NCBI RefSeq assembly: GCF_017948595.1
Contig: NZ_JAGFBV010000006.1
Coordinates: 62,001 to 126,000, forward strand
DNA from: Flavobacterium geliluteum
Lineage (GTDB): Bacteria > Bacteroidota > Bacteroidia > Flavobacteriales > Flavobacteriaceae
Reading direction: 5' to 3'
Length of the DNA: 64,000 nt
The first letter of the stretch is position 1. Each line of letters starts with the position of its first letter. Shown piece by piece: positions 1 through 64,000 of the stretch. The notes under the pieces were generated by a model. The model was not told the origin of the DNA, did no database searches, and saw only the letters and a list, made by a program, of their open reading frames with translations. The position numbers and the translations under genes are program-made.

Positions 1-2602
1 CTTTTCGAATGTCTAATAGAAAAGATAAGCTTAGGTTTTTGTAAGTAAAAGTGTTTTGAAGGCCAATCACAAAATCAGGATTTCGATCACCTACAACTTT
101 AAAGTTTGGATCTTTAAGAGCAAAACCTGTGTTAGGATCAATAAGTGGCTGTCCGGCATTATTTCGTAAATAATCAACACCAGTCAGCGTAGTTGTTGGC
201 CCACCGGCTACTACTCCGCCACGTACGTTTCCGTAAAGCCATGTATCTGATACATAGTATTCTGAAACAACAGAAGGAAGGTTTAGTACCTTTGAACGGG
301 TTTTATTAAAATTAGCCATTACATCCCAAGAAAATTTTTCACCTTTTACAGGAGAGGCATTCAGGGTAATCTCTAAACCTTCATTTCTTAAATCTCCGAA
401 ATTAGCCGAAGTAAGAACAAATCCGGTTCCGTAACTCAAACGCATATTCTTTAAAATTGGGTCAACTGTTTTGGTGCTGTACACTGTAACGTCTAATCCT
501 ATACGATCGTTTAAGAATTTTAATTCGGCACCAAATTCATAAGCCAAACGAAACTCAGGAACTAAATTTGGGTTGGCACCTGTTACGCCATACCCATAAC
601 CGCCGTCTGTGGTTCCTTGGGGAGTAAAAACAGGCTCAGAAGAATACGGTGAAGGAATATTAGCTGCTTCTGCATAAGAAGCTCTCAATTTACCATAGGA
701 TAAGATTTCTTTTCCTTTTAAAGCGGGTAAGTTCGTAAAGACAAAACTACTTGATACAGAAGGGTAGAAAAAAGGATCTTTTAGTACAGAAGTCCAGTCT
801 TTACGACCTGTTAAGTTTAAAAAAGCAATTTTATCATAATCTAAATTAAATTCGGAGAAAAAGCCAATTACACGACTCTGAATAATTCTTTCCTGTGATC
901 TTTGGGTAGTGGCGTCGGTATTATTGATAGAATTAAAGTTAGGATCAAAAAACTTGGTTCCTGTTGTAGATAAAATTCTGTAATAATTGTCATTAATGGC
1001 ATTACCGATCATTAATTTGGTATTAAATTTACCAAAGGATGCTTTACCTGTTGCTAAAAAAGTGGTGTTTAGGTTACTGGTATTGGCGTAATAACTTTCG
1101 ATAAAACCACCGGGAGTAATACCTGCGGCAGATTCTGGGTGAATAGATCTGTAACCCTGAGCAGAATTAACATCCCAACCTACGCGACCGGTTAAGTTAA
1201 GCCACGAATACGGGTCATAAATCAAGCCAACATTGGTGATAAAACGATTGTTAAAGTCTTCTGCCAGATTTTTATTTACATCCCAAAAAGGGTTATCTGT
1301 CTCAGTATCTAATGTACCGGAAGTGATTTTTCGCCTGCTTCCGTCGGGATTCAAATAATTTTGAGCATTGTCATTGGCGGGCCAAGTCAATAGCGATAGT
1401 AAATATCCCGTAGTAAAACTTGAAGCAAGTCCTCCGGCTCCTCCTTTGGATGCTTTTTGGTTGTCTGATTTTGTAAAATTGAATGTGCCTTCTGATTTTA
1501 ATTTTGAAGATATTTTTGCAGAAGCATTTAAATTTGCTGTCAAGCGACTGTATCCTGTATTAGGAGTAACGCCTTCCTGTTCTAAATTAGAAACAGATAA
1601 TCGGTATGATGTTGTCTCCGTACCAGCTTCAAAAGAAATATTATGTGTTTTTGAAACTCCGGTTTTGAAGAAATTCTCAACATTATTATAAAATTGTGTT
1701 CCCGGTTCATAAGGGGCGCCAAATTGTCTTCGGTAATCAGTATTGGTTATTCCGTCACCACCTCGCTGATAAGTTGTTTGAATGTCCGGAAAACGATACA
1801 ACGTTTCAAATCGGGTGTTGTTAGAGTAGGTCAGTCTGCCGGTTCCGTTTTTACCTTTTTTGGTGGTAATTACAATAGCTCCGTTACCCGCTTGCATACC
1901 ATAAAGTGCTGCTGCCTCTGGGCCTTTTAGTATTACCACAGATTCAATATCTTCAGGATTTATGTCTGCGCCCCTATTAGTATAATCCTGGTTTCTGTTT
2001 GGAGCGTTAGAAATCAATAACTCCTGACTCAATGTTTCGTTATTTACGGGTAAGCCATCCACGACATACAGAGGAGAGTTGTTGCCGCTTAATGAGTTTA
2101 CACCTCTTAACTGAATTGCTGCCGAAGCGCCGGGAGCCCCAGTCGAACTCGTTACGGTAAGACCTGCAATACGACCTTGCAAAGCATTGGCAAAGTTAGG
2201 ACGTTGTGTGTCTGCAATATCTTTGCCTTTTACTTCCTGCACAGAATATCCAAGTGATGATTTGTTACGTACGATACCCATCGAGCCCACAACAGTAACA
2301 TTATTCAGAGTTTCAATACTTTCTGATAAGGTGATGTTGGATGCTGGATCGGTTGCTTTAATTTCTTTTGTTTCAAATCCGATATAGCTAATGATAAGGA
2401 TATCAGTTGGGTTAGCGTTTATCGAATATTTACCATCAAAATCAGTGACAGTACTTGTCTTTGTGCCTTTTATCAATATGGTAACACCGGGTATAGGGAT
2501 CCCATCGGCCTTGTTTTTAACGATTCCAGAGATTGTCTTTGTTTGCGCAAATGTTATTTGTACGAGAAAAAACAACAATGAAAAGAGGAGAATTTTTTTC
2601 AT
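1..2602 (-). CDS. SusC/RagA-family TonB-linked outer-membrane receptor, 3' end cut by window edge
   Basis: The reading frame stays open from an ATG at 2602 down to the left edge (867 complete codons), so the C-terminus lies outside the window. Translated by eye it begins with a hydrophobic signal peptide ending in TFAQ (about residues 1-20), then a carboxypeptidase-regulatory-like beta domain (about 22-100) and a TonB plug domain (about 115-230) with the SusC-type stretches LQGRIAGLTVTSS, QLRGVNSLSGNNSPLYVVDG and KGPEAAALYG. The rest is a beta-barrel; the last visible residues (NLSLSFLLDIRKK) are typical of the final barrel strands, so perhaps 100 residues are missing. SusC proteins import glycans or peptides across the outer membrane with a SusD lipoprotein, which would be expected just left of the window. 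Substrate cannot be told. Several plus-strand ORFs antisense to it are shadows. Confidence 0.95.
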   Translation of the reverse strand, partial: MKKILLFSLLFFLVQITFAQTKTISGIVKNKADGIPIPGVTILIKGTKTSTVTDFDGKYSINANPTDILIISYIGFETKEIKATDPASNITLSESIETLNNVTVVGSMGIVRNKSSLGYSVQEVKGKDIADTQRPNFANALQGRIAGLTVTSSTGAPGASAAIQLRGVNSLSGNNSPLYVVDGLPVNNETLSQELLISNAPNRNQDYTNRGADINPEDIESVVILKGPEAAALYGMQAGNGAIVITTKKGKNGTGRLTYSNNTRFETLYRFPDIQTTYQRGGDGITNTDYRRQFGAPYEPGTQFYNNVENFFKTGVSKTHNISFEAGTETTSYRLSVSNLEQEGVTPNTGYSRLTANLNASAKISSKLKSEGTFNFTKSDNQKASKGGAGGLASSFTTGYLLSLLTWPANDNAQNYLNPDGSRRKITSGTLDTETDNPFWDVNKNLAEDFNNRFITNVGLIYDPYSWLNLTGRVGWDVNSAQGYRSIHPESAAGITPGGFIESYYANTSNLNTTFLATGKASFGKFNTKLMIGNAINDNYYRILSTTGTKFFDPNFNSINNTDATTQRSQERIIQSRVIGFFSEFNLDYDKIAFLNLTGRKDWTSVLKDPFFYPSVSSSFVFTNLPALKGKEILSYGKLRASYAEAANIPSPYSSEPVFTPQGTTDGGYGYGVTGANPNLVPEFRLAYEFGAELKFLNDRIGLDVTVYSTKTVDPILKNMRLSYGTGFVLTSANFGDLRNEGLEITLNASPVKGEKFSWDVMANFNKTRSKVLNLPSVVSEYYVSDTWLYGNVRGGVVAGGPTTTLTGVDYLRNNAGQPLIDPNTGFALKDPNFKVVGDRNPDFVIGLQNTFTYKNLSLSFLLDIRK

Positions 2603-2630
2603 AAGATGTTAGTTATTTATGGTTAGTAAG

Positions 2631-2638
2631 CAAATATA
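2631..2638 (-). promoter_or_regulatory. Putative -7 promoter box (TATATTTG) of the SusC-type gene
   Basis: The reverse complement reads TATATTTG, matching the Bacteroidota -7 consensus TAnnTTTG, about 28 nt upstream of the ATG at 2602. No TTG at the usual 19-23 bp spacing is obvious, so promoter strength or activator dependence is open. The paired GCAT boxes lie directly upstream. Confidence 0.5.
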
Positions 2639-2655
2639 TAGATAATTTTAATAAA

Positions 2656-2832
2656 ATGCGATTTTATGCAATATTTTTGTTTTAAATATTAAATAATGCA
2701 AAAAAATGCATTTAAAAAATAAACACTAAATTATAGTTGTTAAAATTTTTAGAATGACTTAATTTGGAGGTATAATTGCGTTATTGTGCTTTATTTTATT
2801 TTAATTAGCTTAAAAAACGCATTTATTTGCAT
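2656..2832. repeat. Paired GCAT/ATGC boxes at 10-bp phase (candidate operator)
   Basis: On the plus strand ATGC occurs at 2656, 2666, 2696 and 2706, and GCAT at 2819 and 2829, so each pair has starts exactly 10 bp apart, one helical turn. A weaker pair of TGC boxes, also 10 bp apart, lies at 3294 and 3304. The pairs sit just upstream of oppositely directed TATATTTG boxes at 2631-2638 and 2852-2859. This is what a regulator binding direct half-sites on one DNA face would leave. The function is inferred. Confidence 0.4.
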
Positions 2833-2859
2833 TAAAATTTAATTTTTATAGTATATTTG
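2826..2859 (+). promoter_or_regulatory. Putative plus-strand promoter: TTTG - 22 bp - TATATTTG
   Basis: TTTG at 2826-2829 and TATATTTG at 2852-2859 are separated by 22 bp, within the range described for Flavobacterium promoters (-33 TTG, -7 TAnnTTTG). It points into a region without a recognisable gene; the next clear plus-strand gene starts 767 bp later and has its own box. It could drive a small RNA, a long leader or a short peptide. Confidence 0.45.
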
Positions 2860-3175
2860 CCTTTTTTCAATATAAATTAATAATACTTTTAAAAATAGAA
2901 TTGTTGTTTGTGTAAAAGTAATAGTGATTTGAGGATCTTAAATTTTTAAAATTTATTGTATCTTTTTTAAAATTCAGATACAAGTTGAGTATTATGAGTA
3001 ATTAAAATAGCCTATTTCATTTTCGACAAGTAAAAAAAGAATAAAAAAGCTGTTTTTTAAATTTTAAATAATTCTTATTCAGTATAATTACGTAAAAAAT
3101 AACATTCGATTATAAGAGAATTAAACGCTGTTTTTTTAATATATGGACAAATTTTAATTAGAATAATCATATCAA

Positions 3176-3235
3176 ATGGCTTCAGATAACTATCAGGATT
3201 GCTATTGTTTAAGATGTAAATCTGTCTTTGTGTAG
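3176..3235 (+). CDS. Possible 19-codon small ORF with cysteine pattern
   Basis: An ATG opens a 19-codon frame whose peptide contains CYCLRCKSVFV. It stands out because the surrounding sequence is stop-rich AT filler, while this stretch has a more gene-like composition. It could be a real micropeptide, a remnant of a longer zinc-ribbon gene, or chance. No clear ribosome-binding context is seen and no homologue is recognised. Confidence 0.15.
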   Translation: MASDNYQDCYCLRCKSVFV

Positions 3236-3566
3236 TAATATTTAAAGTAAAAAAGGTACTATTATCAAAGGAAATTTAAAAAACTAGATAAAGTGCGTTT
3301 TTCTGCAATTAGTGAATAAAAAAATAAGTTCAGTAAAAAGAATCGATTTTATTTATTTAGGATTGAAAACCAAGTGATCGTTGCATTAGTGAGATGTTGG
3401 TTTATGCGAGACAATCGTACAGCATTTGAGCTAAATGATAGAAATCTAAATAAAAAATACAGAATAAAATTAGAGATTTGAGTTTAACGAAATTTACGGT
3501 TTTAAAAGGATTTAAACGTTATTTTTTTAATCTTTATGAAGTATCAAATAACAATTGAAATTACAG

Positions 3567-3574
3567 TATTTTTG
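3567..3574 (+). promoter_or_regulatory. Putative -7 box (TATTTTTG) of the FAD/Fe-S dehydrogenase gene
   Basis: TATTTTTG matches TAnnTTTG and lies 52 nt upstream of the ATG at 3626. No TTG is found at the ideal upstream distance. Confidence 0.4.
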
Positions 3575-3625
3575 TACTCGTAATACAAGTATTTAACCAG
3601 TTTTAGGCAATAAATTTAGTATATA

Positions 3626-6538
3626 ATGTCAATAAATAAGGAGTTACAGCAATTATCAGCATCTTTAGAAGGAACACTTTTATACGATGACCTACATAAA
3701 ACCCTATATTCTACCGATGCCTCGGTGTACAGAATAAAGCCCAAAGCGGTTGCCATACCAAAAACCAATGAAGATATTAGTAAACTGATTCGGTTTGCCG
3801 CAAAACACCATGTTTCGATTACGCCTCGAACGGCAGGAACTTCTTTAGCGGGACAGACGGTTGGCGACGGAATTGTGGTAGATGTTTCTAAAAATTTCAC
3901 TAGAATACTTTCTTTCAATCTCGAAGAGAAAACGGTGACGGTACAACCCGGGGTGATTCGTGATGAGCTAAATTTATTCTTAAAACCTTATGGCGTTTTT
4001 TTTGGTCCTAATACTTCGACTTCTAATCGTTGTATGATTGGCGGTATGGTTGGTAATAATTCATCGGGGACAACTTCAATTCGTTACGGCGTAACCCGAG
4101 ATAAAATTGTTGCCATAAAAGCCATTTTGAGTGATGGTTCTGAGGTTGTTTTTAATGAACTGACTTCGGAAGAATTTATCGAAAAAACCAAAGGTGAAAC
4201 ATTAGAAAATAAAATTTACAAAAGTATTTACGAAGAACTTTCTAATAAAGCTACGCAGGAAGAAATTATAAAAGAGTTTCCTAAGCCCGAAATTCACAGG
4301 AGAAATACGGGTTATGCGGTCGATATTTTATTAAAATCGGATTTGTTTGGAGGAACCGAACCAACAATAAATTTAGGTAAATTACTTTGTGGAAGCGAAG
4401 GAACACTTGCTTTTACCACCGAAGTTACCTTAAAAGTAGATGATTTGCCGCCCGCAAACAATATTATGGTGGTGGCGCATTACCACAGCATTCAGGAATC
4501 GCTGGAATCTGTGGTAGTGGCAATGAAACATCATTTATACACTTGCGAAATGATTGATGATACGATTTTAGATTGTACCAAAACGAATCGTGAGCAATTT
4601 AAAAACAGATTTTTTTTGGTCGGAGAACCAAAAGCAATTATGATGTTTGAAGTCGCTTCTCATGATAGGCAAGATGCCGAAAATCAAGCCAATGCTCTGA
4701 TTGAAGATCTGGAAAAAAATAATTTTGGTTATGCGCTCGTAAAAATATACGGCCCTGATATTGATAAAGTTAATGAGCTTCGTAAAGCCGGTCTCGGACT
4801 TTTAGGAAGCATCGTAGGCGATGATAAAGCGGCCGATTCTATTGAAGATACTGCAGTAGAATTGAGTGATTTACCCAATTATATTGCCGAATTTTCGGCG
4901 ATGATGCTCCGTCACGGCCAGGAAGCGATTTATTATGCGCATGCTGGAGCGGGAGAATTGCATTTGCGACCTGTTTTGAATTTAAAGAAAACATCCGATC
5001 TCAAATTATTTAGAACCATCGCAACCGATGTGGCGATTTTGGTCAAAAAATACCGAGGCTCTTTAAGCGGTGAACACGGCGACGGAATTGTACGTGGCGA
5101 ATTTATTCCGTTTATGATTGGCGACACCAATTATGAATTATTAAAACGAATTAAATTGGCATTCGATCCCAACTCGGCTTTGAATATCGGTAAGATTGTC
5201 AACGCTTTAAAAATGGATGAAAACCATCGTGTGATATCCGGTAGAGTAGAACCAAATATTAAAACGTTTCAGGATTTCTCTGACAGTTTAGGGATTTTGC
5301 GTGCCGCCGAAAAATGCAACGGTTCTGGCGATTGCAGAAAATTACCATCGGCAGGAGGAGCGATGTGTCCGAGTTATCGCGCTACCAAAAACGAAAAAGA
5401 AACGACCCGTGCAAGAGCCAATGCGTTGCGCGAATATTTGACATATTCTGAAAAAGAAAATAAATTTGACCAAAAAGAATTATATGAAGTTTTTGAGTTG
5501 TGTGTGAGTTGCAAAGCTTGTGCGAGCGAATGCCCAAGTAATGTGGATGTTGCAACGCTGAAAGCTGAATTTTTATATCAATATCAAAAGGCAAACGGAT
5601 TCTCGACCCGAAATAAAATTTTTGCTCACAACGCCAAACTAAATAAAATGGGAAGTTTATTTCCTTCAATTACCAATTTTATTTCGAATCAGTCTTTGGT
5701 AAAAAAAACGATGGGAATCGCACCCGAAAGAGAGGTTCCTTTGCTGGCCAGGAAAACGTTTAGGAAGTGGCATGCTGCTTTTCAAGCAAAGAATAAGAAC
5801 ACTAATTTTACCAATGGGCGAGTGTATTTATTTGTGGATGAATTTACCAATTATTATGATGTAAACATCGGGATTGATGCTTTTGAGTTATTGTCTCACT
5901 TGGGTTACGAAGTTTTGGTTATATCTCACGAAGAAAGCGGAAGAGCCTATTTATCGAAAGGATTTTTAGAACAGGCAAAAAAAATTGCCAACACAAATAT
6001 TCAAATTTTTAAAGATCTGGTTTCTTCAGAAGTTCCTTTGATAGGAATAGAACCTTCGGCAATCTTAACCTTCAGAGACGAGTATTTACGTTTGGCAGAT
6101 GATAAAGCTTCCGCTGAAAAAATAGCAAAAAGTACTTTTACGATAGAAGAATTTTTCAAAAACGAAATTACTTCAGGCAATATTACAGCAGATTCATTTT
6201 CGACAGAAAAGAAAGAAATTAAAATTCACGGACATTGTCATCAAAAATCATTAAGTGCTATCGAGGCAACTTTTGCTATGTTGAACTTGCCAATAAATAA
6301 TGTTGTTACCATTTATAATTCAGGATGTTGCGGAATGGCGGGTTCTTTTGGTTACGAAAAAGAACATTATGGTGTAAGCATGCAAATGGGTGAGGACACT
6401 TTATTTCCAAAAGTGAGAGCCACTGCCGAAAATGTAAAAATAGCCGCTGCCGGAACCAGTTGCCGCCATCAAATTTATGACGGAACAAGCAGAGAAGCAC
6501 AACATCCTATAACTATTTTAAGAAGTTGTTTGAAGTGA
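3626..6538 (+). CDS. FAD-linked oxidase / Fe-S D-2-hydroxyacid dehydrogenase (YdiJ/GlcD-GlpC fusion type)
   Basis: The 970-residue protein fuses an FAD-dependent dehydrogenase to a ferredoxin-like, CCG-domain C-terminal half, the layout of E. coli YdiJ (about 1018 aa) and D-lactate/D-2-hydroxyglutarate dehydrogenases. Visible are the PCMH-type FAD-binding segment (TPRTAGTSLAGQ near residue 67; GGMVGNNSSGTTSIRYG near 145), an FAD-oxidase C-terminal domain with SGEHGDGIVRGEF near 485, two cysteine clusters (around 562-580 and CVSCKACASECP near 625) for 4Fe-4S clusters, and C-terminal CCG-type motifs (HGHCHQKSL near 867, SGCCGMAGSFGYE near 899). It probably oxidises a D-2-hydroxyacid and passes electrons to a quinone or other acceptor. 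The exact substrate cannot be read from sequence. It stands alone, with its own promoter box. Confidence 0.88.
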   Translation: MSINKELQQLSASLEGTLLYDDLHKTLYSTDASVYRIKPKAVAIPKTNEDISKLIRFAAKHHVSITPRTAGTSLAGQTVGDGIVVDVSKNFTRILSFNLEEKTVTVQPGVIRDELNLFLKPYGVFFGPNTSTSNRCMIGGMVGNNSSGTTSIRYGVTRDKIVAIKAILSDGSEVVFNELTSEEFIEKTKGETLENKIYKSIYEELSNKATQEEIIKEFPKPEIHRRNTGYAVDILLKSDLFGGTEPTINLGKLLCGSEGTLAFTTEVTLKVDDLPPANNIMVVAHYHSIQESLESVVVAMKHHLYTCEMIDDTILDCTKTNREQFKNRFFLVGEPKAIMMFEVASHDRQDAENQANALIEDLEKNNFGYALVKIYGPDIDKVNELRKAGLGLLGSIVGDDKAADSIEDTAVELSDLPNYIAEFSAMMLRHGQEAIYYAHAGAGELHLRPVLNLKKTSDLKLFRTIATDVAILVKKYRGSLSGEHGDGIVRGEFIPFMIGDTNYELLKRIKLAFDPNSALNIGKIVNALKMDENHRVISGRVEPNIKTFQDFSDSLGILRAAEKCNGSGDCRKLPSAGGAMCPSYRATKNEKETTRARANALREYLTYSEKENKFDQKELYEVFELCVSCKACASECPSNVDVATLKAEFLYQYQKANGFSTRNKIFAHNAKLNKMGSLFPSITNFISNQSLVKKTMGIAPEREVPLLARKTFRKWHAAFQAKNKNTNFTNGRVYLFVDEFTNYYDVNIGIDAFELLSHLGYEVLVISHEESGRAYLSKGFLEQAKKIANTNIQIFKDLVSSEVPLIGIEPSAILTFRDEYLRLADDKASAEKIAKSTFTIEEFFKNEITSGNITADSFSTEKKEIKIHGHCHQKSLSAIEATFAMLNLPINNVVTIYNSGCCGMAGSFGYEKEHYGVSMQMGEDTLFPKVRATAENVKIAAAGTSCRHQIYDGTSREAQHPITILRSCLK

Positions 6539-6564
6539 ATTTAACTGTGGTGGCTGCTAAGTCT

Positions 6565-6630
6565 ATTTTTTTGCCACTGATTAAAATGATTTGCACAGAT
6601 TTTTTAATTCTTTAATCTGTGGCAGAAAAA
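6565..6630. repeat. Dispersed inverted repeat (TTTAATCTGTGGCA family)
   Basis: The left arm (TTTTTTTGCCACTGATTAAA) and the right arm (TTTAATCTGTGGCA, 6611-6624) are near-complementary around an AT-rich centre. The same arms recur at 17214-17271, 33411-33541, 33600-33725 and 41652-41720. It lies in the 234-bp gap between the dehydrogenase and permease genes. Confidence 0.6.
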
Positions 6631-6684
6631 ATATTTCATAAATTCGACACTAAAAAAAACTTACATAAAAACAAAATCGTTTTA

Positions 6685-6692
6685 TATATTTG
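6685..6692 (+). promoter_or_regulatory. Putative -7 box (TATATTTG) of the APC permease gene
   Basis: TATATTTG matches TAnnTTTG and lies 81 nt upstream of the ATG at 6773. A near-match (TAATTTTTG) follows at about 6702. Confidence 0.4.
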
Positions 6693-6772
6693 AAATCAGG
6701 ATAATTTTTGCATTATTTGCAAAATAAAACCCTAAAGACCGAAATAAATTAATTTTAAAAGCAAAACCACAC

Positions 6773-8713
6773 ATGGCATTATCAGGTTTATTCCGAAAAA
6801 AAACGGTACAAGATATTCTCAAACAAGTTGCAAAGAACGAAGCAGATGGTCATAATGCGTTAGGAAAACACCTGACAACGAGAGATTTAACTGCATTTGG
6901 AATTGCGGCTATCGTAGGAGCTGGTATTTTTAGTACCATCGGAAAAGCTAGTGCAGACGGTGGTCCGGCGGTTATTTTTTTGTTTTTGTTTACGGCTTTA
7001 GCATGTAGTTTTGCTGCTTTTGCTTACGCCGAATTTGCTTCGATGGTTCCGGTTTCAGGAAGTGCCTACACGTATTCGTATGTTGCATTTGGTGAAATAA
7101 TAGCCTGGATTATTGGTTGGGCTTTAATTATGGAATATGCCGTAGGAAACATTACCGTAGCCATATCTTGGAGTGATTATTTTACGGGACTCCTCCAGAG
7201 TGGCGGAATTCATCTCCCACAATGGATTCAGATGGATTATTTAACGGCCTCAAACGGTTATAATGATGCAACCTCTTTAATGCAGGGTGGTAAAGCTTTT
7301 GAAAATTTAAGCGCTTCTTTGCAAGCTTCCTATACTGCCTGGACAACAGCACCAACAATTGGTTCTTTTCATTTTGTGGCTGATTTGCCAGCTTTGTTCA
7401 TTATTGTTTTGATTACGGCTTTGGTTTACAGAGGTATGAAAGAATCTCGTAATGCCAGTAATGTGATGGTCGTTGTCAAGCTTTGTATTGTACTTTTGGT
7501 GATTGCGGTGGGTGTATTTTATGTAGATACCGCCAATTGGGATCCCTTTGCTCCAAATGGCGTTAGTGGCGTTTTAAAAGGGGTTTCGGCAGTTTTCTTT
7601 GCTTATATAGGTTTTGATGCGATCTCTACAACCGCTGAAGAATGTAAAAATCCGCAACGAGATTTACCACGCGGAATGATGTGGGCGATTATTATTTGCA
7701 CGATTTTATATATTGCCATTGCATTAGTTCTGACTGGAATGGTGTCTTATAACCAATTAAATGTGGGTGATCCTTTGGCTTTTGTTTTTGAAAAATTAGA
7801 CTTAAAATGGATGTCAGGAATTATTGCCGTAAGTGCCGTAATTGCTATGGCGAGCGTTTTGTTGGTTTTTCAAATGGGACAACCTCGTATTTGGATGAGT
7901 ATGAGCCGAGATGGTCTTTTGCCTAAGAAATTTTCTACGGTGCATCCAAAATACAAAACGCCATCATTTGCTACGATTGTAACAGGTTTTGTAGTAGCGG
8001 TTCCGGCTTTATTTTTAAATTTAACAATGGTAACCGATTTATGTAGTATCGGGACTTTATTTGCCTTTGTGTTGGTATGTGCGGGAGTTTTGGTTTTACA
8101 AAATAAACCTGAAATTCCGAGAGGAAAATTCAAAACACCGTATGTAAATTCAAAATTTATCATGCCAGTCCTTTTGATTGCGGGTTTGTATTATGCTTTT
8201 GCTTATAATAATAAAGCGACTATGGCTTTTATAAATAATGAAGCACAGACCAACGATGCCACAACGATTATAACATCATTAAATAAAGAGGAATCAACTA
8301 AAGTTTTCGATTATTTGCAAAGTATCAACTTTCATAAAAAAACTTCGGAAACTTCAGATTTAGAGCATTTATTGAGTCAGTATCAAGATGATGATGCAAA
8401 ATATGCTGAGGTTGTAAAGGGCTTACCAATTAATGATTCGCTAAAATACGAATCAGGTTTCAGTTTATTCAAACACAAAATTCCAATGTGGATTTTCTTA
8501 ATCGTTTTGGTTGGATTAGCTGTTTGGGCTTTTAGAAAAAACCTGTCATTAATTCCGCTTTTGGGACTTATTTGTTGTCTCTATATGATGGCTGAATTAA
8601 GCGTTTGGAACTGGATTTACTTTACAATTTGGTTATTAATAGGCCTATTTATTTACTTCACTTACAGTAGAAAAAACAGTAAATTGAACTTCGTTGAAGA
8701 GGTTAAAATTTAA
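6773..8713 (+). CDS. APC-superfamily amino-acid permease (YfnA/cationic amino-acid type) with extra hydrophilic insertion
   Basis: The 646-residue integral membrane protein has the APC signature at its start: an N-terminal amphipathic lead, then TM1 with GIAAIVGAGIFSTIG (about 44-58), the conserved EFASMVPVSGSAYTYSYVAFGE (TM3), and FFAYIGFDAISTTAEE (about 277-292) of the cationic amino-acid transporter subgroup. About 12-13 hydrophobic segments are visible. It is longer than typical YfnA-like permeases (about 460-490 aa). The extra length is mainly a soluble stretch at about 480-565, rich in D/E/K/N, between two late TM segments, plus a loop near 145-195. It likely imports amino acids by proton symport or exchange; specificity is unknown. 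It is monocistronic and ends at a strong terminator. Confidence 0.88.
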   Translation: MALSGLFRKKTVQDILKQVAKNEADGHNALGKHLTTRDLTAFGIAAIVGAGIFSTIGKASADGGPAVIFLFLFTALACSFAAFAYAEFASMVPVSGSAYTYSYVAFGEIIAWIIGWALIMEYAVGNITVAISWSDYFTGLLQSGGIHLPQWIQMDYLTASNGYNDATSLMQGGKAFENLSASLQASYTAWTTAPTIGSFHFVADLPALFIIVLITALVYRGMKESRNASNVMVVVKLCIVLLVIAVGVFYVDTANWDPFAPNGVSGVLKGVSAVFFAYIGFDAISTTAEECKNPQRDLPRGMMWAIIICTILYIAIALVLTGMVSYNQLNVGDPLAFVFEKLDLKWMSGIIAVSAVIAMASVLLVFQMGQPRIWMSMSRDGLLPKKFSTVHPKYKTPSFATIVTGFVVAVPALFLNLTMVTDLCSIGTLFAFVLVCAGVLVLQNKPEIPRGKFKTPYVNSKFIMPVLLIAGLYYAFAYNNKATMAFINNEAQTNDATTIITSLNKEESTKVFDYLQSINFHKKTSETSDLEHLLSQYQDDDAKYAEVVKGLPINDSLKYESGFSLFKHKIPMWIFLIVLVGLAVWAFRKNLSLIPLLGLICCLYMMAELSVWNWIYFTIWLLIGLFIYFTYSRKNSKLNFVEEVKI

Positions 8714-8740
8714 AAGTTATATGTAAAAAGTTATATGTAA

Positions 8741-8775
8741 AAAACCGTTCTGAGATTGATCAGAACGGTTTTTTT
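8741..8775 (+). terminator. Rho-independent terminator after the permease gene
   Basis: Perfect 9-bp stem CCGTTCTGA (8745-8753) / TCAGAACGG (8760-8768) with a 6-nt loop and a T run. Just upstream, AAAAGTTATATGT is tandemly duplicated (8713-8739). Confidence 0.9.
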
Positions 8776-8856
8776 ATGTTTTTTCGTATTTTGTGTGATT
8801 TCTCCTTTGTCAAAATGACAAATTGGTGTGCAATATTGATTTCGTAAAAAAAATTA

Positions 8857-8903
8857 CCACGAATTCACAAATTAATTTGTTTTAAAAATTTGTCAATTCG
8901 TGG
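8857..8903. repeat. Dispersed inverted repeat (CCACGAATT family)
   Basis: CCACGAATTCACAAAT (8857-8872) is mirrored by ATTTGTCAATTCGTGG (8888-8903). Similar CCACGAAT/ATTCGTGG arms occur at 33411-33500, 33600-33690 and 42338-42413. It lies between convergent genes. Confidence 0.6.
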
Positions 8904-8951
8904 TGAAAAATTGTAATTTAGTAATCTAAGATGTCTAAAATCTAAGTTAGT

Positions 8952-10157
8952 CTAATTTAAAATCCCTAATTCCACCATACAAGCTTTCATCATTTCGTAA
9001 GTGCGCTGAATGTCGTTGTCTAAACCAATAGAGAAACGAATCAAACCATCGGTAAGTCCCATCTCTTTTTGTTCTTCCATCGGGATCTCGCTCGAAGTAG
9101 ATGTCCCAGGAGCGCTGAACAATGTTTTGTAGAAACCTAAGCTCACAGCCAAATATCCTAAATTTCTCGCTTGCATCAATTCCATCAATTCATTGGCTTT
9201 GGCCAAAGTTCCAACGTCAATAGTCAGCATTCCGCCAAAACCATATTCCGGATTGATCATTGTTTTGTAAAGTTCGTGGCTTGGATGGCTTTTTAGCCCC
9301 GGATAAACGGTTTTTAGACCCTCTTTTTCAAATTGATCCGCCAGAAAATGCGCGTTATGACTGTGTTGCTTGATACGAATATGCAACGTACGAAGATTTT
9401 TCATCACACTCGCAGAACGTAAACTGTCCATTGTAGGGCCCAAAAGCATGCTTGCGCCAGAATTTACATTTTTCAAAGCATTAATAAATTCTTTTGATGC
9501 ACACGTTACACCACCAACCGTATCGCTGCTGCCGTTAATGTATTTTGTCAAACTATGAATCACAATATCTGCGCCTAATTTGGCTGGCGAAACAGACAAT
9601 GGCGAAAATGTATTGTCAACAACCAACGTCAAATTATGTTTTTTAGCAATTTGCGCCAATCCAGCAATATCAGCCACTTCCAGTAGCGGGTTGCTCACCG
9701 TTTCGCAATATAAAACCTTTGTTTTAGCGGTAATTGCCGCTTCTACAACCTCTAATTTTGTAATGTCTACAAACGAGGTTGCAATTCCAAAACGAGGTGT
9801 GAAATTCTTCAAAAAAGCATAGGTTCCTCCATAAATTGTACGGCTCGAGATAATATGATCGCCTGCGCTGCAAAGTTGCAATATAGTAGGCGTAATGGCA
9901 CCCATTCCAGAGGCCGAAACATTCGCCGTTTCTGTGCCTTCCATCGCTGCCAAAGCCTGGTCTAAGTACAAATTACTCGGCGACGAATGGCGCGAATACA
10001 AATAACAGCCCTCCATGTTGCCTTCAAAAGTGTCAAACATGGTTTTGGCCGAAAGAAAGGTGTAAGTCGAAGAATCAGAAATCGACGGATTTACACCACC
10101 AAATTCGCCAAAGTATTGCAGATCCTGAATTTTATCTGCTGGGTTAAAGTCTTTCAT
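8952..10157 (-). CDS. Cys/Met-metabolism PLP-dependent enzyme (methionine gamma-lyase / cystathionine synthase-lyase type)
   Basis: The 401-residue protein is a fold-type I PLP enzyme of the trans-sulfuration family. The PLP lysine is K205 in HSLTKYINGSSDTVGG. Family hallmarks are YLYSRHSSPSN (about 52-62), the phosphate-binding SASGMGAI (about 81-88), DNTFSPLSVSPAKLGADIV (about 181-199) and a C-terminal RFSIGLD. Such enzymes make or break C-S bonds in methionine, cystathionine or homocysteine in the cytoplasm. Subgroup assignment from sequence alone is unreliable; methionine gamma-lyase is a fair guess. It is divergent from an Lrp/AsnC regulator gene 393 bp away, which suggests amino-acid-responsive control. 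A dispersed element sits within 10 nt of its start codon. Confidence 0.85.
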   Translation of the reverse strand: MKDFNPADKIQDLQYFGEFGGVNPSISDSSTYTFLSAKTMFDTFEGNMEGCYLYSRHSSPSNLYLDQALAAMEGTETANVSASGMGAITPTILQLCSAGDHIISSRTIYGGTYAFLKNFTPRFGIATSFVDITKLEVVEAAITAKTKVLYCETVSNPLLEVADIAGLAQIAKKHNLTLVVDNTFSPLSVSPAKLGADIVIHSLTKYINGSSDTVGGVTCASKEFINALKNVNSGASMLLGPTMDSLRSASVMKNLRTLHIRIKQHSHNAHFLADQFEKEGLKTVYPGLKSHPSHELYKTMINPEYGFGGMLTIDVGTLAKANELMELMQARNLGYLAVSLGFYKTLFSAPGTSTSSEIPMEEQKEMGLTDGLIRFSIGLDNDIQRTYEMMKACMVELGILN

Positions 10158-10163
10158 TTTTAT

Positions 10164-10200
10164 GTCATTGCGAGGAACGAAGTACTCGAGCGCAGCGAAC
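10164..10200. repeat. GTCATTGCGAGGAACGAAG-type dispersed element
   Basis: GTCATTGCGAGGAACGAAG (10164-10182), followed by a GC-richer tail with GAGCGCAGCGAACTGAG, resembles GTCATCCTGAGAAACGAAG at 11095-11113. It lies directly upstream of the PLP enzyme start codon. Confidence 0.45.
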
Positions 10201-10244
10201 TGAGCGTAAGCTAACTCATCCTCAGGTTAATATTTATAATTTTT

Positions 10245-10378
10245 AGAAGCTATTTCCTGCTATCCGTTTCAATCTTTTGCTTTTTAAAGAAAAAAGCAAA
10301 AGGATTTCCACTTCAAACGAAGTTCACTGAACTCCACTTAAAATAAGAATCATGTGAAGTAATCAGGGCTAGGGCACT
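10245..10378. repeat. Dispersed hairpin-core repeat, type A (reverse orientation, with insertion)
   Basis: Read on the minus strand it runs from GCCCTGATTACTTCA, through an inserted segment, to ATCCTTTTGC, a perfect stem (CTTTTGCTTTTT 10274-10285 / AAAAAGCAAAAG 10291-10302), then GAAACGGATAGCAGGAAATA. The flanks match copies at 30661-30740 and 51903-51986 while the stem sequence differs. Confidence 0.6.
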
Positions 10379-10550
10379 TGTTTTCAAAACAAAATTCATT
10401 CAAAATAACATCTTATTAGAAAAATAATCAACTATATGTTTTGTATTTAGATTTTAAAACCATAAAAAGTAAAATTTTTAAATTATTATTCTAAATTTAC
10501 TCTATAAAACATCAATCAATAGATTTTCTTTCATCTCACAACTTCAAAAA

Positions 10551-11006
10551 ATGACTTTAGACGCCACCGACAAAAAACTCCTTGTTTTACTGCAAACCGA
10601 CAGCAAAAAAACTACCAAAGAATTGTCCTTAAAACTCAATCTTTCGGTAACTGCAGTGTATGAGCGAATCAAGAAGTTAGAGCGCGAAGGCATCATCAAA
10701 AACTATGTGGCGCTGGTCGATAAAACCAAAATCGAAAGAGGTTTTGTCGTGTTCTGTCATCTAAAACTCATTCAGCATACCAAACAATTCCTGACCAAAT
10801 TCGAGAGCGAAGTCATTCAGCTCAACGAAGTTTTAGAATGCCATCACGTAAGTGGCGACTATGATTATATCCTCAAAGTTTTGGTAAAAGACATGGAAGC
10901 CTACAGAGAATTTTTGGTAACCAAGCTCACCACTTTGCAGCATATTGGAAGCACACAAAGTATGTTTATGATCAATGAAGTGAAGAATTCTACGGTTATT
11001 TTTTAA
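10551..11006 (+). CDS. Lrp/AsnC-family transcriptional regulator
   Basis: At 151 residues this is the normal size for the family. The N-terminal winged helix-turn-helix (about 4-60) includes LDATDKKLLVLLQTDSKKT and LNLSVTAVYERIKKLEREGI, the standard Lrp recognition helix region. The C-terminal RAM ligand-binding domain (about 70-145) has HHVSGDYDYILKVLVKDMEAY, including the G-D-Y-D core. It likely binds an amino acid and forms octameric or dimeric rings. Divergence from the PLP-dependent sulfur amino-acid enzyme gene suggests it regulates that gene and possibly itself. The ligand is not known. Confidence 0.93.
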   Translation: MTLDATDKKLLVLLQTDSKKTTKELSLKLNLSVTAVYERIKKLEREGIIKNYVALVDKTKIERGFVVFCHLKLIQHTKQFLTKFESEVIQLNEVLECHHVSGDYDYILKVLVKDMEAYREFLVTKLTTLQHIGSTQSMFMINEVKNSTVIF

Positions 11007-11094
11007 GTTGTGGAGGTTCTGAGTTGCTAAGTTTTTGAGGTTTTGCTGCAAAGATTCGCAGGGACAAAGGCTCAAAGTTTTTTTCGCTCTTTTT

Positions 11095-11118
11095 GTCATC
11101 CTGAGAAACGAAGGATCC
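11095..11118. repeat. GTCATCCTGAGAAACGAAGGATCC dispersed element
   Basis: This is a variant of the element at 10164-10182, placed between the Lrp-type gene and the toxin-antitoxin pair. The adjacent sequence 11009-11045 carries GGTTCTGAGTTGCTAAGTTT, also echoed in the 33.3-33.8 kb and 52.7 kb intergenic repeats. Confidence 0.4.
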
Positions 11119-11248
11119 CCGCAAGAAGCTCTAAAAAGAATGTTATCTCTTTGCAGAATTACCTTTGGAGATTTCTTCTTAGTCAAAACTTGGTCTTTGT
11201 GAACAAAAAAAGAAAATCATCTTAACACATTTCAAAACCAAAAAGGGT

Positions 11249-11256
11249 TAAATTTG
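11249..11256 (+). promoter_or_regulatory. Putative -7 box (TAAATTTG) of the toxin-antitoxin operon
   Basis: TAAATTTG matches TAnnTTTG and lies 19 nt before the antitoxin ATG at 11275, giving a short leader of roughly 12-15 nt. Confidence 0.45.
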
Positions 11257-11274
11257 ATTTAAAATGCAACGATA

Positions 11275-11520
11275 ATGGAAACAAGAGAATTAAGACGTAA
11301 GCTGATAAAGGATTTTGGAAAATTCATTGAAGACGATTCTAAATTAGAAATTTTAGAAAGTGTTTTTGCTGCTATAAATCATGACGAAAAGAAATCAATT
11401 GTTTCTGATTCTCATTATGATTTAGTTGCTGAAGAAAGAGAAAAGTATCTTTCAAATAAAAAAGAAGCAACTTCTTGGGAGGAAGTAGAACAGCGTTTGA
11501 ATGATAAGTATGGTTTTTAA
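11275..11520 (+). CDS. Antitoxin of a ParE/RelE-type toxin-antitoxin pair
   Basis: This acidic, Lys/Glu-rich 81-residue protein has a central LVAEEREKYLSNKKEATSWE motif like the addiction-module antitoxins that accompany ParE/RelE toxins in Bacteroidota. Its C-terminal half would wrap the toxin. No clear DNA-binding motif is evident, although the N-terminal part is helical. The downstream toxin gene overlaps its 3' end, so the two are translationally coupled. The antitoxin role is inferred from size, motif and position. Confidence 0.75.
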   Translation: METRELRRKLIKDFGKFIEDDSKLEILESVFAAINHDEKKSIVSDSHYDLVAEEREKYLSNKKEATSWEEVEQRLNDKYGF

Positions 11521-11800
11521 AATTAAAATTTTACCCTTAGCAGAAAATGAAATTGATGATTCTATTGAATTTTATGAAAGCAGGAGTAGAGGTTTGGGAA
11601 AACAATTTATGTCTTATTTACAATTATATCTAAAAGTTTTAAAAACAAATCCGCAATTATTTGAAATAAAAAAAGCACCAGGCTATCGTGAATTAACCTT
11701 AGTAAAATTTCCATTCGTAATTATTTATGAAATTATCGAAAATGAAGTAATCGTTTATTCTGTTTTTCATTCTTCAAGAAATCCTCAAAGTAAACCTTGA
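11510..11800 (+). CDS. ParE/RelE-family toxin
   Basis: The 96-residue protein (99 if the ATG at 11501 is used) begins FKIKILPLAENEIDDSIEFY and includes GLGKQFMSYL and a C-terminal FPFVIIYEI...VIVYSVFHSSRNP, the usual ParE/RelE beta-sheet plus the terminal H-x-x-R-x-P motif. The family inhibits either DNA gyrase (ParE) or translation (RelE). Which applies here cannot be told. The start at 11510 is preferred because the homologous core begins there; both starts overlap the antitoxin gene. This is a complete, apparently intact pair inserted in a gap rich in dispersed repeats. Confidence 0.85.
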   Translation: MVFKIKILPLAENEIDDSIEFYESRSRGLGKQFMSYLQLYLKVLKTNPQLFEIKKAPGYRELTLVKFPFVIIYEIIENEVIVYSVFHSSRNPQSKP

Positions 11801-12041
11801 GTTTTATGTAGAAAGTTACAAAGGTTCAGAGGCTTCTTATAATAATCTTGCGATTTCATGAGAAACAAAAATAATTCGAGAGAATTTATGTAACTAGAGG
11901 CAAAAAAATTTTCGATTACTTGCCTTTGCAACATTTAAAAACAAACCCTAGCAAACCTTTTTATGCTTTATTATAAAACTTCCAACCAAAATTTCATACA
12001 AAAAACATTGAAATTTAAACTTTAAACAAAACTTTATTCCT

Positions 12042-12049
12042 TAATTTTG
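12042..12049 (+). promoter_or_regulatory. Putative -7 box (TAATTTTG) of lpdA
   Basis: TAATTTTG matches TAnnTTTG and lies 27 nt upstream of the lpdA ATG at 12077. The 276-bp gap from the toxin gene holds nothing else recognisable. Confidence 0.5.
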
Positions 12050-12076
12050 TATCGCTAAAAATAAAATAGACAAACT

Positions 12077-13480
12077 ATGAGTTCATTTGACGTAGTCATT
12101 ATAGGTTCAGGCCCTGGCGGATATGTATCAGCAATTCGTTGCGCACAATTAGGTTTCAAAACAGCAATTGTAGAAAAGTATAACTCGCTGGGAGGAACGT
12201 GCCTTAACGTAGGTTGTATTCCTTCAAAAGCATTATTGTCTTCTTCTCATCATTATGCCGAAATTGCACATTTTGCAGATCACGGAATTGAAGTTTCGGG
12301 AGATGTAAAAATCAATTTAGAGAAAATGATCGCGCGTAAGCAAGCGGTTGTAGATCAAACCGTTGGTGGAATCAACTACTTAATGGATAAAAATAAAATT
12401 ACTGTTTTTACAGGTTTAGGTTCTTTCGTAGATGCAACACACATTGCAGTTGCAAAAGCAGATGGAACTTCGGAAACTATCGAAACAAAATATGCTGTAA
12501 TTGCTACAGGTTCTAAACCATCTTCTTTGCCTTTTATTAAAATTGATAAAGAAAGAATTATTACTTCTACTGAAGCTTTGGCCTTAAAAGAAGTACCAAA
12601 ACACCTTGTAATTATTGGTGGAGGCGTTATCGGAATCGAGCTTGGACAAGTTTATTTACGTTTGGGAGCGCAAGTTTCTGTAGTAGAATTTATGGATAGA
12701 ATTATTCCCGGAATGGATAGTGCTTTGTCTAAAGAATTGACAAAAGTATTGAAAAAACAAGGAATGAAATTTTATGTTTCCCACAAAGTAAAATCAGTAG
12801 AAAGAAACGATGATGCTGTTGTGGTTCAGGCTGAAAATGCAAAAGGAGAAACAATCACTCTTGAAGGAGATTATTCATTAGTTTCTGTTGGTCGTCGTCC
12901 TTACACAGACGGATTAAATGCTGACAAAGCTGGAGTAAAAATTTCAGACAGAGGACAAGTAGAAGTAAACGATCATTTGCAAACAAATGTTCCGAATATT
13001 TATGCGATAGGAGACGTTGTTCGTGGAGCAATGCTGGCGCACAAAGCCGAAGAAGAAGGAACGATGGTTGCCGAAATCTTAGCAGGTCAAAAACCACATA
13101 TCGATTATAATTTGATTCCTGGTGTAGTTTATACTTGGCCAGAAGTTGCTGCAGTTGGACAAACAGAAGAGCAGGTAAAAGCTTCTGGAACCGAATATAA
13201 AGTAGGAAGTTTTCCTTTTAAAGCTTTAGGTCGTGCAAGAGCAAGTGGAGATTTAGACGGATTCGTAAAAATTATTGCTGATGCAAAAACAGATGAGGTT
13301 TTAGGTGTTCACATGATTGGTGCCCGTACCGCTGATTTGATTGCTGAAGCTGTGACTGCAATGGAATTTAAAGCCTCTGCAGAAGATATTTCAAGAATGA
13401 GCCACGCACACCCAACTTTCGCGGAAGCGGTAAAAGAAGCGGCATTGGCTGCAACAGATAACAGAGCTTTACACGTGTAA
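12077..13480 (+). CDS. lpdA: Dihydrolipoyl dehydrogenase (E3)
   Basis: At 467 residues this is the expected length. E3 regenerates oxidised lipoyl groups in 2-oxoacid dehydrogenase complexes and the glycine cleavage system, using FAD and NAD+. Visible are the FAD Rossmann motif GSGPGG (about 10-15), the redox disulfide C42/C47 in GTCLNVGCIPSK, the NAD-binding GGGVIGIELG (about 180), the second FAD segment YAIGDVVRG (about 312), and the catalytic His/Glu pair in HAHPTFAEAV (about H445/E450). It is not adjacent to E1 or E2 genes, so it may be shared by several complexes. It ends at a strong terminator. Confidence 0.96.
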   Translation: MSSFDVVIIGSGPGGYVSAIRCAQLGFKTAIVEKYNSLGGTCLNVGCIPSKALLSSSHHYAEIAHFADHGIEVSGDVKINLEKMIARKQAVVDQTVGGINYLMDKNKITVFTGLGSFVDATHIAVAKADGTSETIETKYAVIATGSKPSSLPFIKIDKERIITSTEALALKEVPKHLVIIGGGVIGIELGQVYLRLGAQVSVVEFMDRIIPGMDSALSKELTKVLKKQGMKFYVSHKVKSVERNDDAVVVQAENAKGETITLEGDYSLVSVGRRPYTDGLNADKAGVKISDRGQVEVNDHLQTNVPNIYAIGDVVRGAMLAHKAEEEGTMVAEILAGQKPHIDYNLIPGVVYTWPEVAAVGQTEEQVKASGTEYKVGSFPFKALGRARASGDLDGFVKIIADAKTDEVLGVHMIGARTADLIAEAVTAMEFKASAEDISRMSHAHPTFAEAVKEAALAATDNRALHV

Positions 13481-13502
13481 TAGACGTTAAATCATATTTT
13501 TT

Positions 13503-13537
13503 AAACCGCTGGAAGTATTTTTTCCAGCGGTTTTTTT
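13503..13537 (+). terminator. Rho-independent terminator after lpdA
   Basis: Stem AAACCGCTGGA (13503-13513) / TCCAGCGGTTT (13523-13533) followed by a T run. Confidence 0.9.
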
Positions 13538-13624
13538 GTGCATTTAAATATGTAAAAAATAAAAATAATTCTGTAAACATTTCTCTGACTAAGATGGTAA
13601 CTTTATGATATAAAAGAGAACATT

Positions 13625-14167
13625 ATGAAAAATAGATATATAATTCCTGCATTAGTGGGGGCAGGAGTAGCTATTGCACTTTATTCTTGTAAAGCGACTA
13701 TTCCTAAAAAAGCAGCTGCTGTTACTAATTTTGATATTTCTAAATATTTAGGAAAATGGTTCGAGATTGCCAGACTGGATTTTAAATATGAAAAAGGTTT
13801 AAGCAACGTAACTGCCGAATATTCTCTGAACGATAATGGTACATTAAAAGTTGATAACAAGGGCTATGATGTCAGAAAAGACAAGTGGGAACAAAGCATA
13901 GGAAAAGCCAAATTTGTCAAAAAAGACAATGTAGGTATGCTGAAAGTCTCATTTTTTGGTCCTTTTTACGCTGGTTATAATGTAATTGCTGTTGATGAGA
14001 ATTATAAATATGCCTTGGTGGTAGGCGAAAATCTAAAGTACATGTGGATCTTGTCGCGCGAAACGACAATGCCTGAAAGTGTAAAAGCAGATTTTCTTAT
14101 AAAAGCTCAGGATATAGGTTATAATGTTTCAGATCTTGTTTGGGTACAACATGATAAAGCGCAATAA
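13625..14167 (+). CDS. Lipocalin-family outer-membrane lipoprotein (Blc-like)
   Basis: The 180-residue protein has a hydrophobic leader and lipobox ALYSC (Cys at about residue 22), so it is a lipoprotein. The lipocalin signature follows: YLGKWFEIARLDFKYEKGLSN (G-x-W motif, about 41-61), then beta strands with NVTAEYSL and GPFYAGYNVI, and the closing YMWILSRETTMPE region (about 140). Bacterial lipocalins of the Blc type bind lysophospholipids or other lipids at the outer membrane, often under stress. Ligand and regulation are not evident. A TAACTTTA stretch near 13595 is a poor promoter match. It ends at its own terminator, facing a gene on the opposite strand. Confidence 0.9.
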   Translation: MKNRYIIPALVGAGVAIALYSCKATIPKKAAAVTNFDISKYLGKWFEIARLDFKYEKGLSNVTAEYSLNDNGTLKVDNKGYDVRKDKWEQSIGKAKFVKKDNVGMLKVSFFGPFYAGYNVIAVDENYKYALVVGENLKYMWILSRETTMPESVKADFLIKAQDIGYNVSDLVWVQHDKAQ

Positions 14168-14172
14168 ACAAG

Positions 14173-14205
14173 AAACCCGACATTTTTCTTGATGTCGGGT
14201 TTTTA
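14173..14205. terminator. Hairpin terminator between the convergent lipocalin and DoxX-like genes
   Basis: AAACCCGACAT (14173-14183) / ATGTCGGGTTT (14192-14202) followed by T residues. It clearly serves the plus-strand lipocalin gene. The opposing strand has fewer Ts after the stem. Confidence 0.85.
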
Positions 14206-14224
14206 TGTCTGAAATTGAAGCAAT

Positions 14225-14599
14225 TTAAGCTGTAAAAACACTTTTGTAATTACCCCAATATCTGTAAATTAAAAATAAATTGGCTAAAAATAATAACGCT
14301 GCAATAGGCAAACCTTCTGGAGCCAAAAAATAATTAATAAACAAAATATTAATCGTAATAGGCAGAATTAGGATATTAGCAAGTGTTACATAACGCCCTG
14401 TCAAAAAAGCAACTCCGCACAGCAATTCGATTGATTTGGCTAATGGCAATAAGTAAGTTGAGGCGACTAAACCCATATTAAATGCTTTAAAATTTCCTGT
14501 AGCTTCAGGCTCAGGCGCCAGTTTGAAGAAAAAAGTAATAGAAGCAAATAATAATAAAAGACCAATTAAAACTCGGACAACAATTGTAGCAATTTTCAT
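14225..14599 (-). CDS. DoxX-like small membrane protein
   Basis: About 124 residues from the ATG at 14599 (135 from an upstream ATG at 14632). The shorter form is preferred because it begins MKIATIVVRVLIGLLLLFAS, directly with TM1. Four hydrophobic segments are visible, with the DoxX-like pattern GLVASTYLLPLAKSIELLCG and FLTGRYVTLANILILPI. Members are quinone-linked or redox-associated small membrane proteins of mostly unknown role. It stands alone, convergent with the lipocalin gene. Confidence 0.75.
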   Translation of the reverse strand: MKIATIVVRVLIGLLLLFASITFFFKLAPEPEATGNFKAFNMGLVASTYLLPLAKSIELLCGVAFLTGRYVTLANILILPITINILFINYFLAPEGLPIAALLFLANLFLIYRYWGNYKSVFTA

Positions 14600-14803
14600 A
14601 GTATTGGGGTTTTTAGATAAGTTAAAAAGCACTGTTTTGAAAAGCGTTATTCCCTAAATTCCTAATAAAATGAAAATCATTTTTTGAAACCAGTTTATTA
14701 AGAATTTTACAATCTGCGTAATCCTATTTTAGGATTAATTGAATTCTATATCAAATATAACGAATTTTTTCCTATAAAAATACTGCTTTATTAACACTTT
14801 TGC

Positions 14804-15703
14804 TTATTTTTTTACATACTTTTTATAAAGGAAGAAACCTCCAAAACCTAATAACAGAAAAGGCCAAAGATGTACTAATGCGACCAAAATGGTTTCAAGA
14901 ATGTACCAGCCACTTTTTAAAGCATCTATAATTTGGATGCCTAGATTCGGTTTGTAGGCGTCGCTATCTTTTTCGCTGGCCGTAATTTCTTGTTTAATCG
15001 TTTCTTTTTGGTACAATTGCAACGTCACAGTACTAAAGTTAATTTGATCCTGCATTTCCAAATCTGTTATTTTTCGGGTATCGTTTTCTTCTTTTTGGAT
15101 GGCCAAAGTGTTTTCGGCTTCCATGATATCTTTTATTTTTTTGCCTTTAGTATCAATAGCTTTTTCGACCCTTTTTGCTGTAACTACGCTTCTTTTTTGC
15201 GAAAGTTGATTCGATAATAACTTCAGCGACACATCATCTGCTTTGATGACCCTGAAGTCCAGAAAATCAATTTGTTTGGCAATACTTTTTATAACTGTAT
15301 CAAGTTGTGTATTGGGCACACGAATCGTGATATTATTTTCGACACTGTATTTCAAGGTTTCGAGTGTGCTGTCCTGGCTAATTTTGGTTTTTATTTCATC
15401 ATTAATGGTGCTTTGAAGGTTGGTATACGTAACAAAACCACCAAATTTGTGCACCACATTTTCTATGGCATACGTTGATTTTGCTACATTTTTAACCTTA
15501 AATTTAATATCGGCGGTACGAATAAATTTTTGCTTGCTGTCCTTTTTTTCCACTGCGGCCGAGGAAGAAACTATAGTGCTATCCGTGATGGCGTCAGCGA
15601 TATCTGCGCTTTCTTCGGCTGTGGCGGTATCTGCTTTTTTACAGGAAAATAATAATGTGATAATGATCAAGGCAGTGAAGCCTAACTTTGCAAATGTTTT
15701 CAT
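14804..15703 (-). CDS. DUF4349-family lipoprotein
   Basis: The 299-residue protein has a signal peptide and lipobox LLFSC (Cys about 21), then a low-complexity A/D/S-rich linker (22-50). The DUF4349 core starts KFIRTADIKFKVKNV and continues through FGGFVTYTN, IRVPNTQLDTVI and a coiled-coil-like helical section (about 170-215). A C-terminal TM segment (about 265-292, WPFLLLGFGGFFLYKKYV) ends in lysines. Membrane tethering at both ends is unusual for a simple lipoprotein but common in this family. Function is unknown. It is divergent from pabB. Confidence 0.85.
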   Translation of the reverse strand: MKTFAKLGFTALIIITLLFSCKKADTATAEESADIADAITDSTIVSSSAAVEKKDSKQKFIRTADIKFKVKNVAKSTYAIENVVHKFGGFVTYTNLQSTINDEIKTKISQDSTLETLKYSVENNITIRVPNTQLDTVIKSIAKQIDFLDFRVIKADDVSLKLLSNQLSQKRSVVTAKRVEKAIDTKGKKIKDIMEAENTLAIQKEENDTRKITDLEMQDQINFSTVTLQLYQKETIKQEITASEKDSDAYKPNLGIQIIDALKSGWYILETILVALVHLWPFLLLGFGGFFLYKKYVKK

Positions 15704-15890
15704 AAAAGTTTTAAAATTGGATTAGTAAAAGGTTTTTTTTTAGGTGATTTATAAATATTTTTTATCAGACAGAAGGAGTAATTTTTTAATCAAATGATGA
15801 AATTGGTTTTAGGATTTGGCATTAATTCGATATACTAAAAAGTGTGCCAAGATTTTTTGAGATTACTTTAACGAAGGAAAATATTTGTCG

Positions 15891-15898
15891 TAATTTTG
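15891..15898 (+). promoter_or_regulatory. Putative -7 box (TAATTTTG) of pabB
   Basis: TAATTTTG matches TAnnTTTG. The longest frame of pabB would start at the TTG inside this box (15896), which argues that translation starts downstream, probably at the TTG at 15920. Confidence 0.5.
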
Positions 15899-15919
15899 AG
15901 GTCTAAAATTTATTTATTC

Positions 15920-17206
15920 TTGAGAGTTTCCATTCATAAGCATATTTCGAATCCCGAGCAGTTCAAACAGCAACTTTTAATGTGGTCACAACAATTTCGT
16001 GAAGCCATTTTTTTAGATAGCAACTCCTATCCGCAAGAATATTCAAGTTTTGATTGCATCCTTGCAGTAGATGCTTTTACAGCTCTCAAAACCGATTTTT
16101 ACAATGCTTTTGAAGATTTAAAACAATACCAGCAAACGACCAAAGATTGGCTTTTTGGTTATCTTTCGTATGATCTGAAAAATGATTTAGAGCGCTTGAC
16201 ATCTTCAAATTATGATGGATTGCATTTTGCAGATTTGTTTTTCTTCCAGCCAAAAAAAATATTTTTATTGAAAGAGAATCACTTGGAGATACAGTATTTA
16301 TTGCTTTGTGATGATGAGATTGAAGATGATTTTGAAGAAATTATGCAATATCATTCTGATGTTTTTGAAACAGTAAATCCGATTATCGTACAACAAAGAA
16401 TTTCTAAGGCATCTTATGTAGAAAAAGTTTCAAAAATGCTGAATCACATTCACGCAGGTGACATGTATGAAGCTAATTTTTGTATGGAATTTTTTGCCGA
16501 AAATGTGATACTAAATCCTGTAGAAAAATTTCAAAAATTAAATGCTATTTCTCAGGCTCCTTTTTCGGTTTTCTTCAAAAATAATAAGCAATTTTTGCTA
16601 TCAGCATCCCCAGAACGTTATATAAAAAAGAGGGACGAAAATATTATTTCGCAACCTATAAAAGGAACTTCGAAACGTTTTTTTAATGCAGTTGAAGACG
16701 AACAATCTAAAAAATTTCTGGAAACAGATGCAAAAGAAAGAGCCGAAAATATCATGATTACAGATTTGGTTCGCAATGATTTATCGCGAACTGCGCAAAA
16801 AGGATCTGTAAAAGTAACGGAACTTTGTAAAATTTATTCTTTTTTGCAAGTGCATCAAATGATTTCTACGGTTACATCAAAGCTAGATCCACAATATTCG
16901 GCAGTTGATGTTTTAAGAACGACTTTCCCGATGGGAAGTATGACGGGTGCCCCAAAAATTTCTGTGATGAAAATTATCGAAAATTTGGAAGAAACAAAAC
17001 GTGGCTTATACAGCGGATCGGTAGGTTATTTTACCCCCGATGGTGATTTTGATTTTAATGTTGTTATTCGCAGTATTTTGTACAATCAAGAAAATAAATA
17101 CGTTTCGTTTTCGGTCGGCAGCGCTATCACGTCACAATCAATACCCGAAAAAGAATACGAAGAATGTCTGCTAAAAGCCAAAGCAATGCACGAGGTTTTA
17201 CGATAG
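15920..17206 (+). CDS. pabB: Aminodeoxychorismate synthase component I (PabB-type)
   Basis: The protein has 428 residues from the preferred TTG start at 15920. The chorismate-binding domain fills the C-terminal two thirds: SASPERYIKK, PIKGTSKRF (about 246-254), ITDLVRNDLSRTA, FPMGSMTGAPKISVMKIIE and GLYSGSVGYF. The PIKGT lysine (about K248) is the residue that distinguishes PabB from TrpE, which has alanine there. It converts chorismate to 4-amino-4-deoxychorismate for folate, with a glutamine amidotransferase (PabA) not seen nearby. No ATG lies before residue 21 of this frame. The start is uncertain; the function is fairly firm. Confidence 0.85.
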   Translation: MRVSIHKHISNPEQFKQQLLMWSQQFREAIFLDSNSYPQEYSSFDCILAVDAFTALKTDFYNAFEDLKQYQQTTKDWLFGYLSYDLKNDLERLTSSNYDGLHFADLFFFQPKKIFLLKENHLEIQYLLLCDDEIEDDFEEIMQYHSDVFETVNPIIVQQRISKASYVEKVSKMLNHIHAGDMYEANFCMEFFAENVILNPVEKFQKLNAISQAPFSVFFKNNKQFLLSASPERYIKKRDENIISQPIKGTSKRFFNAVEDEQSKKFLETDAKERAENIMITDLVRNDLSRTAQKGSVKVTELCKIYSFLQVHQMISTVTSKLDPQYSAVDVLRTTFPMGSMTGAPKISVMKIIENLEETKRGLYSGSVGYFTPDGDFDFNVVIRSILYNQENKYVSFSVGSAITSQSIPEKEYEECLLKAKAMHEVLR

Positions 17207-17213
17207 GATTTAG

Positions 17214-17271
17214 TCACAGATTAAAGGATTAAAATGACTATAAAATCTGTGTAAATCTTTTAATCTGTGGC
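17214..17271. repeat. Dispersed inverted repeat (TCACAGATTAAA family)
   Basis: TCACAGATTAAA (17214-17225) faces TTTAATCTGTGGC (17258-17271). An internal AATCTGTGTAAATC adds a third copy of the core. It sits in the pabB-tilS gap and could act as a transcript hairpin. Confidence 0.6.
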
Positions 17272-17319
17272 AAAAAATAAATCATAAGTTTTTAGAATTT
17301 AATTTTTTACATTTATCAA

Positions 17320-18630
17320 ATGCTTTCAAAATTTCAAAATCACATTGCAGACAGATTTCCTTTTTTGAAGGAAAAAAAACTATTTCTAGCCTTAAGTGGG
17401 GGATTAGACAGTATGGTTTTGTTGCATTTAATGCAGCAATTACCTTTTGAAATAGCTGTTTTGCATTGTAATTTTCAGTTGAGAGGATTGGAAAGTTTTG
17501 GTGACCAAAATTTTATTCAAACGTATTGTGATGACCACAATATTTCTGTTTTTATTACCCAATTTGACACCGAATCTTTTGCAAAAGATTATAAATTATC
17601 CACTCAGGTTGCTGCTCGTGAGTTGCGATACAGTTGCTTTTATGAGCTTCTGGAAACCAAGAATTTCGATTATGTTCTAACAGCTCATCACGCCGATGAT
17701 AATCTCGAAACCTTTATTATTAATCTTAGCAGAGGTACGGGTTTAGAAGGATTAGTTGGGATTCCCGAGCAAAATGATCGAATTGTTAGACCATTATTGC
17801 CTTTCTCCAGAGCTGAAATTTTGTCGTATGCTCAGGATAATAATGTCGAATGGCGAGAAGACAGCAGCAATGCCTCTAATAAATACCTTCGGAATAAAAT
17901 TCGTCATGATTTGGTTCCGATTCTAAAAGAGATCAACCCAAATTTTTTGGCAGCTTTTGAGAAAACTCAATCGTATTTGCAGCAATCGCAGGAAATGGTC
18001 GAAGATGCAACGATTATGGTGTATCAGCAAGTTGCAAAAGAAGTCGGCGATGTCATTCATTTCGATTTAAATCAATTAAAAAAACTGCCCAATTATCAAT
18101 CTTATTTGTACCAATGGCTCAATGAATTTGGTTTCGTGGCTTGGAGTGATATTTATGATTTAGTAGATGGGCAATCCGGGAAACAGGTACTGTCGGCAGA
18201 GTTTCGATTATTAAAAAATAGAGATAGCCTGATTTTGATTCCAATTTCTGAAATGTCAGAAAAAGAAGAATTTCAGATTAGTGAAGGGGATGCGCAAGTT
18301 AATTTTCCCTTAAAATTAAGGTTTGGTCAGGTAGATGACATTACAGTAGAATCAAATACAGTTATCTTTGTTGACGGAGAAAAAATCTCTTACCCTCTAG
18401 TTTTACGTAGATGGAAAGAAGGCGATTTTTTTCATCCTTTGGGAATGCATGGAAAGTCTAAAAAAATCAGTAAATTTTTTAAAGATGAAAAATTATCATT
18501 AATAGAAAAAGAAAATACTTGGCTTTTGTGTTCTAATGAGCAAATAGTTTGGGTGATTGGTATGAGGCAAGACGAGCGTTTTAAAATTGAAAATAGTACA
18601 AATAGAATCTTAAAAATAGAATTACAATAA
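17320..18630 (+). CDS. tilS: tRNA(Ile)-lysidine synthase
   Basis: The 436-residue protein modifies C34 of tRNA-Ile(CAU) to lysidine so that it reads AUA. The N-type PP-loop SGGLDS is at about residues 26-31. The family sequences HCNFQLRG, AARELRYSCFYE, LTAHHADDNLETF (about 121-133) and LRNKIRHDLVPIL follow, with a TilS C-terminal domain carrying RRWKEGDFFHPLGMHGKSKK near 366-385. Its last base overlaps the first base of the dsbD start codon, so the two genes are probably co-transcribed and coupled. Confidence 0.95.
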   Translation: MLSKFQNHIADRFPFLKEKKLFLALSGGLDSMVLLHLMQQLPFEIAVLHCNFQLRGLESFGDQNFIQTYCDDHNISVFITQFDTESFAKDYKLSTQVAARELRYSCFYELLETKNFDYVLTAHHADDNLETFIINLSRGTGLEGLVGIPEQNDRIVRPLLPFSRAEILSYAQDNNVEWREDSSNASNKYLRNKIRHDLVPILKEINPNFLAAFEKTQSYLQQSQEMVEDATIMVYQQVAKEVGDVIHFDLNQLKKLPNYQSYLYQWLNEFGFVAWSDIYDLVDGQSGKQVLSAEFRLLKNRDSLILIPISEMSEKEEFQISEGDAQVNFPLKLRFGQVDDITVESNTVIFVDGEKISYPLVLRRWKEGDFFHPLGMHGKSKKISKFFKDEKLSLIEKENTWLLCSNEQIVWVIGMRQDERFKIENSTNRILKIELQ

Positions 18631-20711
18631 TGAAATTTAATCAATACTCCGCTGTGTTACTGAGAAATACCTGGAATAGATATTTGGTGCTCTTATTATT
18701 TTTCTTTTTCTTAAAAGGAAATGCTCAAATTTTAGAACCTGTAAAATGGACTGCTAAAATTGAAAAAAAATCGAATACCAATGCTGTTTTGATTTTTGAT
18801 GGTATTCTGGAAAAAGATTGGCATTTGTACTCTCAATTTACACCAGATGGTGGGCCTCTTCCGCTAGAAATTGTGTTTAAAAATCAAAAAGGGAATTATA
18901 ATTTAGTAGGAAAAGCCAAAGAAGGCAAAACTAAAACCACTTTTAATGATGTTTTTGGAGTAAACGAAACTTATTTTGAAAGTAAGGCTCATGTTGAGCA
19001 GGAAATCATCATTACCAACCCTGATTTGAAAGCTGTAGAAGTTGAATTTGATTTTCAGGTTTGTAAAGAAGTGTGTATCAATTTGAATAAAAAATTCTCG
19101 ATTGCAATCCCAGCGTCATTTAAAATGAATGCAGTTGCCACGGTTTCAGAAGCAAAAGCAGACGGAACAAAAACGGCAGATTTAGTAGTCGATACTTTAA
19201 ATACGGCCACTAAAACAGTTGTAAAAACACCTGAAAAAGCGACGACAGAAAATGCAACAACAGAGTCTGAAATAGCGTCTCCGGCTTCACCAAGAAGTCT
19301 GTGGTCGGTATTTTTTGTGGCTTTCTTGTTTGGATTTACAGCGTTACTGACACCTTGTGTTTTTCCGATGATTCCAATGACGGTAAGCTTTTTTACCAAG
19401 CAAAGTAAAACCAAAGCAGATGGAATTCGAAATGCTATTATTTATGGAATTTCGATTATCGGAATCTATGTGACATTAGGATTTTTAGTGTCTTGGATTT
19501 TTGGTGCAGATGCCCTAAATTCATTGGCTACCAATGTTTGGTTTAACGTTGGATTCTTTGTTCTGTTAGTTATTTTTGCAACGTCATTCTTGGGAGGATT
19601 CGAAATAATGTTGCCTAATTCTTGGGCAAATAAAGTAGATCAGCAAGCAGATAAAGGCGGCATTGTTGGAATATTATTTATGGCTTTGGCCTTAGCAATT
19701 GTCTCTTTTTCGTGCACAGGACCCATTGTAGGATCGCTTTTGTTTGAAGCGGCAACCAATGGTGTCATTGGCCCCATAGTAGGAATGTTTGGATTTTCGT
19801 TAGCATTGGCTCTGCCTTTTATGCTTTTTGCAATGTTTCCGGGTTGGTTAAATTCGTTGCCAAAATCAGGAGGATGGCTGAATACAGTAAAAGTGTTTTT
19901 AGGATTTTTGGAACTCGCTTTTGCATTCAAATTTTTGTCAAATGCCGACTTAGTTTTGCAATTACATTTCTTAGAAAGAGAAGTTTTCTTAGTAATCTGG
20001 ATTGCTATTTTTGGTGCTTTGGCATTGTATTTATTCGGAAAAATTACGTTGCCGCATGATAGTCCTTTACCACATATTTCTGTAGGTCGATTGTATTTAG
20101 GTTTGGTTACTCTGGCCTTTACAGTGTACCTGATTCCGGGACTTTGGGGAGCACCTTTGAAGTTAATCAGTGCGTTTCCGCCACCGCCACAATATAGCGA
20201 AAGTCCTTTTGGGGTTGGAGGTTCGTCTGCAAGTGTAACTTCATCAGAAGGCTTACCAAAAGGAGCAGAATTGGGACCACACGGGATTATGGTTTTTACA
20301 GATTATGAAGATGGTTTGGCGCATGCGAAATTAATTAATAAACCTATTATGCTCGATTTCACGGGACATGCTTGTGTAAATTGCAGAAAAATGGAGAATA
20401 ATGTTTGGTCAGATCCTCGTGTTTTATCCATTTTGAAAAATGATGTGGTGCTCATTTCTTTGTTTGTAGATGATAAGCGACCATTGCCTGCAGAGAAGCA
20501 ATTTGTGACTTCTGCGGGAGACAAAATAGAAAGTATTGGCGATAAATGGACCGATTTTATGATTACCAGATACAAAACCAATACACAGCCTTTGTACGTT
20601 TTGACAGATTTAGAAGGAAAGAGTTTAAATGTAACAACACCAACCATCAGTTATGTTGGAGTTGAGGAATATTTAAACTGGTTAAAAACGGGAATTTCAA
20701 AATTTAAATAA
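18630..20711 (+). CDS. dsbD: Thiol:disulfide interchange protein DsbD
   Basis: The 693-residue protein shuttles reducing power across the inner membrane. A signal peptide (about 1-33) is followed by the periplasmic N-terminal domain with the redox pair in FQVCKEVCINL (about C145/C149). A Pro/Thr/Ala-rich linker leads to the eight-TM core with LTPCVFPMIPMTVSFF (Cys about 242) and SFSCTGPIVG (Cys about 362). The C-terminal thioredoxin-like domain has ACVNCRKME (about C581/C584). All six expected cysteines are present. The ATG overlaps the tilS stop (TAATG). Confidence 0.95.
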   Translation: MKFNQYSAVLLRNTWNRYLVLLLFFFFLKGNAQILEPVKWTAKIEKKSNTNAVLIFDGILEKDWHLYSQFTPDGGPLPLEIVFKNQKGNYNLVGKAKEGKTKTTFNDVFGVNETYFESKAHVEQEIIITNPDLKAVEVEFDFQVCKEVCINLNKKFSIAIPASFKMNAVATVSEAKADGTKTADLVVDTLNTATKTVVKTPEKATTENATTESEIASPASPRSLWSVFFVAFLFGFTALLTPCVFPMIPMTVSFFTKQSKTKADGIRNAIIYGISIIGIYVTLGFLVSWIFGADALNSLATNVWFNVGFFVLLVIFATSFLGGFEIMLPNSWANKVDQQADKGGIVGILFMALALAIVSFSCTGPIVGSLLFEAATNGVIGPIVGMFGFSLALALPFMLFAMFPGWLNSLPKSGGWLNTVKVFLGFLELAFAFKFLSNADLVLQLHFLEREVFLVIWIAIFGALALYLFGKITLPHDSPLPHISVGRLYLGLVTLAFTVYLIPGLWGAPLKLISAFPPPPQYSESPFGVGGSSASVTSSEGLPKGAELGPHGIMVFTDYEDGLAHAKLINKPIMLDFTGHACVNCRKMENNVWSDPRVLSILKNDVVLISLFVDDKRPLPAEKQFVTSAGDKIESIGDKWTDFMITRYKTNTQPLYVLTDLEGKSLNVTTPTISYVGVEEYLNWLKTGISKFK

Positions 20712-20814
20712 ATTATTTCAAAATAAAATTTAAAAGTAATCGTTATTTCTTTTGTAATAATTCAGAATAATTTTAGAAGAAAAAAATATAGATAAGGTTG
20801 AAATTAATTCAAAC

Positions 20815-20847
20815 AAAAAGCACTCTAAAGAAATTTAGAGTGCTTTT
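20815..20847. terminator. Bidirectional terminator between dsbD and the ammonium transporter gene
   Basis: AAAAAGCACTCTAAA (20815-20829) and TTTAGAGTGCTTTTTT flank a 4-nt loop. A/T runs on both sides let it serve both convergent genes. Confidence 0.9.
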
Positions 20848-20876
20848 TTATTAAGGGCAAAGTCGAAAATTATTTC

Positions 20877-22202
20877 TTATAAGAATTCTCCGTGTTGAGA
20901 GATATCCAAACCTAATTCTTCTTTTTCTTCGGTAACTCTTAGAGGAGTGATTTTATTAACAACAAAGAATAAAATGTATGAACCGACAAATGCAAAGATT
21001 GAAACAAGTACCAAGGCTTTTAATTGTATTAAGAATAGAGTAGCATCGCCAAAAATAAGTCCTTGGTTTTTACCAACAATTGAATTGACAGAATTTGAAG
21101 CAAAAACTCCTGTTAGTAGCATTCCTACCATTCCTCCGACACCATGACAAGCAAAAACGTCTAAAGCATCGTCAATTTTTCCTTTAGGAAATTTACTTAC
21201 AACAAGGTTACTGATAACACTAGCGATAATACCAATGGCCAAAGCGTGAGGGATACTTACGAAACCAGCAGCTGGCGTAATCGCTACCAAACCTACAACA
21301 GCACCAATACAAGCACCCATAGCAGATAATTTGTGACCTAAAATTTTATCAAGGAAAACCCAAGCCATAGCTGCAGAAGCGGCGGCAATAGTAGTAGTTC
21401 CTAAAGCTTGTGCGGCAAGACTTCCAGCTCCAACTGCAGAACCTGCATTAAAACCAAACCATCCAAACCATAATAAACCTGTACCTAATAATACATAAGT
21501 GATTCTTGCAGGATTTACTTTTTGAACTTTACGTTTTCCTAAGAAAATTGCACCAGCCAAAGCAGCCCAACCAGCACTCATGTGTACAACTGTTCCTCCA
21601 GCAAAGTCTAAAACTCCCCATCCGAAGAATAATCCATCAGGATGCCAAGTCATGTGGCATAATGGAGCGTAAATAAATAATATAAACAACACCATAAATA
21701 ACAAATAAGCCCAGAAGCGTACACGTTCTGCAAAAGCTCCTGTTATTAAAGCAGGTGTGATAATAGCAAATTTGGCTTGAAATAAAGCGAAAAGAATCAT
21801 CGGGATTGTCGGCGCTAATTCCCATGCGGTGTTGGCGCTTACTCCTTGAAAAAATATATTAGAGGAAGGATCTCCAATGAATCCGCCCAGTGATGGGCCA
21901 AAACACAATCCAAACCCAACTACTACCCAAAGTACCGTAACAATTACCATGGCCATAAAACTTTGCAGCATAGTACTGATTACATTTTTTTTACCTACCA
22001 TTCCTCCGTAGAAAAAACCTAATCCGGGAGTCATTAATAATACAAGAGCTGTTGCAACAATCATCCATGCAGTATCACCCGTGTCCAGTTTTAATTCGAC
22101 GATGTGAGGACCCAATGTTTTTGATTCAGTAATAAAGGAGATAGAAAAAATAGATAGTAACAAAACTGTGATTAATATCACGCTTAAAATAATTTTTCGC
22201 AT
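20877..22202 (-). CDS. amtB: Ammonium transporter (Amt family)
   Basis: The 441-residue Amt/Rh channel conducts ammonium across the inner membrane. The N-terminus is a signal-like segment (about 1-24) ahead of the eleven TM helices. Motifs include DTAWMIVATALVLLMTPGLGFFYGG (shown as family start, about 42-66), FAGGTVVHMSAGWAALAGA with the first pore His, WFGWFGFNAGSA, and DVFACHGVGGMVGMLLTGVF with the second pore His. The short C-terminal tail lies in the cytoplasm. No glnK gene is adjacent, although amt-glnK pairing is common. With gltBD in the same window it fits nitrogen assimilation. It is preceded by 340 bp of AT-rich, gene-free DNA without a clear TAnnTTTG box. Confidence 0.95.
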   Translation of the reverse strand: MRKIILSVILITVLLLSIFSISFITESKTLGPHIVELKLDTGDTAWMIVATALVLLMTPGLGFFYGGMVGKKNVISTMLQSFMAMVIVTVLWVVVGFGLCFGPSLGGFIGDPSSNIFFQGVSANTAWELAPTIPMILFALFQAKFAIITPALITGAFAERVRFWAYLLFMVLFILFIYAPLCHMTWHPDGLFFGWGVLDFAGGTVVHMSAGWAALAGAIFLGKRKVQKVNPARITYVLLGTGLLWFGWFGFNAGSAVGAGSLAAQALGTTTIAAASAAMAWVFLDKILGHKLSAMGACIGAVVGLVAITPAAGFVSIPHALAIGIIASVISNLVVSKFPKGKIDDALDVFACHGVGGMVGMLLTGVFASNSVNSIVGKNQGLIFGDATLFLIQLKALVLVSIFAFVGSYILFFVVNKITPLRVTEEKEELGLDISQHGEFL

Positions 22203-22542
22203 AGTTATTTAGTTTTAAATTTTTGATAAAAATATAAAATCATTCAATACCCCTATAAAAAATAAGGTATTAAGCCTAATTTTTATTAATATTTTAATTT
22301 AAACCCCTCTATTTTGAATCTAATTATTAAAACACATATAAATTTTGCGTTTTGTGAATCTCATTTTATCTAAAAATGCATTTTATTAATAGTTTTAAGG
22401 TTTAATTGTGCTAATAATTGATAGTTTTAAGATTAATTTAAGTTTTATTTGTGTTGTATTTTGTTTTTTATTGAAATTAAAGCAAAAAAAAGCATCAGAT
22501 GAAATTTTCAAATGATGCCTTTTTGAGAAGATAAAAATTCTA
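22203..22542. other. Gene-free AT-rich region upstream of the ammonium transporter gene
   Basis: This stretch holds the upstream region of the minus-strand transporter gene and, at its right end, the terminator of the amidohydrolase operon. No ORF and no good -7 box were seen. TAGTTTTAAG occurs twice (22391-22440) in a loose direct repeat. Confidence 0.5.
22482..22525 (-). terminator. Terminator of the amidohydrolase operon
   Basis: On the minus strand GGCATCA (from 22518) pairs with TGATGC (to 22492), with an inner TGAAA/TTTCA stem and a long T run (the A run at 22484-22491 on the plus strand). Confidence 0.75.
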
Positions 22543-23850
22543 CTATTGCTGGTTGAATTTTTGCTTAAATTTTTTGTTTAGTTTAGTCTGATGCGTTTCA
22601 AGGTTAATTTCTCTTCCTTGAATAAAAGCGGTAGACAATTGATTGGTTCTCATGTCTAGAGCATCTCCTTCAGAAATAAACAAAGTAGCGTCTTTTCCTG
22701 TTTCCAAAGTACCACATAGAGCATCTATTCCTAATAATTGGGAAGTATTTGAAGTGATCAACTGCAAAGCTGTTTCTTTATCCAAACCAAAAGCGGCGCA
22801 AGTTCCTGCTAAAAACGGAAGATTTCTCACGCTCATACGCTCATGATCACCACTGTTTTCTAGTCCTACTATAATACCTTTGTCTGTCAATATTTTTGCC
22901 ATTTTATAAGGTAAATTCACGTCTTCATCATCGCTTGTTGGCATGTCGTGTACCCGTCTTAGTAAAACCCCTACATTGTTCTTTTTTAAGAGATCTGCCG
23001 ATTTGTAAGCTTCAAATCCTCCTACAACAACTAGTTTTTGTATACCATTATCTTTTGCCAATTGTATAGCATCAATAATTTGTTTTTCCTCATCTGCGTG
23101 CACATATAAAATCTGAGTTCCATCAAAAAGACCTTTTGTTGCTTCCAAAATCAGGTTTCTTTCTTTAGGAGCAGCGCCAGAATACGCTTTGGCATTTATT
23201 AAAAAAGTATTTACTTCTTCAACTTGTTTGATATAATCTTTGTTAGGTTCGATAATCCCTGGCTCAAACCAATTTCCACCTCTTTTAAAAGTAGCAGGAA
23301 AGTTTAAATGGATACCGTCATTTTCTTTTAAAATAGCATCACTCCAACTCCAAGCATCTAACTGTACAACAGAGGAAGTACCCGAAATTCTTCCGCCGCG
23401 TGGCGTAATTTGAGCAATCAAAACACCATTGGGGCGAACTGTTTCGATTACTTTCGATTCAGAATTATAAGCGATAATACTTCTTACATTTGGATTAAAA
23501 TCACCAATTTCTGCTTCGTCATCAGATGATTTTACAGCGTCTATTTCGACCAATCCTAAAGTTGAATTTGGAGAAATAAATCCCGGGTAAACATGTTTTC
23601 CAGCAGCATTAATCGTGGTGTCAAAAGCATTATCCGCCAACCTGATAATCGTGGCATCTGCGACTAATGTTAATTTTCCATCTTTAAAACCAATAGCACT
23701 ATTTTCGATCACTTTTCCGTTGCCTAAATGTGCTGTTGCGTTTAATATCAAAACCGACTTGGTCTGCTTCTGAGCGGGTATTTGCTGGGCATTTAGTTGT
23801 ACCGAGGCACAAAATACGAGTAGCAAATTATATATGTTTTTATTTATCAT
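22543..23850 (-). CDS. Exported amidohydrolase-like protein lacking the usual metal motif
   Basis: About 435 residues from the ATG at 23850. This start is preferred because it begins with a signal peptide (INKNIYNLLLVFCASVQLNAQ), whereas the longer frame adds a Lys-rich stretch and overlaps the upstream gene. The protein has the imidazolonepropionase-like layout: beta-sandwich (SVLILNATAHLGNGKVIEN), AGKHVYPGFISPNSTLGLVE, a TIM-barrel region and a C-terminal GTLETGKDATLFISEGDALD. The metal-binding H-x-H expected after PGFI is replaced by SPNST, so hydrolase activity is doubtful. It starts 28 bp after the 1006-residue homologue and is surely co-transcribed with it. Confidence 0.8.
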   Translation of the reverse strand: MINKNIYNLLLVFCASVQLNAQQIPAQKQTKSVLILNATAHLGNGKVIENSAIGFKDGKLTLVADATIIRLADNAFDTTINAAGKHVYPGFISPNSTLGLVEIDAVKSSDDEAEIGDFNPNVRSIIAYNSESKVIETVRPNGVLIAQITPRGGRISGTSSVVQLDAWSWSDAILKENDGIHLNFPATFKRGGNWFEPGIIEPNKDYIKQVEEVNTFLINAKAYSGAAPKERNLILEATKGLFDGTQILYVHADEEKQIIDAIQLAKDNGIQKLVVVGGFEAYKSADLLKKNNVGVLLRRVHDMPTSDDEDVNLPYKMAKILTDKGIIVGLENSGDHERMSVRNLPFLAGTCAAFGLDKETALQLITSNTSQLLGIDALCGTLETGKDATLFISEGDALDMRTNQLSTAFIQGREINLETHQTKLNKKFKQKFNQQ

Positions 23851-23878
23851 AATATCTTTTTTTGACTTTATAAAATTT

Positions 23879-26872
23879 CTACTCTTCAAGAGTGTCACAG
23901 TGATACTCTTTTTTCTCTTTTTTAGTAGGGGTTTGCGTTTGGCCACCTTTATTTTTTTCCTGCAACATCTGTCCGATCAATATATTCCTTTCTTTGGTGA
24001 TAGCAGCTTGTTTTTCGGCATCTTTTTCAATGTCAAAATAGACTACACCTTCAATGATAGTTTTTTCGGCTTTTGCATAAATAGACAAAGGATTGTCGCT
24101 CCATAGTACCACATCGGCATCTTTACCCATTTTTATACTTCCTACTTTATCGTCGATATGTAATAATTTTGCTGGGTTAAGAGTTACAAATTTCCATGCT
24201 TCTTCTTCAGGGATATTACCGTATTTTACTGCTTTTGCAGCTTCCTGATTTAGTCTTCTTGACATTTCGGCATCATCAGAGTTGTACGCAACCACGACTC
24301 CTGCATTGTGCATGATAGGCCCGTTAAACGGAATAGCATCGTTTACTTCAAATTTGTAGGCCCACCAATCAGAGAAAGTCGAAGCTCCAACGCCGTGAGC
24401 TTTCATTTTGTCGGCCACTTTGTATCCTTCAAGAATATGGGTGAACGTATTTACATTAAAATTAAATTTCTCGGCAACGTTCATTAGCATCAAAATTTCA
24501 GACTCTACATAAGAGTGACACGTAATAAAACGCTCTTTATTTAAAATTTCGGCCAAAGTCTCCATTTCTAAATCAACTCTTGGCGCTTTTTCTTTTTTAG
24601 AATTGGCTTTGAATTTCTTCCAGCTTTCATCATATTCTTTGGCACGTTGAAAGTAATCGATAAAAACCTGCTCAACTCCCATTCTCGTCTGAGGAAAACG
24701 AGTAGGGTTATCAATTCCCCAGTTGGCTTGTTTTACGTTTTCTCCCAATGCAAACTTGATAAATTTAGGTTGATTTTTGTACAACATATCCTCAGGAGCA
24801 GCACCCCATTTCCATTTTACAATGGCAGAACGACCACCAATTGGGTTGGCAGAACCGTGTAATAATTGTGAGATCGTAACACCACCGGCCAAATCTCTGT
24901 AAATATTAATATCTTCAGAGTTTACAACATCTTGTATCGTAACTTCGGCGGTAGAGTTGTGACCGCTTTCGTTTACCCCTTTAGAAATAGCAATGTGCGA
25001 ATGCTCATCAATGATTCCGCTTGTGATATGTTTGCCTTTTGCATCAACTACAGTAGCAGTTGCGTCTGAAAGATTTTTACCAACGGCTGCAATTTTTCCG
25101 TTTTTGATTAATACATCGGTCTCTGTAAGGATTCCTTCTTTTTCATTGGTCCAAACGGTTGCATTTTTAAATAGTAAAGTTTGAGCCGTTAATTTTTTTG
25201 AATCACCAAAAGCTACGTTAGGGTAGGTGGTTGGCATGATTGCAATTGGTTTTTCTGGCTTTAAAGTATCTTTAATCGCGATAAAAGCACTGGTTCTTAC
25301 AGCAGTCCATTGGGTTTCTTCTCCATTGGATAAAACGGCTTTTCCAGACAATATTTCTGGTTTTTCTATAAAACCTGTCAAACGAGTGTAGTTTGATTTT
25401 ATAGTGTCAGCAGGTTTAACTAAAAGCGAAATCCAGTTTTTAGCAACCGAAAAAGTACTTTTTATCTTTTTAGCATCTGCAGTGGTAAGGTCAGATTTTG
25501 GAGCTTCAGCCGTTCCTTCGATCTTCCATTTATAGGTATCTTTTCCGATTGTTAAATCATAATTACCGCGAATATCTTTTCCGTTGATATCGTTAATGAC
25601 GAATTTACTTCCTTGTACCCAGTTTTCGAATAAAATCGTTTTTTCGTCAAAAATTTCTCCAGATGTAATTACAAAATTGGCAAAACAACCCGCTTTTAAA
25701 CTTCCTATTTCATTGCTTTTTCCTAAGATAGAAGCCGGAATAGTTGTCAATGCCTCTAAGGCTTTGGTTTTGTCAAATCCAAGTTTAATGGCTTTTAAAA
25801 GATTGGTTCTAAAATCTTCTATTTTCTTTAATTTATCAGTTGTCAAAGCAAAAACGACACCGTTGTCCGAAAGCACTTTAAGATTCGTTGGCGCCTGATT
25901 CCAGAAACGCATATCTGCCAATTCTATTTGGTTGGATTGATATGGATTGGAAACATCATAAGCCTCTGGAAAACTGATTGGGATGATGAATTTTGCGTTG
26001 GTGTTTTTAATTTCTTCAATTCTTTCAAACTCATTTCCGCTCCCTTTCAAGATATAATTCAAACCAAATTCTTTGGCAATTTTAGCGGCTCTTAAGCTGT
26101 TTAGTTTGTCTTCGGTAGCAAAAATTTGAATTAATTTTTCATTATTAGCCAAAGCTTCCAAAGACAAATCTTTGTTTTCAGCATTTCCTTTTTTGTACCA
26201 GTCAAGATCCAGATACATCTGACGCAATAAGGCCATCATCCCCATTAAAGAGCTTGGATAAGCTTGATTGGTCAAGGCACTTTTGGTAAATGCAAAATGA
26301 TTGGTTAGTTTATTCGAGATAATTCTATTTTTATCGTCTGTATTGTTCAGTGCAATCAAAGCGCCAGTTCCCTGAGCAACTCCGTCGGCAATATGCGTAC
26401 TTACAACACCAAAACCTGCTTTAAGCAGTTCGTCTGCTTTGGGTTGGTCATAAGTAAAACTTTCGTAACTATTTGTTTCTGGGCGAATACTTTCATTCCA
26501 ATAAAATCCAACTCGTTTGGTGTCGTAAGAAGCATCTCTTCTTCCACCAGTTAAATTTCTTTTTGGTTTTTCTATTCCAAAAGTGGTGTATAAATCAATA
26601 AAAGAAGGGTAAATTGTTTTTCCTTCCAGATTGATGGTGATCGAGTTTTTAGGAATTGCGATATTGGTTCCAACCGAAACAATTTTACCATCCTGAATTA
26701 GTAGTGTTCCTTTTTCAATCTTTTGATTTGGAGTAACGTAGATCGTAGCATTGGTAAAAACAGTATAATTATTGTTTTTATTGTGTACACTTTCGTTAAT
26801 AGGGAAATAGTCTTGAGCGTGCATTTTTGTTAAAAAAACGCTCAAAAACAATAAGAGTAGGGCTTTTTTCAT
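23879..26872 (-). CDS. Exported double amidohydrolase-like protein, C-terminal unit with intact metal site
   Basis: About 997 residues from the ATG at 26872, which begins the signal peptide KKALLLLFLSVFLTKMHAQ. The longer frame adds 22 unlikely residues. It contains two amidohydrolase-like units. The N-terminal one (about 30-470) has GKTIYPSFIDLYTTFG, where H-x-H is missing. The C-terminal one (about 585-985) has GIIDEHSHIAISKG with H-x-H, then CHSYVESEI, THILEGYKVAD, MHNAG and YNSDDAEMSRR, giving a complete set of candidate metal ligands. The family hydrolyses C-N bonds, for example in peptides or imidazolones; the substrate is unknown. Periplasmic location is inferred from the signal peptide. 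Confidence 0.82.
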   Translation of the reverse strand: MKKALLLLFLSVFLTKMHAQDYFPINESVHNKNNNYTVFTNATIYVTPNQKIEKGTLLIQDGKIVSVGTNIAIPKNSITINLEGKTIYPSFIDLYTTFGIEKPKRNLTGGRRDASYDTKRVGFYWNESIRPETNSYESFTYDQPKADELLKAGFGVVSTHIADGVAQGTGALIALNNTDDKNRIISNKLTNHFAFTKSALTNQAYPSSLMGMMALLRQMYLDLDWYKKGNAENKDLSLEALANNEKLIQIFATEDKLNSLRAAKIAKEFGLNYILKGSGNEFERIEEIKNTNAKFIIPISFPEAYDVSNPYQSNQIELADMRFWNQAPTNLKVLSDNGVVFALTTDKLKKIEDFRTNLLKAIKLGFDKTKALEALTTIPASILGKSNEIGSLKAGCFANFVITSGEIFDEKTILFENWVQGSKFVINDINGKDIRGNYDLTIGKDTYKWKIEGTAEAPKSDLTTADAKKIKSTFSVAKNWISLLVKPADTIKSNYTRLTGFIEKPEILSGKAVLSNGEETQWTAVRTSAFIAIKDTLKPEKPIAIMPTTYPNVAFGDSKKLTAQTLLFKNATVWTNEKEGILTETDVLIKNGKIAAVGKNLSDATATVVDAKGKHITSGIIDEHSHIAISKGVNESGHNSTAEVTIQDVVNSEDINIYRDLAGGVTISQLLHGSANPIGGRSAIVKWKWGAAPEDMLYKNQPKFIKFALGENVKQANWGIDNPTRFPQTRMGVEQVFIDYFQRAKEYDESWKKFKANSKKEKAPRVDLEMETLAEILNKERFITCHSYVESEILMLMNVAEKFNFNVNTFTHILEGYKVADKMKAHGVGASTFSDWWAYKFEVNDAIPFNGPIMHNAGVVVAYNSDDAEMSRRLNQEAAKAVKYGNIPEEEAWKFVTLNPAKLLHIDDKVGSIKMGKDADVVLWSDNPLSIYAKAEKTIIEGVVYFDIEKDAEKQAAITKERNILIGQMLQEKNKGGQTQTPTKKEKKEYHCDTLEE

Positions 26873-27118
26873 ATATAAATAAATAAATTTTTGATAAAAA
26901 TATGAAAAATATATAATGTTTGGTAATTTAAAAACCAATATTATTGTCCTTTTTTATTTTTTAATAGTTGTTTAAGGAATGCTGTTTTTGTGGGTTTGTG
27001 ATAACTTAGATTTTGGTATAAGATGTAGGATTATAAATTCTTTAAATTAAAATTGTAGTATTTTATTTATAATAAAGTATTTTTTAGTAGATTTAGAAAT
27101 ATTTAATGATTTACAATT

Positions 27119-28654
27119 ATGTTAATTAAAGTTTACGGAAGTGCTGTTTTTGGGGTAGAAGCGACAACGATCACTGTCGAAGTCAATATGGACAAGGGAA
27201 TTGGTTATCATTTGGTAGGATTGCCCGATAACGCCATAAAAGAAAGCAGTTATCGCATTGCAGCAGCACTTAAAAATAACGGTTATAGTTTGCCCGGCAA
27301 AAAAATCACTATCAATATGGCGCCAGCCGATTTAAGAAAAGAAGGTTCTGCCTATGATTTGCCTTTAGCAATTGGTATTCTTGTGGCGTCCGACCAAATA
27401 AAAGCGGCAGAAGTTGATCAATATATTATTATGGGCGAACTTTCATTAGACGGGAGTTTGCAATCTATAAACGGAGCGCTGCCAATTGCAATAAAAGCAA
27501 AAGAAGAAGGGTATAAAGGATTTTTTCTTCCGAAGCAAAATGTAAAAGAAGCTGCAATCGTAGCGGGATTGGACGTGTATGGCGTTGAGAATGTGCAGGA
27601 AGTTATTGATTTTTTTGAAGGCAAAGGTACTTTAGAACCCACCACGATCGATACCCGGGCCGAATTTTATAAAACCTTAGATTTTCCCGAATTTGATTTT
27701 TCTGATGTTCGCGGGCAGGAGAGTATCAAGCGCTGTATGGAGATTGCGGCAGCAGGTGGTCATAATATTATTTTAATTGGGCCTCCCGGTGCAGGAAAAA
27801 CGATGTTAGCCAAAAGATTGCCTAGTATTTTGCCCCCAATGACGTTGCGGGAAGCGCTAGAAACAACTAAAATTCATAGTGTAGCAGGAAAGTTAAAAGA
27901 AGTTGGACTCATGAATCAAAGACCTTTTAGAAGCCCTCATCATACTATTTCGAATGTAGCTTTGGTGGGTGGCGGAAGTTATCCGCAACCAGGGGAAATT
28001 TCAATGGCACACAATGGTGTTTTGTTTCTGGATGAACTGCCGGAGTTCAAACGGGATGTTTTGGAGGTCATGCGTCAGCCTTTGGAAGATCGAGAAGTGA
28101 CGATTTCTAGAGCCAAATTTACGGTAACCTATCCTTCGTCTTTTATGTTAGTGGCAAGTATGAACCCGAGCCCGAGTGGTTTTTTTAACGATCCGAGCGT
28201 GCCCAATACGTCGTCGCCACACGAAATGCAGCGGTATTTGAGTAAAATTTCGGGACCTTTGCTAGACCGAATCGATATACACATCGAAGTGACACCGGTA
28301 CCTTTTGAGAAACTATCTGATGATAATAAAGCAGAAAGCAGTGTAGAAATTAGAAAGCGTGTTACTGCGGCTCGCGAATTGCAGTCGCAGCGATTTGAAG
28401 AACTGTCGAATATTCATTATAATGCACAAATGAACACCAAACAGATTCGTGAATTTTGCGCTCTCGACGAACCATCAAAACAATTACTGAAAACGGCTAT
28501 GGAACGACTCAATCTTTCGGCAAGGGCTTACGACAGAATTTTAAAAGTTTCCAGAACCATAGCCGACTTAGATGCTGCTCCCGAAATCATTTCATCGCAT
28601 ATTGCAGAGGCGATTCAGTACAGGAGTTTGGATCGCGATGGTTGGTTGGGGTAA
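27119..28654 (+). CDS. comM: YifB/ComM family Mg-chelatase-like AAA+ ATPase
   Basis: The 511-residue protein has an N-terminal ChlI/Lon-protease-like fold (MLIKVYGSAVFGVEATTITVEV; GIGYHLVGLPDNAIKES), then the AAA+ core with Walker A GPPGAGKT (about 221-228), SPHHTISNVALVGGG, Walker B NGVLFLDELPEF (about 299-310) and a C-terminal helical domain ending RTIADLDAAPEIISSHIAEA. ComM homologues are hexameric helicases that promote branch migration during natural transformation. Whether this strain is competent cannot be judged. It stands alone between opposing genes, with no clear -7 box. Confidence 0.93.
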   Translation: MLIKVYGSAVFGVEATTITVEVNMDKGIGYHLVGLPDNAIKESSYRIAAALKNNGYSLPGKKITINMAPADLRKEGSAYDLPLAIGILVASDQIKAAEVDQYIIMGELSLDGSLQSINGALPIAIKAKEEGYKGFFLPKQNVKEAAIVAGLDVYGVENVQEVIDFFEGKGTLEPTTIDTRAEFYKTLDFPEFDFSDVRGQESIKRCMEIAAAGGHNIILIGPPGAGKTMLAKRLPSILPPMTLREALETTKIHSVAGKLKEVGLMNQRPFRSPHHTISNVALVGGGSYPQPGEISMAHNGVLFLDELPEFKRDVLEVMRQPLEDREVTISRAKFTVTYPSSFMLVASMNPSPSGFFNDPSVPNTSSPHEMQRYLSKISGPLLDRIDIHIEVTPVPFEKLSDDNKAESSVEIRKRVTAARELQSQRFEELSNIHYNAQMNTKQIREFCALDEPSKQLLKTAMERLNLSARAYDRILKVSRTIADLDAAPEIISSHIAEAIQYRSLDRDGWLG

Positions 28655-28715
28655 AATGGTGGATGTTTCAGGTTTGATGTAATAATAACCTGGGATTTTT
28701 TCTGAAACGGAAGTT

Positions 28716-28852
28716 GCGTGAAGGATGGGCGCGATATCCTTTTGCGACACCCTGCAATTACTGGTGTACACCGATGTTTCTGGAGCAAAAGATTTAGCAG
28801 ACAGCCTGACCCGAAGTTTACGGAGGGGCACGCCCAAAAAAGTACTATTGTT
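28716..28852. repeat. Dispersed hairpin-core repeat, type B
   Basis: It runs from GCGTGAAGGATGGGCGCGAT through ATCCTTTTGC, a variable centre, GCAAAAGATTTAGCAGACAG, to CACGCCCAAAAAAGTACTAT. Both ends match the copy at 31739-31838; the centre differs. It lies between comM and the convergent 149-residue secreted-protein gene. Confidence 0.6.
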
Positions 28853-28884
28853 CTTTTATGAGCTTTTGCTTTGTTCTGAACTAC

Positions 28885-29334
28885 TTACTGCAAAAGTGCT
28901 TCTATTTTTTCTTCCGATTTTTCTTTGATGGGACTGTCCTGGTGAAAACTCCAGATGATCAGGAACTTTCCTTTGGCCAAGTATTCTTCAGGGTGTGCGT
29001 CTGTTGGTTCTTTGTCTCTGCCCCAAAGGAGTCCTTGCAGAAAAGCATCCCCTTTAAATCGGTTTTCAAATTCAAAATACATTATCGTACCGCTGTCGCC
29101 CTTGCTCTTAAAACTCTGAATTTCCTTTTTCTTTACGGTGCCCACGAGTGTGTTGTAGGTGGCAACATCATTATAAAAAGAGCACGCCTGAATAGATACG
29201 CAATTGTGCCCATCGCTTAATGCATAAGACTTCGGAATTTCTTTAGGTTTCAATTTTAAGTCTGCAATCGTCTGGCTAAACAAAGGAGCACTTATAAGCA
29301 GTAAGAATGCTGCAAGTAGAAATGATTTTTTCAT
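28885..29334 (-). CDS. Secreted protein of unknown function
   Basis: The 149-residue protein has a signal peptide (KKSFLLAAFLLLISAPLFSQ, about 2-21). The mature part is mixed, with two cysteines (NCVSIQAC, about 44-51), TIMYFEFENRF and a KFLIIWSFHQDSPIKEK tail. I do not recognise the family. The two close cysteines might form a disulfide outside the cytoplasm. It lies 36 bp downstream of a 395-residue lipoprotein gene on the same strand, so the two probably form an operon. Confidence 0.7.
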   Translation of the reverse strand: MKKSFLLAAFLLLISAPLFSQTIADLKLKPKEIPKSYALSDGHNCVSIQACSFYNDVATYNTLVGTVKKKEIQSFKSKGDSGTIMYFEFENRFKGDAFLQGLLWGRDKEPTDAHPEEYLAKGKFLIIWSFHQDSPIKEKSEEKIEALLQ

Positions 29335-29370
29335 GATTTTTTAGGTTTTGGGGTAATATAGGGCATCTGT

Positions 29371-30558
29371 TTAGTCTCGAAATCTATTGCGAACAATAAT
29401 ATCTTTTAGTTTGGCTTTCAGATCTTCGCCCGTATCATACACCATTTGCTCGTTGTTAGGAAAAGGCACAGAACGTTTGTCAAAATACGTCATATAATTG
29501 TCTTCGCAAGCACTTTTGTCTCCTTTGTAAGTCGAATAAATATTCTCAAAAACATACTCGCTCACGACCGGAAACGATTGTTGCAGCTCGTTTCTTCTTA
29601 CATCAATAAAATCTACTTTGGCCGTGATCTGGCACGATTTAAACTGTCTAAACTCATAAATATTAGCACGTAGTAATCTAAAGTTATCTACTTTTATTTC
29701 TTTGCCCAAACTATCTTTTACAGGTTTTCCACGGCTGTCCAGAAGTGTTTTTAGACCGTCTTTAACCTGCTTTTCTTTTATAAATTCTTTTTCTTTAATC
29801 TGCTCAGGCGAAATATTAATTTGCTTAAAATTGATCACCATACTATAGTCGTACGTAACATTTTTTTGTTTAGCACTGTGGTAGACCGTCCATTTATCGT
29901 TTAGTCCGTAGGTTTTAAAGTCTAATAAATCATCCTGCAGCTGCTTCGGAATCACCATATTGGTTTCGTTCTTCGCATACACATTTACAAAGTCAGTTCC
30001 TTTAAACTGCGCATCGTCCATGAGCTTTTTGGTATTTTTATAACCGGGATTTATACCTTCTAAATAAGCAAAATCATCATACGCTTTTCTAAAATCCATC
30101 TTATTATTAGACTTCAAAAGCGCCGACGCATTCTCATACAAATATTTAGAAAGTGCATTTCTGCTGCTCACAATCTGATCTGAATAATTATCAAACGGAA
30201 AATATGCATTTTTTCCCTGCTTCAATAAAGGCAAAGGCAATAAAGGCCTTATTTTCTCCTGACGGTTGTTCAATTGCAAGTAAGTGTTGTAGATACGTTC
30301 TGCATTGGCAGGATTCGCCTCTTTTACCATCATATCGAGATTGCGCAAATCCCGATCTTTTGCTTTAGCAAACGCTTCTTCTAGCAAATACACATAATCT
30401 TGCTTTCCTTTCGACTCTTTTTTGGTGCGCAATGCCTCTACAGCGCGATCAATAGCGCCGTCATAATTACCATCGCTCAACAGTGATTGAGTGGTTTTTA
30501 CCCCACAAGAATAAAGCGTTAAAAATAATATAGAAAATAGTAAAGTAATTTTTTGCAT
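29371..30558 (-). CDS. Helical-repeat lipoprotein of unknown function
   Basis: The 395-residue protein has a signal peptide with lipobox LTLYSC (Cys about 18). The N-terminal half is helical and TPR-like (LLSDGNYDGAIDRAVEALRTKKE; KDRDLRNLDMMVKEANPANAERIYNTY broken into helices). Around 155-190 comes AYDDFAYLEGINPGYKNTK. The C-terminal half is beta-rich and includes FRQFKSCQITAKVDFIDVRR. It resembles lipoproteins conserved in Flavobacteriia without known function. It is expected in the periplasm or outer membrane and is probably the first gene of an operon with the 149-residue secreted protein. Confidence 0.72.
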   Translation of the reverse strand: MQKITLLFSILFLTLYSCGVKTTQSLLSDGNYDGAIDRAVEALRTKKESKGKQDYVYLLEEAFAKAKDRDLRNLDMMVKEANPANAERIYNTYLQLNNRQEKIRPLLPLPLLKQGKNAYFPFDNYSDQIVSSRNALSKYLYENASALLKSNNKMDFRKAYDDFAYLEGINPGYKNTKKLMDDAQFKGTDFVNVYAKNETNMVIPKQLQDDLLDFKTYGLNDKWTVYHSAKQKNVTYDYSMVINFKQINISPEQIKEKEFIKEKQVKDGLKTLLDSRGKPVKDSLGKEIKVDNFRLLRANIYEFRQFKSCQITAKVDFIDVRRNELQQSFPVVSEYVFENIYSTYKGDKSACEDNYMTYFDKRSVPFPNNEQMVYDTGEDLKAKLKDIIVRNRFRD

Positions 30559-30660
30559 AACTGGAACTTTTAATGCTGTAAATATATCAGTTTTAGATCA
30601 ATTGAGATACAACTGCCTCATGATTTTAAGTTTCAGAAGCACAAATTTTATTTCCATAAT

Positions 30661-30740
30661 GACGTCTCGTCCCGCTGTACGCTAAATCTTTTGTGGCGAA
30701 CCCCGCCACAAAAGGATATCGCTACCATCAGGGCTAGTTT
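30661..30740. repeat. Dispersed hairpin-core repeat, type A (reverse orientation)
   Basis: On the minus strand it reads GCCCTGATGGTAGCGATATC, CTTTTGTGGCG, loop, CGCCACAAAAGATTTAGCG, then TACAGCGGGACGAGACG. It is the same element as 51903-51986 but with a different stem sequence. Confidence 0.65.
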
Positions 30741-30817
30741 AGAAGTCTCGTTTTCATAAGGGTAGAGGTGCTTTGCTAAGAGCTATTTTACCCCAATGTT
30801 TCGACGTTATCACTCAG

Positions 30818-30908
30818 TTTTTAGGTTCTGTACTGAATTTTTTAGGTCTTGAACCTAAAGTTTTAGGTTCGCAACCCAACCTAAAAACTTCATGATTAGA
30901 CCTAAAAA
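30818..30908. repeat. Cluster of TTTAGGTT/AACCTAAA motifs
   Basis: Copies lie at about 30818-30826, 30839-30847, 30852-30859, 30862-30869, 30878-30887 and 30900-30908, in alternating orientation. The third and fourth form a perfect 9-bp inverted repeat with a 2-bp centre. The nearest starts are the lipoprotein gene (start 30558) and the end of the zinc-ribbon gene. Confidence 0.45.
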
Positions 30909-31002
30909 AGACTGTAAAAGGCTTAATCACTCCTGTTAAGTTGAATAATTCTATTACGTAAGTTACTGTTTATTGCGACATGTTTGCACATTTAAGATCC
31001 TA

Positions 31003-31545
31003 TCAAATGTGGGTATGTACTAGCAAGATTTCGCCACCTAATTTATGTCGAAACGCCGTAAGAAACTCGTCTGTAAAGTTCGGCCAATTCCAGAAGGTAA
31101 ACCCCAAGTCACTAAATGCCCAAACGGGTAAAAAGGAAAATTTCTGAATATCAGTCGCAACCTTGCACAAAGGACACGTTAGCGTATCGCTTTTATTTTC
31201 GGCCCAGTCATTTAAGAAGTCCCAATCTTCAGATGCAATGTTTTGTTTGCAGTTCGGGCAAATGCATTCGTCTATACCGGTTTCACCCGCATGAAAAACA
31301 TTTCTTTCAGTAATAATTTCCAAACCATTGGTGATTAGGTTAAACGGTAATTCATCTGGAAGATTGGTTACTTGTTTTGCACCATGAGAGATTGAATAAC
31401 CATTATTGCTGCTTAAAATACAATCTGTAAGGGTTGGTTTGACAATATCCTGCGAAATCAGCCAAGTCAAAATTTCTTGTGCTTTGATGTTTTTGTCTGG
31501 ATAACTGGATTGCCTTGGAACTATCGAAATACTATGGTCACTCAT
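31003..31545 (-). CDS. Zinc-ribbon protein of unknown function
   Basis: The 180-residue cytoplasmic-looking protein has no signal peptide. It has two CxxC knuckles, C96-P-N-C99 and C124-P-L-C127, making a probable zinc ribbon in the middle, flanked by ISIVPRQSSYPDKN at the start and FSFLPVWAFSDLGFTFWNWP near 133-152. I recall similar uncharacterised proteins in diverse bacteria, sometimes misnamed in databases, but no function can be assigned. It is a single gene between two repeat-containing gaps, consistent with an accessory gene. Confidence 0.65.
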   Translation of the reverse strand: MSDHSISIVPRQSSYPDKNIKAQEILTWLISQDIVKPTLTDCILSSNNGYSISHGAKQVTNLPDELPFNLITNGLEIITERNVFHAGETGIDECICPNCKQNIASEDWDFLNDWAENKSDTLTCPLCKVATDIQKFSFLPVWAFSDLGFTFWNWPNFTDEFLTAFRHKLGGEILLVHTHI

Positions 31546-31738
31546 TTTTTGTCTTTTGGGTTTTTGGTAGCGTTATAAAATTATGATTAACTTGTATATA
31601 TAAACTATGCAATGGCTCATAATAGTCCAAATTTGCTGGCTTTGGATTAAAAAATTATACATTTTATCTTTACTAAAGTACTATTTTTTTGTAATAAATT
31701 AACTGATGAAATTTTATATCGTTATGAAAACGATTGCC

Positions 31739-31838
31739 GCGTAAGGGATAGAGGCGGTATCCTTTTGCCGCCGAAGTAAGGCAAAAGATAAAGCCGAAAG
31801 CCCGACCCGGAGGGATACGCCCAAAAAAGTAGTATTGG
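31739..31838. repeat. Dispersed hairpin-core repeat, type B
   Basis: Begins GCGTAAGGGATAGAGGCGGT and ends ACGCCCAAAAAAGTAGTATT. The centre holds the stem CTTTTGCC/GGCAAAAG. The ends match 28716-28852. Confidence 0.65.
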
Positions 31839-31959
31839 TTTTGAAGTAGTTGGTCTTGAGGATTTCGATCGAAGATTTTGCGTGATTTCTAATGAAGAAA
31901 AATTGTAAAATGTTTAGGATGACGAAGGGTAAAAGGAATAAAGATATTTTTTAAACAAA

Positions 31960-31992
31960 AAAAATCCTGTCTCAAGTTGAAACAGGATTTTT
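31960..31992 (-). terminator. Terminator of lysA
   Basis: AAAAATCCTGT (31960-31970) and ACAGGATTTTT (31982-31992) form the stem. The A run at 31957-31964 gives the U tract on the minus strand. Confidence 0.85.
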
Positions 31993-32020
31993 ACAATTGA
32001 TATTCTTTTTTCTTTTATTT

Positions 32021-33238
32021 TTAAACTGTTGCCGTTTCTGGCAACGGAATTTGATTTTTAAGCAAATCTTCAAAAGTTTCGTGGGCACGAATTAGGATTC
32101 CCTCACCGTTCATCCATAATACCTCGGCTGGTTTGTATCTCGAATTGTAATTAGAAGCCATAGAAAAACAGTATGCTCCGGCGTTTCTAAAAGCCAAGAT
32201 GTCGCCCTCGGTAATCTCTTGAATTCTGCGGTTGCTTGCAAAAGTATCGGTCTCGCAAATATAGCCTACCACAGAGTAAAAACGCTCTTTTCCTTTTGGG
32301 TTCGAGATGTTTTCGATATGATGTTGCGAACCATAAAACATTGGACGGATCAGGTGATTGAAACCACTATCGATTCCGGCAAAAACCGTTGAAGTTGTTT
32401 GTTTTACTACGTTTACTTTGGCTAGGAAGAAACCAGCTTCGCTCACTAGGAATTTTCCTGGTTCGAAAATTAGGGTTAGATCTTTGCCGTATTCTGTACA
32501 AAAAGAGTTGAATCTTTTGGATAGTTTTTTACCTAATTCTTCGATGTCAGTTTCGATATCGTCTTTTTTGTAAGGTACTTTAAAACCGCTTCCGAAGTCT
32601 AAAAATTCTAGTTCTTTGAAGTGTTTTGCTGTATCAAACAGAATTTCGGCTGCGTATAAGAATACTTCGATATCCAGAATATCAGATCCTGTGTGCATGT
32701 GAATCCCAACAATGCTCATTTTGGTATTCTCGACAATGCGCAAGATATGCGGCAGTTGATGTACCGAAATTCCGAATTTACTATCGATATGACCTACTGA
32801 AATATTGGCATTTCCTCCTGCCATAACGTGTGGGTTGATACGGATACATACCGGAATTTGAGGATATTTGGTTCCGAATTGCTCCAGAATAGACAAGTTA
32901 TCGATATTGATTTGAACGCCCATTGCGGCAACTTCTTCAATTTCTTCTAATGAAACCCCGTTGGGTGTAAAAAAGATTCTGTCTGGTTCGTAGCCAGCAT
33001 GAAGACCTAATAAGACTTCTTGAATAGATACAGTATCTAATCCAGACCCCATGTTCTTTAACAACTGAAGAATTGCAACGTTGGAGAGTGCCTTCATGGC
33101 ATAATTTACTCTTAAGTTTTCTACCTTCGAGAAAGCTTTTGTTAATCTGTCATACTGAGATTGGATTTTCTCGGCATCATAAACATATAAAGGACTTCCA
33201 AATTGATCTGCTAATTGCAGTAAATCTTTTGCTTGCAT
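32021..33238 (-). CDS. lysA: Diaminopimelate decarboxylase
   Basis: The 405-residue fold-type III PLP enzyme makes lysine from meso-diaminopimelate, the last step of lysine synthesis. The PLP lysine is K49 in NYAMKALSN. Other family features are HMHTGSDILD (about 186), the glycine-rich LDFGSGFKVPY (about 220), FEPGKFLVSEAG (about 268) and the substrate-binding CETDTFASNR near 336. The length is normal. It is monocistronic, with its own promoter box and terminator. Confidence 0.95.
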   Translation of the reverse strand: MQAKDLLQLADQFGSPLYVYDAEKIQSQYDRLTKAFSKVENLRVNYAMKALSNVAILQLLKNMGSGLDTVSIQEVLLGLHAGYEPDRIFFTPNGVSLEEIEEVAAMGVQINIDNLSILEQFGTKYPQIPVCIRINPHVMAGGNANISVGHIDSKFGISVHQLPHILRIVENTKMSIVGIHMHTGSDILDIEVFLYAAEILFDTAKHFKELEFLDFGSGFKVPYKKDDIETDIEELGKKLSKRFNSFCTEYGKDLTLIFEPGKFLVSEAGFFLAKVNVVKQTTSTVFAGIDSGFNHLIRPMFYGSQHHIENISNPKGKERFYSVVGYICETDTFASNRRIQEITEGDILAFRNAGAYCFSMASNYNSRYKPAEVLWMNGEGILIRAHETFEDLLKNQIPLPETATV

Positions 33239-33255
33239 TGTTAAACTATTTTGAG

Positions 33256-33285
33256 CAAATTTATTACTCTTTTGATGAACTGCAA
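33256..33285 (-). promoter_or_regulatory. Putative lysA promoter: TTG - 19 bp - TAAATTTG
   Basis: On the minus strand TTG (33283-33285) and TAAATTTG (33256-33263) have the expected 19-bp spacing. The box ends 17 nt before the ATG, implying a short leader. Confidence 0.6.
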
Positions 33286-33410
33286 ATTAATTGTAGAAAA
33301 ATAACAAATTATAACAAATTGTTTAATTTTTAACAAAAAGTTGATTAAAAAAGATTTTTGTAAATCTTTTTTAAGATGCTAAGTTACTAAGAATCTAAGT
33401 TACTAAGTTT

Positions 33411-33541
33411 TTTGCCACGAATGACATGAATTTATGCGAACTTTTATTTTTAAAGTTGAGTTATGCGTTTTTGTGATTAGTTAAAATTGGTGTCATCGTG
33501 GCAAAGAAATCCTTTTAATCTGCGAAATCTGTGGCAAAAAA
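33411..33541. repeat. Composite dispersed inverted repeat
   Basis: TTTTTTGCCACGAATGACAT is mirrored by GTGTCATCGTGGCAAAGAAA (near 33490), directly followed by CCTTTTAATCTGCGAAATCT and GTGGCAAAAA. Both arm types seen elsewhere in the window are thus joined. Confidence 0.55.
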
Positions 33542-33599
33542 AAAAGTTGCTAAGGTTCTGATTTGCTAAGTTTTTTGTTAAAGATTGTTTCATTTTTTC

Positions 33600-33725
33600 C
33601 CACAAATTCCACGAATCGCCCGAATTAATTACGGTACATAAAAATCAACTCAATCTACATTAGTGAAAATTAGTGTAATTCGAGGCAAAGAAATCATTTT
33701 AATCTGCGAAATCTGTGGCATAAAA
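33600..33725. repeat. Composite dispersed inverted repeat, second copy
   Basis: CACAAATTCCACGAATCGCC faces AGTGTAATTCGAGGCAAAGA. The segment AAATCATTTTAATCTGCGAA, then ATCTGTGGCA, repeats the end of the 33411-33541 element almost exactly, so the pair is a tandem duplication of one composite unit. Confidence 0.55.
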
Positions 33726-33801
33726 AAAATCGCTAAGATTCTAAAGTATTTAAAATAAAACTCAGAACCTTAGCGACTCAGTATCTTAGAACCTTAAAAA
33801 A

Positions 33802-35256
33802 TCACAAACTCGGTAAATCTCCATTTCCTTTGGTTGGCAAATTGGTTGATCCCATTAGGAACAAATCTACTTCTCGTGCAGCTTCGCGGCCTTCAGAAAT
33901 AGCCCATACAATCAAAGATTGGCCTCTTCGCATATCACCAGCTGTAAAAATATGAGGAACATTCGTTTGATAATTGTTTGCTTTGTAGTTGCTTCTCATA
34001 TCGATTTCGAGACCTAATTGCTCGCTTAGCGTTTTTTCAGGACCTGTAAATCCTAGAGCCAATAAAGCCAAGTCGCAAGGCCATATTTTTTCAGAGCCTT
34101 CTTTTTCGATTAATTCAGGTCGTTGTCCTAGAGTCATTTTCCATTGTACTTCGACAGTTTTTAGTCCCACTAGTTCTCCTTTTTCATTTGATAAAAACTC
34201 TTTGGTATTGATTAGCCAGTTTCTGCCACAACCTTCTTCGTGAGAAGAGGAAGTTTTGAGCTGTAAAGGCCAGAAAGGCCAAGGAGTAGTTTCGCTTCTT
34301 CCAACAGGAGGTTTTGGTAAAATCTCAAAGTTGGTTACAGATTTTGCTCCGTGTCTGTTAGAGGTACCTACACAGTCTGAACCTGTATCACCACCACCAA
34401 TTACAATAACATCTTTGCCAGTTGCTTTTACCTGATCTGGAATAGATTCTCCGTACAAAACTTTGGTTTGCTGTGTCAAGAAATCCATTGCCTGCACAAC
34501 GCCTTTGCTTTCTATTCCTTTCGTTGGCAAACTTCTTCTTTCGGTAGCGCCACCGCATAATACGATAGAATCGAAAGTATTAAGTTCTTCTACACTAAAG
34601 TTAACACCAACATTTACATTGGTTTTAAAAGTGATTCCTTCTGCTTCAAGGATTAAAACACGTCTGTCGATGATTCCTTTTTCTAATTTGAAATTCGGAA
34701 TTCCGTAACGCAATAAACCTCCAATTGCATTGTCTCTTTCAAAAACAGTAACGGTATGACCCGCTCTATTTAATTGTTGAGCAGCTGCCAAACCAGCAGG
34801 TCCTGAACCAATAACAGCAACAGTTTTGCCTGTTCTGGTTAATGGCGTTTGTGGTTTGATCCAACCTTCGGTAAAACCTCTTTCGATAATGTTTTTTTCA
34901 ATGTTTTCGATTGCCACAGGCTCTTTTATAATGCCCAATACACATGATTTCTCACATGGAGCAGGGCATAAGCGACCTGTAAATTCCGGAAAGTTGTTTG
35001 TAGATTGCAGAATTTCTAAAGCGCTTTGCCATTCTTCCTGATGCACCATGTCGTTAAAATCAGGAATTAAATTTCCTAACGGACAAGCACTGTGGCAAAA
35101 AGGAATGCCACAATCCATACATCTCGATCCTTGTTCTTTTATTTTATCTTTCGCTAACGGAATCGTAAATTCATTATAGTTCGAAACACGTTCTATAACC
35201 TCAATATTACTTTCGTCGGCTCTGTTATATTCTTTAAATCCGCCTATTTTACCCAT
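33802..35256 (-). CDS. gltD: Glutamate synthase small (beta) subunit
   Basis: The 484-residue NADPH-oxidising subunit of GOGAT passes electrons to GltB. The N-terminal Fe-S region has [20 protein letters not shown] and [16 protein letters not shown], whose cysteines bind two 4Fe-4S clusters. The FAD motif [13 protein letters not shown] lies at about 150, [19 protein letters not shown] is the NADPH-binding region at about 287, and [17 protein letters not shown] (near 440) is the C-terminal FAD contact. The length is normal. It lies 169 bp downstream of gltB on the same strand; the spacer contains AACCGCAAAG-type repeats. It likely shares the gltB transcript. Confidence 0.95.
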
Positions 35257-35425
35257 GACATTTTAATTAAATCTAAATGATAAATTTTCAATTTTAAAAA
35301 ATTCCAAATCCCAATTTTTTTAACCGCAAAGGGCGCAAGTTTTTTAATTTTTGCTTCTTTGAGAGTTTTAAGTCCGCAAAGCTTTGAGGTTAATTTCAAT
35401 ATAAAATCTAAAATTCTAAAATCAT
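35257..35425. repeat. gltB-gltD spacer with AACCGCAAAG repeats
   Basis: TTTTAACCGCAAAGGGCGCA and, further on, TCCGCAAAGCTTTGAGGTTA are related short repeats. The same AACCGCAAA unit forms the outer arms of the composite element at 41614-41796. Confidence 0.4.
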
Positions 35426-38400
35426 TTATCCAGCTATTAATTCTTCTATTTTTTTCTCTTCAGCAATTCTTTGTAATGCTTTTTTGTAATCAGTTGGCAT
35501 TACTTTTACGAAATGATGCTGCTCATTCTCCCAGTTTTCTAAAATTCTTTTTGCTAATGGACTGCTGGTGTACAGTGAATGATTTTTAATCAATCGTCTT
35601 ATTTTTACCACATCTTCTGTTTCGATAGGATCAAAGGCAACCATTTCCATGTTGCATAAAGTCGCATCAAATTTTTGATTTGGATCATAAACATAAGCCA
35701 TACCACCGCTCATACCTGCTGCGAAGTTTCTTCCTGTTTTTCCTAAAACAACGACAGTACCACCTGTCATGTACTCGCATCCGTGATCTCCAATTCCTTC
35801 TACAACCGCAGTTGCTCCAGAATTTCTAACACAAAAACGCTCTCCGGCCATTCCATTAATATAAGCCTCTCCGGTAATAGCTCCGTAAAGGGCAACGTTC
35901 CCGATAATGATGTTTTCTTCAGGTTTGAAGGTAGCTGTAGGAGGGACTTTGATAATCAATTTTCCTCCGGAAAGGCCTTTTCCTAAATAATCATTACAGT
36001 TTCCGTGAATTTTAAACGACAAACCATTGGTAGCAAATGCACCAAAACTTTGTCCTGCAGAACCTTCAAAATCAACCAAAATAGTGTCTTCAGGCAAACC
36101 TTGAGCGCCATAGATTTTTGAGATTTCATTACTCAAAATAGCGCCTACAGAGCGGTCTGTATTTTTAATTTTAAAGGTAACTCTTGTTTTTTCCTTTCTG
36201 TAAATAGAAGGAATCGCTTCTTTTATAATATCAAAATCCAATACGTTTTCTAAATGATGATCTTGCGTAGTCGTATTGTGATTCGGAACCGTTTTTGCTT
36301 TTTCTGGTTTGTATAAAATAGAAGATAAGTCTAAACCATTGGCTTTATAATGTTTAATCGCTTTGTTTACATTTAATTTCTGCGATTGTCCCACCATTTC
36401 TTTTAAGGTTCTAAAACCTAATTGTGCCATGATTTCTCTTAATTCCTCAGCAATAAAATACATAAAGTTGATCACGTGCTCTGGAGTTCCCTTGAAATTT
36501 TTTCTCAATTCAGGATCCTGAGTAGCAATACCTACAGGACACGTATTTAAGTGACAAGCTCTCATCATAATACAGCCAGAAGCAACAAGAGGAGCAGTAG
36601 CAAAACCAAATTCTTCGGCTCCTAATAAAGCGGCAATGGCAACGTCGCGACCTGTTTTCAATTGTCCGTCACATTCTAGAACAACGCGACTTCTTAAATC
36701 ATTTAAGATTAGAGTTTGTTGTGCTTCGGCTAAGCCAAGTTCCCAAGGAATACCAGTGTGTTGCAATGATGTTAAGGGTGCAGCACCAGTTCCTCCGTCA
36801 TAACCTGAAATCAAAATCACATCTGCTTTCGCTTTTGCGACACCAGCAGCAATGGTTCCAACTCCAACTTCTGAAACTAATTTTACGTTGACACGTGCTT
36901 CACGATTAGCATTTTTTAAGTCGAAAATTAACTGAGATAAATCCTCGATAGAATAAATATCGTGGTGCGGCGGAGGCGAAATCAAACCTACATAAGGCGT
37001 AGAATTTCTGGTTTCTGCAATCCAAGGCACTACTTTTTCTCCTGGTAATTGACCACCTTCTCCAGGTTTTGCACCCTGAGCCATCTTGATTTGGATTTCT
37101 TTAGCATTCGTTAAATAGTTAATCGAAACGCCAAATCTACCAGAAGCGACTTGTTTGATGGCACTATTTCTAGAGTCTCCGTTGATTTCTTTCTGGAAAC
37201 GTTTAGGATCTTCTCCGCCTTCTCCAGAATTACTTTTTCCTCCAATTCTGTTCATGGCAATGGCCAAATTTTCGTGTGCTTCTCTACTGATAGAGCCGTA
37301 AGACATCGCACCGGTTTTGAATTTTTTTACAATTTCTGTCCAAGGTTCTACTTCATCAATAGAAATTGGATCTAAATTATTAAATTCGAATAAACCTCTA
37401 ATAGTCATTAGGTTTGAGCTTTGCTCGTTTACCATGTTAGAGTATTCTTTATAACTTTCCGGACTGTTTAAGCGAACAGCCTGCTGTAATTTTGCAATAG
37501 TGGTGGGGTTAAACATGTGTTTTTCGCCACCACGTCTCCATCTGTAAATTCCACCTATTTCCAAAGGCAATAAATTGGCAATCTTAGAATTTGGAAATGC
37601 TTTTTGGAAACGTTTCTTAACTTCTTTTTCTACTTCCATCAAGCCAATTCCTTCGATTCTGGAAGGAGTGTAAGGAAAATATTTATTGGTGAACGTTTTA
37701 TTGAGACCTAAAATCTCAAAAATTTGAGCAGCTCTGTACGAATGCAACGTAGAGATACCAATTTTGTTCATGATTTTAAGGATGCCTTTTGCGATTGCTT
37801 TGTTGTAATTTACAATAGCATAATCGGCTTTTACGCCCGTTATAAATCCTTGGTTTACTTGATCATGAATGATTTCGTTTACCATGTATGGATTGATGGC
37901 ACTTGCTCCATATCCGAATAATAAAGCAAAATGATGTGGCTCACGTGGCTCAGCAGATTCGATTATGATGCCGAATTTAGAGCGAACTTTTAAAAAGTTT
38001 AAAGAGTGATGAATGTAAGAACACGCCAATAACATTGGTATTGGAGCCATTTCTTCGCTTACGCCTCTGTCTGAAAGAATTATAATGTTGCAACCTTCAG
38101 AAACAGCTTTAAAAGTAGCCTGAACACATTTTTCAAGTGCGCGCTCCAAACCATTAACTCCTTTTTCTATTTTATATAAAGTAGAAATAGTAGCCGATTT
38201 AAAATCAACGTGATCAATGTTTCTTACTTTATCCAAATCTTCATTTGAGATTACGGGATTTTGGATTTTTAATTTTTTACACTGTTTTGATTCAATTTCA
38301 AAAATATTAAAATCACCACCAATCGCTAAACTAATATCGGTAATGATTTCTTCACGAATACCATCCAAAGGCGGGTTGGTTACCTGAGCAAATAATTGCT

Positions 38401-39943
38401 TGAAATAGTTGTACAATAATTGTGGCTGATCAGATAAAACGGCCAATGGCGTATCGTTACCCATAGAGCTGATGGCCTCGCCACCCTGACTTCCCATTGG
38501 GTTAATGATTGTTTTTAAATCTTCTATAGTATAACCAAACAGACGCTGTCTGGTTTGAAAATCAAGTTTTTCAACAGGAGTAGGGTTGTTGGTATATGGA
38601 ATTTTAGCCAGTGGTAACAAATTGGCATCGATCCATTCTTTGTATGGACGCTTGGTTACAATAGCTTTTTTGATTTCGTCATCTTCAATAATACGACCTT
38701 CATTCATGTCAACCAAGAACATTTTTCCAGGCTCTAAACGACCGTGTTGCACCACATCTTCAGGTTCTACATCCAAAACACCAATTTCTGATGACATGAT
38801 CACGAAACCGCTTTTTGTTAAGGTATAGCGAGAAGGACGCAATCCGTTTCTGTCCAGTAAAGCACCAATTACATTGCCATCTGTAAACGGAATAGAAGCA
38901 GGGCCATCCCAAGGCTCCATGATACAAGAGTTAAATTCGTAGAAAGCTCTTTTCTCTGCAGACATGGTTTGGTGTTTTTCCCAAGCCTCCGGAACGACCA
39001 TCATCATGGCTTCTGGCAAGGAACGACCCGTCATTAGTAAAAGTTCGATCACCATATCCATAGAAGCAGAATCTGATTTTCCTTCCAGAATAATAGGGAA
39101 CAATTTTTTGATATCAGCTCCAAAAACTTTGCTTTCCATCAATTCCTCACGAGCACGCATTCTGCTTACGTTTCCGCGAAGAGTATTAATTTCACCATTG
39201 TGACACATGTATCGAAAGGGCTGCGCCAGCTCCCATGACGGGAAAGTATTGGTTGAGAAACGTTGGTGAACTAACGCCAAACGCGTCACCAAATCCGGAT
39301 CTTTTAAGTCAATATAGTACCTACTAATGTCTTCTGGCATCAAAAGACCTTTGTATATAATAGTTGTAGTCGATAAACTAGAGAAATAAAACATGTGGCT
39401 TTCTGAGGTTTTAGAGCCTCTTATAGCGTGTTCGGCAATTTTTCTAGCTGCAAAAAGTTTTGCATTAAACTCTTGTTCTGTTAACTCCTGACCGTTTTTG
39501 CTAACAAAAACCTGTTTAACTGTTGGTTCTTTTTCTGCGGCGATTTGCCCTAAATTTTCAACGTCAACAGGGACATCTCTCCAACCCAGAATTTTTAAGT
39601 TTTGATCCTTAATGGTAGATTCGAAAGCATTCATACAAAAAGCAGCCTGATTTTTACTTTTCGGTAAAAAAACCATTCCTGCTGCATATTCGCGTGTTTC
39701 AGGGATTTCAAAATCACATACTTTTTTAAAAAAAGCATGTGGGATGTCAAATAAAATTCCAGCACCGTCTCCAGTTCTTCCATCAGAACTAACTGCACCA
39801 CGATGTTCCAGTTTAATTAAGATATCCAATGCCTTATGAATGATGTCGTTAGACTTAATACCATTCAAATTACAAATAAATCCTGCACCACAGTTGTCGT
39901 GTTCAAATTCAGGCAGATAAAGCCCTTGTTCTTTAACTTTCAT
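35426..39943 (-). CDS. gltB: Glutamate synthase large (alpha) subunit
   Basis: The 1505-residue protein makes two glutamates from glutamine and 2-oxoglutarate. The first 17 residues are a propeptide: the nucleophile would be C18 in EHDNCGAGF, exposed after cleavage. The N-terminal class II glutaminase domain has [20 protein letters not shown] and [10 protein letters not shown]. The FMN-binding synthase domain has [26 protein letters not shown] and the 3Fe-4S cysteines in [16 protein letters not shown] (near 1130). A C-terminal beta-helix domain has [14 protein letters not shown]. It is the first gene of gltBD, with a -7 box just upstream. Confidence 0.97.
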
Positions 39944-39960
39944 TCTTGATATTTTTTTTA

Positions 39961-39968
39961 CAAAAATA
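39961..39968 (-). promoter_or_regulatory. Putative -7 box (TATTTTTG) of gltB
   Basis: On the minus strand TATTTTTG matches TAnnTTTG and ends 17 nt upstream of the ATG at 39943. No TTG at the ideal spacing was found. Confidence 0.45.
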
Positions 39969-40303
39969 GAGATTTCGTTAAATATAATGTATTGAAAATG
40001 TAATTCGGCTTACATTTTTGTAGTAATATTAGAAAAACGATTCTTAAATGATAATAATTTCGTAGAAAGCATTGCGAAATGATAAAATCACAATATGTAT
40101 TGAATTATTTTAATGAAATACCTTTCTGAGGCATTGAAATCACTGGTTTTTTTGTTAAATTTCAAACGAAATAGTGTTTTTTAGTTAACAATTTGAATGC
40201 AATAGTTTAACTATTTATTTTCTTCAAAGAGTAATTATCTTTTAATGTGAAGCAGGATGATTTTTTTAATTGAAAAAGATTTTACTTTTAAGTTGAATTT
40301 TGC

Positions 40304-40311
40304 TATTTTTG
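40304..40311 (+). promoter_or_regulatory. Putative -7 box (TATTTTTG) of sucC
   Basis: TATTTTTG matches TAnnTTTG, 48 nt upstream of the sucC ATG at 40360. A TTG at 40300 that would lengthen sucC lies upstream of this box and is therefore not a credible start. Confidence 0.55.
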
Positions 40312-40359
40312 TCCCACTTTTATTCTGAACTAACTTCAGAACCAGACAAATTCTATATT

Positions 40360-41553
40360 ATGAACATACACGAATATCAAGGAAAAGAAATTTTAGCGAG
40401 TTACGGAGTACGCATTCAACGCGGAATTGTGGCTAATAGTCCAGCTGAAGCTGTTGAAGCTGCGAAACAATTAACTGCCGAAACCGGTACAGGATGGCAT
40501 GTTATAAAAGCACAGGTTCATGCAGGTGGACGTGGAAAAGGTGGTGGAGTTAAGTTAGCTAAAAACTTGCAACAAGTTGAAGAAATTGCCGGACAAATCA
40601 TCGGAATGCAATTGATTACACCTCAAACTTCTGCCGAAGGTAAAAAAGTAAGCACAATTTTAGTTGCAGAAGACGTATACTATCCTGGTGAAAGTGAAAC
40701 TTCTGAATTTTATGTTTCTGTTTTATTGAATAGAGCTACAGGTCGTAACATGATCATGTATTCTACTGAAGGTGGAATGGATATCGAAGAAGTTGCGGAG
40801 CATACACCACACTTAATTTTTACTGAAGAAGTAGATCCTTCTGTTGGATTGCAAGGTTTTCAAGCAAGAAGAATTGCTTTTAACTTAGGTCTTTCAGGAA
40901 ATGCTTTCAAAGAAATGGTTAAATTCATCGATTCATTATACAATGCTTACATTGGTTCTGATGCTTCTATGTTTGAAATCAACCCAGTTTTGAAAACTTC
41001 AGACAATAAAATTATGGCTGTTGATGCTAAAGTAAATATCGATGATAATGCTTTATACAGACAACCAAAATACGCTGAGATGAGAGATATCCGTGAGGAG
41101 AATCCAATCGAGGTTGAAGCTAAAGAAGTAGGTTTAAATTACGTAGATCTTGACGGTACTGTAGGATGTATGGTAAATGGAGCTGGTCTTGCAATGGCGA
41201 CTATGGACTTAATTAAATATGCTGGTTTTGAACCTGCAAACTTCCTTGACGTTGGAGGAACTGCTGATGCAAAACGTGTTGAAACGGCCTTCCGTATTAT
41301 CTTAAAAGATCCTAACGTAAAAGCTATTTTGATCAATATTTTTGGTGGAATTGTTCGTTGTGACCGTGTGGCGCAAGGAGTTGTAGATGCTTACAAAAAT
41401 ATGGGTGATGCTATTAAAGTGCCAATTATCGTTCGTTTGCAAGGAACAAATGCTGAAATTGCAAAAGAATTGATTGACAATTCAGGTATGCCAATTTTAT
41501 CAGCTACTCAGTTTCAAGAAGCTGCTGATCAGGTTCAGGCTGCACTTTCTTAA
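40360..41553 (+). CDS. sucC: Succinate-CoA ligase, beta subunit
   Basis: 397 residues from the ATG at 40360, where the conserved N-terminus MNIHEYQGKEILASYG begins. The ATP-grasp domain has KAQVHAGGRGKGGGVKLAKN (about 46-65), and MFEINPVL and VDAKVNIDD supply Mg/nucleotide ligands (about 206-230). The C-terminal CoA-ligase domain has LDVGGTADAKRV and NIFGGIVRCDRVAQG, the site that faces the phosphohistidine of SucD. It works in the TCA cycle, converting succinyl-CoA to succinate with ATP or GTP formation. sucD is not next to it here. It ends at a strong terminator. Confidence 0.97.
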   Translation: MNIHEYQGKEILASYGVRIQRGIVANSPAEAVEAAKQLTAETGTGWHVIKAQVHAGGRGKGGGVKLAKNLQQVEEIAGQIIGMQLITPQTSAEGKKVSTILVAEDVYYPGESETSEFYVSVLLNRATGRNMIMYSTEGGMDIEEVAEHTPHLIFTEEVDPSVGLQGFQARRIAFNLGLSGNAFKEMVKFIDSLYNAYIGSDASMFEINPVLKTSDNKIMAVDAKVNIDDNALYRQPKYAEMRDIREENPIEVEAKEVGLNYVDLDGTVGCMVNGAGLAMATMDLIKYAGFEPANFLDVGGTADAKRVETAFRIILKDPNVKAILINIFGGIVRCDRVAQGVVDAYKNMGDAIKVPIIVRLQGTNAEIAKELIDNSGMPILSATQFQEAADQVQAALS

Positions 41554-41575
41554 TCAAACAAGAAATCAATTATAT

Positions 41576-41606
41576 AAAAACCATCCTTAAAGGATGGTTT
41601 TTTTTT
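41576..41606 (+). terminator. Terminator of sucC
   Basis: AAAAACCATCCTT (41576-41588) pairs with AAGGATGGTTTTT just after, with a minimal loop and a T run. Confidence 0.9.
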
Positions 41607-41613
41607 GGAAATA

Positions 41614-41796
41614 TTTTAACCGCAAAAAAATACAAGGATTCTATAAAAAAGTTAGCCACAGATTACATAGATTAAGGTAGATTTTAAATAATCCTTTTAA
41701 TACTGATAATCTGTGGCTAAAAAAACTTTGCGTTTATGAGAGCTCAATGCAGAGCTCAATGCCAGATTAAAATCCTAGCGTTCTTTGCGGTTAAAA
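41614..41796. repeat. Nested palindromic composite element
   Basis: Outer arms TTTTAACCGCAAA (41614-41626) and TTTGCGGTTAAAA (41784-41796) are perfect inverses. Inner arms TTAGCCACAGATTA (41652-41665) and TAATCTGTGGCTAA (41707-41720) are also perfect inverses. Between the right arms AGAGCTCAATGC is tandemly duplicated (41739-41762). The element ends just before the DUF1456 gene stop codon (41799) and fills the gap between convergent genes. Confidence 0.7.
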
Positions 41797-41798
41797 CG

Positions 41799-42263
41799 CT
41801 ATTTTTTATTCTTACCGTTTTTGTAAACAACTTTTTCTACAACCTGAATTTTAGGAGTAGCTTTTGAGTTGTTTTTCTTGAAAGGTTTTTTGGCTGCGGG
41901 CGCTGATTTTGAAGGCGCTTTGTCGCCTCTTCCTTTTTCTGAATCTTTGGCACTCGCCTTAAATTCAGGTCTTTCTTTTGTGCTCTCTTTCTTTGGAATC
42001 TCCGCTTTATGTTTCGCTAAAACATCATTTGGGTTTTTAGGATTTTCTTTCGTTCCTCTCAAATGAATAACCAATCCGTTTAGAAAGTTACGCAAAACCT
42101 GATCACCGCATTCCATGTAATTTTCATGATCTTCAGCTCTAAAAAAAGCGCCTAATTCTGACTTTGAAATTCGAAAATCTACTAATTCTAAAATTTCAAC
42201 TATTTGGTCATCACGGAGCATCAAAGCCACGCGAAGTTTTTTTAAGATATCGTTGTTTGTCAT
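41799..42263 (-). CDS. DUF1456 (YehS-like) protein
   Basis: The 154-residue protein holds two copies of the DUF1456 motif: NNDILKKLRVALMLRDDQIVEI (split here as residues 3-24) and QVLRNFLNGLVIHLRG (about 55-70), with AFFRAEDHENYMECGD between them. The C-terminal half (about 85-154) is a basic Lys/Ala/Pro/Ser-rich tail, likely disordered and possibly nucleic-acid binding. E. coli YehS is uncharacterised. A -7 box lies 15 nt upstream of the start. Confidence 0.88.
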   Translation of the reverse strand: MTNNDILKKLRVALMLRDDQIVEILELVDFRISKSELGAFFRAEDHENYMECGDQVLRNFLNGLVIHLRGTKENPKNPNDVLAKHKAEIPKKESTKERPEFKASAKDSEKGRGDKAPSKSAPAAKKPFKKNNSKATPKIQVVEKVVYKNGKNKK

Positions 42264-42277
42264 CGTTTAATTTTTTA

Positions 42278-42285
42278 CAAAGGTA
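42278..42285 (-). promoter_or_regulatory. Putative -7 box (TACCTTTG) of the DUF1456 gene
   Basis: On the minus strand TACCTTTG matches TAnnTTTG and lies 14 nt upstream of the ATG at 42263. Confidence 0.45.
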
Positions 42286-42337
42286 CGTTTTAAAAGTAAT
42301 TTGATTACATTTTATTGAGCAAGGGAGCTGTTTTTTG

Positions 42338-42413
42338 CTACGAATCGCACTAATTTTCGCTAATTAAATTCTAAAAACAATACAATTCGTGAAAATTTGT
42401 GTAATTCATGGTA
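42338..42413. repeat. Dispersed inverted repeat (CTACGAAT/ATTCATGGTAG form)
   Basis: CTACGAATCGCACTAATTTT faces AATTTGTGTAATTCATGGTA (to about 42413), a diverged copy of the CCACGAATT family. It lies between the DUF1456 gene and the PLP enzyme gene. Confidence 0.5.
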
Positions 42414-42425
42414 GACTCTTTTACA

Positions 42426-43460
42426 TTATTTCGAATTAAAGACGTTTAAGATGTTTATCAATTTATCCAGATCTTCTTTAAGATGATTCGCCGTAACCAC
42501 AATTCTATTGATGTCTTTAGAGTTTTCCTGATACCTGAAATTGGCAATAATAATGTTGTTTTCTTTGAGAACTTCCGTGATACTTTCTATTTCGATATAA
42601 ATCAACGGATACGTTTTATCAAATTTAATGTTCTCATTTTTGATTAGTTTAGAATCTATATACTTCAGGTTCTCTGTTAGTTTTTGATGTTGAATTTTGT
42701 AAATTTCCTCGGCATCAGCCAAAGTTTGCACAAAAGCAGGATTCATTCCGGCAGCAGAAACAAAAGTATCTAGGTTTTTTATTCGATTTATGAAAGAAGT
42801 ATCACTAGCAATTACGCCTCCAGTCACCCCAAATGCTTTACCTAACGATGCCAGCATAATTTTTCGTTGAATAGGAAGGTGTATAGAGGAGTATATTCCT
42901 GAGCCTTTTTCTCCCAATATGCCTAGTGAATGCGACTCATCAATAACCAAAGTGATTTCTTTACAACTTGAAATTTCTTTTAAAATACTCAAATCAATTG
43001 CTTTTGTTTGATGCGAAGGTACGGCATCGGCAAGAATTGTTATTTTTTCAACAGCATTATCGAGCAAACGAGTATTTAATTTACCATTGATTAAAACAGG
43101 TAAACTATTAGGGGTTTTAATAGCAGTGTGAATCTCCTGCAAGTGAAAAAAGCAAGCTGTATCTTTTCGTAATTCGTCCATAACGAGTTTTCCTGCCAAC
43201 ATTCCCGAAGAAACGGTAACTGCTGCTGCGGCTTTTATGTGTTGAGCCAAAAAAAGCTCACCATCATCATAAGCAGTAAGTTTGATGTTGGCACTTCTGG
43301 AACTTCCATAAGTTGTTCCCCATCTCAGGATGTTTTTTACCACTAATTCCTGAAACATAGTGTTTTTTGGCAATCCCAAATAGGCGGTTCCTCCAAAATA
43401 CAAATATTGTTCTTGGTCTATTTCGATGATTCTATCTGGAAATTGTGTTACTTTCATCAT
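42426..43460 (-). CDS. Alpha-oxoamine synthase-like PLP-dependent enzyme
   Basis: The 344-residue fold-type I PLP enzyme is closest to 8-amino-7-oxononanoate synthase/2-amino-3-ketobutyrate CoA ligase. Visible are YLYFGGTAYLGLP (about 19-31), RWGTTYGSSR (about 46-55), the ring-stacking and phosphate region VSSGMLAGKLV, DESHSLGILGEKGSG (about 174-188) and the PLP lysine K208 in LASLGKAFGVTGG. It is about 40-50 residues shorter than typical members (about 390 aa). Its start lies 3 nt after the stop of a dipeptide epimerase gene, so the two are translationally coupled. A biotin role is possible but no other biotin gene is near. The coupling instead suggests a product derived from amino acids or peptidoglycan peptides. 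Confidence 0.78.
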   Translation of the reverse strand: MMKVTQFPDRIIEIDQEQYLYFGGTAYLGLPKNTMFQELVVKNILRWGTTYGSSRSANIKLTAYDDGELFLAQHIKAAAAVTVSSGMLAGKLVMDELRKDTACFFHLQEIHTAIKTPNSLPVLINGKLNTRLLDNAVEKITILADAVPSHQTKAIDLSILKEISSCKEITLVIDESHSLGILGEKGSGIYSSIHLPIQRKIMLASLGKAFGVTGGVIASDTSFINRIKNLDTFVSAAGMNPAFVQTLADAEEIYKIQHQKLTENLKYIDSKLIKNENIKFDKTYPLIYIEIESITEVLKENNIIIANFRYQENSKDINRIVVTANHLKEDLDKLINILNVFNSK

Positions 43461-43463
43461 CGT

Positions 43464-44474
43464 TTAAAGTAAAGTCACGCCAGTTCCGTTAAGTTCCGAA
43501 TAATAAATGATGCCATCTTTTATGGTCACACCCGTTGCAATATCTTGGGCAAGTAATAGTGCACCATCCATATCTACATAATCCAATTGGGGTAGCAAAT
43601 GCGCAATAGCTGAAATTCCAACCGTTGATTCTGTCATACAACCTACCATCGTTTTCAATCCTAACTTTTTTGCTTCCTCAATCATGCGCTTTCCAGGTGT
43701 TAAACCGCCACATTTTACCAGTTTTACGTTTACTCCGTGAAAATGATTGAAGCATTTTGCCACATCTGCTTCAATAATACAGCTTTCGTCTGCAACGATT
43801 GGTAAAACCGAGTGTTTGAAAACCTCTTTATGAGCCTCCCAATTGTCAGCTTTCATAGGTTGTTCTAAAAATTCTACGCCTAATTTTTTCAGTTCAACAG
43901 CATTATTAATCGTTTCTTCAACTCCCCATCCGCAGTTGGCATCAATTCTAAAAATGGCGTTGGTATGTTTTCTGAGTTCTTTTACAATGGCAATGTCTTC
44001 CTTGGTGCCTAATTTAATTTTATAAATCGGCCACGGTAATTCCCGCATTTTTGAAACCATTTTTTCTATAGAAGCAATCCCGATGGTGTAGTCCGTCATC
44101 GGATTGTTTTCGGTAGTGTAATTCCATAATTGGTATAATTTTTTACCTTTTTTACGTGCATACAAATCATTGTAAGCCAGGTCTAAAGCGCACAAAGCAA
44201 ACATGTCTTCTTTTAGGTGAGGATGTATTTTAGACCAGAATTCTTCGGGAGTTTCATCTTCTGTAGCTTCGATTAGAGGTTTAATTTTTTCTAAATCTGC
44301 CATCATTACGGGAACCGTCGTCTTGTAATAAGGGTTCGATGTGGCTTCTCCATATCCGGAAAATCCATCGCTTTTTAGTTCCACAATTAACGACGGCTGA
44401 AAATCGATAGATTCTCTTGATATCGTAAAAGTATGTTTTAGTTTTAGATTGTATTCTCTTAATATTAGTTGCAT
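43464..44474 (-). CDS. Dipeptide epimerase (enolase superfamily, L-Ala-D/L-Glu epimerase type)
   Basis: The 336-residue member of the muconate-lactonizing subgroup keeps every catalytic element: K152-I-K154 (YKIKLG), metal ligands D178 (FRIDANCGW), E204 (EFLEQPM) and D229 (IVADES), the second base K251 in VNVKLVKCGG, and the D-x-D pair in YVDMDGALLL that binds the dipeptide ammonium group. Such enzymes invert the second residue of dipeptides, often from murein. Related Bacteroidota enzymes have differing dipeptide preferences, so the substrate is open. It is first in a two-gene unit with the PLP enzyme. Confidence 0.88.
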   Translation of the reverse strand: MQLILREYNLKLKHTFTISRESIDFQPSLIVELKSDGFSGYGEATSNPYYKTTVPVMMADLEKIKPLIEATEDETPEEFWSKIHPHLKEDMFALCALDLAYNDLYARKKGKKLYQLWNYTTENNPMTDYTIGIASIEKMVSKMRELPWPIYKIKLGTKEDIAIVKELRKHTNAIFRIDANCGWGVEETINNAVELKKLGVEFLEQPMKADNWEAHKEVFKHSVLPIVADESCIIEADVAKCFNHFHGVNVKLVKCGGLTPGKRMIEEAKKLGLKTMVGCMTESTVGISAIAHLLPQLDYVDMDGALLLAQDIATGVTIKDGIIYYSELNGTGVTLL

Positions 44475-44842
44475 TTTTTGTTTTTTTTAAATTTAAAAAC
44501 CGATTCAGAATTCTATTTACAGAATTTATCTCTTTTAAAATTTTATATTTTTTGTATAATTGTAGATTGATACTTTCATTATATTAAAAAAGTGAAAAAG
44601 AAAATATAACTATTTATGAATTGAAAAGATCAGATTGAAATGCAATTTTAGTTAAAAAAAATGATTATTGAAGTTAAAATTGTTAAATGATTTAATTTTA
44701 ATGAAGCTCTGTTGTTTGATGCAGTATTTTATGATTTTTGTTCTTCGTTTAAGAATTTTATACAGCTTATTTTATTTATATACGTTTCAAAGATTTGTCT
44801 TTTAAAAGTAAAAACAATATTTTAGCCAAAATAAAAAACTAG
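44475..44842. other. Gene-free AT-rich divergent region
   Basis: 368 bp between the epimerase gene and the TerB-like gene. I see no ORF, no TAnnTTTG box in either direction and no repeat shared with other gaps. Confidence 0.5.
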
Positions 44843-45244
44843 ATGAATACCCAAACCGATAAAATAAGTTTGCTTCTCGAAATGATTGCTTTCTCTACAA
44901 TTGATGGGAAATTGCATAAGAGAGAACACGAATTTTTGTGGTTAGTGGCTCAGGAACTGCAAATTGATGTGGTCACCTTTCAGGATTTATTTCATCAGGA
45001 AATCAAACCCACAGTGATCAAGTCTGAGTTTCAGCGCATCCAACAATTCTACAGATTGGCGCTTATCATGCATTGCGATGGTGTTTTGCACGAAAAAGAA
45101 GCCATTGCGATTCAGCAAATTTCAATACAAATGGGACTCAATCCTGCAGCTACTAAGCGCATTTTGGATTTAATGAAAAAAGCACCCAATGCAATCATCG
45201 ATCCTAAACTTTTACTGAAAGTTTTTCAGGAACAGCATAATTAA
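44843..45244 (+). CDS. TerB-like protein
   Basis: The 133-residue, all-helical acidic protein has the TerB/DjlA-N pattern: LLLEMIAFSTIDGKLHKREHEFL (about 10-32) and, in the second half, LALIMHCDGVLHEKEAIAIQQIS (about 70-92). The two DGxLHxxE loops are probable metal or calcium binding sites. TerB domains occur in tellurite/stress systems and as co-chaperone-like modules. No other ter genes are near, so the role is open. It is convergent with uvrB, and their stop codons share bases at 45241-45244. Confidence 0.78.
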   Translation: MNTQTDKISLLLEMIAFSTIDGKLHKREHEFLWLVAQELQIDVVTFQDLFHQEIKPTVIKSEFQRIQQFYRLALIMHCDGVLHEKEAIAIQQISIQMGLNPAATKRILDLMKKAPNAIIDPKLLLKVFQEQHN

Positions 45245-47232
45245 GGCAATTGTTCTTGTAGTTTTTTTATATCGTCACGTAATTTTGCTGCCTGTAAAAA
45301 GTCAAGTTCCTTCGCCGCTTTTTCCATTGATTTGCGTTTCTCACGAATCATTTTTTCTAATTCGGCTTTTGGTAAATATTTCGTTTCTGGTTCTGCCGCA
45401 AGAGACAAATTATGACCTAGTTCGTATTCTACCAAAGGATTTTTGGTAAAAGCGCTTTCTATTTTTTTATTTAAAGCCTGAGGAGTTACGCCGTTTTCCG
45501 TATTAAAGGTAATCTGTTTGGTTCTTCGATAATTGGTTTCGTCAATTGTTTTTTGCATACTTGCCGTAATTTTATCGGCATACATAATGGCTTTTCCGTT
45601 TAGATTTCGAGCTGCCCGACCAATAGTTTGGGTGAGCGAGCGGTGGCTTCGTAAAAAACCTTCTTTGTCGGCGTCTAAAATTGCAACCAACGAAACTTCC
45701 GGTAAATCAAGACCTTCACGAAGCAGGTTGACTCCAATTAAGACATCAAAAATACCTTTACGTAAATCCTGCATAATTTCGATACGCTCCAAAGTATCGA
45801 CATCTGAGTGAATGTAACGACAGCGAATACTCACTTTGGTTAAATATTTGGCCAATTCTTCCGCCATTCTTTTGGTCAGAGTGGTAACCAAAACCCTTTC
45901 GTCCAGTTCACAACGAATCTGTATTTCTTCAATTAAATCATCAATTTGGTTCAAACTTGGGCGTATTTCTATAATTGGGTCTAATAAACCAGTTGGGCGA
46001 ATTACTTGCTCAACATAAATTCCGTCTGATTTTTGCAATTCATAATCGGCGGGCGTTGCAGATACGTAAATCACCTGATTTTGCATGGCTTCAAATTCTT
46101 CAAATTTCAAAGGGCGATTGTCCATAGCTGCAGGTAAACGAAAACCATACTCGACTAGATTTTCTTTTCGACTACGATCGCCTCCATACATAGCGTGTAC
46201 TTGCGAAATGGTCACGTGACTTTCGTCAACTACCATTAAATAATCATTTGGAAAATAATCCAACAAACAGAAAGGTCTCGTGCCCGCTTCTCTTCCGTCA
46301 AGATAACGTGAGTAGTTCTCAATTCCGGAACAATAACCTAGTTCCCGAATCATTTCAAGGTCAAAATTGGTGCGCTCTTCTAATCGTTTTGCTTCCAGAT
46401 GTTTGCCTATTTCCTTAAAATAATCAACCTGTTTGACTAAATCTTGCTGAATTTCCCAAATTGCTCCTTGCAAAACATCGGGAGAAGTCACAAACATATT
46501 GGCCGGATAAATAGTTAGTTTTTTAAATTTTTCTATAACTAATGAAGTTTTAGCGTCAAAAGATTCTATTTCTTCAATTTCGTCTCCAAAAAAGTGAATT
46601 CTAAAAGCATCATCAGCATAACTTGGATACACTTCTACAGTATCACCTTTGATTCTAAAGGTTCCGGGAGTAAAATCAGCTTCGGTTCGGGCGTATAAAC
46701 TTTGTACCAGACTGTGTAATAATTTAGTACGCGAAATCACCTGATCTCTTTCGATAGCAATAACATTTTTCTGAAATTCTACAGGATTTCCAATACCATA
46801 CAAACAAGAAACAGAGGCAATAACAATTATATCTCGACGACCTGATAGGAGAGAAGATGTAGTACTCAAACGCATCTTTTCCAGCTCTTCATTGATAGAT
46901 AAATCTTTTTCTATAAAAACACCAGTAACAGGCATGAAAGCCTCCGGTTGATAATAATCGTAGTACGAAACAAAATATTCTACCGCATTATTCGGAAAAA
47001 ATTGTTTGAATTCTGAGTATAATTGCGCTGCTAACGTTTTGTTATGTGCCAAAACTAATGTCGGTTTTTGAACTTCCTGAATAACATTGGCAACGGTAAA
47101 GGTTTTTCCAGAACCTGTAACACCGAGTAATGTCTGGTACTTTTCGCCATCACGAACACCTTGCGCTAATTTTTCTATCGCTTGCGGTTGATCTCCTTTA
47201 GGGCTGTAATCTGAGGCTACTTGAAATTCCAT
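45241..47232 (-). CDS. uvrB: Excinuclease ABC subunit B
   Basis: The 663-residue nucleotide-excision-repair helicase-like protein loads onto damaged DNA from UvrA and positions UvrC. Walker A GVTGSGKT is at about 37-44, followed by LVLAHNKTLAAQLYSEFK. The beta-hairpin region has FVSYYDYYQPEAFMP (about 88-102). Walker B is MVVDESHVT, the helicase C half has GVNLLREGLDLPEVSLVAILD and QTIGRAARN, and the UvrC-binding UVR motif is at about 625-660. Length and motifs are normal. A -7 box lies 26 nt upstream. Confidence 0.97.
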   Translation of the reverse strand: MEFQVASDYSPKGDQPQAIEKLAQGVRDGEKYQTLLGVTGSGKTFTVANVIQEVQKPTLVLAHNKTLAAQLYSEFKQFFPNNAVEYFVSYYDYYQPEAFMPVTGVFIEKDLSINEELEKMRLSTTSSLLSGRRDIIVIASVSCLYGIGNPVEFQKNVIAIERDQVISRTKLLHSLVQSLYARTEADFTPGTFRIKGDTVEVYPSYADDAFRIHFFGDEIEEIESFDAKTSLVIEKFKKLTIYPANMFVTSPDVLQGAIWEIQQDLVKQVDYFKEIGKHLEAKRLEERTNFDLEMIRELGYCSGIENYSRYLDGREAGTRPFCLLDYFPNDYLMVVDESHVTISQVHAMYGGDRSRKENLVEYGFRLPAAMDNRPLKFEEFEAMQNQVIYVSATPADYELQKSDGIYVEQVIRPTGLLDPIIEIRPSLNQIDDLIEEIQIRCELDERVLVTTLTKRMAEELAKYLTKVSIRCRYIHSDVDTLERIEIMQDLRKGIFDVLIGVNLLREGLDLPEVSLVAILDADKEGFLRSHRSLTQTIGRAARNLNGKAIMYADKITASMQKTIDETNYRRTKQITFNTENGVTPQALNKKIESAFTKNPLVEYELGHNLSLAAEPETKYLPKAELEKMIREKRKSMEKAAKELDFLQAAKLRDDIKKLQEQLP

Positions 47233-47257
47233 TTTAAAAAGTAAAAGTTCTTATTTA

Positions 47258-47265
47258 CAAAGATA
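47258..47265 (-). promoter_or_regulatory. Putative -7 box (TATCTTTG) of uvrB
   Basis: On the minus strand TATCTTTG matches TAnnTTTG and lies 25 nt upstream of the uvrB ATG. The same octamer precedes rlmF and trmD at almost the same distance. Confidence 0.55.
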
Positions 47266-47362
47266 CAAGTTTGATTTCTTTTTATACGAAAGTAAAATCC
47301 AAAAGAAAACCGCCAACAAATAAATGCTGACGATTGTTCCATTTTACTAATTCTGGGGTAAC

Positions 47363-50300
47363 TTAGAAACTAAAGCTCAATCTTGCAAACACAAAACGTC
47401 CGTTTTGACCAAATTGTGAAACATTTCGTGAGTAAACAAACTGATTTTGATTAGACAAATCAATAGCGGTTGCGGTTGGCGCATAGGTTACGTTTCCACC
47501 AGCATCAACACCATTGGCTCTCCTGGCGGTTTGCGGACCTAAGTTTTTATCAGGATAAATGTCAAAAATATTGTTAGCTCCAATTACAATTTTAGTAAAA
47601 TCAGTAATTTTAAAGCCTACAGACATATCAGTAATTACTTTTCCTCCCCAAACTGGATGCTCATTTTCTACGGCTTTACCATTTACAATAGTGGCGCCCA
47701 CAAATCCGTCACCATTTACATCTGCAACGTTTGGATCTGTAACTTCTCCAAAATATACATTTCTTAAAAAGAAATCGAATTTTTTATAAGTAAGATTATT
47801 TGTTAAGTTCACTTTTATTCGTGGAACTGCTTCTTCCAGATATATTCTTGAGGATTCAGAGTAATAAGTATTTACCTGTCCGGCGGCTTCCAAAATTGGT
47901 GAAGCGTGAATACTGCCTACCTGCTGCGTTTTTGAAAAAGTTCCTGACAAATCATTTTTTAAGGTCAAATTTTCATTTAAATTTAATTTGTTCGTAATCA
48001 CAACATCGATTCCTTTTGATTCCGTATCGATCGCATTAGCAAAGAAAGTAGCCGCATTGGCGCCCGCTTGGTCGTAAAGCGACTGTGTTACAGGAGTTGG
48101 AGTAAATTGATCGGTAAGTACCACTCTGTCTTTTATTTTTATGTAATAAGCATCGGCCGTGATCGTAATATTAGCTGATGGTATTTTGGCACTAAATCCT
48201 GCACTTGCACTTCTGGATTCTTCTTGTTTTAATTTTGGAATACCCAATAAACCTGCTATTTGAGAATCATTGCTGAATGTTCCTACTTCAAAAGGTACAC
48301 CTCCTGTAAATTGTGTTGCAGTCGATTCGTAGTAAATTTGATGTAAAGAAGGTGCTCTAAAACCCGTAGAGAAAGCACCGCGCAAGTTGATGTTATCTGT
48401 TATTTTGTAACGTGTGGCTAATTTAAAATTCGTAGTGCTTCCAAAATCTGAATAATTTTCAAAACGTACGGCTCCGTTTAGCAACCATTTTTCAGTAACA
48501 TCTAATTCTAAGTCGGTATAAACGGCAACGCTATTTCTTTTTTCGTCTTTTGCATTAGCGGCTCTATATCCGGGAAAAACTTGCGCTCCTCCAGGTCTTG
48601 CGGCACCAAAAAAATCGGTCACTCGTATATTGGCAGGTGTTGTTCCTGTAACTACATTTCCGTTAATGTCATACTGGCTGTACGAATCAGGAACACCGGC
48701 ATTGATACCATACATTTCGTAACGATATTCAGCACCGAAAGCTACGTTTAAAGTATTGAACTTTTTACTCAAATCGAAATTGGTTGTGTTTTGAGAAAAA
48801 CGCAAACCTCCTGCATCAAATTCTGTTGGTGAGCCTTCTCTTAAAGTGGCATTTACAGTGTTTTCTATATTGTAATCAAAAGCATTTCTTCCAAAGGTAT
48901 TGCTCAGGTCAAAATTCCAATCTTTAAAAAGAGTACCTCTAAGTCCTGCTGCAGCAGAAAGGTCATTAATGGTAGAATGTATTTCAGGTAAAAAGCCGTT
49001 CAAATACAAGCCTGTGTAGGATCTTGATTGATTTGGCCTTCTGAAAAAACCGGCAGATTCTCCTTCTCTGTAACTTGTACCGCCAAAAACATACACTTCT
49101 AATTTATCGTTTATAGGGTAAGCAGCATTCAGAAAGAACTGAACACTTTCAAATGAAGATTGTCCCACACGCATATTAAAATTTTTTCTTTCCAGATTTC
49201 GATAAGCCAGTTCTCCGTCGGTTGCATCAAAATTTAATGCAGTTTGTAACTGCGGGATAGTGGTAGCATTACTTATGGCGGTTTGTTGAGCACTTGTAAA
49301 ATAGCTCACTTGTGGCGCATATCCTTTTATCGTATTGATTATTTGTGTTGTATTTGGTGTATTACTTATATTTCCGAACAAAGAATTGATGTTGATGCCA
49401 TCTTCAGAAGCTCTTTGTTCAATAGCATTATAAGCATTGTAAATAGTACCGGCTGCATCATTAGCTCTGCTTGTGGCATCACGCAATTGCAAACTTCCTG
49501 TTACGTTGATAAAACTTTTCTCTTTGCCTAAATTTGTACCATAATTTAGGTCCAATTGGTAATGATTTCCATCATTTCCGCCTCTGTGATCATTAGCATT
49601 TTTTGAGAAATTGCTTCCTGAAAAAAGATTAATATCGAGTTTTTTAGTATCTTTTTTTATATTTAAATTGATCACTCCTGCAATAGCATCTGAGCCGTAT
49701 TGAGCAGAAGCTCCATCTCTTAAAACCTCAATTTTTTCGAGAGCAAATGAGGGAATGGCGTTCAAATCTGTTCCTACTGATCCTCTTCCGGGAGTTCCGT
49801 TAATATTTACTAATGATGAAGTGTGTCTCCTTTTACCATTTAGCAAAACCAAAACCTGATCGGGTCCCAAACCTCTCAATTGGGCAGGGTCAAGGTGATC
49901 TGTTCCGTCTGCTACAGTTTGTGTGTTGGAGGTAAAGGAAGGTGCCACCATATTCAAAATCTGATTTAAATTGGTTTGTGCGCCCTGAGTGGCAATATCT
50001 TTCATCGCAATCACATCAATTGGCACGGCAGATTCTGTGACGGTTCTGGTCGGATTACGTGACCCAATAATGACCACATCCTGCAAAGTTTCGCCGCTTC
50101 CACTTGCTAAAGTAACATTTACAACAGGCCCGGTAACGGTTACAGTTTTGCTTTCTAGCCCCACATACGAAAATTGCAGTACGTCTCCAATTTTAGCTTC
50201 AATAGTATAATTTCCTTCAATATCGGTGACTGCCCCTCGTTGTGTACCTTTTACCAGTACGCTAACCCCGGGTAAGGAAGCTCCAGTTTCATCTACGACT

Positions 50301-50482
50301 TTTCCTTTTACAAGGTCAATTTTATTGTTTTGAGTTATCCGAACGTTGTTTTCTGGTGTGTTTTTAAGATCAGTTGCATTTAAATTGTTACTGTTGGCGA
50401 GAATAATGGCTAATGCAAATGGCGAAAGCGACACCTTTTTGAGTCGTAAAAGCATTCCATTTTTGAATAGATCTTTTTTCAT
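47363..50482 (-). CDS. TonB-dependent outer-membrane receptor with N-terminal carboxypeptidase-regulatory-like domain
   Basis: The 1039-residue receptor starts with a signal-like region (about 1-37). A carboxypeptidase-regulatory-like domain follows (VKGKVVDETGASLPGVSVLV, about 58-77). The plug (about 135-250) has VIIGSRNPTRTVTESAVPID, LDPAQLRGLGPDQVLVLLNG and LEKIEVLRDGASAQYGSDAI, the classical TonB plug motif. The 22-strand barrel ends with the terminal aromatic FVFARLSFSF. The layout resembles siderophore/vitamin-type receptors more than SusC. No SusD-like or DUF4249 partner is adjacent and no regulator is near, so the substrate is unknown. Confidence 0.93.
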   Translation of the reverse strand: MKKDLFKNGMLLRLKKVSLSPFALAIILANSNNLNATDLKNTPENNVRITQNNKIDLVKGKVVDETGASLPGVSVLVKGTQRGAVTDIEGNYTIEAKIGDVLQFSYVGLESKTVTVTGPVVNVTLASGSGETLQDVVIIGSRNPTRTVTESAVPIDVIAMKDIATQGAQTNLNQILNMVAPSFTSNTQTVADGTDHLDPAQLRGLGPDQVLVLLNGKRRHTSSLVNINGTPGRGSVGTDLNAIPSFALEKIEVLRDGASAQYGSDAIAGVINLNIKKDTKKLDINLFSGSNFSKNANDHRGGNDGNHYQLDLNYGTNLGKEKSFINVTGSLQLRDATSRANDAAGTIYNAYNAIEQRASEDGININSLFGNISNTPNTTQIINTIKGYAPQVSYFTSAQQTAISNATTIPQLQTALNFDATDGELAYRNLERKNFNMRVGQSSFESVQFFLNAAYPINDKLEVYVFGGTSYREGESAGFFRRPNQSRSYTGLYLNGFLPEIHSTINDLSAAAGLRGTLFKDWNFDLSNTFGRNAFDYNIENTVNATLREGSPTEFDAGGLRFSQNTTNFDLSKKFNTLNVAFGAEYRYEMYGINAGVPDSYSQYDINGNVVTGTTPANIRVTDFFGAARPGGAQVFPGYRAANAKDEKRNSVAVYTDLELDVTEKWLLNGAVRFENYSDFGSTTNFKLATRYKITDNINLRGAFSTGFRAPSLHQIYYESTATQFTGGVPFEVGTFSNDSQIAGLLGIPKLKQEESRSASAGFSAKIPSANITITADAYYIKIKDRVVLTDQFTPTPVTQSLYDQAGANAATFFANAIDTESKGIDVVITNKLNLNENLTLKNDLSGTFSKTQQVGSIHASPILEAAGQVNTYYSESSRIYLEEAVPRIKVNLTNNLTYKKFDFFLRNVYFGEVTDPNVADVNGDGFVGATIVNGKAVENEHPVWGGKVITDMSVGFKITDFTKIVIGANNIFDIYPDKNLGPQTARRANGVDAGGNVTYAPTATAIDLSNQNQFVYSRNVSQFGQNGRFVFARLSFSF

Positions 50483-50889
50483 AATTTTGGTTTGTTATTA
50501 ATTTGGTTTTGAAATAATAGAAATCAAAAAAATAATTTAAAATAGGCTTTGGGCACTATAATAAATTAATGAGAAGGGGATTTTGAATTTGTTTTTGGTA
50601 TGAATCTTTAAGGCATGAGAATCTGAACCATTGGTAATAGCGACTTTATTGGAAAAGATGATGCTGTACTATGCTTGCAAATTAAAGTGGTATTATTCGC
50701 CAGATTGTAAAACATCAAAAATAAATTTCTTGTAATGGTAAAACTACATAATTTTATATTAAAATTCTTACTCAAGGTAAAAAAAATATAAACTTTTTAG
50801 ATTATTTAAGTATACGGTAGTTTAAAAGCATTAAAAATAGTTTTTTTTGAAATTTAAGATTCTATTTTTATTGTTTTTAGAATTTAAAA
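50483..50889. other. Gene-free region upstream of the TonB receptor gene
   Basis: 407 bp without an ORF. A minus-strand TATTTTTG (50716-50723) is a possible promoter box for the receptor gene with a leader of about 230 nt. Nothing else is recognisable. Confidence 0.5.
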
Positions 50890-51834
50890 TTACAACTTCC
50901 ACTCTTTTTGCTGATTAGCGCTTAAGAAAGTCCAAGCAACAATACGACTTGTTTTTTGCCCTTGCGCCATATCAATGGTCTTGATTTTGGAAGCATTTAC
51001 TTTGTTTAAAGTCTTATAAATGCTCGAAAGGTTTTCTTTCTTGGATACTAAAGTCGTGAACCACAAACATTGCATGGGATATTTGGCACTTTCGTAAATC
51101 ATTTGAGTTACAAAACCAATTTCTCCGCCATTGCACCATAATTCGGCATTGTGGCCTCCGAAATTCAAAATTGGATTGGTTGTTTTTTTCTCTTTCGGAT
51201 TTAAATTTGAAATCTTGCGAACAGTACTTTTGTTGGCTTCGGCTTCTGAAGCGTGAAACGGTGGATTGCACATTGTAAACGTGAATCGATCTTCGGGAGT
51301 AATGATGTTTTTAAAAATAAATCTTGATTCTGTTTGTTGTTGCAAACTGATGGCGTCAATTAAATGCGGATTGGCTTCGATAATAGTACTACAATTGTCA
51401 ATAGCAACTTCGTCAATATCGGTGCCCACAAAATTCCAGTCGTAAAGTGCATTTCCTAAAATTGGATAAATACAATTGGCTCCTGTACCCACATCAAGAC
51501 CTAAAACATTTACCCCTTCCGGCTGAATGCCGTTATTGGTTTCTGTTAGTAAATCGGCCAGATAATGAATGTAATCTGCTCTTCCGGGAATAGGAGGGCA
51601 GAGGTATTTTTTGGGGATGTCCCAATTTTGAATTTTATAATAGGTCTGTAGCAATGCTTTGTTGAGCAATTTTACAGCTTCGGGATCACTAAAATCTATT
51701 GTTTCGATGCCGTGAATGTTGATGGCAACATGTTTTTTTAATTCGGGACAATTTGAAATAAGTAGTGCAAAATCGTATCGCGAACGATGAAGATTTCGTG
51801 GATGTAAATTGGTTTTTTCAGAATCGTCTATCAT
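50890..51834 (-). CDS. rlmF: 23S rRNA (adenine(1618)-N6)-methyltransferase
   Basis: The 314-residue SAM-dependent methyltransferase modifies A1618 of 23S rRNA. The family N-terminus NLHPRNLHRSRYDFALLI is clear. VNLGLDVGTGANCIYPILG-type motif I (here GLDVGTGANCIYPI, near 123) and the amino-methyltransferase catalytic motif CNPPFHAS (near 188-195) are present. The length matches E. coli RlmF (308 aa). A -7 box lies 21 nt upstream. Confidence 0.93.
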   Translation of the reverse strand: MIDDSEKTNLHPRNLHRSRYDFALLISNCPELKKHVAINIHGIETIDFSDPEAVKLLNKALLQTYYKIQNWDIPKKYLCPPIPGRADYIHYLADLLTETNNGIQPEGVNVLGLDVGTGANCIYPILGNALYDWNFVGTDIDEVAIDNCSTIIEANPHLIDAISLQQQTESRFIFKNIITPEDRFTFTMCNPPFHASEAEANKSTVRKISNLNPKEKKTTNPILNFGGHNAELWCNGGEIGFVTQMIYESAKYPMQCLWFTTLVSKKENLSSIYKTLNKVNASKIKTIDMAQGQKTSRIVAWTFLSANQQKEWKL

Positions 51835-51855
51835 TTTATTTTATCAATTTGGGTG

Positions 51856-51863
51856 CAAAGATA
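51856..51863 (-). promoter_or_regulatory. Putative -7 box (TATCTTTG) of rlmF
   Basis: On the minus strand TATCTTTG matches TAnnTTTG and lies 21 nt upstream of the ATG at 51834. Confidence 0.5.
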
Positions 51864-51902
51864 GTCATTCCTTTTTGGGAAATTGTATTTATGAAAATGA
51901 TT

Positions 51903-51986
51903 GCCCTAGCCCTGATGGAAGCGACATCCTTTTTCTGGCTTTTTTTGCCAGGAAAAGATACAGCGGACAGCAGGAAATAGCTTCTA
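51903..51986. repeat. Dispersed hairpin-core repeat, type A (forward orientation)
   Basis: GCCCTAGCCCTGATGGAAGC, then GACATCC, then a stem with CTGGC and GCCAG arms, then AAAAGATACAGCGGACAGCA and GGAAATAGCTTCT. It fills the gap between rlmF and the thiamine pyrophosphokinase gene and touches the latter's 3' end. Confidence 0.65.
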
Positions 51987-52646
51987 ATCATTACATTCCA
52001 TTAATAATAAATCGCCATCTTCGTGGAAGATACTTACGAGTCCGTCCTGAGCCACGGCGTTGCTGCTACCGGTTCTATAGCCAATTGTGAGGGTGTCATT
52101 TTGCAAAGGATATTGCAAATTGGTCGAAGAAATGCCATTGACCACCCCGATCGGAATTAGAGAAATAGGGGTTTTGGCGGTGTACCATTTTTCGAATTTT
52201 TTAGGCAATAAAAATATTTTGGAGTGATCATCGAGAATCACAATTTTGAGTAAATTTCTGTATCGAACGATGTTGGTAAGATTGGTGATGGTGTGATCGG
52301 CACGTTTTCCTGTTGCCCAAATTACGTTGACTGCGGGGATTTTTCGTTGGATAAGATAGTCAAAAGCCTTCTCCAGATCGGTTTTATCCTGATCGGGAGC
52401 GTGTACGATTTCGATTGGAAATTGCGAGGTTTTGTAGGTTTCCGGATCAAAACCACGATCAAAATCACCCAAAAGTACATCTATTTTGATGTCGAGTTTA
52501 ATGACTCTTTCGATAGCAGAATCGAGTACGATGACCAACGGCGACCATTCGAGCAACTGTCCGAGCAACTCATTATTGCAGGACGCGCCATTGGCAATAA
52601 TTAAGGCCGGTTCCTGATCGTCGCGAACTATATGGTGTGATGACAT
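51984..52646 (-). CDS. Thiamine pyrophosphokinase
   Basis: About 220 residues from the ATG at 52646 (MSSHHIVRDDQEPALIIANG). The longer frame from 52706 encodes only a translated intergenic repeat (SKINNLKSKIS) and is rejected. The enzyme converts thiamine to thiamine diphosphate with ATP. Catalytic segments are LIIANGASCN, VLLGDFDRGFD (GDFD) and HAPDQDKTDLEKAFDYL (D-x-x-K-T-D), plus the C-terminal thiamine-binding ISLIPIG and YRTGSSNAV. The length is normal for this family. Confidence 0.88.
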   Translation of the reverse strand: MSSHHIVRDDQEPALIIANGASCNNELLGQLLEWSPLVIVLDSAIERVIKLDIKIDVLLGDFDRGFDPETYKTSQFPIEIVHAPDQDKTDLEKAFDYLIQRKIPAVNVIWATGKRADHTITNLTNIVRYRNLLKIVILDDHSKIFLLPKKFEKWYTAKTPISLIPIGVVNGISSTNLQYPLQNDTLTIGYRTGSSNAVAQDGLVSIFHEDGDLLLMECND

Positions 52647-52683
52647 GCTGATTTTAGATTTTAGATTGTTGATTTTAGATTGT

Positions 52684-52860
52684 TGATCAGTGAAAAGCGA
52701 TTTCAAGCTTTAATTTTTTTAAAAAAACTTAGAATCTAAGTCTCTAAGGGCCTCGGAACCTCTCTTAAACTAAATTTTTGATCACTGAATACTAATTTAT
52801 GACTTTAATTTGAAAAACTTAGAATCTTAGTCCCTCATAAAATCAGTTCCTCTCTTAAAC
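52684..52860. repeat. Tandem duplication of about 90 bp ending in the DinB-like gene
   Basis: Copy 1 (52684-52770) and copy 2 (about 52777-52860) both run TTGATCA.TGAA ... CTTTAATTT..AAAAACTTAGAATCT ... CCTCTCTTAAAC. Copy 2 overlaps the last two codons and stop of the DinB-like gene at 52855, so the ancestral unit may have come from that gene's 3' end. Confidence 0.6.
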
Positions 52861-53295
52861 CAATCTTCGGTGGTAATTGATTTGTCCTAAATGATAGGCG
52901 AGATGCGTAGAAAGATGTACTAGAAAAAAACCTGTTGTCATTTCTTTTTCAAAAACGATTTGCGGGTAAATAGCTGCTAAATCAGCTTCTGTCAAGCTGT
53001 CAAGCGCATTGTTGACTACCGAGATAGTATCTTCGATTTTACTGATTAATTCGGATTTGGGAATGTCTTTTGATGAAAATTCTAAAGGCCTGTTTCTATT
53101 GTAACCTGTTTTACCAATTTCTGCACCAATATAGGCATTTATATTCCCGATGAGGTGCAAGCAAATATTTCCTGTAGAATTGGCGATATTTTTATCGATT
53201 GCCCAAATTTTGCTTTCGTCCTGATAGGCTTCGATTTCGCTTTTAAGTTTGTTAAGGTCTCGGTCAAAAAGTGATTTTAGAGTTTCGATTAACAT
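52855..53295 (-). CDS. DinB-superfamily (DUF1572-like) protein
   Basis: The 146-residue helical-bundle protein has the DinB/YfiT metal triad spacing: His in NICLHLIGNINAYIG (about 46) and the pair in FFLVHLSTHLAYHLGQINYHRR near the C-terminus (about 128-143). DinB-like proteins are metal-dependent thiol transferases or of unknown function. It starts 8 bp after the stop of the GyrI-like gene, so the two are one operon. The last codons are duplicated in the tandem repeat downstream. Confidence 0.8.
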   Translation of the reverse strand: MLIETLKSLFDRDLNKLKSEIEAYQDESKIWAIDKNIANSTGNICLHLIGNINAYIGAEIGKTGYNRNRPLEFSSKDIPKSELISKIEDTISVVNNALDSLTEADLAAIYPQIVFEKEMTTGFFLVHLSTHLAYHLGQINYHRRLV

Positions 53296-53303
53296 AAGTA
53301 TTC

Positions 53304-53786
53304 TTAAATTTTATTTTTTATCGGAATCCAAATATCCTCTTCGGCATTGGGGTCGTCTTTTTTGTATTTATCGGTCATCACAGCAAAATGAGGCCTTTCG
53401 TCAACAATATAGGCAGAATTGGGTAACCATTTTGTAAAAATAGCCTGGTAGGTTTTTTGAGCATCATTTGAAGAACCTTTGTGAGTAAAAACAGCGTAGT
53501 TGCCCTCTGGAATAACTAAAGTATGCATTTCTGAAGGAACTTCGTTAAAATATGAAACCGCAACTGCCGCCCATTTTTGGAAAGTATTGTTAGGATCAAA
53601 AGGATCAAAATGGCCAACGGGAAATACTTCAAGCGAATATAAATTGGAGTTGATGGTGTTTTTAATTTCTTTTCTTCTCGGCATAAAGCCTCTCCATAAC
53701 TGAAAAGTTTTGTTTTCTATAAAATTCATTGAAATGTATTGCCCAATTAGCTTTTGTTCGGATAATTTTTCGATTCTGGCTTCCAT
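53304..53786 (-). CDS. GyrI-like/effector-binding domain protein
   Basis: The 160-residue protein is a stand-alone SHS2/GyrI-like small-molecule-binding domain, as found in the C-termini of AraC-type regulators. Recognisable parts are KLSEQKLIGQYISMNFIENKT at the start, a central SLEVFPVGHFDPFDPNNTF, then VIPEGNYAVFTHKGS (about 91-105), IFTKWLPNSAYIVDERPHFA and a terminal EEDIWIPIKNK. It has no DNA-binding domain. It is the first gene of a pair with the DinB-like gene and lies 10 bp downstream of the DUF4249 gene's stop codon. Confidence 0.8.
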   Translation of the reverse strand: MEARIEKLSEQKLIGQYISMNFIENKTFQLWRGFMPRRKEIKNTINSNLYSLEVFPVGHFDPFDPNNTFQKWAAVAVSYFNEVPSEMHTLVIPEGNYAVFTHKGSSNDAQKTYQAIFTKWLPNSAYIVDERPHFAVMTDKYKKDDPNAEEDIWIPIKNKI

Positions 53787-53796
53787 TTTTCTTGTG

Positions 53797-54618
53797 TTAT
53801 TCTATGATGTACTTTCTGGAATCGGTTTCGCTAAGCGAAAAATAACCCAACGGATAATTGGCAGAATCGGTTGTGTTGATGATATTTCCTCTCACCGTTG
53901 CTGGTGGCGACTGAAAAGGTCCTCCTGAACTATTACCCGCAATACTAACCAAAATACTGATGTAGTTGTAATATTGTTTAGAGATACCAATGTGTGTTAT
54001 CTCAATCACATCGCCGGGCTTTAAGTCTTCGTCATCAGAAATACTAAAAAATTCGTTGCCTTCAAAAAACTTATCCTCATCTGCATAATAGTTCGATTTT
54101 ACTTTGTTAGAATACAGATATTTATACAAATAATAGTTGTTTTCGTTGGCAGGATCATTGTAAAAAGTTTTTATCTCAATGTCTTGTCCAGTAAAACCAC
54201 CTTCGTTATTTTGCTCAATTCGGGTAATAGGAGCAACTGCTTTAAATGTTTCAGAAGCATTGTAAGTATTGCCATTACTGATGACTGTCAGCGTATACGT
54301 CTGACCAATTACTGGTATGAAATTATTGCATACATATTGTCCTGTTTCGGGTATTTCTGTAAAGTTGAATTGTTGGTTGCTGCTGTTTCGGACAAAAACA
54401 GTCGCTCCCGAAACGGTTGGAACTTTGTTTTCAAAATAATCAGCTGTGGTCGTTAGTTTTATGGTTTGTTGAGTTCCTGTCGTTCCTTTTTCCCAGTTGA
54501 TTGCTGCTTCTATAACCAATTTTGGTGGAGCAGCATCCAGATCAATATCTATTACTTCTTCGCAATTGGTAAAGAAAAGAGCCATAAAAAGCACAATTAA
54601 TAAGTGTAATTTTTTCAT
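53797..54618 (-). CDS. DUF4249-family lipoprotein
   Basis: The 273-residue lipoprotein has signal peptide KKLHLLIVLFMALFFTNC with lipobox Cys19, followed by EEVIDIDLDAAPPKLVIEAA, the characteristic DUF4249 start. The rest is beta-sandwich-like. It lies 40 bp downstream of an 800-residue TonB-dependent receptor gene. The DUF4249-TonB receptor pairing is common in Bacteroidota and implies that the lipoprotein sits with the receptor at the outer membrane. The substrate is unknown. Confidence 0.88.
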   Translation of the reverse strand: MKKLHLLIVLFMALFFTNCEEVIDIDLDAAPPKLVIEAAINWEKGTTGTQQTIKLTTTADYFENKVPTVSGATVFVRNSSNQQFNFTEIPETGQYVCNNFIPVIGQTYTLTVISNGNTYNASETFKAVAPITRIEQNNEGGFTGQDIEIKTFYNDPANENNYYLYKYLYSNKVKSNYYADEDKFFEGNEFFSISDDEDLKPGDVIEITHIGISKQYYNYISILVSIAGNSSGGPFQSPPATVRGNIINTTDSANYPLGYFSLSETDSRKYIIE

Positions 54619-54658
54619 AACAATATGATTTATTTTCTTTTGATAGAAAGTGTTTTTT

Positions 54659-57040
54659 TTAGAATTTAAAGTTATAACTCACGGCAGGAACTACACCGAA
54701 AATAGATGTTTTTACGGCTTCATTATCACCTGTGTCTACGTTCTGGCGAAAATTGATCGAAGCGGCATTTTGTCTATTATACAGGTTATAGATACTAAAT
54801 ACCCATTCGCCCTTCCAATTTCTGCCCTTATTTTTTCTGGGTGTCAAGGTAGCCGAAATGTCTAAATGATGATAGGCTGGCAAACGATTTTCGTTACGCA
54901 ACCCATAACTCGGCACCGTAATTCCTAAATATTCATATTGGCCGTTCGGATAGGTTACAGGCTGTCCCGATTGCAAAGCAAAATTGGCTCCAAAAGACCA
55001 TTTTTCGTTCAAATTATAAGAGGATGTTATAGCAAGGTTGTGGGTTTTGTCATAAGCAGAGTTGTACCATTGTCCGTTGTTGATACCGCTTTCCTGTGGA
55101 GTTCTTCCCGGTGTTTGCTGCTCAGATTTTGATAGTGTGTACGAAATCCATCCGTTTAATTTGCCTTCATTTTTCTTAAACATAATTTCTAAACCATAAG
55201 AACGCATTCTGCCGTTTAAAATTACTTGTTCGATAGCATCATTTGCAATCAAATCGGCTCCATCGATATAATCAAGTCGGTTTTGAATTTTTTTGTAATA
55301 GGTTTCAGCTTCGATAGAATAGGCTCCGTCACTGATGTTTCTAAAGTATCCAAATGCCACCTGATCTGCAATTTGTGGTTTGATATAATTATCACTTGGC
55401 ATCCAGACATCAAGCGGAGTAGGCGATGAGGTATTCGAAATTAATTGAAGATATTGCGCCATTCTATTGTAACTGGCTTTTAAAGCCTGATCATCATTGA
55501 GCTGATATGAAACTGAAAATCGGGGTTCTAAGTTATTGTAACTTTTTATCGATTTGTTTTTACTAAAATATTGAGTAGAAGTAGGAATTCCTTTTTCGTA
55601 AATCTGAAGTTCAGGGTTGAAAGTCACCGGACTATCATTTTCATAATAATTAATTGTCGAAGCACCCAGACGATAAAATAAGCTGTAACGCAGTCCGTAC
55701 GAAACGGTGATTTTTGTCGAAAGTTGATTTTCAGCTTCTATGTAAACCGCTGGTTCAAAAGCATATTTTTTATCTAATTGATCGGGGTTAATTCCCGACT
55801 CGTCATTGCTTGGCTTGATAGTTCCCGGGTTAAATTCATAATAAATACCATTTAGACCATAATTCAATTTGAATTTATCCGAAATATAGTTCTTAAAATC
55901 ATATTTGATATTGTAGTTTTTAATGCCCGAATCCCATGTAAATCCGACAAAATCCAGATCAAGACCGTAATAATAATCACTGTAAATCAATGATAAATTC
56001 GAAAACAGCTTGTCTGAGTATAAGTGGTTCCAACGTAAATTTAGCGTTGAGTTTCCATAAATATTGGTAAAACTTTTGTTTAAACTAAAGACATCGCGAC
56101 CAAAATAACCCGATAAGTACAAACTGTTATTGTCGTTTAATTTATAACTTAATTTAGTATTCAAATCATAAAAATAAGCCGAGTTGTCTTTTTGATCTTC
56201 AGAAAATTTCAAGAACAAATGAGCGTATGAAGCCCTTCCGCCAATTAAAAAAGAACCTTTGTCTTTTACCAAAGGACCTTCGGCAAGAATTCTGCTCGAA
56301 ATCAATCCGATTCCACCATTTACATGGAATTCTTTGCTGTTTCCGTCTTTTTGGTAAATATCCAAAACAGAAGAAGCTCTTCCGCCATAGCGAGAAGGAA
56401 TACCGCCTTTATATAATTTTAAATCTTTGATAGCATCTGGATTAAAAACTGAGAAAAAACCAAATACGTGAGAAGAATTAAAGATTGTAGCTTCGTCCAA
56501 TAAAATTAAATTTTGGTCTGCACCACCACCACGAACATTAAAACCTGATGCACCTTCGCCAGCATTGGTAACGCCTGGAAGCAATAAAATTGATTTTAAA
56601 ACATCAACTTCTCCCATCACTACGGGCATTTTTTTTATGGTCGAAATAGAGAGTTTGTTGATACTCATTTCGGGCGATTTGATATTGATTTTACCTTTAT
56701 TATCAGTAATAACAACTTCCTCTAATTCTTCACCACCTTCGTTTAAAGCAAAATTATTCTTGGTGTTTTGATTTAAAATGATCGTTTTTTGAATGGTTTG
56801 ATACCCTAAATAGCTAATTTCGATCTGGTATTCGCCAGCTGGAACAGTAAGCGAATAAAAACCGTATTCATTGGTTGTAGTACCGATTTTTAGAGATGGA
56901 ATGTAAACATTTACACCAATTAAGGTTTCGTTGTTTTTAAAGTCTTGTATAGTGCCACTTAAAGTGAATTTTTCCTGAGAAAAGGAAGTCACAGTGGTGA
57001 AAATAATAATAAGAAATGCGGCAATTTTGTTTGTTATCAT
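54659..57040 (-). CDS. TonB-dependent receptor of the DUF4249-partner type
   Basis: About 793 residues from the ATG at 57040, which opens the signal peptide MITNKIAAFLIIIFTTVTS; an ATG at 57061 would add seven residues. A carboxypeptidase-regulatory-like domain (about 24-105; TLSGTIQDFKNNETLIGVNV) is followed by a plug with LPGVTNAGEGASGFNVRGGG, ADQNLILLDEATIFNSSHVF and LYKGGIPSRYGGRASSVLD. The barrel ends in an aromatic residue (AVSYNFKF). The protein is shorter than SusC. It is first in an operon with the DUF4249 gene and possibly the GyrI-like and DinB-like genes. Confidence 0.92.
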   Translation of the reverse strand: MITNKIAAFLIIIFTTVTSFSQEKFTLSGTIQDFKNNETLIGVNVYIPSLKIGTTTNEYGFYSLTVPAGEYQIEISYLGYQTIQKTIILNQNTKNNFALNEGGEELEEVVITDNKGKINIKSPEMSINKLSISTIKKMPVVMGEVDVLKSILLLPGVTNAGEGASGFNVRGGGADQNLILLDEATIFNSSHVFGFFSVFNPDAIKDLKLYKGGIPSRYGGRASSVLDIYQKDGNSKEFHVNGGIGLISSRILAEGPLVKDKGSFLIGGRASYAHLFLKFSEDQKDNSAYFYDLNTKLSYKLNDNNSLYLSGYFGRDVFSLNKSFTNIYGNSTLNLRWNHLYSDKLFSNLSLIYSDYYYGLDLDFVGFTWDSGIKNYNIKYDFKNYISDKFKLNYGLNGIYYEFNPGTIKPSNDESGINPDQLDKKYAFEPAVYIEAENQLSTKITVSYGLRYSLFYRLGASTINYYENDSPVTFNPELQIYEKGIPTSTQYFSKNKSIKSYNNLEPRFSVSYQLNDDQALKASYNRMAQYLQLISNTSSPTPLDVWMPSDNYIKPQIADQVAFGYFRNISDGAYSIEAETYYKKIQNRLDYIDGADLIANDAIEQVILNGRMRSYGLEIMFKKNEGKLNGWISYTLSKSEQQTPGRTPQESGINNGQWYNSAYDKTHNLAITSSYNLNEKWSFGANFALQSGQPVTYPNGQYEYLGITVPSYGLRNENRLPAYHHLDISATLTPRKNKGRNWKGEWVFSIYNLYNRQNAASINFRQNVDTGDNEAVKTSIFGVVPAVSYNFKF

Positions 57041-57122
57041 TGTCGTGGTTTTGATTGACATAGTTAAGAATTCTTACTAAATATTTCCGTAAATCAATTG
57101 TTAAACATTAGTTAAGATAAAA

Positions 57123-57150
57123 AAAGGCAACCATTGCGGGTTGCCTTTCT
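57123..57150 (-). terminator. Terminator of icd
   Basis: AAAGGCAACC (57123-57132) and GGTTGCCTTT (57139-57148) form a perfect 10-bp stem with a 6-nt loop. The A run upstream (57119-57125) supplies the U tract for the minus-strand transcript. Confidence 0.88.
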
Positions 57151-57179
57151 TAAAGTAGTATAATAACACGTGTTGATAT

Positions 57180-59492
<2,313 letters not shown>

Positions 59493-59630
59493 TCAGTCCG
59501 AAAACGGTGTAGTTTTCCGGATAAATACTCAAATTAGCAGATTGTTATTTCGGCGACTTAAAATTATCAAATCGGTGGTTTTGATATTAAAAAATTGCAG
59601 TTTTATTATTTTAAATTATAAGAATAAAAA

Positions 59631-59665
59631 AAAACTCGTTTCAAATTACTTGAAACGAGTTTTTT
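59631..59665 (-). terminator. Terminator of rplS
   Basis: AAAACTCGTTTCAA (59631-59644) pairs with TTGAAACGAGTTTT (to about 59663), and a long A run on the plus strand gives the U tract for the minus strand. Confidence 0.88.
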
Positions 59666-59684
59666 ATAACAAAGAGATAATAAA

Positions 59685-60035
59685 TTATCTTCTTTTATCC
59701 TTAATCTTAGCTTTTTTACCAGTAAGTTCTCTGAAGTAGAAAATTCTAGCTCTACGTACAGCTCCTTTTTTGTTGATTTCAATTTTTTGCAAAGCTGGCA
59801 AGTTTACTGGGAAGATACGCTCAACACCAATAGCTCCAGACATTTTACGAATAGTAAAAGTTTCTGTGTTACCAGAACCTCTTCTTTGAATAACAACTCC
59901 TTTAAAAAACTGAGTTCTTGTTTTTTCACCCTCTTTAATTTCGTAGTAAACTGTGATTGTATCTCCAGCTCCGAAAACAGGGAAATCTTTTTTAGCAACT
60001 AATTCGGTTTGAACGAATTTCATTAAATCTGCCAT
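59685..60035 (-). CDS. rplS: Large ribosomal subunit protein bL19
   Basis: At 116 residues this is the normal length. The L19 sequence is clear: FGAGDTITVYYEIKEGEKTR (about 21-40), FKGVVIQRRGSGNTETFTIR (about 44-63), GAIGVERIFPVNLPALQKIE and a basic tail ending VRRARIFYFRELTGKKAKIK. L19 sits at the interface of the two ribosomal subunits. It lies 145 bp downstream of trmD on the same strand but has its own well-spaced promoter. Confidence 0.97.
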   Translation of the reverse strand: MADLMKFVQTELVAKKDFPVFGAGDTITVYYEIKEGEKTRTQFFKGVVIQRRGSGNTETFTIRKMSGAIGVERIFPVNLPALQKIEINKKGAVRRARIFYFRELTGKKAKIKDKRR

Positions 60036-60108
60036 GATATCTTATAATTATGGTTTTTATATAGAGCAACATTCACGGATCTCGCCAGAGGTTAGTCTAA
60101 TTTTGGTG

Positions 60109-60138
60109 CAAAAATACAAAAAAAGTCGAAAGTTACAA
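60109..60138 (-). promoter_or_regulatory. Putative rplS promoter: TTG - 19 bp - TATTTTTG
   Basis: On the minus strand TTG (60136-60138) and TATTTTTG (60109-60116) have 19-bp spacing, the Flavobacterium optimum. The leader to the ATG at 60035 is about 70 nt, long enough for ribosomal-protein leader control, but no structure was identified. Confidence 0.6.
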
Positions 60139-60180
60139 GTCGAAAGTTTAAAAATGTTTTTGTTTTACAATTTTAAGATT

Positions 60181-60861
60181 TTATGACTCATTTAGCAAAT
60201 CCGGACGTCTGTTTTTGGTGTGTTCATACGCCATATCCTCGCGCCACTTGTCAATTTTGGCAAAATGACCGCTGGTTAAAACGTCTGGAACTTTCCATCC
60301 TTTATAATCTGCAGGTCTAGTATATATGGGTCCCGAAAGTAAATTATCCTGGAAACTATCTGTTAAAGCCGAAGTTTCGTCGCTTAAAACACCTGGAATT
60401 AAACGAATCAAAGCATCCGACAAAACCAACGCGCCCAATTCTCCTCCCGACAAAACATAATCGCCAATCGAAATTTCTCTCGTAATAAAATGATCTCGCA
60501 CACGCTGATCTACTCCTTTATAATGTCCGCACAAAATGATAATATTCTCATACATCGACATTGTGTTGGCCATCTTCTGGTTCAGAGTTTCTCCGTCTGG
60601 CGACATATAAATTATTTCATCGTAAGTTCTTTCGCTCTTCAAATGCGTTATACAGGCATCAATTGGCTGCACCGTCATTACCATTCCGGCACCTCCGCCA
60701 AACGGATAATCGTCAACACTTTTTTGTTTGTTGGTGGTATAATCACGAAGATTATGAAAATGAACTTCTACCAAACCTTTATCGATAGCACGTTTCATAA
60801 TCGAAGCCTCAAACGGACTTTTTAATAATTCGGGTAAAATGGTAATGATATCAATTCGCAT
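60181..60861 (-). CDS. trmD: tRNA (guanine-N1-)-methyltransferase
   Basis: 226 residues from the ATG at 60861, where the conserved [20 protein letters not shown] begins. The longer frame from 60927 adds 22 residues and would start upstream of the -7 box, so it is rejected. TrmD methylates N1 of G37 next to the anticodon. SPOUT-knot motifs: [13 protein letters not shown] (about 51-63), [12 protein letters not shown] (about 110-121) and [20 protein letters not shown] (about 129-148). It lies upstream of rplS, a common arrangement. Confidence 0.96.
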
Positions 60862-60887
60862 TGTTTTTCTTAAAAATTTATGAGTGG

Positions 60888-60895
60888 CAAAGATA
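60888..60895 (-). promoter_or_regulatory. Putative -7 box (TATCTTTG) of trmD
   Basis: On the minus strand TATCTTTG matches TAnnTTTG, 26 nt upstream of the ATG at 60861. Confidence 0.5.
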
Positions 60896-61151
60896 CAAAG
60901 TAAATTTTTGAGAAATTTAAAAAACAAAGCCTTAAAAATTAAAGAATTTACTGATATACAGAGTTGTATGCCAAATAAGGTAATAAATATGAGTTTCTAA
61001 ATTTAATTAATTGAATTTTAATTATTTAAGTGATAATTGTGTAAAATTACAGTATCTTTATGTAAGTTTTTTATATATTATAACACCTACTATTATAGTA
61101 TTAATCTTTAATGATTGAAATTTGACTAAAAACATCTAAAATAGTAATCTT

Positions 61152-61517
61152 ATGAAAAAAATTATTTTACTAACCGCGACATTAATAATCTGCGCATGCT
61201 CCAGTTCTAAAAATGATGGAGATAAATTAATCGGACAGACAAAAAATAAAGTTATGAAGAGTTTAGGTGCGCCTGTACGTACTTTGAATAATGATACCAA
61301 AGGCGAAATACTTATTTACGCTGATCAGATTTATACAAATTCTCATAGCCAGAATGGTTCTACAATGGTGGGCGCAAACTATTGGAAATATATGTTTGTT
61401 TACATCAATACGGAAGGAAAAGTTTCTTCATGGAGAAATGAAAAACAAGAATATCCGCCACAGCAAATTGATGCCGATAAATTAATTGGAGTTGATAATA
61501 TGTTGAGTGTAAATTAA
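61152..61517 (+). CDS. Small lipoprotein with SmpA/BamE-like core
   Basis: The 121-residue protein has signal peptide KKIILLTATLIICAC with a lipobox-like CACS (Cys about 16). The mature part starts with IGQTKNKVMKSLGAPVRTLN (about 27-46), the helix-turn pattern of SmpA/OmlA/BamE-type proteins, then beta strands (ILIYADQIY, YMFVYINTEGKVSSWR). It is a probable outer-membrane or periplasmic lipoprotein. A link to the BAM complex is a guess by fold similarity only. It stands alone. Confidence 0.72.
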   Translation: MKKIILLTATLIICACSSSKNDGDKLIGQTKNKVMKSLGAPVRTLNNDTKGEILIYADQIYTNSHSQNGSTMVGANYWKYMFVYINTEGKVSSWRNEKQEYPPQQIDADKLIGVDNMLSVN

Positions 61518-61875
61518 GTAAAGTGTTTTTTTTTAAATTGTTGTAAAAAAGTATCTTGTCAAATTAGATGTTTTTTTATTTGTAAAACTTTACTTAATAT
61601 CTTAAACTCATCAAATGAATAATTTTGATATCATTTTTTAATTCAATTATCCATTCTCCTGCTTCTCTTCTTTTTCATAAATAGAGTTTAATAGCTTTAA
61701 TGAATACAAATTATCGACAATTAAATATTTATTTTCGAGTTGGTAATTCAATTTAAAAGGAGAAATTTTTCCGTTTATTTTTGATTTTAGCTTTTTAAAT
61801 AAGACAAATCGATTTTCAAATTGAGTTTATTCATTAGGGAAATAGTAACTTTACATTGAGAATATTATTTTGAAA
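61518..61875. other. Gap holding a possible gene remnant
   Basis: 358 bp between the small lipoprotein gene and the isomerase gene. The left third is AT-rich filler. From 61647 to 61834 the minus strand has gene-like sequence split over two frames. Confidence 0.5.
61647..61834 (-). pseudogene. Possible frameshifted small gene remnant
   Basis: On the minus strand an ATG at 61834 opens a 15-codon frame (MNKLNLKIDLSYLKS, stop). A second frame, open from 61826 without an ATG, runs 59 codons to a TAA at 61647 and reads like real protein: FKKLKSKINGKISPFKLN, then LENKYLIVDNLYSLKLLNSI. Together they look like one short gene with a +1/-1 shift, or the end of a decayed longer one. No family is recognised. 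Confidence 0.3.
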
Positions 61876-62748
61876 ATGGTAACACGACGTACTTTTATAA
61901 TCAACAATAGTTTGGCTGCAACAGCTGTTCTGATTGCACCTTCATTAGCTTTTACAATGGATAAAAAGGAAATAGGTTTACAGCTTTATACTTTGCGAAA
62001 GGAACTCTCGAACAACGCAAAAGGAACTTTAGAAAAAGTAGCAAAAGCTGGGTATACAAACGTAGAAACCTATGGATTTTCTATTAAAGATCAATTTTGG
62101 GGATTGTCACCAATAGCATTAAAACAAATTCTGGATTCAAACGGATTGAAATCTGTAAGTGGACATTATAATTTGGGTAGCTTTTTGGTTGATGGAAATA
62201 AAACAGAACTCAAAGCAGCCATCGAAGCAGCGAAAATTTTAAAGAGTGAATACTTAACAATCCCGTGGGTTGATGAGCCTTACAGAAAAAATACAGACGA
62301 TTATAAAAAAATATCTGCAGCTCTTAACGAAGCGGGAAAAATGTGTCAAAACGAAGGTTTAAAACTGGCTTACCATAATCATGATTTTGAATTTGAAAAT
62401 CACAACGGTACTTCAGGCTACCAGATATTAATCCAAGAAACAGATAAACAGTTGGTTTATTTTGAAATGGATTTGTATTGGGTCGTTTTTTCAGGTTTAA
62501 ATCCAGTTGATTTATTTCAGCAAAATCCCGGCCGATTCAGCATGTGGCATGTAAAAGATATGGATAAAGTAAATCGAAAATTAAATACTGAAATTGGTTC
62601 AGGTTCTATTGATTTTAAATCCATTTTCATGGAAGCAAAACAATCCGGAATGCACCATTTCTTTGTAGAGCAGGAAAATAATTACAACCCAAATCCCTTC
62701 GATTCAATAATAAAAAGTCATGATTTTATCTCAAAAAAATTGATTTAA
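61876..62748 (+). CDS. Tat-exported sugar-phosphate isomerase/epimerase-like TIM-barrel protein
   Basis: 290 residues from the ATG at 61876 (a TTG at 61870 would add two). The twin-arginine leader TRRTFIINNSLAATAVLIAP predicts folded export. The mature part is a xylose-isomerase-like TIM barrel: IGLQLYTLRKEL (about 30), VAKAGYTNVETYGF (about 54), SVSGHYNLG (about 95), KLAYHNHDFEFE (about 165), YFEMDLYWVVFSG (about 195), FSMWHVKDMD (about 221) and HHFFVEQEN (about 258). The His, Glu and Asp residues at strand ends fit a divalent-metal site. The substrate is probably a sugar or sugar-like compound, unknown. It is followed 56 bp later by a cupin gene with its own box. Confidence 0.85.
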   Translation: MVTRRTFIINNSLAATAVLIAPSLAFTMDKKEIGLQLYTLRKELSNNAKGTLEKVAKAGYTNVETYGFSIKDQFWGLSPIALKQILDSNGLKSVSGHYNLGSFLVDGNKTELKAAIEAAKILKSEYLTIPWVDEPYRKNTDDYKKISAALNEAGKMCQNEGLKLAYHNHDFEFENHNGTSGYQILIQETDKQLVYFEMDLYWVVFSGLNPVDLFQQNPGRFSMWHVKDMDKVNRKLNTEIGSGSIDFKSIFMEAKQSGMHHFFVEQENNYNPNPFDSIIKSHDFISKKLI

Positions 62749-62771
62749 TCCTAAATATTGCCTGAAAAAAG

Positions 62772-62779
62772 TATTTTTG
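62772..62779 (+). promoter_or_regulatory. Putative -7 box (TATTTTTG) of the cupin gene
   Basis: TATTTTTG matches TAnnTTTG and ends 25 nt before the cupin ATG at 62805. Confidence 0.5.
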
Positions 62780-62804
62780 TAGCAATATCAATAAAATAGG
62801 TAAT

Positions 62805-63164
62805 ATGCAAAGTTTCGGTACCAGCAAAGAATTTATAAAAGGAGCAGAAATAGAGTGGGAAGTGGTTGGAGAAGGCGTTAAACGCAAAATTATGGCTTTT
62901 GATGATCGCGTAATGCTGGTTAGCGTACATTTTGAAAAAGGTGCTATTGGAGCTTTGCACGATCATTATCATACTCAGGTAACGTATATTTCTAGCGGAA
63001 AATTTGATGTAACTATTAATGGTGTTACTCAGACTTTAGAAGAAGGAGACAGTTTTTATATTCCGCCTCATGCAATTCATGGCGTTGTTTGTTTAGAAAC
63101 TGGAATTCTAACGGATGTTTTTAGTCCTATTCGGGAGGATTTCATGCAGGGAAGAACATATTAA
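62805..63164 (+). CDS. Single-domain cupin protein (KdgF-like pattern)
   Basis: The 119-residue cupin has motif 1 GALHDHYHTQVTYISSG, giving metal ligands H52, H54 and Q58 (Q in place of the common E), and motif 2 FYIPPHAIHG with H92. The H-x-H-x3-Q pattern with a late His is that of KdgF-like cupins, which linearise unsaturated uronates from pectin or alginate. That would fit a polysaccharide-using flavobacterium, but small cupins are hard to assign. Neighbours are a TIM-barrel isomerase and an MFS transporter, both possibly sugar related. Confidence 0.82.
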   Translation: MQSFGTSKEFIKGAEIEWEVVGEGVKRKIMAFDDRVMLVSVHFEKGAIGALHDHYHTQVTYISSGKFDVTINGVTQTLEEGDSFYIPPHAIHGVVCLETGILTDVFSPIREDFMQGRTY

Positions 63165-63234
63165 ATTCAAAACAGGTGTGGTTTTTAGTTTTAAATTTTA
63201 TATTTTTTTAAACTTTAGTTCTAAATTAGAATAG

Positions 63235-63242
63235 TATTTTTG
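63235..63242 (+). promoter_or_regulatory. Putative -7 box (TATTTTTG) almost abutting the MFS gene start
   Basis: TATTTTTG matches TAnnTTTG and its G is only 5 nt before the ATG at 63247. Transcription would then begin at or very near the start codon. Confidence 0.5.
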
Positions 63243-63246
63243 CCTA

Positions 63247-64000
63247 ATGAATTTATCCAAAACGAGTGTCTTATTTATGGCAGTTTGCACTGGACTTATA
63301 GTTGCAAATCTCTATTACTGTCAGCCTTTAATTGTTTTAATTGCCAACGAATTTAAAATTCCTGAAGCCAATGCGGGAACAATAACCTACCTGACTCAGG
63401 CGGGTTACGCAATAGGATTGTTTTTTATGGTGCCATTGGGCGATAAAATCGAAAGAAAAAAGCAAATTCTAATGACTACCTTAGCATCCGTAATCGCTCT
63501 AATTATTGCGGCTACGGCCAAAAGTTTCTTTATTTTGCAAATAGCATCTTTACTTATAGGAATCACCTCAATTGTTCCGCAGCTTATTTTGCCTTTGGCA
63601 GCGTCATTAACGAGTCAGGAACAAAGAGGCAAAGTCATCGGAACGATCATGAGCGGTCTGCTGGTTGGTATTTTGTTGTCGCGAACTCTAAGCGGGTTTA
63701 TAGGTCAGGTTTTAGGCTGGAGATCCATGTTTTGGATCGCTGCTGGCATTTGTCTTTTGATATTTTTTGCTATCCAAAAGAAATTCCCAGTCAATAAACC
63801 ACAGTTTTCGGGTACATACGGTCAATTAATACAATCACTTTTTACCTTAATAAAAACACAACCTGTTTTGCGCGAAGCGACCCTGATTAATGTCTTTTGC
63901 TTTGCTCAGTTTGGGGCTTTTTGGACTACTATGGTTTTATTACTTTCGGGTGCTCCATTTAATTTCAACAGTGCCACAATTGGTCTTTTCGGGATCGTAG
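63247..64000 (+). CDS. MFS transporter, 3' end cut by window edge
   Basis: An open frame from the ATG at 63247 runs to the right edge (251 codons plus one base). It starts MNLSKTSVLFMAVCTGLIVA; an in-frame ATG at 63277 is an alternative. At least seven TM segments are visible, with the MFS loop 2-3 signature GDKIERKKQILMT (about 69-81), FILQIASLLIGITSIVPQLI (TM4) and GWRSMFWIAAGICLLIF (TM6, about 157-173). It resembles the YgaY/YnfM-type drug or metabolite efflux family (start of TM1 with VANLYYCQPLI). The substrate is unknown. Confidence 0.9.
   Translation, partial: MNLSKTSVLFMAVCTGLIVANLYYCQPLIVLIANEFKIPEANAGTITYLTQAGYAIGLFFMVPLGDKIERKKQILMTTLASVIALIIAATAKSFFILQIASLLIGITSIVPQLILPLAASLTSQEQRGKVIGTIMSGLLVGILLSRTLSGFIGQVLGWRSMFWIAAGICLLIFFAIQKKFPVNKPQFSGTYGQLIQSLFTLIKTQPVLREATLINVFCFAQFGAFWTTMVLLLSGAPFNFNSATIGLFGIV

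Follow-up and report, generated by a model that had tools for sequence, protein, structure and literature searches.

Tandem direct repeats as putative operators of a DeoR-family regulator at a peptidoglycan amino-sugar locus of Flavobacterium

In Escherichia coli, MurNAc catabolism is regulated by MurR, a member of the RpiR family that controls murQP. The regulator that we propose here for Flavobacterium would likewise act on MurNAc catabolism and is, like MurR, a presumed sugar-phosphate sensor, but it belongs to the DeoR family. With respect to gene content, a described counterpart is murT-murK-murQ of Tannerella forsythia, in which a MurQ etherase is found together with a sodium-symporter-type transporter (PMC5790795). 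The Flavobacterium locus has this combination and adds to it SusC/D pairs, NamZ, AnmK, a GH3/beta-lactamase protein and a DeoR gene; the words DeoR and regulator are absent from the main text of the T. forsythia paper (PMC5790795). With respect to the regulator and its sites, the system resembles the DeoR-type RhaR groups (PMC3870299) and AxgR (PMC8579813) as outlined in those reports, namely in a protein with HTH_DeoR and DeoRC domains, in operators made of 10-bp direct repeats, and in a local mode of action, with the regulator gene inside the locus and few sites elsewhere in the genome. The operators of RhaR are described as two imperfect direct repeats with a periodicity of 10–11 bp (PMC3870299). 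The present system differs from RhaR and AxgR, as reported, in its half-site (about AWAAYGCA), in the arrangement of two operators 40 or 51–52 bp apart, and in its target, a SusC/D-type locus for peptidoglycan amino sugars. Judged by title and the opening of the abstract, none of the papers listed in literature searches describes this regulator.

The window is a stretch of 64,000 nucleotides from Flavobacterium geliluteum, for which a preliminary description had reported GCAT boxes at a 10-bp phase between two opposing promoter boxes, next to a SusC-type gene. We consider it highly probable that a DeoR-family regulator, one that senses a sugar phosphate, has these boxes as its operators and controls a peptidoglycan amino-sugar (MurNAc/GlcNAc) locus. 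Regulator, operator and genes can then all be put to the test for the way in which a large genus of environmental bacteria scavenges bacterial cell-wall sugars. The SusC-type gene, here called susC2 (2–2602, minus strand), encodes a SusC/RagA-type TonB-dependent transporter, with Plug, CarbopepD_reg_2 and TonB_dep_Rec domains (Pfam) in its part within the window; it runs off the window and is the outermost gene of the locus. The locus, on contig C79, codes on one side for SusC2, SusD2, a DUF4397 protein, NamZ and a GH3/beta-lactamase protein, and onward for the DeoR-family protein (on the other strand), SusC1, SusD1, MurQ, an SSF symporter, AnmK, a NagX-like protein and a GHL10 protein. MurQ (TIGR00274, 327.5 bits, cut-off 302) and AnmK (NF007149, 671.1 bits, cut-off 616) exceed the respective cut-offs, NamZ_N, NamZ_C and SSF domains are present, and the NagX and GH3 matches are below the curated NCBIfam cut-offs. 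Judged by these genes, which include MurQ, AnmK and/or NamZ and a transporter, the set that we take to mark a MurNAc/peptidoglycan amino-sugar locus, susC2 is the end of a locus for the uptake and breakdown of MurNAc and GlcNAc. There are two SusC/D pairs in the own-genome locus, one with its susC at 8011–11076 (minus) of the sequence L051 and the other with the susC of the window, and both susC genes have two operator pairs upstream, 40 bp apart.

Three pairs are located where the preliminary description had placed them, with ATGC at 2656/2666 and 2696/2706 and GCAT at 2819/2829, each with a period of 10 bp. The set was incomplete, however, as it lacked a fourth, weaker pair, TGCGTTATTGTGCT at 2777–2790. 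Pair A (2657–2670, minus; TGCAtaaaatCGCA on that strand) is proximal to susC2 and identical in L057 and L195, which carry the two best-aligned copies of the region, and pair B (2697–2710, minus; TGCAttttttTGCA) lies 40 bp upstream of it. Pair C, the weaker one (plus; TGCGttattgTGCT), has a counterpart TGCGTTATTGTGCA in the same place in L057, and pair D (2818–2831, plus; CGCAtttattTGCA) is 41 bp from pair C. Pairs B and D were defined by their sequence and by comparison with L057 and L195. The window thus has two pairs per promoter, A and B for the minus promoter and C and D for the plus promoter. The promoter boxes TATATTTG are also as claimed, opposing each other, with 17 and 19 bp to the closest GCAT, one at 2631–2638 (minus, susC2 promoter) and the other at 2852–2859 (plus, former nagB promoter). 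Both are identical in L057 and L195, and both fit the -7 consensus reported for Bacteroidota sigma-A, TAnnTTTG (PMC9723704).

In order to define related loci, genome contigs were scanned with four DeoR proteins, which gave 154 confirmed relatives, and the best 80, corresponding to 79 loci, were kept. Within the fetched flanks of deoR in these loci, murQ is present in 68/79 and namZ in 51/79, and nine loci, some of them short-flanked, have none of murQ, anmK, namZ and GH3. The upstream counts cover 78 of the 79 loci, excluding L083, where the upstream gene is not divergent. At least one YGCA-N6-YGCA pair is found within 320 bp before deoR in 77 of the 78 (the exception is L097), and at least two pairs in 62, counts that are not independent because the loci are the best DeoR matches and are mutually related. 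In the 300 bp before deoR the 78 loci contain 190 pairs with this gap, and each of the gaps N0–N5 and N7–N10 gives 0–3. Larger gaps are also low, except for N11 (15), N26 (18) and N36–N38 (33, 33 and 13). The N26 and N36–N38 peaks arise from the distances between the two upstream pairs, which are 40 bp (15 cases), 51 bp (35) and 52 bp (10), and the N11 peak has no explanation from pair distances; L056 has distances of 10 and 30, one case each. A third pair near deoR lies at a distance of 60–63 bp (37 cases), 79–80 bp (2) or 83–84 bp (12). On this comparison of sequences, the GCAT boxes with their spacing are a genuine feature that has been conserved among Flavobacterium species. The preliminary description had made its reading depend on boxes and spacing being conserved in orthologous loci, and the related loci have them with a single favoured spacing.

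The comparison also indicates what it is that has been conserved. All four pairs are also present, identically arranged, in L057, where the susC is a different one, and the susC genes beyond the two best-aligned copies are other paralogues (in L195, 46% identical to susC2; in L057, with susC1 as the best label, at 26%), so that the region is conserved and not one orthologous susC. On the other side of deoR, the first ORF to reach 150 aa in the 79 loci is nagB (33), a ydiJ-type dehydrogenase (24), an esterase (6), lemA (3), or another gene or none (13). The interval from deoR to the next gene contains a pair in 66/79 loci, with nagB in 29/33, with ydiJ in 22/24, with the esterase in 6/6, with lemA in 3/3 and with the others in 6/13. 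In L058 the pair TGCAAATTCGTGCA occurs three times within 2.6 kb (12160, 14583 and 14694), perhaps as part of a small repeated element.

A TGCA box is palindromic, and a single site therefore does not tell a direct repeat from an inverted one; as the pattern behind the first logo also excluded CGCA-N6-TGCG, the type of repeat was derived from a count of all NGCN-N6-NGCN pairs. Upstream of deoR we counted 37 CGCA-N6-CGCA and 1 TGCG-N6-TGCG, against 1 CGCA-N6-TGCG and 0 TGCG-N6-CGCA, and in the 200 bp after deoR there are 43 TGCG-N6-TGCG and none of either inverted kind. The recount identifies the repeat as direct and not inverted, and together with the spacing scan and the logo it gives the DeoR-type pattern of direct repeats with a period of about 10–11 bp. 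The half-site is oriented, about AWAAYGCA, and is repeated in tandem at 10 bp. Site B carries it twice on the deoR strand, and site A reads in this sense on the strand of susC, which means that the two operators point in opposite ways. In the window, pair D is oriented opposite to its counterparts in L057 and L195, which we count against our best explanation. Its core (CGCATTTATTTGCA, in the stretch 2810–2840) matches exactly the L057/L195 core (TGCAAATAAATGCG) in reverse complement and is flanked by TTAAA-like sequences, and a micro-inversion of this short stretch is possible.

From its linkage and domains, the likely regulator is the DeoR-family protein encoded in the same locus (P0001), which has an N-terminal HTH_DeoR domain (PF08220, E 2.5e-14) and a C-terminal DeoRC domain (PF00455, E 3.6e-38); the best NCBIfam models, GlpR_Halo, AgaR and SrlR, all score well below their cut-offs. 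Its gene (C79:53801–54550) and susC1 are divergently oriented, the operators of the window are about 10 kb away, and the protein is one of two DeoRC proteins in the genome. Among 61 genomes sampled first, those with the SusC nearest to that of the window were G054, G017 and G045 (75%, 74% and 63% identity), and in all three YGCA boxes lie upstream of the susC relative and deoR directly adjoins it in divergent orientation. The regulator gene is thus linked to the operators in these three genomes as well as in the own-genome locus. The earlier idea of an operator for a regulator of the SusC-type locus holds to the extent that the sites look like operators, matched and conserved, with binding by DeoR being a prediction. 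A TGCA-N6-TGCA pair inside deoR itself (TGCAGAAAAATGCA type; for example at L053:8231, L054:14956 and equivalents) sits in conserved coding sequence; it was regarded as coding and left out of the counts.

In the mechanism that we propose, each operator would be one such tandem repeat, and a regulated promoter would carry two of them, as a rule oppositely oriented, at a distance of 40 or 51–52 bp, values about one helical turn apart. A DeoR oligomer probably grips both sites on one face of the DNA, covering the -33 region, and DeoR would most likely be a repressor, released once an amino-sugar phosphate of the pathway binds the DeoRC domain. DeoR-family sugar regulators are mostly repressors. 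The sites of the window flank two divergent promoters, that of susC2 (minus) and the old nagB promoter (plus), and the latter, with nagB decayed, would now read through the relic towards the gene of a FAD/Fe-S D-2-hydroxyacid dehydrogenase.

The same protein could act at the same sites as an activator. Bound at site A, over the -33 region, and at another site 40 bp farther upstream, it would recruit RNA polymerase to promoters without a -33 box. We regard this as rather unlikely, although the window itself lends it some weight, as the susC2 promoter has no clear -33 box and pair A is 9 bp farther from the -7 box than in most loci, which makes activation possible. In addition, the inner YGCA box stands in place of that -33 box, with the second pair 40 bp upstream, and the ‘L-fucose operon activator’ model NF007720 matches DeoR weakly (88.8 bits against a cut-off of 259). 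In most loci, however, a shorter distance separates the site from the -7 box, with its outer half overlapping the -33 position, an arrangement that fits better with occlusion, and RhaR of R. leguminosarum is described as a negative regulator (PMC3870299).

That the sites belong to a different, unlinked regulator, with deoR a mere neighbour, is improbable. The 10 kb between the own-genome deoR and the window's operators speaks for it, but pairs accompany deoR in nearly all of the 78 loci, they are present at both own-genome susC promoters and on either side of deoR, and there is just one other DeoRC gene in the genome. More distant DeoR relatives supply evidence in both directions. An order-wide sample gave a DeoR match at E 1e-40 in 29/296 genomes, more distant DeoR paralogues included. 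Among four intermediate loci, with DeoR at 44–53% identity beside susC, GH3 or namZ, L264 and L283 have a YGCA pair; L263 and L265, with no YGCA pair in a similar locus, favour an unlinked regulator, as does L272, a DeoR relative outside the MurNAc setting that has two TGCA-N6-TGCA pairs at -51 and -19. No YGCA pairs were found in nine other distant-paralogue loci (L274–L282). Against this, in six loci from other Flavobacteriaceae genera (L266–L270 and L273), where a DeoR 34–39% identical is followed by murQ and faces nagB, four have another 10-bp tandem repeat at the same place, TGCTG/GCTGT in L268, L269 and L270 and AAACAG in L267, as found by an exact search with patterns chosen after reading the sequences and with no shuffle control; the same patterns gave none in L266 and L273. 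With a different repeat in these distant loci, the association of the regulator with murQ and nagB seems older than the YGCA motif. The HTH of DeoR in the six loci reads S[IV]DT[AIV]RRD in place of SEDTIRRD.

SusC/D loci are often controlled by hybrid two-component systems or by ECF sigma/anti-sigma pairs, and on that general ground the GCAT boxes might be the target of such ordinary PUL control. This is very improbable here: the 19.9 kb of L051 contain 13 ORFs of at least 130 aa (11 of them scanned for domains and profiles, the remaining two being susC1 and a piece of susC2), and no sensor kinase, ECF sigma or anti-sigma gene was seen among these. In the portion of susC2 that the window covers, Pfam detects no secretin/STN domain either, so that L051 does not have the make-up of a locus controlled in this way. 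Chance repeats in AT-rich intergenic DNA can be dismissed almost entirely, as the unremarkable count of ATGC-N6-ATGC over the entire window (5 against 2.03 expected, reached in 6/100 shuffles and thus not significant) is overridden by the local cluster at 2603–2880 (3 pairs in 278 bp against a shuffle mean of 0.025, reached in 0/5000 dinucleotide shuffles) and by the conservation of one favoured spacing over 78 loci. A motif as common elsewhere as expected from base composition would also have spoken against the preliminary description, and the sites withstand this test too.

Elsewhere in the genome such sites are few. GCAT-N6-GCAT-N14-24-TATATTTG has two matches in 4.38 Mb, both at the window site, and the reversed-pattern control has none. 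The strict pattern has 16 matches in the own genome, of which 10 are in ORFs, 5 (four distinct sites) in the window's locus and one elsewhere (C43:2089, not inside an ORF but overlapping an ORF end). A search before other susC genes had been suggested as a check, and these 16 matches argue against a general susC motif. A loose pattern with the -7 box was discarded as too unspecific (11 genomes gave 44 matches, and the reversed control 10); in the own genome, 3 of its 9 matches are in the window's locus.

The plus promoter of the window has lost its gene. The best DNA match among 398 genomes, G178, aligns with window positions 2540–2885 (75% over the intergenic region) and has, after the plus promoter, an intact 638-aa gene of nagB type (glucosamine-6-phosphate deaminase + PIG-L) followed by a homologue of the dehydrogenase (91%); its susC on the opposite side is just 46% identical to that of the window. 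In the window, blastn and tblastn detect a decayed relic of such a nagB gene at 2861–3535 (plus; outer limits approximate). The best pieces, at 3149–3328 and 3470–3528, are collinear (blastn 54.5 and 40.1 bits, with 0/200 shuffles reaching 40), and a C-terminal peptide is recognisable at 3463–3528 (tblastn E 9e-6). A deoR relic in the gap 2861–3625 was considered and rejected (best tblastn E 0.22). The matched control of a divergent transcript that had been suggested is therefore half right, in that the sites are matched on both promoters but the gene of the divergent promoter is lost. The ‘weaker TGC pair’ at 3294/3304 exists (3294–3307, plus), but it lies inside the nagB relic, where the aligned stretch of L195 is intact nagB coding sequence, and it is rejected as an operator. 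Three other intact nagB paralogues (58–68% identity) are found elsewhere in the own genome and may have made the loss of the original tolerable; in the stretches fetched around them there are no pairs outside ORFs.

The first intact gene past the relic (3626–6538, plus) encodes a FAD-binding, 4Fe-4S D-2-hydroxyacid dehydrogenase of the ‘ydiJ’ type (970 aa), with the Pfam domains FAD_binding_4, FAD-oxidase_C and 4Fe-4S. A probable -7 box of its own, TATTTTTG, is located at 3567–3574 (plus), within a 90% identical block common to L195. The best NCBIfam model, D-2-hydroxyglutarate dehydrogenase YdiJ, gives 604 of 1350 bits, far under the cut-off, and the solved relatives of the N-terminal part include D-lactate, glycolate and 2-hydroxyglutarate oxidoreductases. 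MurQ is reported to yield GlcNAc-6P and D-lactate (PMC5790795), and 69 of the 79 loci (best 80 of 154 relatives) have a homologue of the dehydrogenase in the deoR flanks that were fetched, which makes a role as D-lactate dehydrogenase plausible from gene neighbourhood.

Other loci may have gone the same way. Among 30 loci searched that have no nagB after deoR, traces of nagB were found in three, L089 (E 1e-11), L094 (E 0.009) and L116 (E 0.34, weak), strong in L089 alone, and in all three the next intact gene after deoR is the dehydrogenase. In L057 the sequence behind the plus promoter yielded no credible trace of nagB, and neither did the interval from deoR to ydiJ of L058. We aligned 17 of the 24 loci with the dehydrogenase next to deoR and without nagB there. 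Columns 21–120, which contain the operator pair, a second degenerate pair and the -7 box, have a mean pairwise identity of 0.79–0.96 per 20-column bin; it is 0.58 in columns 1–20, 0.37–0.76 in columns 121–300, and 0.73–0.86 in columns 301–350, beside the dehydrogenase gene. Traces of nagB are present in two of the 17 alone (L094 and L116), and in the remaining ones the gene order suggests that the less conserved stretch is a nagB relic. Since the promoter block exceeds the following stretch in conservation, its present role may be to drive the FAD/Fe-S dehydrogenase gene farther downstream; among genomes as close as these, the pattern is only suggestive of selection on the promoter after gene loss. 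Tentatively, and with rather more doubt than confidence, we propose that after repeated loss of nagB the DeoR-controlled promoter was kept by selection and re-used for the dehydrogenase, a candidate for consuming the D-lactate from MurQ, that the window represents one such promoter capture, and that this DeoR clade is a MurNAc-catabolism regulator of Bacteroidota. With the 17 aligned loci, nature provides a series of regulated promoters that seem to have survived the genes they served, from which one could learn how orphan promoters are kept or re-used.

Elsewhere in the window, three copies of the Flavo-1 RNA score above the Rfam gathering score (51904–51981, plus; 30664–30739, minus; 10249–10328, minus), and an L19-Flavobacteria ribosomal protein leader is found at 60067–60094 (minus).
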